A DNA stretch of 47,825 nucleotides from contig DATIHN010000018.1 of assembly GCA_035480635.1 (NCBI GenBank), forward strand, positions 1 through 47,825, written 5' to 3'. The stretch's first letter is position 1; the number at the start of each line of letters is the position of its first letter. The notes beneath the pieces are model-generated. The model was not told where the DNA came from and did not search any database. It saw nothing but the letters and a program-made list of their open reading frames with translations. Shown here one piece after another: positions 1-47,825 of the stretch. The translations under genes were made by a program, and so were the position numbers. Source of the stretch: Candidatus Saccharimonadales bacterium (lineage in GTDB: Bacteria > Patescibacteriota > Saccharimonadia > UBA4664 > DATIHN01).

Positions 1-212
1 GAATTAATCATTGAATATCCAGTATTTATTCCTTTGGCCCATTGGGGCACTAATCCCCAGTGCATTCCCTCAATCGCCTCTGACGTCACCACAGGCAACG
101 TTTGGGCGGGAGAAGCGTTGTAATTCGGCTTATAGCTTTGCAGGTTACTCGTCTTATGATAATACCGCTCTAGGTCTTGCTGTTTTTTGATTAAATCAAA
201 TCGTCCACACAT
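1..212 (-). CDS. SRAP/YedK-family DNA-protein crosslinking protein, C-terminus cut by window edge
   Basis: The first 70 residues are visible from an ATG at 212 and the frame stays open to base 1. The protein starts MCGRFDL and continues with NASPAQTLPVV and WGLVPQWAK, which are the N-terminal hallmarks of the SRAP family (YedK in bacteria, HMCES in animals). In that family Met1 is removed and Cys2 forms a stable crosslink with abasic sites in single-stranded DNA. The Cys2 residue is present here. The gene lies just beyond the terminator of the Ltp gene and runs in the same direction. Whether it belongs to the integrated element or to the old chromosome cannot be seen, because the left element end is not in the window. 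Confidence 0.88.
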   Translation of the reverse strand, partial: MCGRFDLIKKQQDLERYYHKTSNLQSYKPNYNASPAQTLPVVTSEAIEGMHWGLVPQWAKGINTGYSMIN

Positions 213-231
213 AAGATTATTCTAACTTATT

Positions 232-267
232 AAAAAGATTCCGGCACAAGGGGGGCGTGTCGGAATC
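232..267 (-). terminator. Intrinsic terminator after the Ltp gene
   Basis: An 11-bp stem (237-247 with 257-267, one G-U wobble) around a 9-nt loop is followed on the minus strand by TTTTT (236-232). It lies between the Ltp gene and the SRAP gene and would end Ltp transcription. Confidence 0.8.
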
Positions 268-318
268 AAATAATACCCTCAGGAGTAAGAATACTTTAGT
301 GTTAAGAGTAGAGCAAGC

Positions 319-332
319 ACGAGCGGTAATAA
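319..332. repeat. 14-bp direct repeat, copy 1 (ACGAGCGGTAATAA)
   Basis: This 14-mer is identical to 1158-1171. The two copies flank the Ltp gene, its promoter and its 3' non-coding stretch. An exact 14-mer is not expected by chance in about 1.5 kb, so the segment between the copies may have been inserted or duplicated as a unit. Confidence 0.7.
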
Positions 333-400
333 GGTATTGTTGCGAGATGTCACGAATGAAAATGTTGTCGGTGCAAGGTATAATTTATAGATTACTATAT

Positions 401-1069
401 TCAGTCATTCAGATGCTGGATGGCAAAATCTGCCTCTGCTTGAGTAAACTTTTCTCCATACTGAGAAGTTAGTTGGTCATGAATAGCTGCGGGCGACATG
501 TGCTGATTAGTTTGATAGCTTTTTGCAGTAAATAGAGCATTTGCGTTCCAATCAGCTTTGACATTATCAATCGCATACTGGGCAGCAGCTACCGAAAACT
601 TTTCACCGTACTGAGATACTAGCTGGTCATAGACACTTTGTTTGGACATATGCTGATCGTTGGCGTATGAAGTGGCCTGGTAGAGAGCCGATGTGTATTC
701 GGCGGGTACACTAGGTTTACTGTCAGCGCTTGCCGTAGTCGGCGCAGATTCACTTGTGGTGCTATTTGTTGTCGCTGGGGTGGGTTGGTTTTGATTGCTC
801 GTATTTGTTTTTGTAGTTGGTTGTATTTGAACTAACCATGAAATGATAATGATCCCACAAACAGCGGTAACCAGTATTTTTAGAGGAGTTTTCCAGTTTG
901 ATTTAGCCCAGATATACCAGATACCGAAGACCGGAAAAAACAAAATGGCGAGTACAATACCCCACCACTTCTGATACCATTGTTTGCCCTGCGACTTCTC
1001 ATCTACTTGATGCTCAGTGACAGGTGCCTGGTGGTGATGTTCTGAAGGCTTAGTTTCATGTTCATTCAT
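401..1069 (-). CDS. Membrane-anchored Ltp-domain surface protein (superinfection-exclusion-like)
   Basis: 222 aa. Residues 1-30 are His- and Gln-rich and cytoplasmic, two hydrophobic segments follow (about 36-54 and 65-83), then a Thr/Ser/Pro-rich linker (about 85-122), and then two tandem copies of about 45 residues (125-170, 177-220). Each copy carries the pattern HMS-x5-YDQL/HDQL-x-SQYGEKF followed by A-x-FAI or A-x-YAI, typical of the host cell surface-exposed lipoprotein (Ltp) domain. In Streptococcus phage TP-J34 an Ltp protein blocks injection of phage DNA. Here there is no lipobox; anchoring would be by the membrane segments. It has its own promoter and terminator and sits in an integrated element, as expected for a cargo or defence gene. 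Function in this host is inference. Confidence 0.8.
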   Translation of the reverse strand: MNEHETKPSEHHHQAPVTEHQVDEKSQGKQWYQKWWGIVLAILFFPVFGIWYIWAKSNWKTPLKILVTAVCGIIIISWLVQIQPTTKTNTSNQNQPTPATTNSTTSESAPTTASADSKPSVPAEYTSALYQATSYANDQHMSKQSVYDQLVSQYGEKFSVAAAQYAIDNVKADWNANALFTAKSYQTNQHMSPAAIHDQLTSQYGEKFTQAEADFAIQHLND

Positions 1070-1094
1070 TAGATAACACTCCGGTTGTGAACTA

Positions 1095-1124
1095 AGTGTA
1101 GATCCACCTATTTACCATTGTCAA
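1095..1124 (-). promoter_or_regulatory. Promoter of the Ltp gene
   Basis: On the minus strand TTGACA (1124-1119), an 18-nt spacer and TACACT (1100-1095) form a near-consensus sigma-70 promoter. The start codon at 1069 is preceded by a CGGAG ribosome binding site. Confidence 0.7.
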
Positions 1125-1153
1125 AGCAAAAACTAGATCGATCAGGACCTGCT

Positions 1154-1393
1154 TTATACGAGCGGTAATAAATAAGCTCCATTGATTGAGAGAGGTTGCC
1201 CTAATCGGTAAAGGTTTTTAAGAGAAATATTCGCTTTACCAGATTCAAGCCTAGAAATATAGGTTCGATCAAAACCAGCCATGTCAGCGAGCTCACTCTG
1301 CGTTAATCCAACAAGTTCTCGACGCCCTCTAAGATTCGACCCAAAATCTCGTAACACCCATTCCCAGTTATCAATAAGATACTCAGCTTTCAT
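1154..1393 (-). CDS. Small XRE-family HTH transcription regulator
   Basis: 79 aa from the chosen start. The helix-turn-helix spans about residues 17-65 with LTQSELADMAGFDRTYISRL and ESGKANISLKNLYRLG, a textbook Cro/C1-type domain with almost nothing else. The GAGG at about 1400 is 6 nt before the ATG at 1393, which favours this start over the upstream in-frame ATGs at 1405 and 1399. It is transcribed away from the element operon that starts at 1560 and probably controls it or itself from the shared 1406-1559 region. The last codons lie in copy 2 of the 14-bp repeat (1158-1171). Confidence 0.85.
   Translation of the reverse strand: MKAEYLIDNWEWVLRDFGSNLRGRRELVGLTQSELADMAGFDRTYISRLESGKANISLKNLYRLGQPLSINGAYLLPLV
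1158..1171. repeat. 14-bp direct repeat, copy 2 (ACGAGCGGTAATAA)
   Basis: Second copy of the repeat at 319-332. It overlaps the final codons of the XRE gene, so copy 1 may be a relic of a duplicated XRE 3' end. Confidence 0.7.
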
Positions 1394-1521
1394 ATTCATC
1401 CTCATATTATGTAGCTTATTTTACACAATTGGTTCATCCCATGAAACTCTACACCTGAAATAACTCGTTTAAGTCGAAAGTCATGGACAGAATCCAAACT
1501 CAGCCAGATGATTAGTGCAGG

Positions 1522-1542
1522 ACGAGCGCAAAGCTCGTTTTT
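1522..1542 (+). terminator. Leader hairpin with T-tract, possible attenuator
   Basis: A 6-bp stem (ACGAGC with GCTCGT) around a 5-nt loop is followed by TTTTT. It lies only 18 nt before the first gene of the element operon, between the XRE regulator and that gene, so it could attenuate or insulate the operon. No convincing promoter was found in the rest of 1406-1559. Confidence 0.45.
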
Positions 1543-1559
1543 GATTAATGGAGGATTAG

Positions 1560-1829
1560 ATGAATAAGGAGCCAGAACGGATTCCGCTCGATCACCCCGA
1601 TTTTTTTTACTGTAGTGACCTGCCATGTGCAGCGGCGCTTGAAGAAGCAGGTTTTCGGCATCGTTGGCTGGATAACTCAAATCCAAGGCGCATGGTCTTC
1701 ATTTTCAATCAACGGGAAGCAGGTTTTGAGGAGGCGCTGAAGGCATATCGGGATGATGAACTTCCAGTTATACCACGACTTTACTTTGACCGCATACGAG
1801 CCCTTAAAACGAGAATTTACGGCGGCTGA
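1560..1829 (+). CDS. Small element protein, DUF5659-like
   Basis: 89 aa, preceded by a good ribosome binding site (GGAGG, 1550-1554). The pattern FFYCSDLPCAAALEEAGF, then NPRRMVFIF, then EEALKAYRDDELPV, resembles the DUF5659 family, small proteins of unknown function often found in mobile elements. It is the first gene of a plus-strand element operon ending with the serine recombinase. Function unknown; the family match is by eye. Confidence 0.7.
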   Translation: MNKEPERIPLDHPDFFYCSDLPCAAALEEAGFRHRWLDNSNPRRMVFIFNQREAGFEEALKAYRDDELPVIPRLYFDRIRALKTRIYGG

Positions 1830-1830
1830 G

Positions 1831-2019
1831 ATGCACCTGACGGACGAACAGGTTATGGATTTCCAATCGATTTACAAAGTCAGATTTGGGACTCTACTAT
1901 CCTTCGAGGAGGCCAATGCACTGGGCTCACAGCTTGTACAAGTTATGCGAGCCGTCTATCGACCAATAACCAATGAAGATTACGAGATATATGATGGAAA
2001 ATCAGGGTCGAAAGTATAA
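1831..2019 (+). CDS. Small conserved element protein, unknown function
   Basis: 62 aa from the ATG at 1831, one base after the upstream stop. The core LTDEQVMDFQSIYKVRFG then EEANALGSQLVQVMRAVYRP looks like a short helical protein seen in CPR mobile elements, usually starting close to the LTDEQ motif. An in-frame ATG at 1753 would add 26 residues but overlap the previous gene by 77 bases, so I prefer 1831. Ribosome binding site weak; expression probably by translational coupling. Confidence 0.65.
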   Translation: MHLTDEQVMDFQSIYKVRFGTLLSFEEANALGSQLVQVMRAVYRPITNEDYEIYDGKSGSKV

Positions 2020-2476
2020 TGTTCGATTTTCAAGATTGGCAGAGCTTGTGGTCAGAAAAGCTTCGATTTCAAGAAGCGCAAAGCTTATCTTCATTGATTT
2101 ACTTCTTTATGCAGGCACTGATGGATCAGCATTTCCAAGCCACCAAACACTTGCAAATAACGCAGGGCTTTCTAAACGTAGGGTTAACGATTTGCTCCAG
2201 GAATTAAAACGAGCAAATCTTGTAAGCTGGTCAATGGGTAGCCCCGGGCGAAGCAATAGATACAAGATAACCCCTGAAATATACTTCCCTAATGCAGGAA
2301 CTCCAGTGCAATCAAACCGAGGCAGTCAGTTGCAGCCAAATGTAGTAAATGAATGGAGTAAAAGAAAGCGATTTAAGCCCTGCGGTATAGGCAGTTGTGT
2401 TAATGGATACTTAACTAATTCCGATCCAGTGGTACCATGCCAGTGCCTTAAGACATGGGGTCTTCAAAATGTCTGA
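1991..2476 (+). CDS. Winged-helix protein of the element (replication-initiator-like HTH_36)
   Basis: 161 aa from the chosen start. Residues about 24-80 carry SAKLIFIDLLLYAG, FPSHQTLANNAGLSKRRVND and LLQELKRANLVSW, a typical HTH_36 winged helix as in plasmid and phage replication initiators. A C-terminal stretch has Cys residues (CGIGSCVNGY, VPCQC) that might bind metal. The gene overlaps its upstream neighbour by 29 bases. An ATG at 1973 is also in frame. It may control or start replication of the excised element; this is inference. Confidence 0.7.
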   Translation: MMENQGRKYNVRFSRLAELVVRKASISRSAKLIFIDLLLYAGTDGSAFPSHQTLANNAGLSKRRVNDLLQELKRANLVSWSMGSPGRSNRYKITPEIYFPNAGTPVQSNRGSQLQPNVVNEWSKRKRFKPCGIGSCVNGYLTNSDPVVPCQCLKTWGLQNV

Positions 2477-2831
2477 TCGTCATCAATCTGCGGAAGATAT
2501 TAAGGAATTAAAAGCCAAGTTTGTTGTATATTTCAGAGATGTCCCGGTTCAAAAATATGCAGGCCTGTTTATTGGGAGATCCGAAAACACTATTACCAAC
2601 TGGCTTAACAGCGATCAGGATTTCTGTGACCGTGTTAATCAGGCAAAAGCCGAATGGGTCAAAGAAAGAGTTATATCCGCCAAAGCAGAATTTGCTCTTG
2701 AAAAACTTGAACGTGAAGTGTTTAGTCCACACCCTATCGAAGTAAAGATTGACCCACTTAAGGAAGTATTGAGAGGCTACGGGCTGCCGGTAGATGGAGA
2801 TGACAATGATAATAAAACAGGATTAGACTGA
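2469..2831 (+). CDS. Small element protein, terminase-small-subunit-like HTH
   Basis: 120 aa. Residues 10-60 read as a short HTH: FRDVPVQKYAGLFIGRSEN then TITNWLNSDQDFCDRVNQAK, as in small terminase subunits and the homeodomain-like proteins that precede recombinases in CPR elements. The rest is charged and helical, with an acidic tail. It overlaps the previous gene by 8 bases and ends 4 bases before the recombinase, so it is probably co-expressed with it and might act as a recombination directionality or DNA-binding partner. Exact role unknown. Confidence 0.65.
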   Translation: MSDRHQSAEDIKELKAKFVVYFRDVPVQKYAGLFIGRSENTITNWLNSDQDFCDRVNQAKAEWVKERVISAKAEFALEKLEREVFSPHPIEVKIDPLKEVLRGYGLPVDGDDNDNKTGLD

Positions 2832-2835
2832 AGAT

Positions 2836-4443
2836 ATGAAATACTTTCTTTATGCTCGTAAATCAACCGAAGATGAAGAGAAACAGGTGTTATCGTTGGA
2901 GTCTCAGTTAGATCAGGCCAGGGCCACTTTCCCAAATTTGGACATTATTGAGCTACCTCCAGAGTCTGCGAGCGCCTTCAAACCCTATAACAGGCCCGTC
3001 TTTGATGATATGCTAAAGCGCATCGAGGCAGATGAGGCGCAAGGCATCGTTGCGTGGCATCCAGATCGCTTATCAAGGAATGAAGTAGATGCAGCTGCTA
3101 TTACTTACATGGTAAGAACAGGCAAGATTCTGGACCTGAAGTTTTGTTCGTATCCGTTTGATAACTCGCCAGAAGGAATAATGATGCTTCAAACCATCAT
3201 GTCCCACTCACAGTATTTTTCGGCAAAGCTAAGCAAGGACGTTAAGAGAGGCTTCGAAAAGAAACTTCAAATGGGATGGAAGCCAGGGATGACGAGAGTT
3301 GGGTATCTAAATACACCTGAACTAGATAAAGGAACCAAGATCATCATTAAAGATCCCGAACGCTTCGCAAACGTTCGGAAGATGTGGGAGATGCTCTTAT
3401 CTGGAGCATATACGGTCCCTGAGATCCTTGAGATCGCAAACAACGATTGGGGCTTCAGGACCAAGAAGAGGCGAAAGGTAGGTGGCGGTCCGTTATCAAG
3501 GAGTTGTATATACGACGTCTTTACAGACATCTTCTACACTGGTTGGTTTAGGCACAATGGAGAGTTGTATAAGGGCAAATACCCGCCCATGATTACAGTG
3601 GATGAGTTTGATCGTGCGCAAATGATCCTTGGTCGAAAAGGGAAACCACGCCCGCAAAAGCATAGGTTCGCTTTCACAGGGTTTATCCGTTGCGGTGATT
3701 GTGGCGGAGCGATTACCGCCGAATCAAAACTTAAGTTCATAAAAAGCTCGAAGCAGACTAAGAAGTACACCTACTATCGATGTACTTGGAAACGCCCATG
3801 CGGTCAACGCAAAGTTATGCGTGAGGAAGAGTTGGAAAGACAAATTGCTCAGATCCTGAACTCAATCACTATTCTACCCGAATTTAAAACCTGGGCAATT
3901 AAAGTCTTAAACCAGTCCAACGATTCCGAGATCGAGGATCGAACTAAACTCCACATCACTCAATCTAGAGGTACTCTTGAGACCCAAAAGGAGCTAGATA
4001 ACCTAACAATGATGCGCTATAGAGACCTGATCGATGACGAGGAATACTCATCTGAACGGAGCAAGCTAAAGGCAAAGCTAGCCAAGCTCCAAGAGAATCT
4101 GAGGAGCACTGAAGATCGGGCGTCAAAATGGTTAGAACTCACCGAACAGACATTTGAGTTTGCCACATATGCCAAGGAGAACTTCGAAAAAGGTGATCTA
4201 GGCACCAAAAAGGAAATCTTCGTTGCCTTGGGGAATAACCCAACAATCCAAAATGGAAAACTCGAAATCCAGTTGAATAACTGGTTCGTTCCAATTGCAA
4301 AAGCAGCCGGTGAATTAAATGCTGATTATGAAAAGATTCGAACTAATAAATATGCCTCCCCAAAGCAAAAAGAGGGCGATTTGGCCTCAATAAATGCAAA
4401 ATGGCTCCGGAGGCCGGATTCGAACCGGCAACCATCACCTTAA
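2836..4443 (+). CDS. Large serine recombinase (integrase) of the element
   Basis: 535 aa. The N-terminal resolvase domain (1-150) has YARKSTEDEE with the catalytic Ser at 10, and the HPDRLSRN motif. The recombinase domain follows (about 155-270), then a zinc ribbon (CGDCGG ... CTWKRPCG, about 285-325) and a coiled-coil segment (about 370-430). This order is normal for large serine integrases. The last 11 or so residues (RRPDSNRQPSP) are an antisense reading of the tRNA-Asn gene, and the stop codon at 4441-4443 lies inside the tRNA. The protein end is therefore set by the host sequence, and the free circular element would encode another C-terminus. Last gene of the element operon. Confidence 0.93.
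   Translation: MKYFLYARKSTEDEEKQVLSLESQLDQARATFPNLDIIELPPESASAFKPYNRPVFDDMLKRIEADEAQGIVAWHPDRLSRNEVDAAAITYMVRTGKILDLKFCSYPFDNSPEGIMMLQTIMSHSQYFSAKLSKDVKRGFEKKLQMGWKPGMTRVGYLNTPELDKGTKIIIKDPERFANVRKMWEMLLSGAYTVPEILEIANNDWGFRTKKRRKVGGGPLSRSCIYDVFTDIFYTGWFRHNGELYKGKYPPMITVDEFDRAQMILGRKGKPRPQKHRFAFTGFIRCGDCGGAITAESKLKFIKSSKQTKKYTYYRCTWKRPCGQRKVMREEELERQIAQILNSITILPEFKTWAIKVLNQSNDSEIEDRTKLHITQSRGTLETQKELDNLTMMRYRDLIDDEEYSSERSKLKAKLAKLQENLRSTEDRASKWLELTEQTFEFATYAKENFEKGDLGTKKEIFVALGNNPTIQNGKLEIQLNNWFVPIAKAAGELNADYEKIRTNKYASPKQKEGDLASINAKWLRRPDSNRQPSP
4402..4443. other. Probable right attachment junction of the element (3' half of tRNA-Asn)
   Basis: The element genes abut the 3' end of tRNA-Asn, and the recombinase frame crosses into it. 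The crossover core is probably in this part of the tRNA (T-arm to CCA). No second copy of this sequence was seen in 1-4400, so the left junction lies before the window. The exact core cannot be set from one end. Confidence 0.5.
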
Positions 4444-4476
4444 CAGGGTGTTGCTCTACCGTTGAGCTACTCCGGA
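4402..4476 (-). tRNA. tRNA-Asn (anticodon GTT)
   Basis: The minus strand folds as a full cloverleaf: acceptor TCCGGAG/CTCCGGA, D-stem GCTC/GAGC, anticodon loop CTGTTAA with GTT, T-arm GCCGG/CCGGC with TTCGAAT, discriminator G and an encoded CCA. The anticodon stem has an A-A mismatch at 27-43. G73 fits Asn identity. It lies downstream of its own promoter and doxX. Confidence 0.95.
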
Positions 4477-4491
4477 ATATCGTACTGCCAG

Positions 4492-4520
4492 ATTATACCG
4501 AGAAAGAGCCGCCTAAACAA
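4492..4520 (-). promoter_or_regulatory. Promoter of tRNA-Asn
   Basis: Minus strand TTGTTT (4520-4515), 17-nt spacer, TATAAT (4497-4492), ending 15 nt before the tRNA 5' end. Confidence 0.75.
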
Positions 4521-4523
4521 TCC

Positions 4524-4907
4524 TTAAAACAGCCGGTATGCTCCCGGGCCAAAGGTTAGTAGAGTTAGACACAGACCGAGCAGGATTAGATCGTAGCTCC
4601 AATCGGTGAAGGGCTTATTACCCTTGGTGGTTTTCCAAATAATACCCAGAAACATTTCGCCACCAAAACCCAGAGCTGGTAGCCAGTACAGGACTCCAGT
4701 GATAATGCCAATACCGCCGGCGAATTCAATGGCCGCACTTAAGCCATTAAAGAACCAACCTGGTTTATAGCCCTTTTTTTCGAAGTCCTTGATGTTGCTT
4801 TTGGGGTCACGAATTTTGGGCCAGCCGTAATAAATCATGACGCTGCCTAGTATTAAGCGAATGATGAGAAGAACTAGATCGGGATAACCGCTAAGAGGAA
4901 TTATCAT
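4524..4907 (-). CDS. DoxX-family membrane protein
   Basis: 127 aa with four predicted membrane segments (about 8-26, 53-70, 74-92, 105-121). The motif RLILGSVMIYYGWPKI near the N-terminus and FNGLSAAIEFAGGIGIITG in the middle match DoxX, a family linked to quinone/redox and thiol stress in membranes. No partner oxidoreductase is adjacent. The tRNA-Asn promoter starts almost at its stop codon. Confidence 0.85.
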   Translation of the reverse strand: MIIPLSGYPDLVLLIIRLILGSVMIYYGWPKIRDPKSNIKDFEKKGYKPGWFFNGLSAAIEFAGGIGIITGVLYWLPALGFGGEMFLGIIWKTTKGNKPFTDWSYDLILLGLCLTLLTFGPGAYRLF

Positions 4908-4948
4908 AACACTCTTATGGTTATCGTTTGGCTAACCAAAGTCAACCC

Positions 4949-4979
4949 AAAACGAATACGCCCCAACTGGGACGTATTC
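4949..4979 (-). terminator. Hairpin terminator after the twin small genes
   Basis: 11-bp stem (4954-4964 with 4969-4979, one G-U), 4-nt loop AACT, and a TTTT run on the minus strand at 4952-4949. It separates the small genes from doxX. Confidence 0.65.
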
Positions 4980-5020
4980 CCCTTACCAACCCAGCAGTTG
5001 CCGGACGGACTCCCCCTAAC

Positions 5021-5122
5021 TTATGGCTGGTGAACCCAGCGGTGATCAATCTGATCGATGGTTTCAAAATTGTAAGAGAAGAGGTAGCGGCGGTAAAGTG
5101 CTCGCCATTTTCGCTTGTTCAT
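5021..5122 (-). CDS. 33-aa basic microprotein, twin of the gene before it
   Basis: The frame MNKRKWRALYRRYLFSYNF... runs from an ATG at 5122 to a TAA at 5021. A strong ribosome binding site (AAGGAGG) lies within the end of the preceding 46-aa gene, whose TGA stop shares one base with this ATG, so translation is coupled. The first 14 residues follow the same MNKRK-x5-YRRYL pattern as the upstream gene. No membrane segment, no Cys. Function unknown. I consider it real because of the SD, the coupling and the shared N-terminus. Confidence 0.7.
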   Translation of the reverse strand: MNKRKWRALYRRYLFSYNFETIDQIDHRWVHQP

Positions 5123-5262
5123 CAAACTTCCTCCTTGGCTAATTTAGCGATTTGACCGGCCGTGACTGGCAACACGTGCTTGGTCCGCTCAGCGTGAATC
5201 AGGTCGTACAGGGCTGGGCCGAGGTATCGCCGGTAGGTGATTTTTAATTTACGTTTATTCAT
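5122..5262 (-). CDS. 46-aa basic microprotein, first of a coupled pair
   Basis: The frame starts MNKRKLKITYRRYLGPALYD and ends QIAKLAKEEV. The start codon is preceded by an excellent SD (AAAGGAGG, about 8 nt upstream). The N-terminus matches its downstream twin, which suggests duplication followed by divergence; the C-terminal half may be a short helix pair. It lies 162 nt after lexA on the same strand and ends at a hairpin terminator past the twin. Co-regulation with lexA is possible but not shown. Function unknown. Confidence 0.75.
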   Translation of the reverse strand: MNKRKLKITYRRYLGPALYDLIHAERTKHVLPVTAGQIAKLAKEEV

Positions 5263-5373
5263 TTTCCCCTCCTTTCACTCAACCGGCCCTTAACCCGGTT
5301 CGTGATGTTTTTATTTGTTAACGAATTCTTAGAGTTCTGCTAAGATACGCAAAGGACGTTTTCGAGCGTTCAC

Positions 5374-5410
5374 GAGAACTTCTTGCTTGCCGGCGGAGGT
5401 TCTCTTTTTT
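5374..5410 (+). terminator. Plus-strand intrinsic terminator with no plus-strand gene before it
   Basis: GAGAACTTC (5374-5382) pairs with GAGGTTCTC (5396-5404) over 9 bp when read as plus-strand RNA (one U-G wobble), followed by TTTTTT (5405-5410). On the minus strand the same stem has a mismatch and no T-run, so the orientation is plus. Two further hairpins (5281-5300, 5328-5344) lie upstream in the lexA-small gene gap. This points to an unannotated plus-strand RNA antisense to the small-gene leader. Confidence 0.6.
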
Positions 5411-5424
5411 ACTAATCGGATTTG

Positions 5425-6042
5425 CTAATACTTTCTAATCACTCCGATGCATATCCCTTGAATTTCAAACGGTGTGCCTGGTTTGACGATGATTGGATCC
5501 ATGGCTTGATTCTCCGGCTGCAGGCGAATGTGGTCGGCTTCTTTGTAGTAGCGTTTGAGTGTAGCCTCGCCGTTGACTAAAGCCACGATCATATCGCCCC
5601 GAGATGGCTCCGGCTTTTCCTGAATCACTACATAGTCACCGTCCATAATGCCGGCATCCTTCATGCTTTCACCCCGGACCTGCAAGACGTAGGAATGGCG
5701 GCGGCCGACCATAAATGGCGGAACCTCCAGGGTTTCGGCGTGGCCGCTGATAGTCTCAATCGGCTGACCGGCGGCGATTAGACCCATAATGGGCAAGCCA
5801 ACGCTGCGCGAGTCATCGAACTCTTCGGTGCTGGGGCTAACTAGTTGCAATGATCTAGCCTCGTTCTCGTTTTTACGCAAAAGTCCTTTGGAAATCAGCG
5901 TATCAACGTGCTCCGCCACCGTTGCGACTGAACCCAATTTGAAAGCCTCGGCAATCTCGCGGTAACTCGGTGCGTAACCATGCAATTCGATATACTGCGT
6001 GACGTAATCGAGAATCTCTTTTTGCCGCTTGGTTAATGGCAT
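5425..6042 (-). CDS. lexA: LexA SOS repressor
   Basis: 205 aa. The N-terminal winged helix (1-65) has LTKRQKEILDYV and YAPSYREIAEAF. The self-cleavage site is Ala-Gly in GLIAAGQPI (about 90), the catalytic Ser is in RGESMKDAGI (about 125) and the Lys in ATLKRYY (about 162), so all elements for RecA-stimulated self-cleavage are present. Length is normal. It has its own promoter with a candidate LexA operator inside (6100-6114), a leader hairpin GTCTGG/CCAGAC (6065-6080) and a strong SD 11 nt before the ATG. Downstream lie the twin microproteins, possible SOS-linked genes. Confidence 0.97.
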   Translation of the reverse strand: MPLTKRQKEILDYVTQYIELHGYAPSYREIAEAFKLGSVATVAEHVDTLISKGLLRKNENEARSLQLVSPSTEEFDDSRSVGLPIMGLIAAGQPIETISGHAETLEVPPFMVGRRHSYVLQVRGESMKDAGIMDGDYVVIQEKPEPSRGDMIVALVNGEATLKRYYKEADHIRLQPENQAMDPIIVKPGTPFEIQGICIGVIRKY

Positions 6043-6091
6043 TTATATTTGTACCCTCCTTTCCGTCTGGTTACCCAGACTCGTTACTCCT

Positions 6092-6120
6092 AACATACCG
6101 AACAAAAACCGAATTGTCAA
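6092..6120 (-). promoter_or_regulatory. lexA promoter with candidate autoregulatory operator
   Basis: Minus strand TTGACA (6120-6115), 17-nt spacer, TATGTT (6097-6092). The spacer holds ATTC-N7-GTTC (6114-6100), one base from the direct-repeat LexA box GTTC-N7-GTTC known in alphaproteobacteria. Binding there would block RNA polymerase, giving the usual autoregulation. Operator identity is inference. Confidence 0.75.
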
Positions 6121-6157
6121 GACGGTTTTGGTAATTTGGATTATTCAGCTTAAATGT

Positions 6158-8035
6158 CTAATTCAGTTCTTTGACCACCGGGAAGTCGAGGCTGGATTTG
6201 TAGTGAGTCTGGATGGTATCGGTTTTGATAACATTGCCAGCTAAGTCTAAAATATCGCGGTAAAAAACCGTGGTCGAGGGCACGGTCGGGTTCCAGCCCG
6301 CCCCCCCCGCCGGATCGATAAAGTAGGGTCCGCGGATGCGGCCAGTTTTGACTTTGGTGCCGTAAAAATCAAACTTTAGGGTAGTGCCCGATAGGACAGT
6401 TTGAATCAGGATGTAATGCCCGGTATCGTTTTTGAATTTCAAATCGATGGAAGCGTTAAAGACGGTAGCATCAACGCCCGGCACGCCATAAGGCGCCGTA
6501 TAATAACCGACGGCAAAGGAGTGGTTGTGGCGCTCGACAATCGGTAGCCCCGAAAACAAAGCCGCGCGATAAGCCGTTGATGAAACCTGGCACATGCCGC
6601 CTCCATATTGAAACTCTTCATGGTCGCCCAGAATGACCAAAGCCGGGGCGTAACCAGTAGCTGGGCCAACATCGCCCAAGTTTGATTCGAACGAAAAGAC
6701 CTCATCGGGTTTGACCAGGACACCATTAAATTTAGCGGCCCCGACCCGGATATTTTGCATCCGAGCCGCTGGTGAGCCGGGGAAATAAGTTACGCCCTCG
6801 CCGATCAGTTCGTTGATACCCAGGTCATTCAAGTTGGCTTCGGTCACGGCCGGATCCATGGTTTTAACAGCCACCACAATGTTTCGATCGCTCGGTAATT
6901 TGACGAGCGCGGCTTTGATGGCGCTGGCCGTCCCGACCTGGTCCATATGGTAGCCGACGATGCTGGGTTGAAAGACAGTGGCGTGGCCATCTTGGATGGT
7001 TAGAGCGGCGTTTTGACCGGTTTTGTCGGTGGTTTTAGCTAGCCCAGCGACATAGGCAGCGATGGCTGCATCGCTAACACTTAGCGTCACTGGTACCGGC
7101 GGGGCGTAGTTAGCCACCTGATCGATCGTCAAATTTGGGGCTAACAACGATGGAGTCGGTCGATCAACACTAATCCATTTGATGATATCGGATAGCTGAA
7201 CCAAGGTAGTTTTGTTCAAAATCGCGAGCGTGATAGGGCCCTGCAAATAAACGTCGGCCTGCGATTTGGCCGATTCCAAGTCGCCTGTCTCAATATTTGG
7301 GCTTTGTTGGTAGATCGGTGCTGTAATGGCCTCTGCGCTGCTGGCGGCGATACGTTGTTCTAATGATCTAACGAGCAAACCAATATCCAGGCGTTGGCCA
7401 GCTTGGCCCGGGTTAACAGTAGCCCGCCCAGTATCGGAAAAGTTCAGAGTGGCATTTACGACTGGAGTATCGGTTTTCTCGACGATTTCGGCAACATAGG
7501 GCGCTAGTTTAGCATCGTCATAACTGTAATGCACCAATTTGGTGGGCCGGTCAGTAATGGCCCTGGCAACCTGACGCAGATGGTCGCCCAAGCTGCCCTC
7601 TCGGCCATGAGCGTAAGCTTCAGCCACAGCCGCATCGCTATCGTAGCTAATCCCGATTTGGGAAATGTCGACCGAAAGGGTCGTATTGCCATAGCTAATC
7701 GGCACCTGCTCATCTTGGTAAGTTTGGCTAGCCCGATCAAGCGCGGTTTTGGCTTGAGCCTTCGTCAGGCCACCCACGGACGTGCCATTAACGCTAACGC
7801 CAGGGTAGATTTTGCTGGCGTAGGCCACTTTGAAGCCAACCAAACTGGCGATGGCTATGATGCCGCCGACGCTAACTGCAATCAGCCAGTGGTGAGTCCG
7901 CTTCGGTCCCAAATCCGCAAAAGCGTCATCGCTATCGCTGCCGGAATCAGCGTCGAGGGTTTCGGCGTCTGCAATTGGGGCGATCGGCTGCTCAGAGGTC
8001 TTTGAATCGTCCTTGGATTTTTTTGCTCTGGCCAT
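6158..8035 (-). CDS. VanW-family wall-associated membrane protein
   Basis: About 625 aa. A cytoplasmic acidic N-terminus (1-48) is followed by one membrane segment (about 50-70) and two peptidoglycan-binding-4-like repeats (about 80-390). The VanW domain follows (about 395-580) with VRVGAAKFNG-like, VKPDEVFSFESNLG and the Cys-containing GGGMCQVSSTAYRAAL. VanW proteins are common in Gram-positive and CPR envelopes; the reaction is not settled. The start at 8035 is chosen because a TATAAT box lies 8 nt upstream; TTG at 8041 is less likely. A run of eight G (8 C on plus, 6301-6308) lies in the 3' part. Confidence 0.9.
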   Translation of the reverse strand: MARAKKSKDDSKTSEQPIAPIADAETLDADSGSDSDDAFADLGPKRTHHWLIAVSVGGIIAIASLVGFKVAYASKIYPGVSVNGTSVGGLTKAQAKTALDRASQTYQDEQVPISYGNTTLSVDISQIGISYDSDAAVAEAYAHGREGSLGDHLRQVARAITDRPTKLVHYSYDDAKLAPYVAEIVEKTDTPVVNATLNFSDTGRATVNPGQAGQRLDIGLLVRSLEQRIAASSAEAITAPIYQQSPNIETGDLESAKSQADVYLQGPITLAILNKTTLVQLSDIIKWISVDRPTPSLLAPNLTIDQVANYAPPVPVTLSVSDAAIAAYVAGLAKTTDKTGQNAALTIQDGHATVFQPSIVGYHMDQVGTASAIKAALVKLPSDRNIVVAVKTMDPAVTEANLNDLGINELIGEGVTYFPGSPAARMQNIRVGAAKFNGVLVKPDEVFSFESNLGDVGPATGYAPALVILGDHEEFQYGGGMCQVSSTAYRAALFSGLPIVERHNHSFAVGYYTAPYGVPGVDATVFNASIDLKFKNDTGHYILIQTVLSGTTLKFDFYGTKVKTGRIRGPYFIDPAGGAGWNPTVPSTTVFYRDILDLAGNVIKTDTIQTHYKSSLDFPVVKELN

Positions 8036-8043
8036 TACCAAAT

Positions 8044-8049
8044 ATTATA
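8044..8049 (-). promoter_or_regulatory. -10 box of the VanW gene, leaderless arrangement
   Basis: TATAAT on the minus strand ends 8 nt before the ATG at 8035. There is no SD between them and no clear -35 box. Confidence 0.55.
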
Positions 8050-8184
8050 CTTGAACGTCACCGGCTTTGGGCCCAAGTCAGCCAAATCGACCGAGGAGGC
8101 TTTATTTCATCAGATAAACCTGAGAAAATTGCCTAGTACTAATGAGCCAGCTCAACAAAATTACGTGAAAGGGTTATTTAAGTA

Positions 8185-8889
8185 GTGAGTTTGCGTGTTG
8201 CATTCGTAATACCGGCCTACAACGAGGATAAAGTGATTGGCGATGTGGTAAAGGGTTTAGCTGAAGCCTTGGCTGAGCAAACCTATGAGTCTAGCATTGT
8301 GGTGGTAGACGACGGGTCTAAAGACGCTACTGCCAAAGTGGCCGAACAGGCTGGCGCTATTGTAATTAGGCATATTCTGAACACCGGATCTGGGGGAGCT
8401 ACCGCTACCGGCTTAAGTTACGCCCAGCAACAAGGTTTCGATATCGCCACCACTTTGGACGCCGATGGCCAGCATATCCCAAAAGACGTCTTGCGCGGGG
8501 TTGAATTGATCCAACAAAACCAGGCCGATCTACTGATTGGTAGCCGACTAATTGATGCCTCTGGCATGTCTAATGTGAAGGTTTTGGGTAATAGAGGCCT
8601 AAGCGCTCTCACCTTAGTATTGTTCGGTGTCAAGGTGACCGATTCGCAGTCCGGTCTGCGGGTATTTTCTAATCGTGCCCTTAATGAGCTGCGTTGGCGC
8701 ACCAGCGGTTTTGAATTTTGCTCAGAGATGCTCTGGAGAGCCAAGCAGTCGGGTCTTGTGATCGAAGAGTACCCGATTAAGGCTATTTATACTGAATACT
8801 CGCTCTCAAAAGGTCAAAGTAATTGGAATTCATTACACATTGTGAAGTCGCTTGTGCAGCGTCGGATTTTGGAGTTACTCGGTGAGTAG
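8185..8889 (+). CDS. Family 2 glycosyltransferase (polyprenyl-phosphate hexose synthase-like)
   Basis: 234 aa, GTG start. The GT-A fold begins FVIPAYNEDKVIGDV, with the nucleotide-binding VVVDDGSKD and the metal-binding TLDADGQHIP, as in DPM1 and related enzymes that load a hexose onto undecaprenyl phosphate. There is no C-terminal membrane domain. It is followed with an 8-base overlap by a DUF2304 membrane protein, a frequent partner. It may make the lipid-linked sugar donor for the polysaccharide region or for the GT-C-like protein at 15271-17256. Substrate unknown. Confidence 0.88.
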   Translation: MSLRVAFVIPAYNEDKVIGDVVKGLAEALAEQTYESSIVVVDDGSKDATAKVAEQAGAIVIRHILNTGSGGATATGLSYAQQQGFDIATTLDADGQHIPKDVLRGVELIQQNQADLLIGSRLIDASGMSNVKVLGNRGLSALTLVLFGVKVTDSQSGLRVFSNRALNELRWRTSGFEFCSEMLWRAKQSGLVIEEYPIKAIYTEYSLSKGQSNWNSLHIVKSLVQRRILELLGE

Positions 8890-9256
8890 ATACCTTATCC
8901 TGATCATTCTAAACACGCCGTTGATTGTGGCTGCAATATTAAAAGCCATCATGCAATACAAATTGGGGCGCATCACCCGCCGAGGCTGCATTGTCCGAGT
9001 GGGGCTATGGGCCACAATACTCTTAGGCCTCATCTTTGCCGCGCCAATTTATGCCTTCCTCTTTTCCAATAATTTAACTCAGACTGAGCCCTTGAGCCTA
9101 TTTGACGTTATCCAAATCACGGGCATTATCGCGACGCTGTTTATAGCAACCCAGGCCTATAGTAAAGCCGATGCACTTGAGCACCGAGTGCAGGACTTAC
9201 ATCAAGAACTGTCTATTCGATTAACGAATAGCAGTACTAAAGACGGTCAGAAATAA
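8882..9256 (+). CDS. DUF2304-like small membrane protein
   Basis: 124 aa from a GTG at 8882 that overlaps the stop of the glycosyltransferase before it. Three hydrophobic segments (about 5-22, 41-60, 80-98) and a terminal charged helix (ALEHRVQDLHQEL) match the DUF2304 shape and position next to a GT2 gene. The longer frame from 8852 lies inside the upstream gene and is unlikely. Function unknown; likely partner or membrane anchor of the transferase. Confidence 0.75.
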   Translation: MSRYLILIILNTPLIVAAILKAIMQYKLGRITRRGCIVRVGLWATILLGLIFAAPIYAFLFSNNLTQTEPLSLFDVIQITGIIATLFIATQAYSKADALEHRVQDLHQELSIRLTNSSTKDGQK

Positions 9257-9320
9257 GTTTCGTCTTTAAGAATAGGGTAAATCTGGTACTCTAATGGATG
9301 TGGATGTGAAAGAAAGCTCA

Positions 9321-10349
9321 ATGTTTAAAAACAAGACCCTGCTAATTACCGGGGGAACCGGATCGTTCGGGAATGCCACTGTCAGGCGATTCTTGAAAAC
9401 CGACATCAAAGAGATCCGCATCTTCTCACGAGACGAGAAGAAGCAAGATGATATGCGTAAAGAACTCAAGAATGACAAGCTCAAGTTCTACATTGGCGAT
9501 GTTCGAAATCTTGAGAGCATTCGAGATGCCGTTAGGGGCGTTGATTATATATTTCACGCAGCAGCTTTAAAGCAGGTGCCTTCTTGTGAGTTTTTTCCCA
9601 TGGAGGCGGTTCGTACCAACGTCATTGGCACCGATAACATGTTAACCGCGGCCATCGAGGAAGGTGTTAAGAAAGTGATCTGCCTTTCAACCGACAAGGC
9701 CGCTTATCCCATTAATGCCATGGGAACATCGAAAGCTATGATGGAGAAAGTGATTATTGCCAAATCTCGCAACATTGACTCTGCCAAAACCATTATCTGC
9801 TGCACTCGCTATGGTAATGTCATGGGATCGAGAGGCTCCGTGATCCCCTTGTTTGTTGATCAGATAAAGAGTGGGCAAAAGATCACAATTACCGACCCCG
9901 ACATGACCCGCTTCCTCATGGATCTGGACGAGGCGGTTGATCTGGTGTTGTTTGCCTTCCAGAATGCCAAACAGGGTGATTTGTTTGTCCAAAAATCTCC
10001 TGCCAGTACAATCGAATACCTTGCGCAAGCTCTGATTGAACTTTTCGGCACCAACGTCGAGGTATCAATTATCGGTACTCGACACGGCGAAAAGGCCCAC
10101 GAGACATTGTTAACTCGCGAAGAAAAAGCCAAGAGCATTGACCTGGGGCTGTATTTTAAAGTGCCGGCCGACACCAGGGACCTCAATTATGAGAAATATT
10201 TTGTGAAAGGTGAGCCAATGTCCATCACTATTGAAGAATACACCTCGTTTAACACTACCAGGCTGACAGTAAAAGAGGTCAAGAAAAAGCTCCGCGCAAC
10301 AGACTATATCAAGAACGAGATCGAGGGCCGCAAAGGAGTCACGCTATAA
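9321..10349 (+). CDS. capE: UDP-GlcNAc 4,6-dehydratase (5-inverting), CapE-like
   Basis: 342 aa from MFKNK. The extended SDR fold has the NAD(P) motif GGTGSFG, then IRIFSRDEKKQDD, HAAALKQVPSCEFFP and LSTDKAAYPINAMG, all very close to Staphylococcus CapE and Pseudomonas WbjB, which convert UDP-GlcNAc to a 4-keto-6-deoxy-L-sugar. The active-site motif is MGTSKAMMEK, with Met in place of the SDR Tyr as in CapE. I prefer the ATG at 9321, matching the family N-terminus, over 9294. First of a run with the RmlD-like reductase and a GT4. Confidence 0.92.
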   Translation: MFKNKTLLITGGTGSFGNATVRRFLKTDIKEIRIFSRDEKKQDDMRKELKNDKLKFYIGDVRNLESIRDAVRGVDYIFHAAALKQVPSCEFFPMEAVRTNVIGTDNMLTAAIEEGVKKVICLSTDKAAYPINAMGTSKAMMEKVIIAKSRNIDSAKTIICCTRYGNVMGSRGSVIPLFVDQIKSGQKITITDPDMTRFLMDLDEAVDLVLFAFQNAKQGDLFVQKSPASTIEYLAQALIELFGTNVEVSIIGTRHGEKAHETLLTREEKAKSIDLGLYFKVPADTRDLNYEKYFVKGEPMSITIEEYTSFNTTRLTVKEVKKKLRATDYIKNEIEGRKGVTL

Positions 10350-11203
10350 AAATCTTGGTACTTGGTGCCAGCGGTATGGCTGGGCATGTGGTGGCAATAT
10401 ACTTGCGCGAAAACGGCTATGCTGTTGACACCCTCTCCAGCAAACATCCTCTAGATAAGAACACACACTTAATTGATGTCACCGATTCCGCAAACTTCAG
10501 GGAGTTTTTGGATAGCCATTTATACGATGTGGTGGTCAATTGCATTGGGCTTTTGGTTAAGGAAAGTGAGCAACGCAAGGACTTGGCAGCTTACCTTAAT
10601 GCATACCTGCCCCACTTCCTAGAAAACTACTACAAAGAATCAAAGACAAGGGTAATACACCTCAGCACCGATTGTGTATTTTCCAGCAATAACTCCCCTC
10701 ACAAGGAAAACTCTGCGTATGATGCTGAGGGTTTTTACGATCGCTCGAAGGCGCTCGGTGAGATAATTAATGCGAAGGATTTAACCTTTCGCATGTCTAT
10801 AATCGGCCCTGATATGAGAGCCGATGGTTCTGGGCTCTTCAACTGGTTTTATCAGCAAAAAGGTGAAGTCACAGGCTACGATAAAGTCTTTTGGAGTGGC
10901 ATAACAACTACTGAGCTAGCCAGAGGTATTAGGGAAGCAATTGAACAAAATATAGGTGGTGTTTACCATCTCGTCCCCAAAAAGAACATCTCAAAGTATA
11001 ATCTTCTACAACTCTTCCAGGAGATCTTTGATCTTAAGTTCGTAAATGTTAAGCCCAAGAGTGATATCGCACAAGACAGAACATTGATAAATACCAGACG
11101 CGACTTCGACTTCGCTGTACCTGATTATCGGAAAATGGTGACAGAAATGAAGGATTGGATAACTCATCATCCTCAACTGTACAAACATTATGAAAGCCGG
11201 TGA
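10346..11203 (+). CDS. RmlD-like nucleotide-sugar 4-keto reductase
   Basis: About 285 aa SDR, Rossmann motif LGASGMAGH, then STDCVFSS and a YDRSKALGE active-site Tyr-Lys pair, as in RmlD and WbvR. It lacks the C-terminal cupin domain of CapF. It would reduce the 4-keto product of the CapE-like enzyme. The expected N-terminus is KILVLGASG, whose codon just before reads ATA at 10346, overlapping the TAA of the dehydratase; AAAGGAG lies 7 nt before it. The TTG at 10355 is the conventional alternative, but its spacing from the SD is 16 nt. Start therefore unusual. Confidence 0.85.
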   Translation: MKILVLGASGMAGHVVAIYLRENGYAVDTLSSKHPLDKNTHLIDVTDSANFREFLDSHLYDVVVNCIGLLVKESEQRKDLAAYLNAYLPHFLENYYKESKTRVIHLSTDCVFSSNNSPHKENSAYDAEGFYDRSKALGEIINAKDLTFRMSIIGPDMRADGSGLFNWFYQQKGEVTGYDKVFWSGITTTELARGIREAIEQNIGGVYHLVPKKNISKYNLLQLFQEIFDLKFVNVKPKSDIAQDRTLINTRRDFDFAVPDYRKMVTEMKDWITHHPQLYKHYESR

Positions 11204-12431
11204 ATCAAAGCGAAAGAGAGTATTAGTAGTTTGCCAACACTTCTGGCCAGAATCCTTTCGGATCAACGATATTTGTGACTATTTGGTCGAAAAAGACTGT
11301 GATGTGGAAGTACTCTGTGGTATTCCTAACTATCCGTCAGGCCAATTTTTTGATAGTTATTCAATCTTTAAAAATCGCCGCCAGGTGCATAACAGAGTAA
11401 AGATCAGGCGGGCTTTCGAAATCCCCCGAGGAAGTAATACAAATTTTCGGATTTTTCTAAATTATATCTCATTCCCGTTGGCCAGTCTTTTTCATGTACC
11501 TAGATTATTAACTAAGAAGTATGACAAAATTTTTGTTTTTACCTACTCACCAATAATGATGTCCATTGCAGGAATAATCGTTGGCAAGATTAAAAAAATC
11601 GAGATTACTATGTATGTGCTCGATTTGTGGCCCGAGAATCTCTTTTCAGTTTTGAAGATTGAGAATCGATTTCTGCGGTATCTGGCCACTAAAGTTTCAC
11701 ACTGGCACTACCGCCAAGCCGACAAATTGCTGGTACTATCTGATGCAATGGGTGCTCGGGTGGCCGAGATTACCAAACTTTCCAAAGAAAAAATCGCTTT
11801 AATCCCCCAGGCCTGTGAGAAGATTTATGAAACGGAGATTCACGACCGAGCCTTAGCTGCCAGATATAGTAATGGCTTCAATATTTTGTTCGCGGGCAAC
11901 ATTAGTCCGGCTCAGTCGTTCGAAACCGTAATAGCGGCTGCCAAACAATTAAAATCCGCGGGGATCTCAGATATCAACTGGATAATTGTCGGCGACGGTA
12001 TGTCGCGAAAATGGTTAGAGAAGAAGGTTGCTGAGGCCGGACTGGAAAGTAGTTTCTTTTTTGAGGGGTATAAACCGATTACCGATATCCCACGTTATAC
12101 CGGCATCGCAGATGTGTTGCTTGGTTGTTTAGTAAAGAGCCAGTTGCTAGAAGCCACCATCCCGGCCAAAGTCACATCATACTTGGCCGCCGGTAAGCCG
12201 ATGGTACTGGCCATGGACGGTGAGGCTCAAAATCTAGTAAATAATCTGGCCAAATGCGGATATGCAGGCCCGACCGAAGATCCTGAGGCTCTGGCTGCTA
12301 ATATAAAGAAAATCTACGCCCTCTCTCCAGCCGAGCGCGAAAAAATGGGTGAGCGGGGGCGTAATTACCACTTCCAACACCTGGAAAGAAATTTAGTCCT
12401 CGGAAAATTATACGAGTTTATATTTAGCTAA
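11190..12431 (+). CDS. Family 4 glycosyltransferase, WbuB-like
   Basis: 413 aa. The GT-B fold begins VLVVCQHFWPESFRINDI, with EVLCGIPNYPSG, MYVLDLWPENL, the donor-site FAGNISPAQS and the C-terminal PAKVTSYLAAGKP region, a layout seen in WbuB-type transferases of 6-deoxy-HexNAc such as L-FucNAc. Start overlaps the reductase by 14 bases. Adjacent enzymes supply such a sugar, so it probably transfers the product onto a lipid-linked glycan. Ends facing the WecB-like gene. Confidence 0.88.
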   Translation: MKAGESKRKRVLVVCQHFWPESFRINDICDYLVEKDCDVEVLCGIPNYPSGQFFDSYSIFKNRRQVHNRVKIRRAFEIPRGSNTNFRIFLNYISFPLASLFHVPRLLTKKYDKIFVFTYSPIMMSIAGIIVGKIKKIEITMYVLDLWPENLFSVLKIENRFLRYLATKVSHWHYRQADKLLVLSDAMGARVAEITKLSKEKIALIPQACEKIYETEIHDRALAARYSNGFNILFAGNISPAQSFETVIAAAKQLKSAGISDINWIIVGDGMSRKWLEKKVAEAGLESSFFFEGYKPITDIPRYTGIADVLLGCLVKSQLLEATIPAKVTSYLAAGKPMVLAMDGEAQNLVNNLAKCGYAGPTEDPEALAANIKKIYALSPAEREKMGERGRNYHFQHLERNLVLGKLYEFIFS

Positions 12432-12448
12432 CGATTACTGAGATAGTC

Positions 12449-13531
12449 TTAAAACCAATTGGTGATCTGGCTGCGAATACAGTTTACAACTACATTTGAT
12501 GCTTCGAAGCCTTCATTAAGATCATACCTGGCTGCGTAAGGCTCCCTTACTATCGTCTCGACTGAGTCGGCAATGTTATTCGGGTCCATGCCGGCAACAA
12601 TGTGTCCACCGCCCTCAACAGTTTCGGGACGCTCCGTGGTCATACGCAGCGATACTACGGGAACTCGGTAATACAACCCCTCCTCGGATGCAGTGCCTGA
12701 ATCCGAGAGCACACAAAATGCATCAATAAAGAGGCGGTTGAAGTCGTAGAATCCGAGTGGATCAATGATTTTAATACCTTTAGGGACCCCGATTGAGCTC
12801 ATTTTGCTCTTGGTTCGCGGATGCATGGGATACAGCACCAGTTTATCGAATCGTTTGGCTATATCCTCAAAAGCTTTAAACATGGCGGCAAGATATTCCG
12901 GATTATCAACATTCTCACTACGATGCGCAGTAACCAAAATATAACCATTTTTAGAGAGCCCCAGCTTTTTCATAATTGAGCTTTCATCTATCCTGGGCCG
13001 AAATTTCCGCATAGCTTCAAAGGTGGGGTTGCCGGTTAGAAAAATCTTGGCTGGGTGGATATTCTCCCTAATTAAGTTCTCGCGATGATAATTATTAAAT
13101 GGCAATAGAATATTGCTCATATGATCAATAAGCATCCGGTTGCGTTGCTCGGGCATCCGTCTATCCCACGCCCTTAGCCCAGCCTCCATGTGGAAAATCT
13201 TAATACCGCGTTGTGCCGCTGGTATGACTGATAGCCCGCTATATGTATCCCCGAGAATCAATAGAGCATCAGGCTGCTCTTTTCCAAATAGTTCATCGGA
13301 TTTTACGATCACATCAGCCGTCTCCTTGGCGGGGCTAGAGGTATCGATTTCTAGTTGATAGTCTGGTTGTCTAAGTTCTAGGTCATTGAAGAAGAAGTTC
13401 TTGAGTTCTGGGGTAAAGTTCTGTCCGGTATGGACCATAATGTGGTCAAAGTTCAGATCGTCTAATTTCTTTAGGGTCGACCACATCTTTATCATCTCAG
13501 GCCGGGTACCAAATATCGACATTACTTTCAT
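12449..13531 (-). CDS. UDP-HexNAc 2-epimerase, WecB/CapG/WbvD-like
   Basis: 360 aa. Motifs GTRPEMIKM, HTGQNFTPEL, LILGDTYS, MEAGLRAWDRRMPEQRNR and VTAHRSENVD belong to the non-hydrolysing UDP-GlcNAc 2-epimerase family. With the CapE-like dehydratase and the reductase on the facing strand it completes a three-enzyme route to UDP-L-FucNAc or UDP-L-QuiNAc. MPEQRNR resembles CapG-type rather than plain WecB (QPEEINR). It overlaps the preceding methyltransferase by ATGA. Confidence 0.9.
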   Translation of the reverse strand: MKVMSIFGTRPEMIKMWSTLKKLDDLNFDHIMVHTGQNFTPELKNFFFNDLELRQPDYQLEIDTSSPAKETADVIVKSDELFGKEQPDALLILGDTYSGLSVIPAAQRGIKIFHMEAGLRAWDRRMPEQRNRMLIDHMSNILLPFNNYHRENLIRENIHPAKIFLTGNPTFEAMRKFRPRIDESSIMKKLGLSKNGYILVTAHRSENVDNPEYLAAMFKAFEDIAKRFDKLVLYPMHPRTKSKMSSIGVPKGIKIIDPLGFYDFNRLFIDAFCVLSDSGTASEEGLYYRVPVVSLRMTTERPETVEGGGHIVAGMDPNNIADSVETIVREPYAARYDLNEGFEASNVVVNCIRSQITNWF

Positions 13532-14817
13532 GGTTGCTCCTCTGTTGGATAGATTTTTACTTCGGGCAGCGGTACAATCACCCGACCACCCCGTCCTATG
13601 TAATTATCTAGTTTTGCAATAATCTCTTTGTAAAAAGCCCAAGCAAATATCAAAATGTAGTTTGGGTGGTCGGCTGTAAGCACCTTATTAGCTTTTATCT
13701 CAATATGAGACCCGGGCGTATAGAGTCCCTGCTTGGCTGGCGCATCATCAATAATATAGTCAATATGGTCACCAGTAATGCCGCAGTATTGGATTATGGT
13801 ATTGGCACGACCTGAAGCCCCATATCCGACAATGCTTTTGCCTTCAGCCTTTAACTTCTCTAGAAGACTCATTAGTTGGTGCTTCTTGATTGCAACACTT
13901 TTCCCATAGCGGATGTAAGTTGAGGCCTTATCATAACCTAGTTCAAGCTCCTGATCACGTAGTTTTGTCACGCTCGAAGAAATGTTCTTGGTATGTTTAC
14001 TGCTTTTTTTAGCGGCGTAGTAGCGGATAGAGCCGCCATGGATAGAGATCGGTTTGATATCAAATATGACCATGCCATGACGGTTAAGGTGGTTTTGAAG
14101 CGCTATCAGTGAGTAGTAGTAGATATGCTCATGATAGATGAAATCGTATTGCATCTCTTCGATAATTTTACCCAAGTAATGGACCTCGAACACAAAGACT
14201 CCATCATCAGCCAGGAGATTATAAACCCCATCGGTGGCACCGTTAATATCACTTATGTGGGCAAAAACATTATTGGCCATAATGAGATTGGCCTTACCGT
14301 ATTTTTTTTTGATCGATTTTGACGTAGCGACGTTGAAAAAATCATTTATAACGATAAACTCATCACTATTGACCGACTTGGTGATGTTCGTGGCTGGGTC
14401 AACACCAATCACAGTGCCGATGCCTTCTTTCGCCAGAGGCCTTAGTAGTACCCCGTCGTTGCTACCAAACTCTACTGCTACAGCCCTGTGGGGGTCTTTC
14501 AGGAATCGATCGGTGACTTCGGCGGCATACTCCACAAAGTGATCGCGTAAGGTCTTGATAGCTGATGAGAAGTAGAAGTCATTGGCAAAGAGGACCTTCG
14601 GATCAATATGGTCTCTTACCTGGACTACGTAGCAGACCTCACAGAAAACGATCACCAGCGGGTATTTCTTTTCGTTGGGAATTTGCTCTTTAGTCAAGAA
14701 GGCGCCAGCAAGCGCCATGTCGCCAAAATCAATAACTTCTGATAATTTTGTGTTGCCACAAAAAACACAGGTTTTGGTTCGTGTTTTTTGGGCATTAATC
14801 ACTTTAGTTTTGGACAT
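13528..14817 (-). CDS. Zinc-finger SAM-dependent C-methyltransferase (NovU/TylC3-like)
   Basis: About 429 aa. An N-terminal four-Cys zinc site (CVFCGN ... CEVC, about 15-65), a class I methyltransferase core (about 80-230, EFGSNDGVLL) and a C-terminal Rossmann-like domain (about 320-420, IVGYGASGRAN) form the usual three-part sugar C-methyltransferase. Its substrate would be a 4-keto-deoxysugar nucleotide. The 14817 start follows a -10 box (TAGAAT) by 10 nt; 14829 is an upstream alternative. It is the first gene of a two-gene unit with the epimerase. Confidence 0.85.
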   Translation of the reverse strand: MSKTKVINAQKTRTKTCVFCGNTKLSEVIDFGDMALAGAFLTKEQIPNEKKYPLVIVFCEVCYVVQVRDHIDPKVLFANDFYFSSAIKTLRDHFVEYAAEVTDRFLKDPHRAVAVEFGSNDGVLLRPLAKEGIGTVIGVDPATNITKSVNSDEFIVINDFFNVATSKSIKKKYGKANLIMANNVFAHISDINGATDGVYNLLADDGVFVFEVHYLGKIIEEMQYDFIYHEHIYYYSLIALQNHLNRHGMVIFDIKPISIHGGSIRYYAAKKSSKHTKNISSSVTKLRDQELELGYDKASTYIRYGKSVAIKKHQLMSLLEKLKAEGKSIVGYGASGRANTIIQYCGITGDHIDYIIDDAPAKQGLYTPGSHIEIKANKVLTADHPNYILIFAWAFYKEIIAKLDNYIGRGGRVIVPLPEVKIYPTEEQP

Positions 14818-14827
14818 AACGGATCCC

Positions 14828-14855
14828 ATTCTACCGGAGAATTTATGAAATTCAA
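14828..14855 (-). promoter_or_regulatory. Promoter of the methyltransferase-epimerase unit
   Basis: Minus strand TTGAAT (14855-14850), 16-nt spacer, TAGAAT (14833-14828). It overlaps the start region of the diverging small transporter gene and leaves almost no leader before 14817. Confidence 0.5.
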
Positions 14856-15267
14856 AATACCTGTATCCGGTGAGCTTATTCCCTCGGATTTAAAAATTAG
14901 GTACAATGGACTGGTGCAGAAACCTCTGATCTTCGCCTACGTTATTACTACATCGCTCGGATTGATTATTTTGAAGTTGGGCACTCGGACTGGTTTGCCC
15001 GTCTCTTTTGTTGACAATAAGGTTAGCCTGAATTTAAATCTCATGACTATTACAGGTATCCTTTTTTACGGCATTAGTTTTATGACTTACATCTATTTAA
15101 TCTCCAAGTATGACCTTGGTTATATTATTCCGTTGGTCGCAGCTTTTGTTTACATTCTAATCTTTGTGGCTTCCTTCTTCATATTTAAAGAGGTCTTTAC
15201 CGCTACCAAAATTATCGGCATTGGCCTGATTATGGCCGGCTTAGTCTTTCTAAATTTTAAGAAGTAA
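14845..15267 (+). CDS. Small EamA/SMR-type four-helix membrane protein
   Basis: 140 aa from the ATG at 14845 (GGAGA upstream); the longer frame from 14788 would overlap the divergent gene. Four membrane segments (about 27-44, 66-85, 90-112, 117-137) match the EmrE/ArnE scale. It lies in the polysaccharide region directly before a large GT-C-like protein, so a lipid-linked sugar flippase (ArnE-like) is likelier than drug export. Inference. Confidence 0.75.
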   Translation: MKFKIPVSGELIPSDLKIRYNGLVQKPLIFAYVITTSLGLIILKLGTRTGLPVSFVDNKVSLNLNLMTITGILFYGISFMTYIYLISKYDLGYIIPLVAAFVYILIFVASFFIFKEVFTATKIIGIGLIMAGLVFLNFKK

Positions 15268-15270
15268 TTA

Positions 15271-17256
15271 GTGGCTGCTCCGGCTAAACGCAATAGACTT
15301 AAGCTCAAACTGAGCTTTAAACGTTTTTATGAGAGCGTATGGTTATACCCGACGATTCTGGGGGTAATATTGTTCGGGTTGACCGCGTTTAAAGTCAGCG
15401 GGAGTTCGATTGGAATTTACCACTCAATTCTTTATGGCAACGAGAACAACCCCGAGCTACTCCTAAACCAGCCCCGTCCGATTAGATCAGATGAATGGTT
15501 GGTTAATACCCAAATGACAATTGTGCAGTTCCGTGATCACTATCCAGCCATAAACCCTGCAATTGGTAAGGGCGAAGATATGACTATAGGCACCGATGTG
15601 CCTTCCAAAGATTGGAGTACGGTTTTTCGGCCTCAAAATTTGGCTTTTTTTGTTCTCCCGTTCAACCAAGCTTTTGCTTTCCGCTGGTGGCTTTGGCCTT
15701 TCTTGTTGACATCTGCCGTCTATTTCTTCGTTTTGAAGTTTCTCCCTGGTAAGCGATTATTCGCTGCACTAATATCCCTGGCTGTAACGGCCAGTCCTTT
15801 TATTGTTTGGTGGTTTTTGGCCGGCACAATTGCGCCTATCTTCTTCAGTCTAACAATCCTATTGGTAGCTATTGGTATCATCGAGACAGATAGCCGGCGG
15901 CGGCAGCTGATTTTAGCTGCCGTTTTGGCGTATTTAATGGTCTGTTTTGCCCTAATTCTTTATCCGCCTTTTCAAATCGCCTCGGTTTTAGCTTTGGTCA
16001 GTTTCTTTGTGGGCTATTTACTCGAACAACATCGCCAGGTTCCCTGGAAAGACCTTTTTCTGAAGCTGCTTTGGGTAGCTGGGGCGGCAGGGATAGCAGC
16101 AGTTGTTTCGGCACTATTTGTGGCGACTCATCTGGGCGCTATCCGTACCACAGCAAATACAGTCTATCCTGGTGTCCGTGATATTCATAGCGGTGGACTG
16201 AGTTGGTTGCAGCTCTTTACCAGCCAACTCTCGCCAATCCTGCAATCGAACAGCCGTGGGGCTAACTTCTTTACCAATCAAAGTGAGGCCTCGAACTTCA
16301 TCTTTATAGCTCCATTCTTGATAGTCCCATCACTTTACCTGTCTCTAAGACAAAAGCAAAAAAAAGGCAGTTATGACTGGCCGATGATCACCGTCAACGT
16401 TTTTATAACATTACTACTGGTTAGAGTCTTTGTGCCTGGAGCCAACATTATTTATAAACTCTTACTGCTCAACAAAGTTCAACACGCGCGGCTAATAATT
16501 GGTTTTGGGCTGCTCCAATTAATGCAAATCGTTCTGATTATTAGAAATCAGACTGTAAATAAGTGGAAGTTCCCTCTAATTGGGGCTATGGCTTTTTCAG
16601 TTATAACCCTGATTAGCTATCTTTACTCAGGGTTCTTCGTCAAACAGCATTTCCCGATCTTCTTGCATCCTAATGAGACAGTTTTGGTTTTGGGAGCAGC
16701 ATTCTTTATGGCCGGACTGGTCTTCGCACTTCTAAGAAACTGGGGCCTTATCTTTGCCAGCGCTCTAATGGTTTTCACCCTGCTCTCTGTGTTTCATGTC
16801 CATCCTCTACTTAAGAATATCGGCCAAGAACCTGACCCCAAGATTATGAAAATCATCTCGAGCTACGATGGCGGTAAATGGGTGGTAATGGATAGCGTAG
16901 TATTCGAAAATCTTCCGCTTGATGCTGGCAAAAGCTCGTTAACAGGTGTCAATTACTACCCCCAGCTCGACTTATGGCACGAACTCGACCCCGATCGGGC
17001 CTACTCGGACATTTACAATCGGTACGCTCACGTCTACTTCACTCTTAGCGACGGTGCTTCGGCGACATTTAACCTCCACGGTACCGACAATTTCTCAGTG
17101 GCCTGGGACCCTTGCAGCCAATTTACCCACACCGAGGATATACGCTATGCGTTGTCACAGAACCTTTTGAACAATCGCTGCCTAACCTTAGTCAACAAGG
17201 TCGATTACCCGCAACTTAGCTTCTACATTTATAAAACCGTGCCGCCAGCACTCTGA
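15271..17256 (+). CDS. Large multi-pass membrane protein, GT-C/YfhO-like
   Basis: 661 aa, GTG start 3 bases after the previous stop. There are about 11-13 membrane segments, a first extracellular loop with RPIRSDEWLVNTQM and a C-terminal soluble domain of about 130 residues. This shape fits a GT-C glycosyltransferase using polyprenyl-phosphate sugars, as in YfhO-like glycan-modifying proteins; the RSDEW motif in the first loop could hold the catalytic acid. The family is not recognised with certainty. The GT2 at 8185 could provide its donor and the small transporter before it could flip it. Confidence 0.75.
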   Translation: MAAPAKRNRLKLKLSFKRFYESVWLYPTILGVILFGLTAFKVSGSSIGIYHSILYGNENNPELLLNQPRPIRSDEWLVNTQMTIVQFRDHYPAINPAIGKGEDMTIGTDVPSKDWSTVFRPQNLAFFVLPFNQAFAFRWWLWPFLLTSAVYFFVLKFLPGKRLFAALISLAVTASPFIVWWFLAGTIAPIFFSLTILLVAIGIIETDSRRRQLILAAVLAYLMVCFALILYPPFQIASVLALVSFFVGYLLEQHRQVPWKDLFLKLLWVAGAAGIAAVVSALFVATHLGAIRTTANTVYPGVRDIHSGGLSWLQLFTSQLSPILQSNSRGANFFTNQSEASNFIFIAPFLIVPSLYLSLRQKQKKGSYDWPMITVNVFITLLLVRVFVPGANIIYKLLLLNKVQHARLIIGFGLLQLMQIVLIIRNQTVNKWKFPLIGAMAFSVITLISYLYSGFFVKQHFPIFLHPNETVLVLGAAFFMAGLVFALLRNWGLIFASALMVFTLLSVFHVHPLLKNIGQEPDPKIMKIISSYDGGKWVVMDSVVFENLPLDAGKSSLTGVNYYPQLDLWHELDPDRAYSDIYNRYAHVYFTLSDGASATFNLHGTDNFSVAWDPCSQFTHTEDIRYALSQNLLNNRCLTLVNKVDYPQLSFYIYKTVPPAL

Positions 17257-17271
17257 TAGTAGCTACGCTTA

Positions 17272-17280
17272 TGGTATAAT
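17272..17280 (+). promoter_or_regulatory. Extended -10 promoter before the secreted pair
   Basis: TGGTATAAT, a TGn-extended -10, 27 nt before the TTG at 17308. The -35 is weak. Confidence 0.6.
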
Positions 17281-17307
17281 CACTCCGAGGGGTAAAAATC
17301 AAACTCG

Positions 17308-17868
17308 TTGAAGAAATTCTCCAAAAAACAGATCATTTTCATTTTGAGCAGCCTGGTTTTGGTGGCTGGCATGGGTTTCTTGGCATTTAGCCACCATAAG
17401 TCCGCCAAAAACACCGTCGTTGAGCCCAAAGGTGAGCAACAACCAGGTACGCCAACAACGACAGCTCCGTCGACTTCGCCCACCGCTTCGTCTCAACCTT
17501 CCAGGGAAAGTTCGAGCGGAATTTCTTCTTCTGGCTCAAGGTTGCCCGTGCCGACGGGCCAAGTTATTAATGTTAAAAGTATTTCGCTCTCGGCCATGCC
17601 GTGCGGTAATGCTCAACCTGCGCCCAATTGCCCTAATCTGGAGTCAACTTGCCAAACAATTGTCGGCGGCAATTGTACGCTGAAAATTTCCGGTAGTAAG
17701 GCTGTTACTATTCAACCTTCTTCAACTGACGGTAACGGTCAATTCATCTTTGATTGGAATGCTGGAAAGGTTGGTCTCACTCCTGGTGACTGGAATGTCC
17801 AACTAGTGGCGGAAAAGGACGGGCAAACCAGCTCATCCGGAGTAGAGGTATTACATGTTTCGAGTTGA
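17308..17868 (+). CDS. Secreted or anchored protein with Thr/Ser/Pro linker, unknown
   Basis: 186 aa, TTG start. A Lys-rich start and one hydrophobic segment (about 9-26) act as signal or anchor. Residues 35-85 are a low-complexity Pro/Thr/Ser spacer. The rest is an Ig-like beta domain with four Cys (SAMPCGNAQPAPNCPNLEST, GGNC region). Its end overlaps the following lysozyme-like gene by 14 bases, so the two are co-translated and may work at the same surface site. Family not recognised. Confidence 0.7.
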   Translation: MKKFSKKQIIFILSSLVLVAGMGFLAFSHHKSAKNTVVEPKGEQQPGTPTTTAPSTSPTASSQPSRESSSGISSSGSRLPVPTGQVINVKSISLSAMPCGNAQPAPNCPNLESTCQTIVGGNCTLKISGSKAVTIQPSSTDGNGQFIFDWNAGKVGLTPGDWNVQLVAEKDGQTSSSGVEVLHVSS

Positions 17869-19564
17869 ATTCTATAAAAAAGCTGTCTTTAGTTTGATCA
17901 TTACGATTGGTATATTGCTAAGCCTAGTGGCCTCAGCTGGTACGGCTCGCGCGTCCAACAGCCGCATGATCGACGATCAGATCTTTAATAACACCGCCTC
18001 TATGGGCGTTTCGAGCATACAATCATTCTTAAACGGCTTCCCAAACAGTTGTATAAAGAGTTATGCCTCTATTATGCCAGTTGCATACTATACTTACGGT
18101 GGCAACGCTCCGGCCGCCGATATAATTAGTTGGTCGGCCAGTAACTGGGGCGTTAATCCTCAGGTCCTGCTGGCTACTATGCAGAAAGAAGAGCAATTGG
18201 TTGATGGTAGCCAGGGCTGTGACGCTTGGCGCTTTGTCTCGACTATGGGCTATGATTGTCCGGGATCGCTTTTGTCTTATCCGCCAGGTAATTACCCGAC
18301 CAATAACTCTGGTGGCACATCGCCAAACTATCCCAGCGGCATTTCCAATACTTGCGTCCAACACGGTACGGCCATTGGGTTCTCAGCCCAAGTTAATCAC
18401 GCTGCTTGGCTCTTAGAGTTCGGCTTACAAAGATCATATGGTAATACGACGTGGGACGGCGATGATGCACTGACCTATTACGGTCCCATGACACAGGGTT
18501 ATCGCAAACGTTGTGGGTCCTGTGCAACGATCTATTATGACGGCAACAACACAATTAATGGTCAAACCATCTACATTGAGAATGGCGCAACCGCTTCGCT
18601 ATATAACTACACTCCGTTCCTTAACCAAAATTTCCCCACCATCTTCACCAACTGGTTTGGTAACCCTCTCTCGGCCTGTTTGAGCACGGGTAACCTTGCA
18701 ACAACCGCTGGTCCAAAAATCCTTAGTTATAAATATGGCACCACTTCCACTAGTTTCCTAACATATACCCAGCTCAATAACACTGGTTCAGCTTGTGCCG
18801 AGGCCCACGTTTGGAACCCGGGCTTCTCAACTTGGTTAACCCATATTGCCGCTGGTATGCGTTCAAGTGATCCTAGTATAGGTACCTTTGTGTCATCAAA
18901 GTCAGCCGTTGATATGCAGGCTAGCCTCAATTACCTGGTCTATGGCGGTAGTGGCTTATTGGAGGTTCATCGACTCAGTCCCAACCTCAGATTAATGCCT
19001 GGATACTACGACGTTGCTACCAATCTCAGCGGCGTCAGTCCGGCCAGTGGCACCTTTGTAGCCGGAGACTTCTTTGGCCGCGGCTACGATCAGTTAGTTT
19101 ACGTTTTGTACAACGGCTCCAACGGCCGGGCAGAAATTCACATGTTCGACCCCAGCATGCGCTCCGCCATTGGCTATTACGATGTACCGACCAACCTGGG
19201 CGGCGTCAGTGCAACCAGTGGCACCTTTGTGGCAGGAGACTTCTTGCATATTGGTCATGATCAACTAGCCTATATTCTCTACGCCGGGGGCTCCGGACAT
19301 GCTGAAGTCCATGTCTTTGACCCCAGCCTGCGCTCCGCCATTGGCTACTACGATGTACCGACCAACTTAACGGCGGTGAGTAATGCGACCGGAACCTTTG
19401 TTGGCGGTGACTTTATTGGCCGTGGGTATTCCCAGTTGGTCTACATTATCTACAACGATAGTGCCGGCCGGGTTGAAACCCACATGTTTAACCCCGCGAT
19501 GACTCAAGCTACCGGTTTTCAAGACGTTATCACCAACCTGACAGGATTTGATCCGAGTCAGTAG
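17855..19564 (+). CDS. Secreted lysozyme-like protein with C-terminal FG-GAP-like repeats
   Basis: 569 aa. Signal peptide with TARAS cleavage region (about 28-34). Residues about 35-270 look like a lysozyme/glucosaminidase-type domain (NWGVNPQVLLATMQKEEQL, AAWLLEF), probably cutting peptidoglycan. Residues about 370-565 hold four repeats of about 65 aa with the core GTFVAGDFFGRGYDQLVY, an FG-GAP/VCBS-like propeller unit, likely for surface or glycan binding. The combination suggests a surface autolysin or host-contact protein; substrate not shown. Ends next to the convergent fusion transferase. Confidence 0.8.
   Translation: MFRVEFYKKAVFSLIITIGILLSLVASAGTARASNSRMIDDQIFNNTASMGVSSIQSFLNGFPNSCIKSYASIMPVAYYTYGGNAPAADIISWSASNWGVNPQVLLATMQKEEQLVDGSQGCDAWRFVSTMGYDCPGSLLSYPPGNYPTNNSGGTSPNYPSGISNTCVQHGTAIGFSAQVNHAAWLLEFGLQRSYGNTTWDGDDALTYYGPMTQGYRKRCGSCATIYYDGNNTINGQTIYIENGATASLYNYTPFLNQNFPTIFTNWFGNPLSACLSTGNLATTAGPKILSYKYGTTSTSFLTYTQLNNTGSACAEAHVWNPGFSTWLTHIAAGMRSSDPSIGTFVSSKSAVDMQASLNYLVYGGSGLLEVHRLSPNLRLMPGYYDVATNLSGVSPASGTFVAGDFFGRGYDQLVYVLYNGSNGRAEIHMFDPSMRSAIGYYDVPTNLGGVSATSGTFVAGDFLHIGHDQLAYILYAGGSGHAEVHVFDPSLRSAIGYYDVPTNLTAVSNATGTFVGGDFIGRGYSQLVYIIYNDSAGRVETHMFNPAMTQATGFQDVITNLTGFDPSQ
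18990..19540 (+). repeat. Internal tandem repeats in the secreted lysozyme-like gene
   Basis: Units of about 195 bases repeat in frame; the best conserved part (CGCTCCGCCATTGGCTA and on) recurs at about 19158 and 19329 with few changes. They encode the FG-GAP-like units and could recombine to change repeat number. Confidence 0.75.
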
Positions 19565-22453
19565 CTAATCGAGGCTTAGCCGAGCATTGGCCGTGTCACG
19601 GCGGAAGTTGGGATTATAGTATGGATCATTATTGATATAGTCCCAGCCCCACTTCTCTCCGAAGAGTTTAATTTCTTGATTAAATAAATTGAGATCACGA
19701 TGTTTTGAGCCAGGCACCCCTACTGAAACCGATTCATGATGGAATAGTTTCACGTATGGGTTAAATATGTTGAACAGACCCTCTTTTCGCAGTTTGAGGC
19801 AAAAGTCGACATCATTCCATGCAATCTTAAACTTACCATCAAAGCCACCTACCTTATTAAATTTGGTCTTGGATACCATTACACAAGCAGCCGTTACCGC
19901 AGAGAAATCTCGAACGCCACCAATATACAAAGCTTCGGTCGAGTCTTCCGGAGGATTATCTTGATAGGCCGGGTAGAAATGTCCAGCTATGCCGGGGGTT
20001 TGATTGTTACCACCAACTCCGAGAATAACACCTGCATGCTGCAAGGTATGGTTGGGATAGAGTAGCTTGCAGCCAACTGCGCCTGCATGTGGTTGCTGAG
20101 CAAACTGTAAGAGCCCCTGGACCCAATCACGGGTTATTATCTCTGTATCGTTGTTTAAGAACAACAAATATTCGCCGCTAGCACTCTGGGCTCCAAAATT
20201 ACAGACATCCGAGAAATTAAATTCATCATTCCACTGTATTTGTTTAAAGTTCTGGTGTTGCCGGTATTTTTCGTAGAGCTGCCATACCCGCTTATCCCCC
20301 GAGCCAGTATCCACCAACACAACCTCAAAGTTCGAGTAGGTTGTGCGTCTATACAATGTGGCAAGGCATTTGCTGATATGCGGGTATTGATCTTTGGTGG
20401 GAATGATAATGGAAACTTTAGGTACGCCATTGAGCTTATAGTCTGAACGCCACATTAAATTTGGCACCCCCCATTTGAGCTCTCTGACTTCGAGACCACG
20501 AGCAGTAGCGTCATCCATTAGTGCTTTGCGTTGGTTGGTATAAGCATACTTCTTAGCAGAAGCTAAAAGAGCAGTAGAAGTATTACTCTTTCGCCAGCTA
20601 TATATGATTTTGGGTATGTGATAGATCCGACTCGTCTCACGTGATAGTCGAAGAAACAGGTCCCAGTCCTGAGCGCCCTCATATCCCAATCGAAAACCGC
20701 CTACTTTATCCATAAGCTGTTTTCGTATTACCGCAAAGTGAGTAATGTAGTTAACTGACCGCAAATAGTCAGGGCTCCAATCCGGCTTAAAAAAGGGATC
20801 AGAATGCACCAGGCCTTTTTGGTCTATCTTGTCTTCGTCACTGTAAATTAAATCTGCATCCGGATGCCGATTGATTGTAGCAACGACCTCATATAACGCA
20901 TTGGCCCAAAGAAAGTCGTCATGATCCAATAAGGCGATATATTTACCAGATGCTAGTTCGAGCGCTGAATTGGAGGCAGCACAGATGTGGCCATTCTTTT
21001 TTCGAAATTTAACCTTAATACGTGTATCACTGTTAGCATATTCGGACAATATATGCTGCGTACGTTCGCCTGGCGAAGCATCGTCGGCTATACACAGTTC
21101 CCAGTTTCTATAACTCTGATTCTGGACCGACTCAATACAGGTTTTTAAGAAATCTGGTTGGGTATTATATGTCGGCATGATGATGCTAATAAGGGGTTGG
21201 CTCTTAAAAAGTGTCGACGACTTTGCTTGATCTTCTAGGTCAAACGAAGTCGGACGATGTTGACGAACCCACTCAAGATACTCATATTCACGTAAGCGTT
21301 GATTCTTTTTACGTTGGATCTCGGCATGTGTAACGCTCAATATACGCCGGATATAAGGCGTCTTCATAGCAATGTCCAATACTATTGATTTGATCCATTT
21401 AAAGATTTGTGTTAATCCAATCTTTCTAAATATTTTTTTAAGTATTGAGATAAGTTTTCTTGCAACCCTGAAGAAGAACCAAAGCTTTGAATCATATATA
21501 CCATTGAGCTCCTCTTGTAGCGCGTGGTTGTGCCTCAACAGTTCAGTGGCTTCGATGTTAAGCAAATCTTCGTTGTGAGAGTGTACCCGGATAGAACTTG
21601 CCAAGCCGGCCAATATGTTCTGTGTGCGAAGGCTAAAATGATCCTCTATACCAGGCTCTACTTTAGGGGTATCAAATTTTATCAAGGACCCACTACCACT
21701 AACGTCTATGATATAGATCGTGCGATATCCTTTCTCGCAGAAATCGTGAGGACCATATTTTGAAATGTAATCATTGTTTAGCGCTTCAATTTCGCCTTCG
21801 ATGCGATCATCGTCGGCAATTGCACCTTCTACTGACAAGAAGTTTAGTTTTGTTATGAGCTCCCAGCTTGGCAAGCAGCCATGATCAAATTTAATGAAGT
21901 TTATGCCTTCTTCCTTAAGTATTTCTTCAAGCTCCGTTGCTTTGGGTAAGCCATAAGTAATGTGTTCGTTAAGCCAGGGGTGTTCCCGACCAAAGATGCT
22001 ATTAAAGAAATTGTTAACGCGCTTCTCGGCGGCAGCCGATTCCGGGCTATACATGGGGCCGCAAAGTATCACAAATTCCTTACTTATCCGAAGTAGCTCT
22101 TTTATGAACGTTTGACGGTCGTCTTGTTTGATGTGTTCGTAGACATCGCATGACGTAACAATGTCGTAGCTATGGTCTTTTATCGGCATATCTAATGCCG
22201 ATGCTTTGATGTAATTCTCGTAGTTGTTTTCAGGTAGATCTAGTAGATCGATTTTTTTATCCAATATGTCTGGTAACGGACTGCCATTCCCGCCAATATC
22301 AATTATTTTTTTGTCTTTATAGGCTCCGCCAGTTAGGCTATGAGTGATCTCGCCAACTAACCAATACCTAATGATGAAGGTTGGTTCTTTGATAAGTAAG
22401 GACTTAGATAGTTTAATCTTTTGACCAATCAGGCTCGAGGTTGATAATGCCAT
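19565..22453 (-). CDS. Three-domain fusion: methyltransferase + two family 2 glycosyltransferases
   Basis: 962 aa. Residues about 25-250 form a class I methyltransferase (KKIIDIGGNGSPLPDI, then YDIVTSCDVYEHI). A long linker has a basic, partly amphipathic stretch (about 325-395). The first GT2 domain (about 420-650) has ISIIMPTYNT, CIADDASPG and LLDHDDF. The second (about 690-930) has VSIIIPTKDQ, VLVDTGSGD and LFLNNDTEI. It overlaps wzt by 41 bases, but an AAGGA SD supports the start. Next to Wzt/Wzm such an enzyme may build and cap a chain by methylation, as WbdA/WbdD do. That role is inference. Confidence 0.9.
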   Translation of the reverse strand: MALSTSSLIGQKIKLSKSLLIKEPTFIIRYWLVGEITHSLTGGAYKDKKIIDIGGNGSPLPDILDKKIDLLDLPENNYENYIKASALDMPIKDHSYDIVTSCDVYEHIKQDDRQTFIKELLRISKEFVILCGPMYSPESAAAEKRVNNFFNSIFGREHPWLNEHITYGLPKATELEEILKEEGINFIKFDHGCLPSWELITKLNFLSVEGAIADDDRIEGEIEALNNDYISKYGPHDFCEKGYRTIYIIDVSGSGSLIKFDTPKVEPGIEDHFSLRTQNILAGLASSIRVHSHNEDLLNIEATELLRHNHALQEELNGIYDSKLWFFFRVARKLISILKKIFRKIGLTQIFKWIKSIVLDIAMKTPYIRRILSVTHAEIQRKKNQRLREYEYLEWVRQHRPTSFDLEDQAKSSTLFKSQPLISIIMPTYNTQPDFLKTCIESVQNQSYRNWELCIADDASPGERTQHILSEYANSDTRIKVKFRKKNGHICAASNSALELASGKYIALLDHDDFLWANALYEVVATINRHPDADLIYSDEDKIDQKGLVHSDPFFKPDWSPDYLRSVNYITHFAVIRKQLMDKVGGFRLGYEGAQDWDLFLRLSRETSRIYHIPKIIYSWRKSNTSTALLASAKKYAYTNQRKALMDDATARGLEVRELKWGVPNLMWRSDYKLNGVPKVSIIIPTKDQYPHISKCLATLYRRTTYSNFEVVLVDTGSGDKRVWQLYEKYRQHQNFKQIQWNDEFNFSDVCNFGAQSASGEYLLFLNNDTEIITRDWVQGLLQFAQQPHAGAVGCKLLYPNHTLQHAGVILGVGGNNQTPGIAGHFYPAYQDNPPEDSTEALYIGGVRDFSAVTAACVMVSKTKFNKVGGFDGKFKIAWNDVDFCLKLRKEGLFNIFNPYVKLFHHESVSVGVPGSKHRDLNLFNQEIKLFGEKWGWDYINNDPYYNPNFRRDTANARLSLD

Positions 22454-23582
22454 GTCTTTCCTTACCGATTATTTGTAGACTTCCGGCCTCATTGACAAAA
22501 TCATATGGAGACGAGAGGTCTTCATTAAAACAACTAGCCGTTAGATTGTAAACACCTGGAGCAAGAGGATTGAGATTGAATCCGGCCATAACTTTGCCGC
22601 TCCCGTTAACTTTCCCGAGACTGAGCCTCGATTCCATAGTGTTCGGTCCCGCGACCGTCAAGCCGTTAATCTCTAGCGCTAGTCCAAAGACTGGATTGGC
22701 AACTTCTTGCGAAGCTTTGTAGCTTATCTCAATATCAAATGGCTCCCCCTCTGGGACATGCATAACGGCCTTGCCTTTCGACAGTGCCCTAATCTTAGTA
22801 ATCTGAACTTCACCGGTCCCAATATGTTGAAATTCTCGCTTCTCCCCTATATCGCCGGCCGACATCAAAGTTTGATACTGGGCGATAACTTGGGACGTTA
22901 CTCCGGCTGCTAAAATTTTTCCCTCATTAATTAGCACCGCCCGGTCGCAGAATTCTTCAACAGCCGCTAAGTCATGGCTAATAAATATAATGGTGCGGCC
23001 CGACTTCTTCAATTGCCTAAAGACATCAAGGCATTTGCGTTGAAACTTAACATCACCGACAGCTAAGACCTCATCAATCAATAGGATCTGGGATTGAGCC
23101 TGAATAGCAATCGAAAAAGCCAACCGCACCTGCATGCCAGAGGAGTAATTTTTAAGTTTTTGATCCATAAACTTTTCTAATTCAGCGAAAGCTACGATTT
23201 CGTTGTATAGCTCATTGATCTGTTTTGGAGTTAAGCCAAAGATGGCCCCGTTAAGATAGACGTTGTCACGGCCGGTTAGTTCCGGATTGAAGCCCACTCC
23301 CAGTTCTATAAAAGGGGTTAGCAATCCGTTAACATTGACTGAACCGCTGGTGGGTTGGTAAATCCCCGCCAAGATTTTTAGCAGGGTACTCTTGCCACTA
23401 CCATTGCGACCAAGAATGCCAAAGAATTCTCCTTTTTTAACCTTAAGTGAAATGCCCTTCAGAACTTCCAGCCGCTCAAAACGTCGCCGCTGAAAATGAA
23501 GTAAGGTTTGTTTCAAGGAAGTGTTTTTGTCATGAGGTAGTTTGAATTCTTTGAAAAGGTCGTGAACTTCGACGGAGTTCAT
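22413..23582 (-). CDS. wzt: Polysaccharide ABC transporter ATPase with glycan-binding tail
   Basis: 389 aa. Walker A GRNGSGKST, signature YSSGMQVRL and Walker B ILLIDEV are intact in residues 1-245. Residues about 265-389 are a beta-rich extension like the Wzt C-terminal domain that recognises the capped end of an O-antigen or teichoic-like chain before export. It directly follows wzm without a gap and overlaps the methyltransferase-transferase fusion. The tail makes a substrate-selecting exporter more likely than a TagH-type one. Confidence 0.93.
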   Translation of the reverse strand: MNSVEVHDLFKEFKLPHDKNTSLKQTLLHFQRRRFERLEVLKGISLKVKKGEFFGILGRNGSGKSTLLKILAGIYQPTSGSVNVNGLLTPFIELGVGFNPELTGRDNVYLNGAIFGLTPKQINELYNEIVAFAELEKFMDQKLKNYSSGMQVRLAFSIAIQAQSQILLIDEVLAVGDVKFQRKCLDVFRQLKKSGRTIIFISHDLAAVEEFCDRAVLINEGKILAAGVTSQVIAQYQTLMSAGDIGEKREFQHIGTGEVQITKIRALSKGKAVMHVPEGEPFDIEISYKASQEVANPVFGLALEINGLTVAGPNTMESRLSLGKVNGSGKVMAGFNLNPLAPGVYNLTASCFNEDLSSPYDFVNEAGSLQIIGKERHGIINLEPDWSKD

Positions 23583-24377
23583 CTAGATCTCCTCTGCGAA
23601 CATGCGTGACTGCATCCTGAAGTATATGACAGCAATATATGTTACCACGATCACAACAACGAACGGGGCTAGAGATAGGGGCCCATAAATCAGCTTGCCA
23701 GTAGTGGGCGTTTTAGAGGTTACCATGACTGAGCGTAGATATTGGATCATTTGCGCCAGGGGGTTCATAAGCAGGATTTTTTGGTACTTAGTAGGAATGA
23801 TTGCTAAGGGGTAAATGATGGGGGTGGCATAAAACAGAAGCTGCATCATGACCTCCCAGATGTAGGAAATATCACGGAATTTGACATAAAGAGCTGCCAA
23901 AAAGAATGAAACAGCTCCCGAAAAAATCAGCAGCTCAATCAAGATAAGTGGTAACAACAAGGCCCCCCAATGAATCTCTGCGCCGGACAACAGCAGAAAA
24001 ACCCCGAAGACAACCAAGTTGATGATCAAATTAACAAATGCTGAAAACGAAGTTGAAAGCACGAGTATGAATTTTGGCACATTGGTTTTACGTATGAGTT
24101 CGCCTTTGTCGACAATCGCCCTTAAACCCAGCATTGAAGCTTCCTGGAAATATGTCCAAACAACGATTCCAAGCAGTAAGTAGGCTGGGTAATGCGGGAT
24201 GCTTGCGCCCAGTTTTAAGAATTTGCTGAAGACAATATAGAGGATAGTAAAAAGGGCTAGTGGTCTAAGTAATGACCATAGGTAGCCCAGAACCGAGCCT
24301 TGGTAACGCAGCTTGAAATCAGTCCGCACAAACTCTCGAAGAAGGTAATAATTATGCTTTTTAAATATATTCTTCAT
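23583..24377 (-). CDS. wzm: Polysaccharide ABC transporter permease
   Basis: 264 aa from the ATG at 24377; an ATG at 24428 would overlap the divergent transferase start. ABC-2 fold with six membrane segments, beginning YYLLREFVRTDFKLRYQGS and containing LGYLWSLLRPLALF, the family hallmark. Pairs with the wzt just downstream. Confidence 0.92.
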   Translation of the reverse strand: MKNIFKKHNYYLLREFVRTDFKLRYQGSVLGYLWSLLRPLALFTILYIVFSKFLKLGASIPHYPAYLLLGIVVWTYFQEASMLGLRAIVDKGELIRKTNVPKFILVLSTSFSAFVNLIINLVVFGVFLLLSGAEIHWGALLLPLILIELLIFSGAVSFFLAALYVKFRDISYIWEVMMQLLFYATPIIYPLAIIPTKYQKILLMNPLAQMIQYLRSVMVTSKTPTTGKLIYGPLSLAPFVVVIVVTYIAVIYFRMQSRMFAEEI

Positions 24378-24384
24378 ATCTAAT

Positions 24385-24412
24385 CTGACGACTTCCTTGA
24401 TTTTGCTATAAT
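24385..24412 (+). promoter_or_regulatory. Promoter of the GT2-wzx-wzy unit, leaderless
   Basis: CTGACG (24385-24390), 16-nt spacer, TATAAT (24407-24412). The ATG at 24419 is 6 nt after the -10 box, about where transcription should begin, so the mRNA should have no leader and no SD. Confidence 0.6.
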
Positions 24413-24418
24413 ACTCTA

Positions 24419-25444
24419 ATGATTGCAATCATAGTGCCAAACTGGAATGGCGCTGATTTTTTAGAGCCCTGCCTAAAATCATTGCTCCAAATGGACCACA
24501 ACGACTTTGAGGTGGTAGTAGTTGATAATGGCTCGGTCGATGCTTCTAAAGACATTATCAAGCAACAATTTCCCCAAGTGACGCTTATTGAATTGGACAA
24601 AAATTACGGCTTCGCTGGTGGGGTTAATGCTGGCATCAAGTACGCCTTAAACAAGAAAGCTTGGGCGGTAGCACTATTTAACAATGACGCCGTCGCCGAC
24701 AAGGATTGGTTAAGACGGCTCGAAGAGACACTTAGGCACAGCAATCTGGCGGCAGCTGTGACATCACAGTTCCTAAATATTGATGGTAAAACGATCGATA
24801 GCATTGGTGATTACTATTCAGTTTGGGGTTTGCCTTTCCCAAAAGGCCGCGGCCAAGCCAGACAGTCTGACGCCAAAGTTTTAGAGGTCTTCGGAGCCAG
24901 TGGTGGCGCCAGTTTGTACCTCGCAGAGGCCTTGCAAGACATTGGGCTGTTCGATGAGGATTTCTTTGCCTACTACGAGGACGTCGATTTGAGTTTTCGG
25001 GCTAGGTTACGGGGTTGGAAAATCTATTATCAACCCGCAGCCATTGCCTTTCACCATATCGGAGGCACTAGCTCAAAGTTGTCCGGCTTCAGCCGCTACC
25101 ATTCTGTAAAAAATCTCTACTTTGTGTACACCAAAGATATGCCGACACGCTTGTATTGGAAATATCTTTTTCGGTTCTGGATTGCAATGGTTTTGGTTGC
25201 ATTCAATAGTGTTCGCAACCGCCAAGCTTGGCCAATGTTTAAGGGTTCATTGATGGCATTATTGCTGTTCCCTAAAATGGTCTTAAAACGATTCCAGATT
25301 CAACATCATAGAACCATAAGCGCAAAAGAGATTGATGCCTTGCTTTACCATTCACTGCCACCAACACAGGTGAAAGCCATCCGCGCCTTTGGTAAGCTGC
25401 CACTCATTAGTAATTGGCTCATTTCTGAAAATGATGGTGATTAG
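24419..25444 (+). CDS. Family 2 glycosyltransferase (rhamnosyltransferase-like)
   Basis: 341 aa. IAIIVPNWNGADFLEPCL, VVVDNGSVD, LFNNDA and the C-terminal FFAYYEDVDLSFRARLRG with a downstream His-His (FHHIGGTSS) match the GT2 group of rhamnosyl/L-deoxysugar transferases. First gene of a plus-strand unit with a flippase and a polymerase or ligase; its end overlaps the flippase by 14 bases. Confidence 0.9.
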   Translation: MIAIIVPNWNGADFLEPCLKSLLQMDHNDFEVVVVDNGSVDASKDIIKQQFPQVTLIELDKNYGFAGGVNAGIKYALNKKAWAVALFNNDAVADKDWLRRLEETLRHSNLAAAVTSQFLNIDGKTIDSIGDYYSVWGLPFPKGRGQARQSDAKVLEVFGASGGASLYLAEALQDIGLFDEDFFAYYEDVDLSFRARLRGWKIYYQPAAIAFHHIGGTSSKLSGFSRYHSVKNLYFVYTKDMPTRLYWKYLFRFWIAMVLVAFNSVRNRQAWPMFKGSLMALLLFPKMVLKRFQIQHHRTISAKEIDALLYHSLPPTQVKAIRAFGKLPLISNWLISENDGD

Positions 25445-26732
25445 AAAGTTTCGATCAGCTTTGGGGATGGCGGGCTCGGCTACCGCCAGAGACTCGTTGA
25501 TCTTTTTTATCGGCAACTTTGCAAACACCGCCCTATCTTTCATTGCGGTCATAATAGTATCGCGCCACCTCGGGCCCTCTTCATTCGGCATTCTGGCTGT
25601 ATTTAACACATTTTATGTGCTGATTATTGCTCTGACTGATTTAGGTTTAAATACCACCTCAATCCGTCTAGTATCGCAATATCGTAAGGAGGACCCCAAA
25701 AAGGCCGCCATTACCATGAATGTAATCGTACGAATCGAGTTCTTTGTTGGAGTTCTAATTCTAATTACTGGCTCTCTATTTGCCCGACCAATTGCAAATC
25801 TAGTTGGTGGCCAGGATTATTTGACCGCTGTAAGAGCTGCTTTTCTGGCTGGAGCTTTTGCTTCCGCAGCCGCTTTTTTCGGTCCATTTTTTGTGGCTTA
25901 TCGGCAATATGTTCGTAATGCGGTCTTAAATTTTGCTAGTTTTGTTTTAAGAACTGGTGCCGTTTTGGTCATGTTGGCGGGGGCCGCTTTAAGCCTAAAC
26001 CGAGTCATTGCAGTTTATACCCTGGTACCAATAATTTTTTTTGGCGTTGGTTTGTGGTTTATCCCCCACGATTTTTTTGTTAAGACTAAGAAAACTGACC
26101 GCTCTAGTGCCTACCAGGATGTTATTCATTACAGCAAATGGATCTTTTTGTCTCTGGCAGCCAGTGGTGCTATTAGTCGCCTTGACCTCCTATTCCTAAC
26201 CCGTTACCACGGCGCTCAACAAGCCGGCTACTACTATGCTGCCCAACAACTTATTACCATCATGCCGCTTATTATTACTGCTTTGAGCACGGTGCTATTG
26301 CAACGTATCAGTCAATTAGATAGCAGTCAGTTTGGTGCTTACTTAAAAAGGGCCTTCGGAGGTATCCTAGTTCTAGGAATTTTCATGTTACCAGTACTAC
26401 TACTAGCGCCATATTTGTTCCAAGTCGTTTTCGGCAACAACTACGCCAGTTCAGCTGGACCATTTCGGTTATTATTTTTAGCTCAGTTAGTCTTACTCCT
26501 AGTAATACCTTTGAATGTTAAACTCCTAAGGATTGGGCAACCGGCCAAGATAACTTTGGCAACAGCCGTCCAATTTCTGGTTTCAATATCGTTATACATT
26601 GCCCTTATCCCCAGCTATGGCATGACCGGGGCTGCTGGCGCTATCCTAGCCGGTAGTGTTGCTTCCGCCATCATTTTGTTCTTTTTCGCCATGCGCCCTA
26701 TGCGTGGTAAGTCCCAGGAATTGGTGGTTTAA
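25431..26732 (+). CDS. wzx: Lipid-linked oligosaccharide flippase
   Basis: 433 aa from the ATG at 25431. A polysaccharide (PST/MATE-type) transporter with about 12-14 membrane segments; ARDSLIFFIGNFANTALSF at the start and GPSSFGILAVFNTFY are typical. It sits between a glycosyltransferase and a Wzy/WaaL-like gene, the usual Wzx/Wzy arrangement, and moves undecaprenyl-linked repeat units across the membrane. Confidence 0.9.
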   Translation: MMVIRKFRSALGMAGSATARDSLIFFIGNFANTALSFIAVIIVSRHLGPSSFGILAVFNTFYVLIIALTDLGLNTTSIRLVSQYRKEDPKKAAITMNVIVRIEFFVGVLILITGSLFARPIANLVGGQDYLTAVRAAFLAGAFASAAAFFGPFFVAYRQYVRNAVLNFASFVLRTGAVLVMLAGAALSLNRVIAVYTLVPIIFFGVGLWFIPHDFFVKTKKTDRSSAYQDVIHYSKWIFLSLAASGAISRLDLLFLTRYHGAQQAGYYYAAQQLITIMPLIITALSTVLLQRISQLDSSQFGAYLKRAFGGILVLGIFMLPVLLLAPYLFQVVFGNNYASSAGPFRLLFLAQLVLLLVIPLNVKLLRIGQPAKITLATAVQFLVSISLYIALIPSYGMTGAAGAILAGSVASAIILFFFAMRPMRGKSQELVV

Positions 26733-26739
26733 TACGCTT

Positions 26740-28122
26740 ATGTCACCATTCTTAGTGCTAACAATCCTGACGTTTATACTAATAGCTTTTTGCGTGCTGT
26801 TGTTCTACCGCCATATCAGCCTTGGAATTGCTGCGTTTATAATTGCGCTACCGTTTGAACGCATTGGTGCCTACCCGTTAAATCCCGCTACCGGCTATCC
26901 ACTACTACATCCAGCCCAAATTGTCGGAGTTGCCTTAATCGGAGCCTATTTTTTGAGATGGATTATGGGCTTAGAACGGCCCCGGAACATTAACTCACTC
27001 CCCTGGCTTCTCTTATTTTTAGCAACGTCGGCGATTTCGGCCTTCATGGCCCATTCTCAAGAGGTTTGGCAAATTTTAATCTGGCTTTTTTTCATAACTA
27101 CCCTCTTCTGGGTCGTGGCTAATCTTGCAGCTAACACATCCCTAGCCAATACCAGAAGGCTACTAGCCATAACGGTCATCATTGTTTCGATCTTTGGGAT
27201 CTACCAATTTTTTGGCGATCTGGCCGGACTACCAAATAGCGTTACGGGCATTCGCGACCGTTACAGTAAATCCGTTCTTGGCTTCCCTAGGCTCCAATCG
27301 ACGGCCCTTGAGCCCCTTTATTTTGCCAACTACCTGTTTCTGCCATTATTTGTGTTGTTTGCAGTCTTAATTAGTGAAAGCCGCCGCGATCGTTTGACAT
27401 GGGTGGCACTTGGGCTTGGTCTAACTGCCTTTGCTCTAACCTTCTCCAGAGGAGCTTTTATCTCGGCTATTGCCGGGCTATTGGTTTTGGCAGTGTTGTT
27501 GAGGCAGCGTTTAAAGGGTTGGGCTAAGGCTCACCTAGTGCCGATTATAGCCATATTGGCAGCAACAATTCTTGTTTTGGTGTTAATAGTAGCTGTTTCG
27601 GTTAACCACACTAAAAATCATGGTGGCACGTCTATACTGAAAGATTATTTTACTCTCAAAACTCTTCGATCGGGCTCTGCTACCGAGCGATTCCGTGATC
27701 AAAAACTAGCCATTGATATTTATAAACAGCACCCGGTTTTTGGCGTTGGCATCGGTGGTTTTGGCTCGGCTTATTATGGCTGCCGGGTGGGCAAATGTGT
27801 CTATCGGCCCAATAACCAGGCTTTGGAAGTTCTTGCTGAAGGTGGGATTATCGGATTCATCACCTTTCATATCTTTTTGCTTTCGGTCTTGTATTATGGT
27901 TGGCGAGCGCTTAAACGGACCACTGGCGAGCATCACGCCATGATTGCGGGATTAATGGCGGCTGAAGTCGCCATGATAGTGCAATCACAGACCTTCTCGG
28001 GCTTCCTGTGCTGTTTAACCTATACTTGGGCGACGTTGGCCCTGCTAGCCGGTTTGAGTACAAGCTCCGCCTCAAAACGCGAAAAGGCGGTAGCTGATGC
28101 TACCGCCCCCTCACCCTCCTAG
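26740..28122 (+). CDS. O-antigen polymerase/ligase-family membrane protein
   Basis: 460 aa from the ATG at 26740. About 11 membrane segments and a large loop containing SATERFRDQKLAIDIYKQHP followed by VFGVGIGGFG, the Wzy_C/WaaL signature. It either polymerises repeat units or ligates the glycan to an acceptor. With Wzx just upstream, polymerase is the first choice. The last codons form a perfect hairpin that acts as a terminator for the opposite gene. Confidence 0.87.
   Translation: MSPFLVLTILTFILIAFCVLLFYRHISLGIAAFIIALPFERIGAYPLNPATGYPLLHPAQIVGVALIGAYFLRWIMGLERPRNINSLPWLLLFLATSAISAFMAHSQEVWQILIWLFFITTLFWVVANLAANTSLANTRRLLAITVIIVSIFGIYQFFGDLAGLPNSVTGIRDRYSKSVLGFPRLQSTALEPLYFANYLFLPLFVLFAVLISESRRDRLTWVALGLGLTAFALTFSRGAFISAIAGLLVLAVLLRQRLKGWAKAHLVPIIAILAATILVLVLIVAVSVNHTKNHGGTSILKDYFTLKTLRSGSATERFRDQKLAIDIYKQHPVFGVGIGGFGSAYYGCRVGKCVYRPNNQALEVLAEGGIIGFITFHIFLLSVLYYGWRALKRTTGEHHAMIAGLMAAEVAMIVQSQTFSGFLCCLTYTWATLALLAGLSTSSASKREKAVADATAPSPS
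28082..28107 (-). terminator. Terminator inside the end of the wzy-like gene
   Basis: GGCGGTAGC and GCTACCGCC (9 bp, 4-nt loop) are followed on the minus strand by TTTT (28085-28082). It ends the convergent minus-strand gene 19 nt after its stop while coding for the polymerase C-terminus on the plus strand. Confidence 0.75.
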
Positions 28123-28125
28123 AGC

Positions 28126-28938
28126 TCAAGCGAACCATTCTGGATTGGGCCACGACCATCCCAGGAAACGGTTGAAATGACCGAACGTGGTCTGATAGAC
28201 CGGGTTCAGAGTCCCACAACTTGGCGTTGTGATGATGTTGCCGCTGCCCAAGCTGAAAACAACATGACCATTGGGGTAGTCGTAGAAGACTAAGGCGCCC
28301 GTTGGCGGGTTACGATCGTAATGGACCATACCGCGATGCAACAGGTCGCTGTAGTGCGCCTGGGCCGATGAGTAGCCGCTGCTAGCCCGCCCGTAAACGA
28401 AGGCCGCAAAGTGATCGCACCAACAGGCCCAAGGCGTGCGCCCATCTGGCTGATAGACCCGCCCGATTTGGGCAGCTGCCCGACTAATAGCCATTAGGAT
28501 CTGGAGAGATCCTGGGCCGCCGGGTGGCGGTGGTGGCAGCGGCGCAAAGCAACGCGGCAGACCTGGCGAAAAGGCGTTGAAGTTGGGCGTTGAGGCGTAA
28601 TAATCACTGATCCAACCATCAGCGCCGGTTAAGGAATAGGGGTTTCTGATCAAATCCCAGATATTGGTGCCGTGGGCGGTAGTGACGCCGTAGTCCTGGC
28701 AAAGGATGTTGATGTTCTGCCCAGGCGCCAAATCAAAGATTCGGCTCGATGTTGGGGTCTGCTGCTGGTAGGCATGCACGGCGTTAGCGGCATTGACGAT
28801 GTGGTAGGTACTGGCCTGAACCGGGATGGTCGACATCTGAATTGTGCTCAATGCCATGACGACGACCATTAGCAGTCCGGGCAAACAAAAACGGGGCGAC
28901 ACCTGCACCGCTCCGTTTCTTTGACTGACTCGTGACAC
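28126..28938 (-). CDS. Secreted CHAP/NlpC-like cysteine peptidase-amidase
   Basis: 270 aa from a GTG at 28938 with AAGGGGG upstream; the frame continues to 29016 but the region before 28938 holds leader signals. Signal segment about residues 20-42. An SH3-like region (about 48-125) is followed by a Pro-Gly spacer and a catalytic domain with WACWCDHFAAFVYG (Cys) and GALVFYDYPNGHVVF (His), as in CHAP or NlpC/P60 amidases that cut wall peptides. The leader has a hairpin with T-run (28967-28989). Confidence 0.8.
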   Translation of the reverse strand: MSRVSQRNGAVQVSPRFCLPGLLMVVVMALSTIQMSTIPVQASTYHIVNAANAVHAYQQQTPTSSRIFDLAPGQNINILCQDYGVTTAHGTNIWDLIRNPYSLTGADGWISDYYASTPNFNAFSPGLPRCFAPLPPPPPGGPGSLQILMAISRAAAQIGRVYQPDGRTPWACWCDHFAAFVYGRASSGYSSAQAHYSDLLHRGMVHYDRNPPTGALVFYDYPNGHVVFSLGSGNIITTPSCGTLNPVYQTTFGHFNRFLGWSWPNPEWFA

Positions 28939-28966
28939 CTCGCAACCCCCTTGCTCCGACGTGTCC

Positions 28967-28989
28967 AAAAATGAGCCAAATCTTGGCTC
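28967..28989 (-). terminator. Leader hairpin with T-run, possible attenuator
   Basis: GAGCCAA/TTGGCTC perfect 7-bp stem with 3-nt loop, then A and TTTTT on the minus strand, 29 nt before the start of the CHAP-like gene. Confidence 0.5.
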
Positions 28990-29006
28990 ACCTACCCAAA
29001 TTAACT

Positions 29007-29028
29007 GCTTGACCAAATTGGGTCAAGC
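29007..29028. promoter_or_regulatory. Palindrome between divergent genes, possible operator
   Basis: GCTTGACC-N6-GGTCAAGC, 8-bp arms. It holds TTGACC -35-like boxes on both strands; on the minus strand TAATTT lies 17 nt downstream (29003-28998). A dimeric regulator could control both divergent genes here. Confidence 0.5.
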
Positions 29029-29047
29029 TCAAGGGTTTTGAATCGGC

Positions 29048-29053
29048 TATAAT
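29048..29053 (+). promoter_or_regulatory. -10 box of the GT4 gene, leaderless arrangement
   Basis: TATAAT ends 7 nt before the ATG at 29061, without SD. Confidence 0.6.
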
Positions 29054-29060
29054 ACCTTGC

Positions 29061-30164
29061 ATGAGAATCGTCATCGACGCTCGTATGATGGCCCTACGTT
29101 GGACCGGCATCGGGCTCTACACCCGCAAGTTAATCGAAAATTTGCAACAAATTGATCGGGATAATAAATATTTTGTGTTGTTGGACCGAGATCAGTTTGA
29201 AGTCTGGCAGCCGAGCAGCCCCAACTTTAGTAAGGTGCTTGCGCCCTATAAAGTTTACGGTTTGAGCGAGCAATTGTTCCTGCCATTCAAATTACGCCGA
29301 TTAAAGCCAGATTTGGTGCACTTCCTGCATTTTAATGCCCCAATTTTCTACTCTGGTCAGCGCATTACCACCATTCACGACACCACTCTGGTTGATTTTG
29401 ATGTTTCGCCCGGCGGGATGGTTGGCTCTCTCAAGTACCGATTAAAGCAAGTTGGGATGCGAGCCGCCTTCAATCGAGCCTCCAAAGCTCAGGCCATCAT
29501 TACTCCATCACAAGCCACAGCTGATGCTCTGATTAAGCGCTTGGGGCATGAACTTGCCAACAAAATTACTGTAACCCACGAAGCGGTTGATCTACCCAAC
29601 CAAGAACCGACACATCTGATTATTTTAGACCCGCCTATGTTACTTTATGTCGGCAATCTCTACCCCTATAAAAACCTTGGGCGCTTACTCGAAGCCATGC
29701 CAGTAGTTTTGAAATCGGCGCCTCAAACTAGGCTCCAAATTATCGGCAATACTCCTAGATTTATTGATCAATTGAAAGCCCAAGCTAAAGACTTACAGAT
29801 TGCTGATCACGTTGAATTTTTGGGGTTTGTGTCGGACCAAGAATTGCAGCGCTATTACAGTAATGCCAGTCTATTTGTGTTCCCGTCGCTTTCGGAGGGC
29901 TTTGGCCTGCCCCCATTCGAGGCCATGGCCGCCGAGTTGCCGGTGCTGGCCGCCAGAGCGACTTGCCTGCCCGAGGTTTTAGGCGATGCCGCTGAGTTTT
30001 TTGACCCAACTGATAGCACAGATTTGGCAAACAAGGTCATAACTCTATTAAACGACCCCACAAAATTAGCTGGGTTACAGCAAAAAGGCTGGCTGCATCT
30101 AAAACAATTCTCTTGGTCAAAAATGGCTGGGGAAACTCGCTCGGTCTACAATAAATTTAATTAG
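29061..30164 (+). CDS. Family 4 glycosyltransferase (mannosyltransferase-like)
   Basis: 367 aa. GT-B fold starting IVIDARMMALRWTGIGLYTR, with acceptor-side LVHFLHFNAP, the donor motif LLYVGNLYPYKNLGRLL and SLFVFPSLSEGFGLPPFEAMA with the EX7E pair. This subgroup transfers mannose or similar sugars in surface glycans. It stands alone with its own promoter at the end of the polysaccharide region. Its 3' end overlaps the convergent jag gene by 8 bases. Confidence 0.92.
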   Translation: MRIVIDARMMALRWTGIGLYTRKLIENLQQIDRDNKYFVLLDRDQFEVWQPSSPNFSKVLAPYKVYGLSEQLFLPFKLRRLKPDLVHFLHFNAPIFYSGQRITTIHDTTLVDFDVSPGGMVGSLKYRLKQVGMRAAFNRASKAQAIITPSQATADALIKRLGHELANKITVTHEAVDLPNQEPTHLIILDPPMLLYVGNLYPYKNLGRLLEAMPVVLKSAPQTRLQIIGNTPRFIDQLKAQAKDLQIADHVEFLGFVSDQELQRYYSNASLFVFPSLSEGFGLPPFEAMAAELPVLAARATCLPEVLGDAAEFFDPTDSTDLANKVITLLNDPTKLAGLQQKGWLHLKQFSWSKMAGETRSVYNKFN

Positions 30165-30612
30165 GTTTAATCACGACGCGACGTTTGGGCCCTTCACCGA
30201 CGCTCTCGCTCACCACACCCTCAGTTTCCCCCACTACCACATGGACTAATCGCCGCTCAGCTGGATTCATTGGTGGTAGCTCAAGACTTTGGCCGGTTTC
30301 AATGACTTGGCCAACTTGTTCGCGAGCCTTGGCCGTAACTTGCTCGGCTCTGGCCTTTTTGTAGCCGCCGATGTCGATGCCGACTCTTAATTCTTCACTG
30401 TCGCGGCCGCGCAGCATCATGTTTATGAGGTACTGCAAAGCCCTTAGGTTCTCGCCGTGATGTCCAATCAGATGAGCGCTGTCTTCGGTTTCAACCAAAA
30501 ATTCGACTCTTTCGTCGGTTTCCTCGATTGCAACTTTGGTGTTGATCCCAAAAAAAGTTAGGATCTCTTCTAGTCGAACTTTGGCTAAGGCCATCTGGTC
30601 TTCGCGACTCAT
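30157..30612 (-). CDS. khpB: Jag/KhpB RNA-binding protein
   Basis: 151 aa. A KH-like domain (about 22-95) with LIGHHGENLRALQYLINMML and an R3H domain (about 118-148) with ERRLVH. The N-terminal Jag-N domain found in many Firmicutes is missing, as is usual in short versions. Co-transcribed with yidC (stop and start overlap as TAATG), the classic spoIIIJ-jag pair near the origin. Confidence 0.93.
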   Translation of the reverse strand: MSREDQMALAKVRLEEILTFFGINTKVAIEETDERVEFLVETEDSAHLIGHHGENLRALQYLINMMLRGRDSEELRVGIDIGGYKKARAEQVTAKAREQVGQVIETGQSLELPPMNPAERRLVHVVVGETEGVVSESVGEGPKRRVVIKPN

Positions 30613-31340
30613 TATTCCTTCTCCAGGTCACGGACGTCTTCCCTAAGTAGGATCGATTGCTGCAAAATCGCTACTAGGCTAGCAACCGTCCAGTAGAGCG
30701 CTAGAGCCGATGGCAATCTCAGGGCAATTAGGAAGGTTAGGAACGGGAAAATTTTGGTGGTCGAATTCATAACTTGGGCTTGAGTGTCGCCGGAGGTTGA
30801 TTTTGGCATTAATTGCTTGGTCTGGAAGTACTGAGCGATTCCAGCTGTAATAGCCAAAAAGATATTGGGTTTAGTTAGATCGATAATACCCAAGAGTTCT
30901 GGTTTGAAAGCTGCGGGATTTGCGATAATTTCTTTAATAATTGGGATACTCTTGAGCGGCTCATACATTAAATGAGCAATTTCGCCCGGTTTCATGACGT
31001 CTTTTAGAACTATGAATAGGGCCAAAAAGAGGGGCAGTTGGATTAGTAGGGGCAGAATTGAAGCAAAGGGGTTAATTTCCTTTTCTTTATAGAGCTCCAT
31101 CAACATTTTGCTCTCAAGTTGCTTGTCGCCAGCGGCTTTTTTACGAACTTTGGCTACTTCGGGGGCCAAATCTTGTAATTTCTTTTGGGACCGCAGTTGG
31201 GATGATAGTACCGGCCAGAGTGCCAAGCGAACCAGGATGGTTAAGATAATGACGGCAATACCAAAATCGTGGCCGGGCAGAACGGCATAAATCAGCATTA
31301 ACAGGTTAAATAGTGGTTGGACTAGGATTTTATTAAACAT
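30612..31340 (-). CDS. yidC: Membrane protein insertase YidC/OxaA
   Basis: 242 aa from the ATG at 31340, which overlaps the rnpA stop. Five hydrophobic segments and the cytoplasmic hairpin KKLQDLAPEVAKVRKKAAGD, then YKEKEINPFASILPLLIQLP, are typical. It lacks the large periplasmic domain of proteobacterial YidC, as in Gram-positive SpoIIIJ. It inserts and folds membrane proteins. Confidence 0.95.
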   Translation of the reverse strand: MFNKILVQPLFNLLMLIYAVLPGHDFGIAVIILTILVRLALWPVLSSQLRSQKKLQDLAPEVAKVRKKAAGDKQLESKMLMELYKEKEINPFASILPLLIQLPLFLALFIVLKDVMKPGEIAHLMYEPLKSIPIIKEIIANPAAFKPELLGIIDLTKPNIFLAITAGIAQYFQTKQLMPKSTSGDTQAQVMNSTTKIFPFLTFLIALRLPSALALYWTVASLVAILQQSILLREDVRDLEKE

Positions 31341-31686
31341 TGTTTCCTCGAGAGGCACCGGCTTTTGTTAGGGCTCGTTTTAATTGAGCCTCAAGTTGGG
31401 TCACTGTTAGAGTCAGTGTGCTGGTTTTGACTGTTACTACTATATCGCAGCCAACTTTAATTTGCTGCCAATCTTTGGCTAAGAGTTCGCTTAACTGGCG
31501 CCTAATTTTGTTGCGATCAACCGCCTTCTTGGAGACTTTCTTGCCGACCACCACGACGGCTCTAGAATCCGCGCGATGACGATCCAGGGATTTAACACTT
31601 AAGTTTTCGGCACCACCAAAACGACCGGTTTTATACACCCGATTGATGTCGCGACTACTGCGCAGACGTCTCGGGCGCGCTAGCAT
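31333..31686 (-). CDS. rnpA: Ribonuclease P protein component
   Basis: 117 aa. SRDINRVYKTGRF near the start, VVVGKKVSKKAVDRNKIRRQL (the RNR-type signature, here DRNKIRR) and a basic C-terminus identify the RNase P protein, which helps the catalytic RNA trim tRNA 5' ends. Start overlaps the rpmH stop by one base. Confidence 0.95.
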   Translation of the reverse strand: MLARPRRLRSSRDINRVYKTGRFGGAENLSVKSLDRHRADSRAVVVVGKKVSKKAVDRNKIRRQLSELLAKDWQQIKVGCDIVVTVKTSTLTLTVTQLEAQLKRALTKAGASRGNNV

Positions 31687-31823
31687 TAAGCACTCACTCT
31701 CTGGCGTTTCTTCAGGCGCCTGCGGGCAATAATGTTTTGGCCAGCTCGGGTCCTCATTCTAGCCATGAAGCCGTGAACTTTTTGGCGATGGCGTTTCTTT
31801 GGTTGGTATGTTCTTTTGGGCAT
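31686..31823 (-). CDS. rpmH: Ribosomal protein L34
   Basis: 45 aa, [19 protein letters not shown] followed by MARMRTRAG and a basic tail, the universal L34 pattern. AAAGG SD before the ATG at 31823. It is first in the rpmH-rnpA-yidC-khpB operon leaving the origin. Confidence 0.97.
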
Positions 31824-31913
31824 AAATTTACCTTTAATAGTCACAAAATGTACCAAGATAGATTACGCTAAATCGCCGATAGCGTCAATTTTACTGAAAT
31901 TATGTCTGGGTTG

Positions 31914-32007
31914 CTTTCCACACAAAGAATTGAGTTATCCACCAAAATTGATCTGAAAATTTACATCTGTGGATAAACCGTACGGCAAATATTCGGGTTG
32001 TGGAAAA
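31914..32007. other. Replication origin region (DnaA boxes) between rpmH and dnaA
   Basis: Four DnaA-box-like 9-mers: CTTTCCACA (31914-31922, 2 mismatches), TTATCCACC (31935-31943, 1 mismatch), a perfect TTATCCACA on the minus strand (31968-31976) and TTTTCCACA on the minus strand (31999-32007). They lie in the 31824-32060 gap between divergent rpmH and dnaA, a normal oriC place. The last box may also cover the -35 of dnaA. Nothing else coding was seen in the gap. Confidence 0.85.
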
Positions 32008-32060
32008 GGCTTATGGTACGTTATGCTCTTTATAACGAAAAGCGATTAAGGTGGAGGTAT

Positions 32061-33422
32061 ATGGAAGGAAAGGGGCTTTGGCAGGCTGCGCTTGGTGAAT
32101 TAGAAGTCACGATCAGCCGCGCTAATTTTGCAACTTGGTTTCGGCACACTTCGATCGTTGCCAACAACGACGGCTTAATCGTGATTGCAGTGCCAAATAT
32201 CTTTACCAAAGAATGGTTGGAAAAGAAGTACGATAACGATATTAAGTCGGCTCTAACCCGAGTTTGTAGGGGTTTTAAGGGGGTGGAATATAAGGTCAAA
32301 TCAACCTCTCCAGAAAAACTCGATCCAGTTTTGGCTGAAACCCTAGCAACCATTCCAAAAGCTGTCTCTGGCCCCCAAAGTCCAACCCTAAGCGACACTC
32401 ATTCCAACATCAACTCGAAATACACGTTTGAAACTTTCGTTGTTGGCTCCAGTAATGAGTTAGCCTACGCGGCTTGCCAAGCGGTGGCTAAGCACCCAGG
32501 GACCAAATACAATCCTCTGTTTCTCTATGGTGGCGTTGGTCTGGGTAAAACCCATTTAATGCAGGCGGTTGGGAATGAAATATTAAGAACAAATCCCAAT
32601 AAACGAGTAGCTTATTTGACTAGTGAAGGTTTTACCAATGAGTTTTTGTCGAGCCTATCGCGAAAAAAATCAGAAACCTTCGTCGAAAAATATCGCCGGG
32701 TCGATGTCTTAATTGTTGACGACATGCAGTTTTTGGCCGGCAAGGAAAAGACTCAAGAAGAATTCTTCCATACCTTTAACGCTCTTCATCAATCAAATAA
32801 ACAAATTATCATTTCAAGCGATAAGCCACCCAAAGCCATCGCTGGGTTGGAGGAGCGTTTACGCTCAAGGTTTGAATGGGGCATGACAGCCGATATCCAA
32901 GCCCCGGACCTAGAAACTCGCTCAGCAATACTCATGAATAAGGCTAATTCTCAGGGTATTACCCTTCCACTAGAGGTAGTCGACTACTTAGCCAGAACTT
33001 TCACTGGTAATATTCGTGAATTAGAGGGGGCTCTAACAAAATTACTAGCTCACTGCGAGCTATACGGCTCCGAACCGACTTTAATGGCGGCCCAAGCTTT
33101 GTTGGGAAGTATGGGTCTAAAACCCAGGCAACGAGCTCTAACCGCCAAAGTAGTGCTCGAAAAAATTGCGGCTTATTTTGATTTACAGGTGTCTGATCTA
33201 GTTGGTATAAAACGAGATAAAGAGATCGTTGTGCCCAGGCAAATGGCCATGTATTTAATGCGTCACGAATTGGGTATGAGTTTTCCTAAAATCGCCCTTT
33301 CGGTCGGTGGTAGGGATCACACCACGGCCATGCATTCGGTATCAAAAATTGAGCGTTCGGTCGAAGGCGACGAGATCTTACGACAAGAACTGGTGGGGAT
33401 CAAAGAGCAGCTCTATGTTTGA
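32061..33422 (+). CDS. dnaA: Chromosomal replication initiator DnaA
   Basis: 453 aa from the ATG at 32061 (GGTGGAGG upstream; an in-frame ATG at 32013 and a GTG/TTG start at 31998 would run into the DnaA boxes). Domain I LWQAALGELEVTISRANFATWF, a short linker, the AAA+ domain with Walker A GGVGLGKTH and Walker B LIVDDMQFLAG, and the DNA-binding domain ending in GGRDHTTAMHS. Full length. Confidence 0.97.
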   Translation: MEGKGLWQAALGELEVTISRANFATWFRHTSIVANNDGLIVIAVPNIFTKEWLEKKYDNDIKSALTRVCRGFKGVEYKVKSTSPEKLDPVLAETLATIPKAVSGPQSPTLSDTHSNINSKYTFETFVVGSSNELAYAACQAVAKHPGTKYNPLFLYGGVGLGKTHLMQAVGNEILRTNPNKRVAYLTSEGFTNEFLSSLSRKKSETFVEKYRRVDVLIVDDMQFLAGKEKTQEEFFHTFNALHQSNKQIIISSDKPPKAIAGLEERLRSRFEWGMTADIQAPDLETRSAILMNKANSQGITLPLEVVDYLARTFTGNIRELEGALTKLLAHCELYGSEPTLMAAQALLGSMGLKPRQRALTAKVVLEKIAAYFDLQVSDLVGIKRDKEIVVPRQMAMYLMRHELGMSFPKIALSVGGRDHTTAMHSVSKIERSVEGDEILRQELVGIKEQLYV

Positions 33423-33686
33423 AATTTCTGGTGATAAGGGGGTTGGTTTATTGGGGAAAAAATCACTAAATTTTTGGATTGACAGTCGATTTTCTTGGTC
33501 TAGTGTGAACAAACGGATGGTTACCCACAAATCCAACCACACCCAAACCCCAGCTTTAACCACACCTAGTCGGGAAAACTTTTTTGAAGACTTAAGCCAA
33601 AAAAACAACTTTTCCGCACAATCCACATCCACTATGATAACTATGGCTACTAATTTATATATAAAAAGATTTGAAAGTAGGGGGAT
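33423..33686. other. dnaA-dnaN intergenic region, possible second origin part
   Basis: 264 bases without a gene. It has DnaA-box-like TTACCCACA (33521-33529) and TTAACCACA (33556-33564), each with one mismatch, weaker ones near 33611-33625, and an AT-rich run of about 26 bases (33649-33674) before the dnaN SD. This could be an unwinding region of a bipartite origin. Confidence 0.5.
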
Positions 33687-34790
33687 ATGAAATTAAGTGT
33701 CACACAAGAGGGTTTAGCTAAAGCTCTTAATACAGTTAGCCGGATGGTTAGTTCTAGAAGCTCCTTGCCAGTTCTCGGTAATATATTAATAGGGACTCAA
33801 TCAAACAGATTAAAATTAAGTGCCACTAACCTGGAAGTCGGTATTAATTACTGGCTGGGTGCCAAGATTGAAGAAGAGGGTGCCATTACGGTGCCCGCTC
33901 GCCTCTTCCAAGAATTCATTACGGGACTAGTCAGTGGAAATATCAGCCTCTCAACTAATGACCAAACATTATTGGTTAAAGCTCCGCATGTTGAATCAAG
34001 TATTAATGGAATTTCGGCGGAAGAGTTTCCGTTAATACCCCAGATTAAAAATGATCCAGCTCTTGAACTTCCGGCTGAACAACTCCATGATGCCCTAGTT
34101 CAGGTGGTGGTAGCCGCCTCAACTGATGAGGCTAGACCAATTTTGACAGGAGTTTATATTTACAATGACGGTGCCAAATTAGTACTAGTTTCAACTGATA
34201 GTTACCGTTTAGCGGAAAAGAAAATTACTTTAAAGAAAAAACCAACCAATGATTTTAAAATCATTGTGCCCGCCAAAACCATTCAAGAACTAATTCGTCT
34301 CTTGAGTGATAATGAGAATAATTTGGTGGTTTATGTAAATGACAATCAAATTATGTTTGAAATCGATGGTATTGAATTAACCTCCAGACTAATAGATGGG
34401 CAATTTCCAGATTATCGCCAGATTATCCCCAAAAACTCTGAAACCACCGTGACTGCTGACACCGAGGAGGTGGCAAGAGTCACAAAACTAGCTAGCCTCT
34501 TTGCCCGGGAAAATGCTGGCAGTGTTCGTTTGGATATAAAAGCCGAAGGCCGCCTTGATGTTGTTGCTAACCCATCCCAAGTCGGAGAAAACACCTCTAG
34601 TGCCGATTGTGAAGTTGAGGGCGAAAATAGTGAAATTTCTTTGAATGCCCGATATTTAAGTGATGCTCTCTCGGTCCTAAAATCACCCAAAATGGCCATG
34701 TCGCTAAGCGGTAAATTGAGCCCATGCGTCATTCAACCAACAGGAGCCAATTCGGACTACCTCCACATCATCATGCCGCTTCGTACTTAA
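33687..34790 (+). CDS. dnaN: DNA polymerase III beta sliding clamp
   Basis: 367 aa, SD GGGGG before the ATG. Three clamp domains of about 120 residues; LSVTQEGLAKALNTVSRMV at the start, STDEARPILTGVYIY in the middle, and a C-terminal LHIIMPLRT that follows the usual clamp ending (MPMRL). It ties the replicative polymerase to DNA. Between dnaA and recF as in many bacteria. Confidence 0.97.
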   Translation: MKLSVTQEGLAKALNTVSRMVSSRSSLPVLGNILIGTQSNRLKLSATNLEVGINYWLGAKIEEEGAITVPARLFQEFITGLVSGNISLSTNDQTLLVKAPHVESSINGISAEEFPLIPQIKNDPALELPAEQLHDALVQVVVAASTDEARPILTGVYIYNDGAKLVLVSTDSYRLAEKKITLKKKPTNDFKIIVPAKTIQELIRLLSDNENNLVVYVNDNQIMFEIDGIELTSRLIDGQFPDYRQIIPKNSETTVTADTEEVARVTKLASLFARENAGSVRLDIKAEGRLDVVANPSQVGENTSSADCEVEGENSEISLNARYLSDALSVLKSPKMAMSLSGKLSPCVIQPTGANSDYLHIIMPLRT

Positions 34791-34802
34791 ACTGCGGTCT
34801 AA

Positions 34803-35879
34803 ATGATTAACGATCTAGAGCTCCAAAACTACCGCAGCTACGACCACCATCGCTTCCCCTTGCATCCCAGCACCACTCTGGTGGTTGGACCAAACGCCAC
34901 CGGTAAAACCAATCTACTGGAATCGATATTTGTGCTGGCTAATACAAAGTCTTTTAGAACCAGCGATCGCGAGCTAATTAAACACGGCCAGACTTTTTTC
35001 CGGATCGAAGCCACAACTCCGGAGGGGAAAATTGGCTTGGGTTATGAAATAAACCCAAAAACCACCAAGAAAATTGATTATAACAGCGTTAAACGACCAC
35101 TAGCTAAACATATAGGTAACTTACCAACTGTCCTATTTGAACCATTTGACCTTCAACTTCTGAGTGGCCCCCCATCCAATCGCCGGCGCTACATCGATGG
35201 ACTCTTAACCCAAACCGATCAAGAGTATTTACTGGCTTTAAATCAATATCAAAAGATCCTCAAACAACGCAATTCATTGCTCGAGAAATTCGATATCGGA
35301 GCGGTTAAAGACCAGATATTTGCTTGGGATCTCAATTTGACGACGGCCGCTAAACTCATAGTTGAAAGGCGCCTCGACTTACTTGAATACTTAAATTATT
35401 CAACTCCACCACTTTATGCAAGTATTAGCGGCCAAACTGTCAGCCTCAACTTTCAATATCTATCTTCAATAAAACTAACCAACAACTATGGCGAAGCTTT
35501 TTTGGATGCTTTAGCTCAAAATCTCCCCAGAGATCTGGCGGCTGGTTTTACGACTATTGGGCCGCATCGCGAAGATTTTGGCTTAAGCTTCGATAAATCT
35601 GAAGTTGCGGCCGTCGCGTCCCGTGGTGAAATTCGCAGCCTGATATTGGCTCTAAAACTAGCCGAACTCGAACTCATTGCTCAAATGAAAGATAACCCCA
35701 TTTTATTATTGGATGATGTTTTTAGTGAGCTCGACGAGAGTCGGCGGAAGTTTTTAATTAAACGTTTAGCTGGCTACCAGACTATCATCACCACCACCGA
35801 CGCTGATCTGGCCAAAAACATCAAACTGGATCACTCTCTCATAGAGATGTCCAAGATCGATCGTTATGCAATCAATTGA
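34803..35879 (+). CDS. recF: DNA repair and replication protein RecF
   Basis: 358 aa. LELQNYRSYDHHRF, Walker A GPNATGKTNLLESIF, signature SRGEIRSLILALKLAELEL and Walker B PILLLDDVFSELDESR show a complete SMC-like ATPase that loads RecA at gaps. Its presence is notable in a reduced genome. Overlaps the DciA-like gene by 14 bases. Confidence 0.96.
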   Translation: MINDLELQNYRSYDHHRFPLHPSTTLVVGPNATGKTNLLESIFVLANTKSFRTSDRELIKHGQTFFRIEATTPEGKIGLGYEINPKTTKKIDYNSVKRPLAKHIGNLPTVLFEPFDLQLLSGPPSNRRRYIDGLLTQTDQEYLLALNQYQKILKQRNSLLEKFDIGAVKDQIFAWDLNLTTAAKLIVERRLDLLEYLNYSTPPLYASISGQTVSLNFQYLSSIKLTNNYGEAFLDALAQNLPRDLAAGFTTIGPHREDFGLSFDKSEVAAVASRGEIRSLILALKLAELELIAQMKDNPILLLDDVFSELDESRRKFLIKRLAGYQTIITTTDADLAKNIKLDHSLIEMSKIDRYAIN

Positions 35880-36144
35880 TCCTGATTACTTCAAGAATAA
35901 AGCCGATGAGCTGGGTTTGGAGCGGGGTCCGCAACTCCAAACAATCCAGAAAATCCTCGACCAGCGCTTTCCCACCAAAGTTAGGGTTATGTCCCTGAAC
36001 CGAAACGTCCTAAAACTAGTTACCCCCAATGCCTCAATGGCTTCAGAACTTCGCCTAAATCAAATCAACCTACTCGAGCAGTTTCAGCACCAAACCGGGG
36101 TTACCATCGACCGCTTGCAAATTGTCATTAGCGCAATTGATTAA
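35866..36144 (+). CDS. DciA-like protein (DUF721), putative helicase loader
   Basis: 92 aa. The LKLVTPNASMASELRLNQINLLEQF stretch fits the KH-like DUF721/DciA fold (described in parts: VLKLVTPNASMASELR and LNQINLLEQF). DciA loads the replicative helicase in bacteria without DnaC or DnaI and is often placed after recF. Its stop overlaps the convergent gene by 4 bases. Match by eye and context. Confidence 0.78.
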   Translation: MQSIDPDYFKNKADELGLERGPQLQTIQKILDQRFPTKVRVMSLNRNVLKLVTPNASMASELRLNQINLLEQFQHQTGVTIDRLQIVISAID

Positions 36145-36578
36145 TCGCTGCCGCTGGAGTAAACCTGGACCGTGCTTTGGTAATTATCAGTCGGCACAGC
36201 TACCGTCACTACCCCATTGGGCAGGCGATCAATTCGCACTGCCACCGTTTTGTTGGCCCCATCGATCTGGAGATGAAAACTAATAGAACCATCGTTTGCG
36301 ACTGTTGGTTCATCTGTAACGGTCGCACTTTTAGCACTTGGATACTTGGTTTGGACGTAGCTGGCTAGATTAGTCCGAACCGCGATGAATTGTTGGTTCA
36401 ATAAAATATCGGCTAATCCACCCGCATTATTAATCGATACACCTGGCTGGCCCGGCGCCGTGGCTGTTTCAGGCTCTCTGGGCGCCTTTGGATTGTAAGT
36501 TGATCGGGTAGCTATCAAACCAATAATAAACAAGCCCAAAATTACTGCTACCAGAATTAAGATCCGATTGCGATTCAT
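36141..36578 (-). CDS. Membrane-anchored protein, last gene of the secretion operon
   Basis: 145 aa. One N-terminal membrane segment (about 6-23), a Pro/Ala linker, then a small alpha/beta outer domain (about 60-145) with no Cys. Coupled to the C39-like gene by ATGA overlap. Family not recognised; co-expression suggests an accessory part of the secretion machine. Confidence 0.7.
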   Translation of the reverse strand: MNRNRILILVAVILGLFIIGLIATRSTYNPKAPREPETATAPGQPGVSINNAGGLADILLNQQFIAVRTNLASYVQTKYPSAKSATVTDEPTVANDGSISFHLQIDGANKTVAVRIDRLPNGVVTVAVPTDNYQSTVQVYSSGSD

Positions 36579-37795
36579 TTAGTAAATCCCCAAAGTGAAG
36601 TTAAGTTGCCTTGCCCGAGTAGGAAGCTAGAAGTAAAGGCGGTGTTTTCGCTATCGTTGTTTCGCCCGTCGCCATTGGGATCGGCCAGGTAAAAACCAGT
36701 ACCGTCAGGTGTGATGGCCCTGATCACCATGATGTGGCCGTTTAGGGTAAAGTGTCCTGAACTAACCGTTACTATCACTAGTCCGCCTTGACGAATAATA
36801 TTGGCTGCGGCGCCCAAATCCGTTCCCAATGATGTCACTTTGAGTCCGTAATCTTGGCCAGCCGCTGGGAAGAGCGCGTGTGAAGAACCGGCCGCCACGT
36901 GGTATTTGTCCCCGTATTTATCAGCAATCGTGACCGGAGTAACACTGTGGTCACCCGTCAAAGTGGCTACCACCATGGCAACGGCGGTTGGTCCGCAACC
37001 CGAATCACTCAAGGGCGATTTGCCTGTTCCGTAGGGGTGATTGGCCCATCGAACGTCACCCTGATCGTAGCTGACCATGGCATGGGGCCCGACCCCCAAA
37101 TCCCAGCCCAGGGCTCCGGCGGTGGTGGTTCCATCGGCGCAGCTGGAAACCGGCGCAATACTTGGGCTACTGCTATCAGTAGTGATGCCGTCCAAGATTT
37201 TGTGCATACCATCAAGGTCATTTAACGTCTTCCTCTCATATGCTTGAGAATAGATCTTCTCGATCTGTGCAATCGTGGTTAAGTTGGCTGGCGGGCCTAA
37301 GTAAGTTCCACTGCTAATCAGTTTAAAAAAGCCTTCAGTCCCTGCTAAAACGTTAGGGTAGTTTGAGCCAGCCTTACCACCATAAACCCCGATACCATTA
37401 ACGTCATACTGAGGTGCACGCCCAGAACCAGTTGTGCCCAAAGAAGTTTCAGCATTAGCATCAGCTACTTCAAAAGCTGGGTTAACATCGTACTTTTGGC
37501 CCAGCTCAACAATTTGGGAGCCCAAGCCTTTAAAAGGTGAGCCAGGGACGGTTTTTTGAATAAAGTCTTCAATTCTAGTTGCTAATTCCTTGGTGTCCGA
37601 AACTTTTGGAAAGCGCGGGCCAAACAGCGGACCGCTGCCAGCTGGGCCACTTATTAAACATTGGGCATTAGTGTCATAGCGGCAAGAATTATTGATAGCG
37701 CACTGGATCTGATTAGGGGTACCGGCCAAAGCATTGATCGGCAGGAGAGCTACCAAGAACATTGCTAACCAAACGACTGAGAGAAATCGTTTCAT
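36575..37795 (-). CDS. Secreted lysozyme-like + C39-type peptidase protein
   Basis: 406 aa from the ATG at 37795, which overlaps the previous stop as ATGA. Signal peptide (1-25, ALAG). Residues about 60-200 resemble a glucosaminidase/lysozyme fold (ELGQKYDVNPAFEVADANAE). Residues about 235-405 form a C39-like papain-fold domain with SGCGPTAVAMVVATLTG (Cys), NGHIMVIRAI (His) and ADPNGDG (Asp). A two-activity wall enzyme is a known form of the VirB1/PrgK partner in Gram-positive secretion systems. Confidence 0.85.
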   Translation of the reverse strand: MKRFLSVVWLAMFLVALLPINALAGTPNQIQCAINNSCRYDTNAQCLISGPAGSGPLFGPRFPKVSDTKELATRIEDFIQKTVPGSPFKGLGSQIVELGQKYDVNPAFEVADANAETSLGTTGSGRAPQYDVNGIGVYGGKAGSNYPNVLAGTEGFFKLISSGTYLGPPANLTTIAQIEKIYSQAYERKTLNDLDGMHKILDGITTDSSSPSIAPVSSCADGTTTAGALGWDLGVGPHAMVSYDQGDVRWANHPYGTGKSPLSDSGCGPTAVAMVVATLTGDHSVTPVTIADKYGDKYHVAAGSSHALFPAAGQDYGLKVTSLGTDLGAAANIIRQGGLVIVTVSSGHFTLNGHIMVIRAITPDGTGFYLADPNGDGRNNDSENTAFTSSFLLGQGNLTSLWGFTK

Positions 37796-40431
37796 GGGCT
37801 GCCCACCGGGACTTCGATGTGCAAATGACCACAACTGTCATTAAAGGTGTTGATCCCAGAAGGCAAGTTCGGCGTAGTCCCACATTGGGCTTGGCCAAAG
37901 GCCCCGCCCTGCGGCATCAACGGGGCTAAGGTATTGATAATAGTGATCGAGGCCGGATTGCGACCAGTCACAGGCTGGCCGTCTAGTAGATCGATATCAA
38001 CAGCGTCGCCAGTGTAGTGCCGGCTGCTGGTGGCATGCCCGGTGCCGCCACTTTCGAGGGCGGTGATCTGGTAGCTATGACCATTGGATAAGGCAACAAG
38101 CAGGGCCAATAAAGTCTGGCTCAGCGGAGCCCCAGCCGAGGCCGGTTGGCCCTGGCTAGTCGATTGCAGGTCTTGGAGAACCAACCGCCCAGTTTTATCG
38201 ACCTTGGGGTTGCTGATGAGTTGCTGAGCCAGTTGTTGAGCCGAACCTGACGGTAATGTCGTTGTAGCGCTAGTAGAAATTGACCCACCATTAGACGATC
38301 CGTCCTGGTGGTTGTAAAGCAAGACCAGATCGCGGGTTACTCGTTGATCGAGTTTGAAGATGCGGTAGTGGGCAAAGGCGATCCCATCGGCCGTTGGAGC
38401 TATCACGGTACCCGTAGAGGCTAAGCGAATATTATTTGCGGCGTTGAACGCAACAGTGCTCTGAGTCTCTAAATTATTACACTTAGATCCTATCCCACCA
38501 TTGTCGGCCAAGATGTCACCCATCGGCGCCGAAAAGCATTTATCAAATTCATCGCGCTTGGTTGGTGAGATATTACTGCGGACCCAGCGAGAGTTTTCAA
38601 CTACACCCCAAGTGTCTAATTCGGCGTCGGTAAAGCCATAATCAGGAATTCCATAGGTGTTTGATTCGACATTCGCAGCGTAGGCCAGTCGTGATGGGTT
38701 AAACAATGTCGAGAAGCTTTGCAACAGCTTTTGGGGGCTTAGAGCGGTGGCAAAGAATCGACTAATGACGCCCATAGTAGCGCTAGGCGAGGACGGTGTG
38801 CGATCAGCCAGGAGACCAAAAGTCGAATAAGGGTTTTTAGGACTAAAGAATCGATAAGCCAAACTTTGGTTGCGACTCTGTTTGATGGCATCGGCCTGAA
38901 TGGATAAGGCCACCCGCTCGTTTTCTTGAGCCGTCAGTGGCCGGCAGCCATTGACGCGGCAGCTATCGGTGGCCAAGGCTTTATAGCCGGCCCCCGTCAC
39001 ATTACCCTGTTGAATCGGGCTAAAGTGTTGTTTGAAATAGAGGCCGCCATAGTGGAGGGCGGCATCGAGAGCCAGAGCCTGCCCGGCTTTGGTGGCAAAA
39101 ATCTGAGCACCAGTAAAGGCAGCCGCTTGGGCGACTGTGCCAAATCCAAAATCAACCGTATCTGTTACCACACCCAAAATCACAGTACCAACACTGGCAG
39201 CTGCGAATATCACTTGAGTTGAGGGTTGAAGAATGGTCCCACAACCAAGCTTTAGAAGCGGGATACTATTTAACCCAGTATTAACCTTATCCCCAATAGC
39301 CAGGGCAGAGCCAATAATGCCGGCTGTACTACCACCCAGCTGTTGGCTTGGTCTTAGGTTGGTATTAAGGTCGTTGTGATCCAGATCATACTGAGTCACC
39401 GGTTGGTTGGTGGCTCTTTTGTAGGCTGCCGACTGTACGAATGATTCTTTGCTGTTATCGTACATAGCTCCAACTGTGCCAATTTGGGTTAGCGAACACT
39501 TGCCTTGGATCTGACAATCGGCGTATTTGGATTGAGTGGCGCCGGCCCGAGCCAAACCGGCAAACTTGAGTTGGGCCACCACATGGTAACTCGAAACATA
39601 AATATCCCTAGCAATGCAGCCCAGAGTAGCAAATATAAATGGACCAGTTATTTTGGAGAACAGGCTATTGAGGCCACGCGAGAAGCCTTTAACGGCGGCT
39701 TGAGTAACACCATCAGCTGAGGCGCCACTTTCGATGGCCGTAGTAGCTTCGTCGGCGGCATCCTTGGCGGCGGGGCTGGGGCTGTCCTTGGGCGCATCAC
39801 CTTTACTTAATTCATCGCTGATTGATTTTTGAGTATCTTTAGCGATCTGGTCGTTGCTCTTGCCGCTTTCGTCGGCAATTGATGTATCAATGCCAAGTTC
39901 AGGATTGATCACTCCCCCACTACCAGCCGAACCCGCATCAAGCCCTTCAGCCTCGCGGACGGCCTCATTAGTGGCATCAGGGTTGCCTTTGAGTTTCTCA
40001 ATTTCGGCGGCATTGGCGGCTGCTAGATTTTCCTCCGGGGTAGCACCGTCGGCTACAGTACTATCGGCACTACCCTTAGCATCGGCCTCAGTAATTGATT
40101 TCTCCAAGCGATTGCGAAAACCGCGGTTGAATTTAGCAAATTCATAATCGATGAATAAGTTCTTAATATGAATGTTTTTAAAGAGCAAAAGAAAAAACAG
40201 GATAACCATGAGGCCAGCCAGCGCGCCAAAACCGCCTCCAGCAATGAAGAACTTCTTGCGGTTAGATTTAAGAAAGTTGGTGGTGCCACCTTTAATATCG
40301 AACTTGAAACCGGATCTAGACCCAGAACCAAGCTGGTATCCGGCATTGGATTCTAAATCTGGTTTAGCATAGCGATCCTCTGAAACCTCTTCCGATTGCT
40401 CCGGTTCTAAAGCGGTACCCTGCTCATCCAT
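37792..40431 (-). CDS. Large membrane protein with C-terminal M15-like zinc peptidase domain
   Basis: 879 aa. An acidic cytoplasmic tail, one strong membrane segment (about 60-85), Asp/Ala-rich charged region (about 110-240), two or more further hydrophobic segments (about 245-265 and 400-460), a long outer part with Cys, and a C-terminal domain (about 775-879) with SSRHYTGDAVDID and CGHLHIEV, the zinc ligands of M15/VanY-like peptidases. It probably trims peptidoglycan peptides for the machine. Coupled to virB4 by TAATG. The middle part is not recognised. Confidence 0.8.
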   Translation of the reverse strand: MDEQGTALEPEQSEEVSEDRYAKPDLESNAGYQLGSGSRSGFKFDIKGGTTNFLKSNRKKFFIAGGGFGALAGLMVILFFLLLFKNIHIKNLFIDYEFAKFNRGFRNRLEKSITEADAKGSADSTVADGATPEENLAAANAAEIEKLKGNPDATNEAVREAEGLDAGSAGSGGVINPELGIDTSIADESGKSNDQIAKDTQKSISDELSKGDAPKDSPSPAAKDAADEATTAIESGASADGVTQAAVKGFSRGLNSLFSKITGPFIFATLGCIARDIYVSSYHVVAQLKFAGLARAGATQSKYADCQIQGKCSLTQIGTVGAMYDNSKESFVQSAAYKRATNQPVTQYDLDHNDLNTNLRPSQQLGGSTAGIIGSALAIGDKVNTGLNSIPLLKLGCGTILQPSTQVIFAAASVGTVILGVVTDTVDFGFGTVAQAAAFTGAQIFATKAGQALALDAALHYGGLYFKQHFSPIQQGNVTGAGYKALATDSCRVNGCRPLTAQENERVALSIQADAIKQSRNQSLAYRFFSPKNPYSTFGLLADRTPSSPSATMGVISRFFATALSPQKLLQSFSTLFNPSRLAYAANVESNTYGIPDYGFTDAELDTWGVVENSRWVRSNISPTKRDEFDKCFSAPMGDILADNGGIGSKCNNLETQSTVAFNAANNIRLASTGTVIAPTADGIAFAHYRIFKLDQRVTRDLVLLYNHQDGSSNGGSISTSATTTLPSGSAQQLAQQLISNPKVDKTGRLVLQDLQSTSQGQPASAGAPLSQTLLALLVALSNGHSYQITALESGGTGHATSSRHYTGDAVDIDLLDGQPVTGRNPASITIINTLAPLMPQGGAFGQAQCGTTPNLPSGINTFNDSCGHLHIEVPVGSP

Positions 40432-42491
40432 TACCTAACCTCGTTGGCGGGTGGGATTGGGGCCTCGGCTGGCGTTGCAGGTGGGTTTTGAGCTGTTGGT
40501 GGCTCGGCTGGTGGAATGGCGGCTGCAGCTTGAGTGCCGGGTTGAGCGGGGGCTGGAACTGCATCTCCACTTGGCTGTTCTGGCGGCGGCGGCAGGTCAG
40601 CTGGGCTGGGAATCGGGGTTGATTCGTTGGTGGGTGATGCGGCTTGAGCCGCAGCAGCCTGCTCGGCTAATTGTTGCGGGTTGGTGGTAATAAGCTGAGC
40701 CTCGGTAGCGGAAGCTAAAATCCGAATAATAATATGATTCAACCCAGCAAAGAACAAGCCTTCACCGATTGGGAATTGACTTAACCTTTTGGCTTCCTCA
40801 TCGGTTAATTTGAAAGTCTGGCCGACGATATCAACGGCCGAAGGAGCTTGCTTTAACAGCAGCTGCAAAGACGAGTTAGAGACGACGGCTCGCCCCATTC
40901 GGTTGCTCAAAAAGTCCTCGACGTCTTGCGAAATTGTAGTCAGGCCAAGATAGTATTTCCGGGCCCGCTTGGCTAGAGAGAACATGAAGTTGGCTGAATC
41001 CTCGTACTTCATCAACTGCCAGGCCTCATCCACAATCAAAATCCGCTTGCGTTTATCGGACTTAACCCGGTTCCAAATATAGTTGAGGGTAATGTACATT
41101 CCGACCGGTCGCAGTTCGTCTTCCAGATCGCGAATGTTGAAAACGATGAACTTATTATCCAAATCAACATTGGATTGCTGGCTAAATATGCCCGAGAAGG
41201 TGCCGCTGGTGTATTTGCGTAAGCGTTGAGCCAGCTCCGGACCATTGCCAGCCATAGCCTTAAGGGTTTCATAGAGATCGTTCATGGTTGGCGGTGGAGC
41301 GGTGTGAGTCAGGGGATCATTGGTAATGCCAGCCTTGGCGTAAGTGTTAATAATCGCCACGTCCAAATCAGCATCTTCAGCTGGGGTCAGAACCGAAACG
41401 GCCGGTCCACCGGTGCCCGCGCTCTGGGGCAGGGCGCCGCCCATCATTAGCCGCAACAGTCCGTGTAGCGTAATAATGTTGGCTCTGAGCGCATTATCAG
41501 CGTCCTCGGCATCGAGAACTTTGGGCAGGTCAAAGGGGTTGATTCTAGTATCGGAGGCCAGAGAGAGTTGCAAATAACTACCGCCGACAGCATCGCTCAA
41601 GGTTTGATACTCATTTTCGGGGTCAATCACGATGACCTCAGTCCCCATCATCAGCGAACGTAACGCTTCTAGTTTAACAGCAAAGGACTTACCAGCTCCG
41701 GATTTGGCAAACACCACCATATTAGCGTTTTCTAGACTAAAACGATCGAACAGCACCAAGCCATTATTGTGGCGGTTCAAACCGTATAGGATACCCTCAT
41801 TACGGCTTAGTTCAGCCGAAGTAAACGGGAAGGTGCTCGAAAGTGCGCCCGTATTCATATTGCGGCTGACTTGCAATTCGTCATCACCAGCTGGGAGGGT
41901 GGCGTTGAAGCCCTGCTCCATCTGCAAAGTCGCCGGTTTGGTGTAAATCAAAGATTGGCCAAAGATGCCTTCGATCTTGCGCTGGGTTTGATTTAACTCA
42001 TCTAGCGAGTTGGCGTAGACGGTGACGTAGAGGCCAAAGCGGAAAAAACGCTCCTCCCCAACTTGCAATTTATCTCGCAACTCCTCGGCATCTTGAATAG
42101 CTGCCTCCAGACCCGGATCGCGCACCCGACCCTTTTCTTGGTTAATGGAATAGGTGGCTTCCAATTGACCAACTTTGCGGCGCAGGTTTTCCAGCACCAC
42201 TCGGCTTTCGACCGGATAAATAAAGATCGAAATATCGATGACTTCATCTAAGTTAATAATCGGCGAGAGCCAACCAGTAAAAATTTGGCGGGGGTAGCCG
42301 TAAACGTATAGGGTTCTAGCATAGCGTTTGCCAATTCGAACGTGGCCGGATTCAACCTCGAATGAGGGTGGTGCAATCAAATCGCGCAGGGTCACAATCC
42401 CCTGCCTATAAATTAATTCAGCCTCTTGTTGCTCCTGCATTTGCTGGGGTAATGCGGCATTAGGCTGGCTCTTACGCCTAAATAGGGCCAT
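40431..42491 (-). CDS. virB4: VirB4/TraC-type secretion ATPase
   Basis: 686 aa. N-terminal domain (about 25-215), then the ATPase with Walker A FAKSGAGKSFAVKLE and Walker B RILIVDEAWQLM, plus LGLTTISQDVEDFLSN. Pro/Ala-rich tail of about 70 residues after the ATPase, likely unstructured. The main energy source of type IV secretion. Coupled to its neighbours on both sides by TAATG overlaps. Confidence 0.95.
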   Translation of the reverse strand: MALFRRKSQPNAALPQQMQEQQEAELIYRQGIVTLRDLIAPPSFEVESGHVRIGKRYARTLYVYGYPRQIFTGWLSPIINLDEVIDISIFIYPVESRVVLENLRRKVGQLEATYSINQEKGRVRDPGLEAAIQDAEELRDKLQVGEERFFRFGLYVTVYANSLDELNQTQRKIEGIFGQSLIYTKPATLQMEQGFNATLPAGDDELQVSRNMNTGALSSTFPFTSAELSRNEGILYGLNRHNNGLVLFDRFSLENANMVVFAKSGAGKSFAVKLEALRSLMMGTEVIVIDPENEYQTLSDAVGGSYLQLSLASDTRINPFDLPKVLDAEDADNALRANIITLHGLLRLMMGGALPQSAGTGGPAVSVLTPAEDADLDVAIINTYAKAGITNDPLTHTAPPPTMNDLYETLKAMAGNGPELAQRLRKYTSGTFSGIFSQQSNVDLDNKFIVFNIRDLEDELRPVGMYITLNYIWNRVKSDKRKRILIVDEAWQLMKYEDSANFMFSLAKRARKYYLGLTTISQDVEDFLSNRMGRAVVSNSSLQLLLKQAPSAVDIVGQTFKLTDEEAKRLSQFPIGEGLFFAGLNHIIIRILASATEAQLITTNPQQLAEQAAAAQAASPTNESTPIPSPADLPPPPEQPSGDAVPAPAQPGTQAAAAIPPAEPPTAQNPPATPAEAPIPPANEVR

Positions 42492-43243
42492 TACTTTGGT
42501 TCCTCACTATCGCTGCCAATGGCAGCACTAGGCAAAGTTCGTTTGGGCGCAGCCCCCTCGCCCTTAGTAACGGTTGCTCCCTGCAATTGGGCTGGATCAA
42601 TCAACTTCTGGTTCTGGGCCACATCTGGGTTATAAGAACTATAAAAGAGATCGACTAACTCTTGGGTATTGAGGTTAACGGCCCTGATACCGATTTGGTT
42701 AAGGCCACTGGTAACTTGGGTGACGCGTTGCGACAGCTCTTTTTTGTAATCATTAAACTGCTGCTCCGTCACAGTGGTAACTTGTTGCGGCCTGAGGGTA
42801 TTAGCCAGCGACGAAAAGAAGCCGGTCTTGGTCGTTAGCGGCGGGAAATAAGGCACAGTCACGTAGAACTGTTTACTCATGATGTTGACTTCTTCGATCA
42901 AGCCTTTGATGTTGGCGATGTAGTCTTCCATTAGTAATCCCAAAAGCTCATTGTCTTGTTGGGCTCTAAGGCCTGAGAGCTTTTCAATATAATTGTCCAA
43001 GTCAACTTTTTGCGATCGAATCAAAATTTGAATCGGAAAATGTAGAGAATTAAGAAAACCCTGGTAGGCATACTCAACCGCATCTTGCTCGCGGCTGCTC
43101 ATCAAATCAAAATTAATGGCGCTGGCAAAAACAACCGACCGCAAGGTTCCGTCTTTGAGGACCAGGATGCCGTCTTTGATCTCACCTACTATTAGAGAGT
43201 TCTGGGTACTTTTGAGTTGGTCTTGTGCTTTAGCTTTTGCCAT
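42491..43243 (-). CDS. VirB4/TraC N-domain-like protein of the secretion operon
   Basis: 250 aa without Walker motifs. EIKDGILVLKDGTLRSVVFAS, then SREQDAVEYAYQGFLNSLHFPIQI (read as SREQDAVEYAYQGFLNSL and HFPIQILIRS), resembles the N-terminal domain of TraC/TrsE-type VirB4 proteins. A separate N-domain-like protein before a full VirB4 is typical of PrgI-type systems in CPR bacteria. May scaffold the ATPase at the membrane. Confidence 0.8.
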   Translation of the reverse strand: MAKAKAQDQLKSTQNSLIVGEIKDGILVLKDGTLRSVVFASAINFDLMSSREQDAVEYAYQGFLNSLHFPIQILIRSQKVDLDNYIEKLSGLRAQQDNELLGLLMEDYIANIKGLIEEVNIMSKQFYVTVPYFPPLTTKTGFFSSLANTLRPQQVTTVTEQQFNDYKKELSQRVTQVTSGLNQIGIRAVNLNTQELVDLFYSSYNPDVAQNQKLIDPAQLQGATVTKGEGAAPKRTLPSAAIGSDSEEPK

Positions 43244-44255
43244 TCTTTCTCAAGCTAACAGATTGGCCCTCGGCCAGCGGAGCTTTGCGGTTGGCTTGGG
43301 CCGCTACCTGAGAGACCGTTAGGTCCTCATTATCCATTGCTAGCTTGAGTATATCATCCAACGGGTTGGTAGTCATCTCGCCTACGCTTACTTCGTCGCT
43401 TCGGCGAGCAGGCTCGCTTGCGCTTACATTGTTGCCCTGGCCAGTAGCCGGGCGGCCGGGCTGGGGTTGGCTAGCGGTCACCGTCGCACTCTGAGGGCTG
43501 GTAGTGGCCGTCGGTTGGTAGGTGGCATCGGGGGCCGGAGTTTGATCTGTCGTCAAATTACTAGACCCAACCGACACTTGTTGGTCCGGCGGCGGCGTGG
43601 TTTGAGCCTGAGCCTGGGCGTGGAGTTTCTTTACCGCTTCCTCGCGGATGGTCTTGGCTTGGTCTTTAATGAGGGAACCGATGTTGTGGGCGCTGGGGTT
43701 GTTTTGAAAATCCAAAATATCATCAGCCAGGCTAACGTCAGTTTCAATCGGTTCGCCGCTAGCCGGCAAGTTGGGTTCCACCAATCGACCCTCTGATTCC
43801 AGCCCGGCCTCGCCGCTGGGTTCCTGTAACTCGGCTTTCTTGGAGCTCCAACCACGAGTGTCGACGATCTGGCTCAAGCGCTCCAGTTGACCGCGGACCT
43901 CCTCCGGATCGCGTTGGGTAACTTCCTTCACAATTTTCGGCGCCTCGATTTTAAAGACCTCTTCGATCGGTTCTTTAATCCAAATGCGTTTGCGCGGTTT
44001 GGTCATGAAACTAACTAGCGATAGAAACAAAGCCTCAAACGGCTGATCTTGGCGCTGATACAAACCCAGTAGTAAAAAGAAGGCTGTTGGCGGCAGGCCA
44101 ATAATCAACATCACTATTGGCGTTTTGCGCATGGTCAAAAAGCTGACTAGCCCAATCATGACTCCAGCCACGGTGTAGATGAATTGCTTGAGTGTCAGGG
44201 CGCCGATGATTTTATCTTCGGCTTCCACGTTTTGAGGTACTTTATATTGACCCAT
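43230..44255 (-). CDS. prgI: PrgI-family (VirB3-like) protein with long tail
   Basis: 341 aa. Residues 1-90 are the PrgI domain: QYKVPQNVEAEDKIIGALTL, then two membrane segments (about 26-43, 48-65). The rest (about 100-341) is a charged and Pro/Gln-rich cytoplasmic extension, much longer than the about 115 aa of classical PrgI. Overlaps the next gene by 14 bases. A VirB3-like membrane part that recruits VirB4. Confidence 0.9.
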   Translation of the reverse strand: MGQYKVPQNVEAEDKIIGALTLKQFIYTVAGVMIGLVSFLTMRKTPIVMLIIGLPPTAFFLLLGLYQRQDQPFEALFLSLVSFMTKPRKRIWIKEPIEEVFKIEAPKIVKEVTQRDPEEVRGQLERLSQIVDTRGWSSKKAELQEPSGEAGLESEGRLVEPNLPASGEPIETDVSLADDILDFQNNPSAHNIGSLIKDQAKTIREEAVKKLHAQAQAQTTPPPDQQVSVGSSNLTTDQTPAPDATYQPTATTSPQSATVTASQPQPGRPATGQGNNVSASEPARRSDEVSVGEMTTNPLDDILKLAMDNEDLTVSQVAAQANRKAPLAEGQSVSLRKNGKS

Positions 44256-44299
44256 AATTTAATCCTAACAGAGCTTACTTATTGGAGCTGCATTAAGAA

Positions 44300-46711
44300 T
44301 CATGTCTCTCTTCTCTTCTCTGGGTCAAAAGGCACTTGCTCCGGCATTGGTACGCCAACCTTATCCCCGATCTTAGTCCACCAAGTGCCTTGGTCAGTAA
44401 TAACATCAGCCATCAAGCGGGGCTGAAGACTCGGTATCGACGCAGCCTTAGTTGCGAATTCACGCTGAGCAGCTACTGAGCCACTTTCGTAAATGGCTTG
44501 GGCGGCTCCGGCCTTGGTTTTGGCAATTTGAGCCAGTGAGGCTTTCTTGGTAAAGGAATCAATTTTTTCTTCAAGACCGCCACTCTCGAGCATAAATCCG
44601 CCTTTATCACTAATATCACTCCATTTATTGTTTTTGGTTCTCTGCCAGGCCACGTCTTTGTCCATCTTCGCGCCGGCCAGCCCTGCCAACCCTTTAGTCC
44701 CAAACATGTTCCTGTCGATCATAGCCTCGTAGGCGGCCTGGCGGGTATATTCGTTTGAGCTCTTTGCAGCTTTGAGCAAAGTAGCTTCTTGTCCCGTGTC
44801 GTTACCAATGTCCCGCTCAAGTGCCACCGAGAGCTTATCTCGCTCGGCCTTGGTTTGCTCCTCCTGGGCTTTGCGGGTGGCTTCAAGTAGTCTGGCATTG
44901 CCGATTTTTCCCTTATTGCCGGTTAATGCACGAGCTGCCTTGCGGCCAAAAAAACCACCACTGTAGAGCTTGCCGGCCGTGATTTCACGCTTGGCGGCCC
45001 GGTTTCTAGCCCTGTTCGATTGTCGCTGCTTTTCTAGATCGCTCAGCCTGTCGCCGGCCAGCTTATTGCCCGCTCCGGCAGTGAGCTTACCGAATGCATT
45101 GTTAGCAGCAGTTAGTCCGCTTCCGGCCCATTTGAACGTCATCGGCACGGCAAAGAAGGCAGCAATTGGGAAGAGTGAGGCTAATATAATCTGCCAAATA
45201 TCGGCACTTGGGGAGTAATTGACAATGGCTGAACCAATACCGGCAAAGGCAAAAAGTAAAACTATTAAAGGGTACATCAATAGCAAGCGACTAAAGGTTT
45301 TGAACCAGGTTTTAAAGATGCTTTCGGTGTTGGGTAAAACCCAAGCAATGAAGGCAAAAGGCGCTAGCACTATCAAGATTAAGAGAATCAGCTTACGTAA
45401 CTCAAGCGTCAAAAACACCGCTAAGATGCTCAAAATCAAACTAAAGAGAGCGATTATTAAAGGTAGTGCAAAGGCGACAGTGATAGCCACCGCTGCTATA
45501 CCAGTAATGGCTATGCCAACAGCATTGATTACATCACTGGGACTCGTATTGACTGTTGAAGGTACGGCCCTGGTAATTAAGTCGGCAATACCGGCTGAGA
45601 TAATATTAGTAATATCGAAAGCGAGCTGCATCAATATCCATGAAAACTGGACCAAAACTACGGCTATAACCAACCGCGGTAAGATCTTTTTGATATCATA
45701 GTTACTTAATCCAATCGAGAGCGTGCTCGAAAATATGACCACCAAAAAGATCAAAATAAAGAGAATATTAGCTAGTCCGCGGAAGGCCTGCCAAACGTTA
45801 TAGGCGCCCTGGTAACTTTGATTATCGAGCGGACCGGTTTGGAGAATATTGACGACTTCGCTTTCTAACCCCCGAAAAATTTGGTTGCCCATATCGATCG
45901 TAGGACAGAGGATGAAGGCGAAACCGCCGCTGATTGAACAACCAGATGCCGCCGCATCATCGTGCTGGGAGGTAGCGCCACTACCAGGGGGCTTAGTGGC
46001 GTTTTCGGTATTGCCAATCTGGATATTGACTGGTTTTGAGACCACACAACCGTCTTTGGAGGTGGTTTGGCCGTTTTTAACTTGGTCCTCTAGAGTCTGA
46101 TCAAACGGGTACCAGTTATAGTCATTCTTGATATCGTCGCCACTCTTGGCCCAGACACTTAAGGTCCCAGAATCTTTACCATTGGTGGCGGTAATGCTAT
46201 CACGACAATTGGATTCGTTTTCTAAGAAAGTGCCCACATCTTTGTTGAGAGTGTATTCCTTGCCGTCATCGGCTCGGATTATTGTTCCACTATCCACCCA
46301 CAGGAAGGATATTAAGTTATTAGATGTGCCAACAATAGTAATTGCGGTATTATGCTCTTCTTTGCCCGAACAACCACCAGCTTGAACAGAATAAATTAGT
46401 TCATGATAGATTAAATCCGGATCGTTCGCGACATCAGCACTCCGTCGGTCGGTACTGAAGTTAGCGATGAAGTCCGTGCATTGGTCTGGGTCGTCGATAC
46501 GATAATAAGTAAAGTGGCCGTCACCAATGTTGCCGTCGAAATAAATATGGCCGCGGAAGGATATGTGAGCCCGATCGACCCATATGGCCACATTGGGGTT
46601 AGTGGCGCCGCCACCTGGATCTTGGATCGCTTGGACGCCGCTGGATCCCAAAAGGACTATCAACTGCAGCAATAGCGCGGCGATACCTGTTATTGCCCAC
46701 CACCTTTTCAT
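44300..46711 (-). CDS. VirB6/TrbL-like polytopic channel protein
   Basis: 803 aa from MKRWW at 46711; the frame stays open to 46981 but that part overlaps another gene and a terminator. A signal peptide (1-28), an outer domain of about 250 residues with several Cys, then at least six membrane segments (about 290-560) with the Trb/VirB6 type LRKLILLILIVLAPFAFIAW, and a basic helical cytoplasmic tail (about 565-803). The outer domain is not part of classical VirB6 and could form a surface part. No SD before the ATG. Confidence 0.85.
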   Translation of the reverse strand: MKRWWAITGIAALLLQLIVLLGSSGVQAIQDPGGGATNPNVAIWVDRAHISFRGHIYFDGNIGDGHFTYYRIDDPDQCTDFIANFSTDRRSADVANDPDLIYHELIYSVQAGGCSGKEEHNTAITIVGTSNNLISFLWVDSGTIIRADDGKEYTLNKDVGTFLENESNCRDSITATNGKDSGTLSVWAKSGDDIKNDYNWYPFDQTLEDQVKNGQTTSKDGCVVSKPVNIQIGNTENATKPPGSGATSQHDDAAASGCSISGGFAFILCPTIDMGNQIFRGLESEVVNILQTGPLDNQSYQGAYNVWQAFRGLANILFILIFLVVIFSSTLSIGLSNYDIKKILPRLVIAVVLVQFSWILMQLAFDITNIISAGIADLITRAVPSTVNTSPSDVINAVGIAITGIAAVAITVAFALPLIIALFSLILSILAVFLTLELRKLILLILIVLAPFAFIAWVLPNTESIFKTWFKTFSRLLLMYPLIVLLFAFAGIGSAIVNYSPSADIWQIILASLFPIAAFFAVPMTFKWAGSGLTAANNAFGKLTAGAGNKLAGDRLSDLEKQRQSNRARNRAAKREITAGKLYSGGFFGRKAARALTGNKGKIGNARLLEATRKAQEEQTKAERDKLSVALERDIGNDTGQEATLLKAAKSSNEYTRQAAYEAMIDRNMFGTKGLAGLAGAKMDKDVAWQRTKNNKWSDISDKGGFMLESGGLEEKIDSFTKKASLAQIAKTKAGAAQAIYESGSVAAQREFATKAASIPSLQPRLMADVITDQGTWWTKIGDKVGVPMPEQVPFDPEKRRET

Positions 46712-46797
46712 ACTGCTTATGGTACACCAAAGGGTTGGCTGATGCCATAAGGTTTGATTGATGCTTTGAGCCAAGAAAATGGTTATAAAACACGAAA

Positions 46798-46845
46798 GGC
46801 CCCGGCCTCCGATCCGCATTAGATGCGAAACGGAGATCCGGGGCC
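46798..46845 (-). terminator. Very stable terminator after the orphan surface gene
   Basis: Nested stems GGCCCCGG/CCGGGGCC, CTCCG/CGGAG and CGCAT/ATGCG, followed by CTTTCGTGTTTT on the minus strand. It insulates the secretion operon from the gene upstream. Confidence 0.8.
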
Positions 46846-46854
46846 AAACCGCAC

Positions 46855-47529
46855 TTACGGGAAGTCGATGATGTCGGCGGTCGGGGGAACGCTGAAGAAA
46901 ACCGGCAGCTGGCCACCGTAGTAGTGCATGGCCATCTTGAAGTTGTGGCTGGCACCACCGACGGTGTAGGTGATGTCCCACTGCGATCCACCGACGCAGT
47001 TGCCACAGCCCTGCTCCGTGACCGCGGTGACGGTGACCGGCCCGGCGCTGAACGGGTCTAGTTGCCCGCTGCTGGCATCGTTGCGGCCGACCTCCAAGTC
47101 AGAGAGAGAGTTGACCGCTGTGCTCATGCAGGCGGCATTGCTCAGCTGGTAGCCCGCCTGAACGATCTCGATCAGGTTCTGGGCAATGGCCACTTGGCTC
47201 AAACCAGTCTGGTCCAGATGGACCGGACAGGTGCTGTGTAGCGGGGCCGCTTGGCTCGGCGTGGGGTCGGCTTGCGGTTGGCTGACCGGCGTGGTGCCGA
47301 CCGACTGGTTGGCATTCGGGTTCGGGCTGCTCGTGAACGGCTGGTTCTGGGTTGATACAGCGCTGTTGTGGCCGGCCACGAAGGCAATGCCTCCAACGAT
47401 GAGCGCGAGCACAACGACGAAGACAAAGGTGCCGATGACGGCCGCTACCGCACTAATGGTGTGCTTACGGCGGTCGAACGGTTCGGCAGCGGGCGGGCTG
47501 AGGGGATTTGGTGGGCTCTCAACAGCCAT
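46855..47529 (-). CDS. Membrane-anchored surface protein, compositionally distinct, strongly expressed by its signals
   Basis: 224 aa. A short cytoplasmic tail with FDRRKHT, a membrane segment (about 28-50), a Pro/Ser/Asn linker (about 55-95) and an outer domain with four Cys (TCPVHLD, AACMST, CGNCVGG). G+C about 62 % in sampled stretches against about 48 % around it. TTGACA-17-TAATAT promoter (47614-47586), AGGAGG SD 7 nt before the ATG, a perfect 8-bp palindrome in the leader (47554-47574) and a strong terminator form a standalone unit. Family not recognised. It may be transferred or codon-selected. Confidence 0.78.
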   Translation of the reverse strand: MAVESPPNPLSPPAAEPFDRRKHTISAVAAVIGTFVFVVVLALIVGGIAFVAGHNSAVSTQNQPFTSSPNPNANQSVGTTPVSQPQADPTPSQAAPLHSTCPVHLDQTGLSQVAIAQNLIEIVQAGYQLSNAACMSTAVNSLSDLEVGRNDASSGQLDPFSAGPVTVTAVTEQGCGNCVGGSQWDITYTVGGASHNFKMAMHYYGGQLPVFFSVPPTADIIDFP

Positions 47530-47553
47530 CTGGCTGCCTCCTGATAGGTGCGG

Positions 47554-47574
47554 AACCAGGTGAATTACCTGGTT
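47554..47574. promoter_or_regulatory. Palindrome in the leader of the surface gene
   Basis: AACCAGGT-N5-ACCTGGTT, perfect 8-bp arms, between the promoter and the SD. Either a DNA operator or an RNA hairpin that stabilises the message. Confidence 0.6.
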
Positions 47575-47585
47575 TTGTGATACCT

Positions 47586-47614
47586 ATATTACCAAAAAAC
47601 TAATGCTTTGTCAA
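47586..47614 (-). promoter_or_regulatory. Near-consensus promoter of the surface gene
   Basis: TTGACA (47614-47609), 17-nt spacer, TAATAT (47591-47586) on the minus strand. Confidence 0.8.
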
Positions 47615-47629
47615 TAGCTGTTATGGCAA

Positions 47630-47825
47630 TTATTCGTTACCGTCACCACCGTTGCCCGACCCAGGGTAGTCATGACGAACGTCGCCAGGGCTGGGGACTT
47701 GCTCGAGCACTCGTTTAATGATTTGTTGTTGTTCGGCACCAATGCTGGCTCCAGGACTTTGCGACAATATATTCACAATAATCTGGCGCGTGACTTGCTG
47801 GGCGGCCAAGTCTTGCAAAATGTGA
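47630..47825 (-). CDS. C-terminal end of an unknown protein, cut by the window edge
   Basis: The frame is open from 47825 and ends at TAA 47630. The visible 64 residues are Gln-rich and helical (QDLAAQQVTRQIIVNILSQS, KRVLEQVPSPGD) with a Gly/Asp/Asn tail. A TTG at 47818 exists, but the open frame before it suggests a longer gene. No family recognised. Confidence 0.55.
   Translation of the reverse strand, partial: HILQDLAAQQVTRQIIVNILSQSPGASIGAEQQQIIKRVLEQVPSPGDVRHDYPGSGNGGDGNE

Follow-up and report, generated by a model that had tools for sequence, protein, structure and literature searches.

Small SOS genes beside lexA in other bacteria

SulA is a cytosolic SOS effector that pseudomonads encode directly after lexA, and MciZ is a short peptide that inhibits FtsZ and is not an SOS gene. 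The bacteria analyzed here belong to a lineage of reduced, ultra-small, mostly epibiotic organisms. A comparative study of the SOS response in Patescibacteria was reportedly published in 2017 (cited in PMC7739468), and pausing of the cell cycle after DNA damage appears, from literature searches, to be undescribed in these bacteria. In many bacteria, unrelated SOS division inhibitors adjoin lexA (PMC6851548). Those of Gram-positives, namely, YneA, SosA, ChiZ, and DivS, are small, lexA adjacent, controlled by LexA, and poorly conserved between lineages (PMC6851548). They are membrane proteins, some with LysM, and the SosA gene is divergent from lexA. SidA (29 amino acids [aa]) and DidA (71 aa) are tiny damage-induced proteins of Caulobacter (PMC4211646), both membrane proteins that target late division proteins.

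The window, by which we mean the whole stretch of 47,825 nt that was analyzed, corresponds to contig C18. Its genome (G000) measures 788 kb and is the only one sampled from its family; the order, probably one of Saccharimonadia, is represented by 11 genomes. The window contains two small open reading frames, ORF1 and ORF2, located after lexA on the same strand, as the first-pass annotation had placed them. ORF2 is a member of a new, previously undescribed small-protein family, which we call type A. Small gene size, lexA adjacency, and poor conservation between lineages are common to this locus and the Gram-positive systems. In contrast to YneA, SosA, ChiZ, and DivS, however, the proteins of the ORF1/ORF2 kind are soluble, and their genes lie downstream of lexA instead of diverging from it as the SosA gene does. 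Of the traits of the YneA/SosA type, lexA adjacency is thus present, whereas the single membrane span is absent; a membrane span also distinguishes SidA and DidA from the small proteins found here. Due to this soluble character, type A was not filed with the YneA/SosA or SidA kind. Type A resembles SulA in its position after lexA but not in its profile, since the small proteins did not match PF03846. MciZ can be likened to type A by size only, without a demonstrated sequence relationship.

Two overlapping genes with a common start

The features downstream of the lexA promoter are as follows.

6042..5425, minus strand, lexA (Pfam LexA_DNA_bind and Peptidase_S24), first gene of the putative operon
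5263..5424, minus strand, spacer of 162 nt between the stop codon of lexA and the start codon of ORF1
5262..5122, minus strand, ORF1, ATG start, 46 aa; its 14 N-terminal residues duplicate those of ORF2, followed by its own C-terminal tail
5122..5021, minus strand, ORF2, ATG start, 33 aa; conserved type A member with the core MNKRKWRALYRRYLFSYNFE, predicted to be helical
4954..4979, minus strand, intrinsic terminator 3' of ORF2, with a stem of 11 pairs and the tail GTTTTGGGTT

The coupling of the 46-aa and 33-aa frames through one common base (TGATG at 5124-5120) agrees with the first-pass annotation, as does the terminator behind them. A strong Shine-Dalgarno (SD) sequence in front of each frame, likewise claimed, was read in the upstream sequence of both, with AAAGGAGGGG(AAA)ATG for ORF1 and AAGGAGG(AAGTTTG)ATG for ORF2. 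The shared N terminus had been described as MNKRK-x5-YRRYL; the similarity stands, but the spacing is four residues (MNKRK-x4-YRRYL), and 9 of the 13 residues beyond Met are identical. None of 200,000 shuffles reached this similarity, and no other of the roughly 1.86 million start-stop frame pairs in the window matches as well. Used alone as a query, ORF1 gave weak matches in two genomes (G003 and G001), each to a small ORF directly 3' of lexA. The full type A core is found in ORF2 but not in ORF1, whose similarity ends at YRRYL. Judged by its sequence, ORF1 is a tandem copy of the first 14 ORF2 codons joined to a new tail, and it occurs in the window genome only. The earlier reading of two coupled small genes beside lexA is supported, with the correction that the two do not form an old conserved pair, ORF2 being the family member. 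Translation of ORF1 is considered probable.

The products had also been described as basic and soluble looking, and their properties fit. The pI is about 10.1 to 10.2 for ORF1 and ORF2 (9.9 to 10.7 across type A), and the best 19-aa Kyte-Doolittle windows average 0.27 for ORF1 and -0.42 for ORF2, so that no membrane span was detected in either by this measure. The small proteins are 28 to 54 aa long and have a moderate helical moment. AlphaFold modeled ORF2 as a single helix spanning residues 3 to 30, with a pLDDT of 85 over the first ten residues and confident prediction for about the first 20. In line with the earlier remark that no known family came to mind, searches of Pfam, NCBIfam, PHROGs, and PDB sequences returned no match to the small proteins.

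Conservation of type A

Type A was defined by the core YR[RK]YLFSY.F together with a position after lexA, and both are found in ORF2 and in one gene each of G001, G003, and G004. These genes lie 3' of lexA on the same strand, and the four genomes come from four different families; apart from family f3, every family sampled in the order is represented. G004 carries MKRRKIRMLYRRYLFSYTFEVIPIKIKD 44 nt downstream of lexA; this member was recovered blind, with an E value of 1.3e-10, by a query alignment from which G004 had been left out. The G003 gene has a weak SD sequence and follows a gap of 220 nt. Conservation in relatives, to which the first-pass annotation had tied the reality of the frames, was thus observed, with the ORF2 core kept after lexA in 4 of 4 non-f3 genomes under purifying selection. 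The core comprises 23 residues (MNKRKLRxxYRRYLFSYSFEVI) and can be aligned in all four orthologues, with R4, R7, Y10, R11, Y13-Y17, and F19 (ORF2 numbering) invariant.

The frames are very short, the core family consists of four orthologues only, and the C-terminal tails differ in both length and sequence. These properties would suit an explanation in which the frames are nonfunctional and the conservation reflects a regulatory 3' region of the lexA mRNA or chance. The pattern of substitution argues against this. Across the 23 core codons, 12 to 17 residues are identical in pairwise comparisons of the four orthologues, yet 8 to 10 of these codons differ. dS in the core codons is saturated in every pair but one (1.36), while dN is 0.19 to 0.39; residues are therefore kept despite saturated synonymous sites. 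Conservation is also frame specific, as the proposed frame gave the highest identity of the six frames for all pairs, also those involving ORF1. Together with the strong SD sequences of most members, the blind recovery described above, and the lack of any Rfam match, this leaves the nonfunctional explanation very improbable, and the sequence comparisons indicate that ORF2 is almost certainly a real conserved gene.

No further convincing type A member was detected in 393 genomes of the class, 380 genomes of the phylum, IMG/VR viral contigs, or plasmids. One candidate relative (G668) was rejected: its E value of 9.6e-4 per genome corresponds to chance level over 380 genomes.

LexA box and probable transcription with lexA

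Upstream of lexA, two further features were identified.

6092..6120, minus strand, lexA promoter, TTGACA-17-TATGTT, reading TTGACA-ATTCGGTTTTTGTTCGG-TATGTT
6096..6114, minus strand, LexA box ATTCGGTTTTTGTTCGGTA, ATTC-N7-GTTC, a direct repeat (period of 11 bp) located between the -35 and -10 elements of lexA

A LexA box between the -35 and -10 elements of lexA is present in the order and in most of the class. Its spacing is identical to that of the alphaproteobacterial GTTC-N7-GTTC box (PMC8565304), and direct-repeat LexA boxes, which have been published for alphaproteobacteria (PMC8565304), are seen here in Patescibacteria. At the lexA promoters of loci L009-L018 and L091-L108, the repeat is highly regular, with a period of 11 and of the GTTC-N7-GTTC type. 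Near-perfect copies of the box precede recA and an operon containing a DinB-like polymerase in the window genome, the identities of these genes being taken from translations and not from a family search. Weaker candidate boxes in the same genome lie at genes judged by eye to be rmuC-like, radA-like, and comM-like. At L113 (G000:C13 near 53010), in an operon with a LexA box, two small ORFs of unknown type precede a DinB-like polymerase.

No second good LexA box was found in the window; in the spacer 5263..5424, searches of the minus strand gave neither a promoter nor a terminator nor a LexA box. As the only LexA box is upstream of lexA, control of the small genes would run through the operon. 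With a LexA box in the lexA promoter and nothing between lexA and the small genes, SOS control can reasonably be inferred. Probably, lexA heads an SOS-induced operon in which the small genes form the final cistrons, and the layout makes SOS-controlled coexpression of ORF2 and lexA rather likely. In G004, a terminator is located 6 nt 3' of the small gene and none precedes this gene. A likely terminator was recognized by eye in G001 (about L011:2347-2365), where the tool did not report one.

A different small gene in the same slot

A close LexA occurs in 30 of the 147 class genomes surveyed. Within the order, the gene that follows lexA is type A in four families; family f3 has a different gene of about 65 aa in the same slot (type B), with the pattern FEC.MY[IV]S..G...FRRLLAAFE. 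The type B genes found directly 3' of lexA in family f3 are as follows.

L016:2119-2328
L017:2121-2327
L019:2121-2345
L015:2112-2303
L013:2260-2451
L018:1178-1363, minus strand

Type B was also found on a public contig (L022, near 3744), and the copy in G008 is highly diverged (hmmsearch E value of 0.0077). It had no match in Pfam, NCBIfam, or PHROG, its AlphaFold model was poor (pLDDT of 58.6), and its profile did not match the window genome. Alignment of the two profiles paired YRRYLFSYNFETIDQ of type A with FRRLLAAFESVPQ of type B at 46% identity over 13 columns. Because the profile comparison gave a P value of 0.15, common descent of the two types is not claimed. The slot next to lexA is thus occupied by different small proteins across sister lineages. 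A common partner of types A and B is conceivable but doubtful. Even more doubtful is the specific proposal that two unrelated or extremely diverged proteins, which occupy one slot of the lexA operon and both have an [FY]RR[LY]L helix, would bind the same essential partner.

A script listing of the lexA loci of other class families revealed no small gene, although it did not place lexA in L105 and L106. Profile scans, which covered these two loci as well as the others, detected neither type A nor type B. The small gene is lacking in most other families of the class that have lexA and is therefore not essential to the SOS response there.

Possible function of type A

Our best guess is an SOS effector that is soluble, cationic, and helical, attaches to a partner in the cytosol, and perhaps pauses division or replication. 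DNA damage would activate RecA, which would lead to self-cleavage of LexA and to more lexA transcript, the small cistrons included. The type A peptide would then form a cationic amphipathic helix (YRRYLFSYSFE) docking on a cytosolic partner. We judge a division or replication protein to be the most likely partner, in which case a temporary checkpoint would result, similar to that of lexA-linked SOS inhibitors elsewhere; in family f3, type B would take the slot. Taken as a whole, an SOS-induced last cistron of the lexA operon whose helix docks on a cytosolic partner is the best explanation, held tentatively and with a little less than even confidence.

A peptide binding a cell cycle protein is favored because unrelated SOS division inhibitors lie beside lexA in many bacteria and SulA is absent from the order (PF03846 in 0 of 11 genomes, with a positive E. 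coli control). It should be noted that the known Gram-positive inhibitors beside lexA have a membrane span and that ORF1 and ORF2 have none, which counts against this reading. By analogy with those systems, action of type A as a cell cycle checkpoint may be entertained but is somewhat less probable still than the overall explanation.

The tie to lexA would also be explained if the small protein tuned the SOS circuit itself, binding LexA or RecA and adjusting cleavage or shut-off. Linkage to lexA is strict in all genomes with the gene, and coexpression with LexA would be expected. However, very similar LexA proteins (61 to 67% identical) in other families of the class manage without the small protein, and Pfam and PDB sequence searches revealed no similarity to known RecA or LexA modulators. 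We regard this alternative as unlikely.

Short length, a pI of 10 to 10.7, and a moderately amphipathic N-terminal helix are properties that could also suit an SOS-induced cationic peptide that is toxic or acts on membranes and slows growth like small SOS toxins. Such a peptide is not easily reconciled with the lack of a membrane span, and the specific conservation of the aromatic and polar residues of YRRYLFSYSFE suggests a defined protein contact instead. Neither an antitoxin nor an antisense RNA was detected, and this role appears less likely than tuning of the SOS circuit. Equally improbable is a role in repair or translesion synthesis, as an accessory factor that binds a polymerase, clamp, SSB, or nuclease: SOS control of the small gene is expected, the helix is basic, and the dinB operon belongs to the same regulon, but the small proteins have no recognizable clamp-binding motif and no link to a polymerase gene.

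Returning to the checkpoint reading, a conserved microprotein of the lexA operon with about 30 residues is a concrete candidate that can be synthesized and tested directly. If types A and B both bound one essential partner through their [FY]RR[LY]L helices, as in the more doubtful proposal above, they would be the first SOS checkpoint effectors identified in Patescibacteria and a soluble counterpart of the membrane-bound inhibitors linked to lexA.

Other genes near lexA

A large serine recombinase gene (2836-4443, plus strand; Resolvase, Recombinase, and Zn_ribbon_recom) is preceded by small HTH genes, and its 3' end enters a tRNA-Asn gene (4402-4476, minus strand). This region is probably an element integrated at tRNA-Asn. 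A search of the window for another copy of a tRNA 14-mer was negative. Just upstream of lexA, a VanW-like gene with PG_binding_4 is located at 6158-8041 on the minus strand. A VanW-like gene is also present at this position in G001 (L005:28-747) and is thus a conserved neighbor of lexA in the window and G001.
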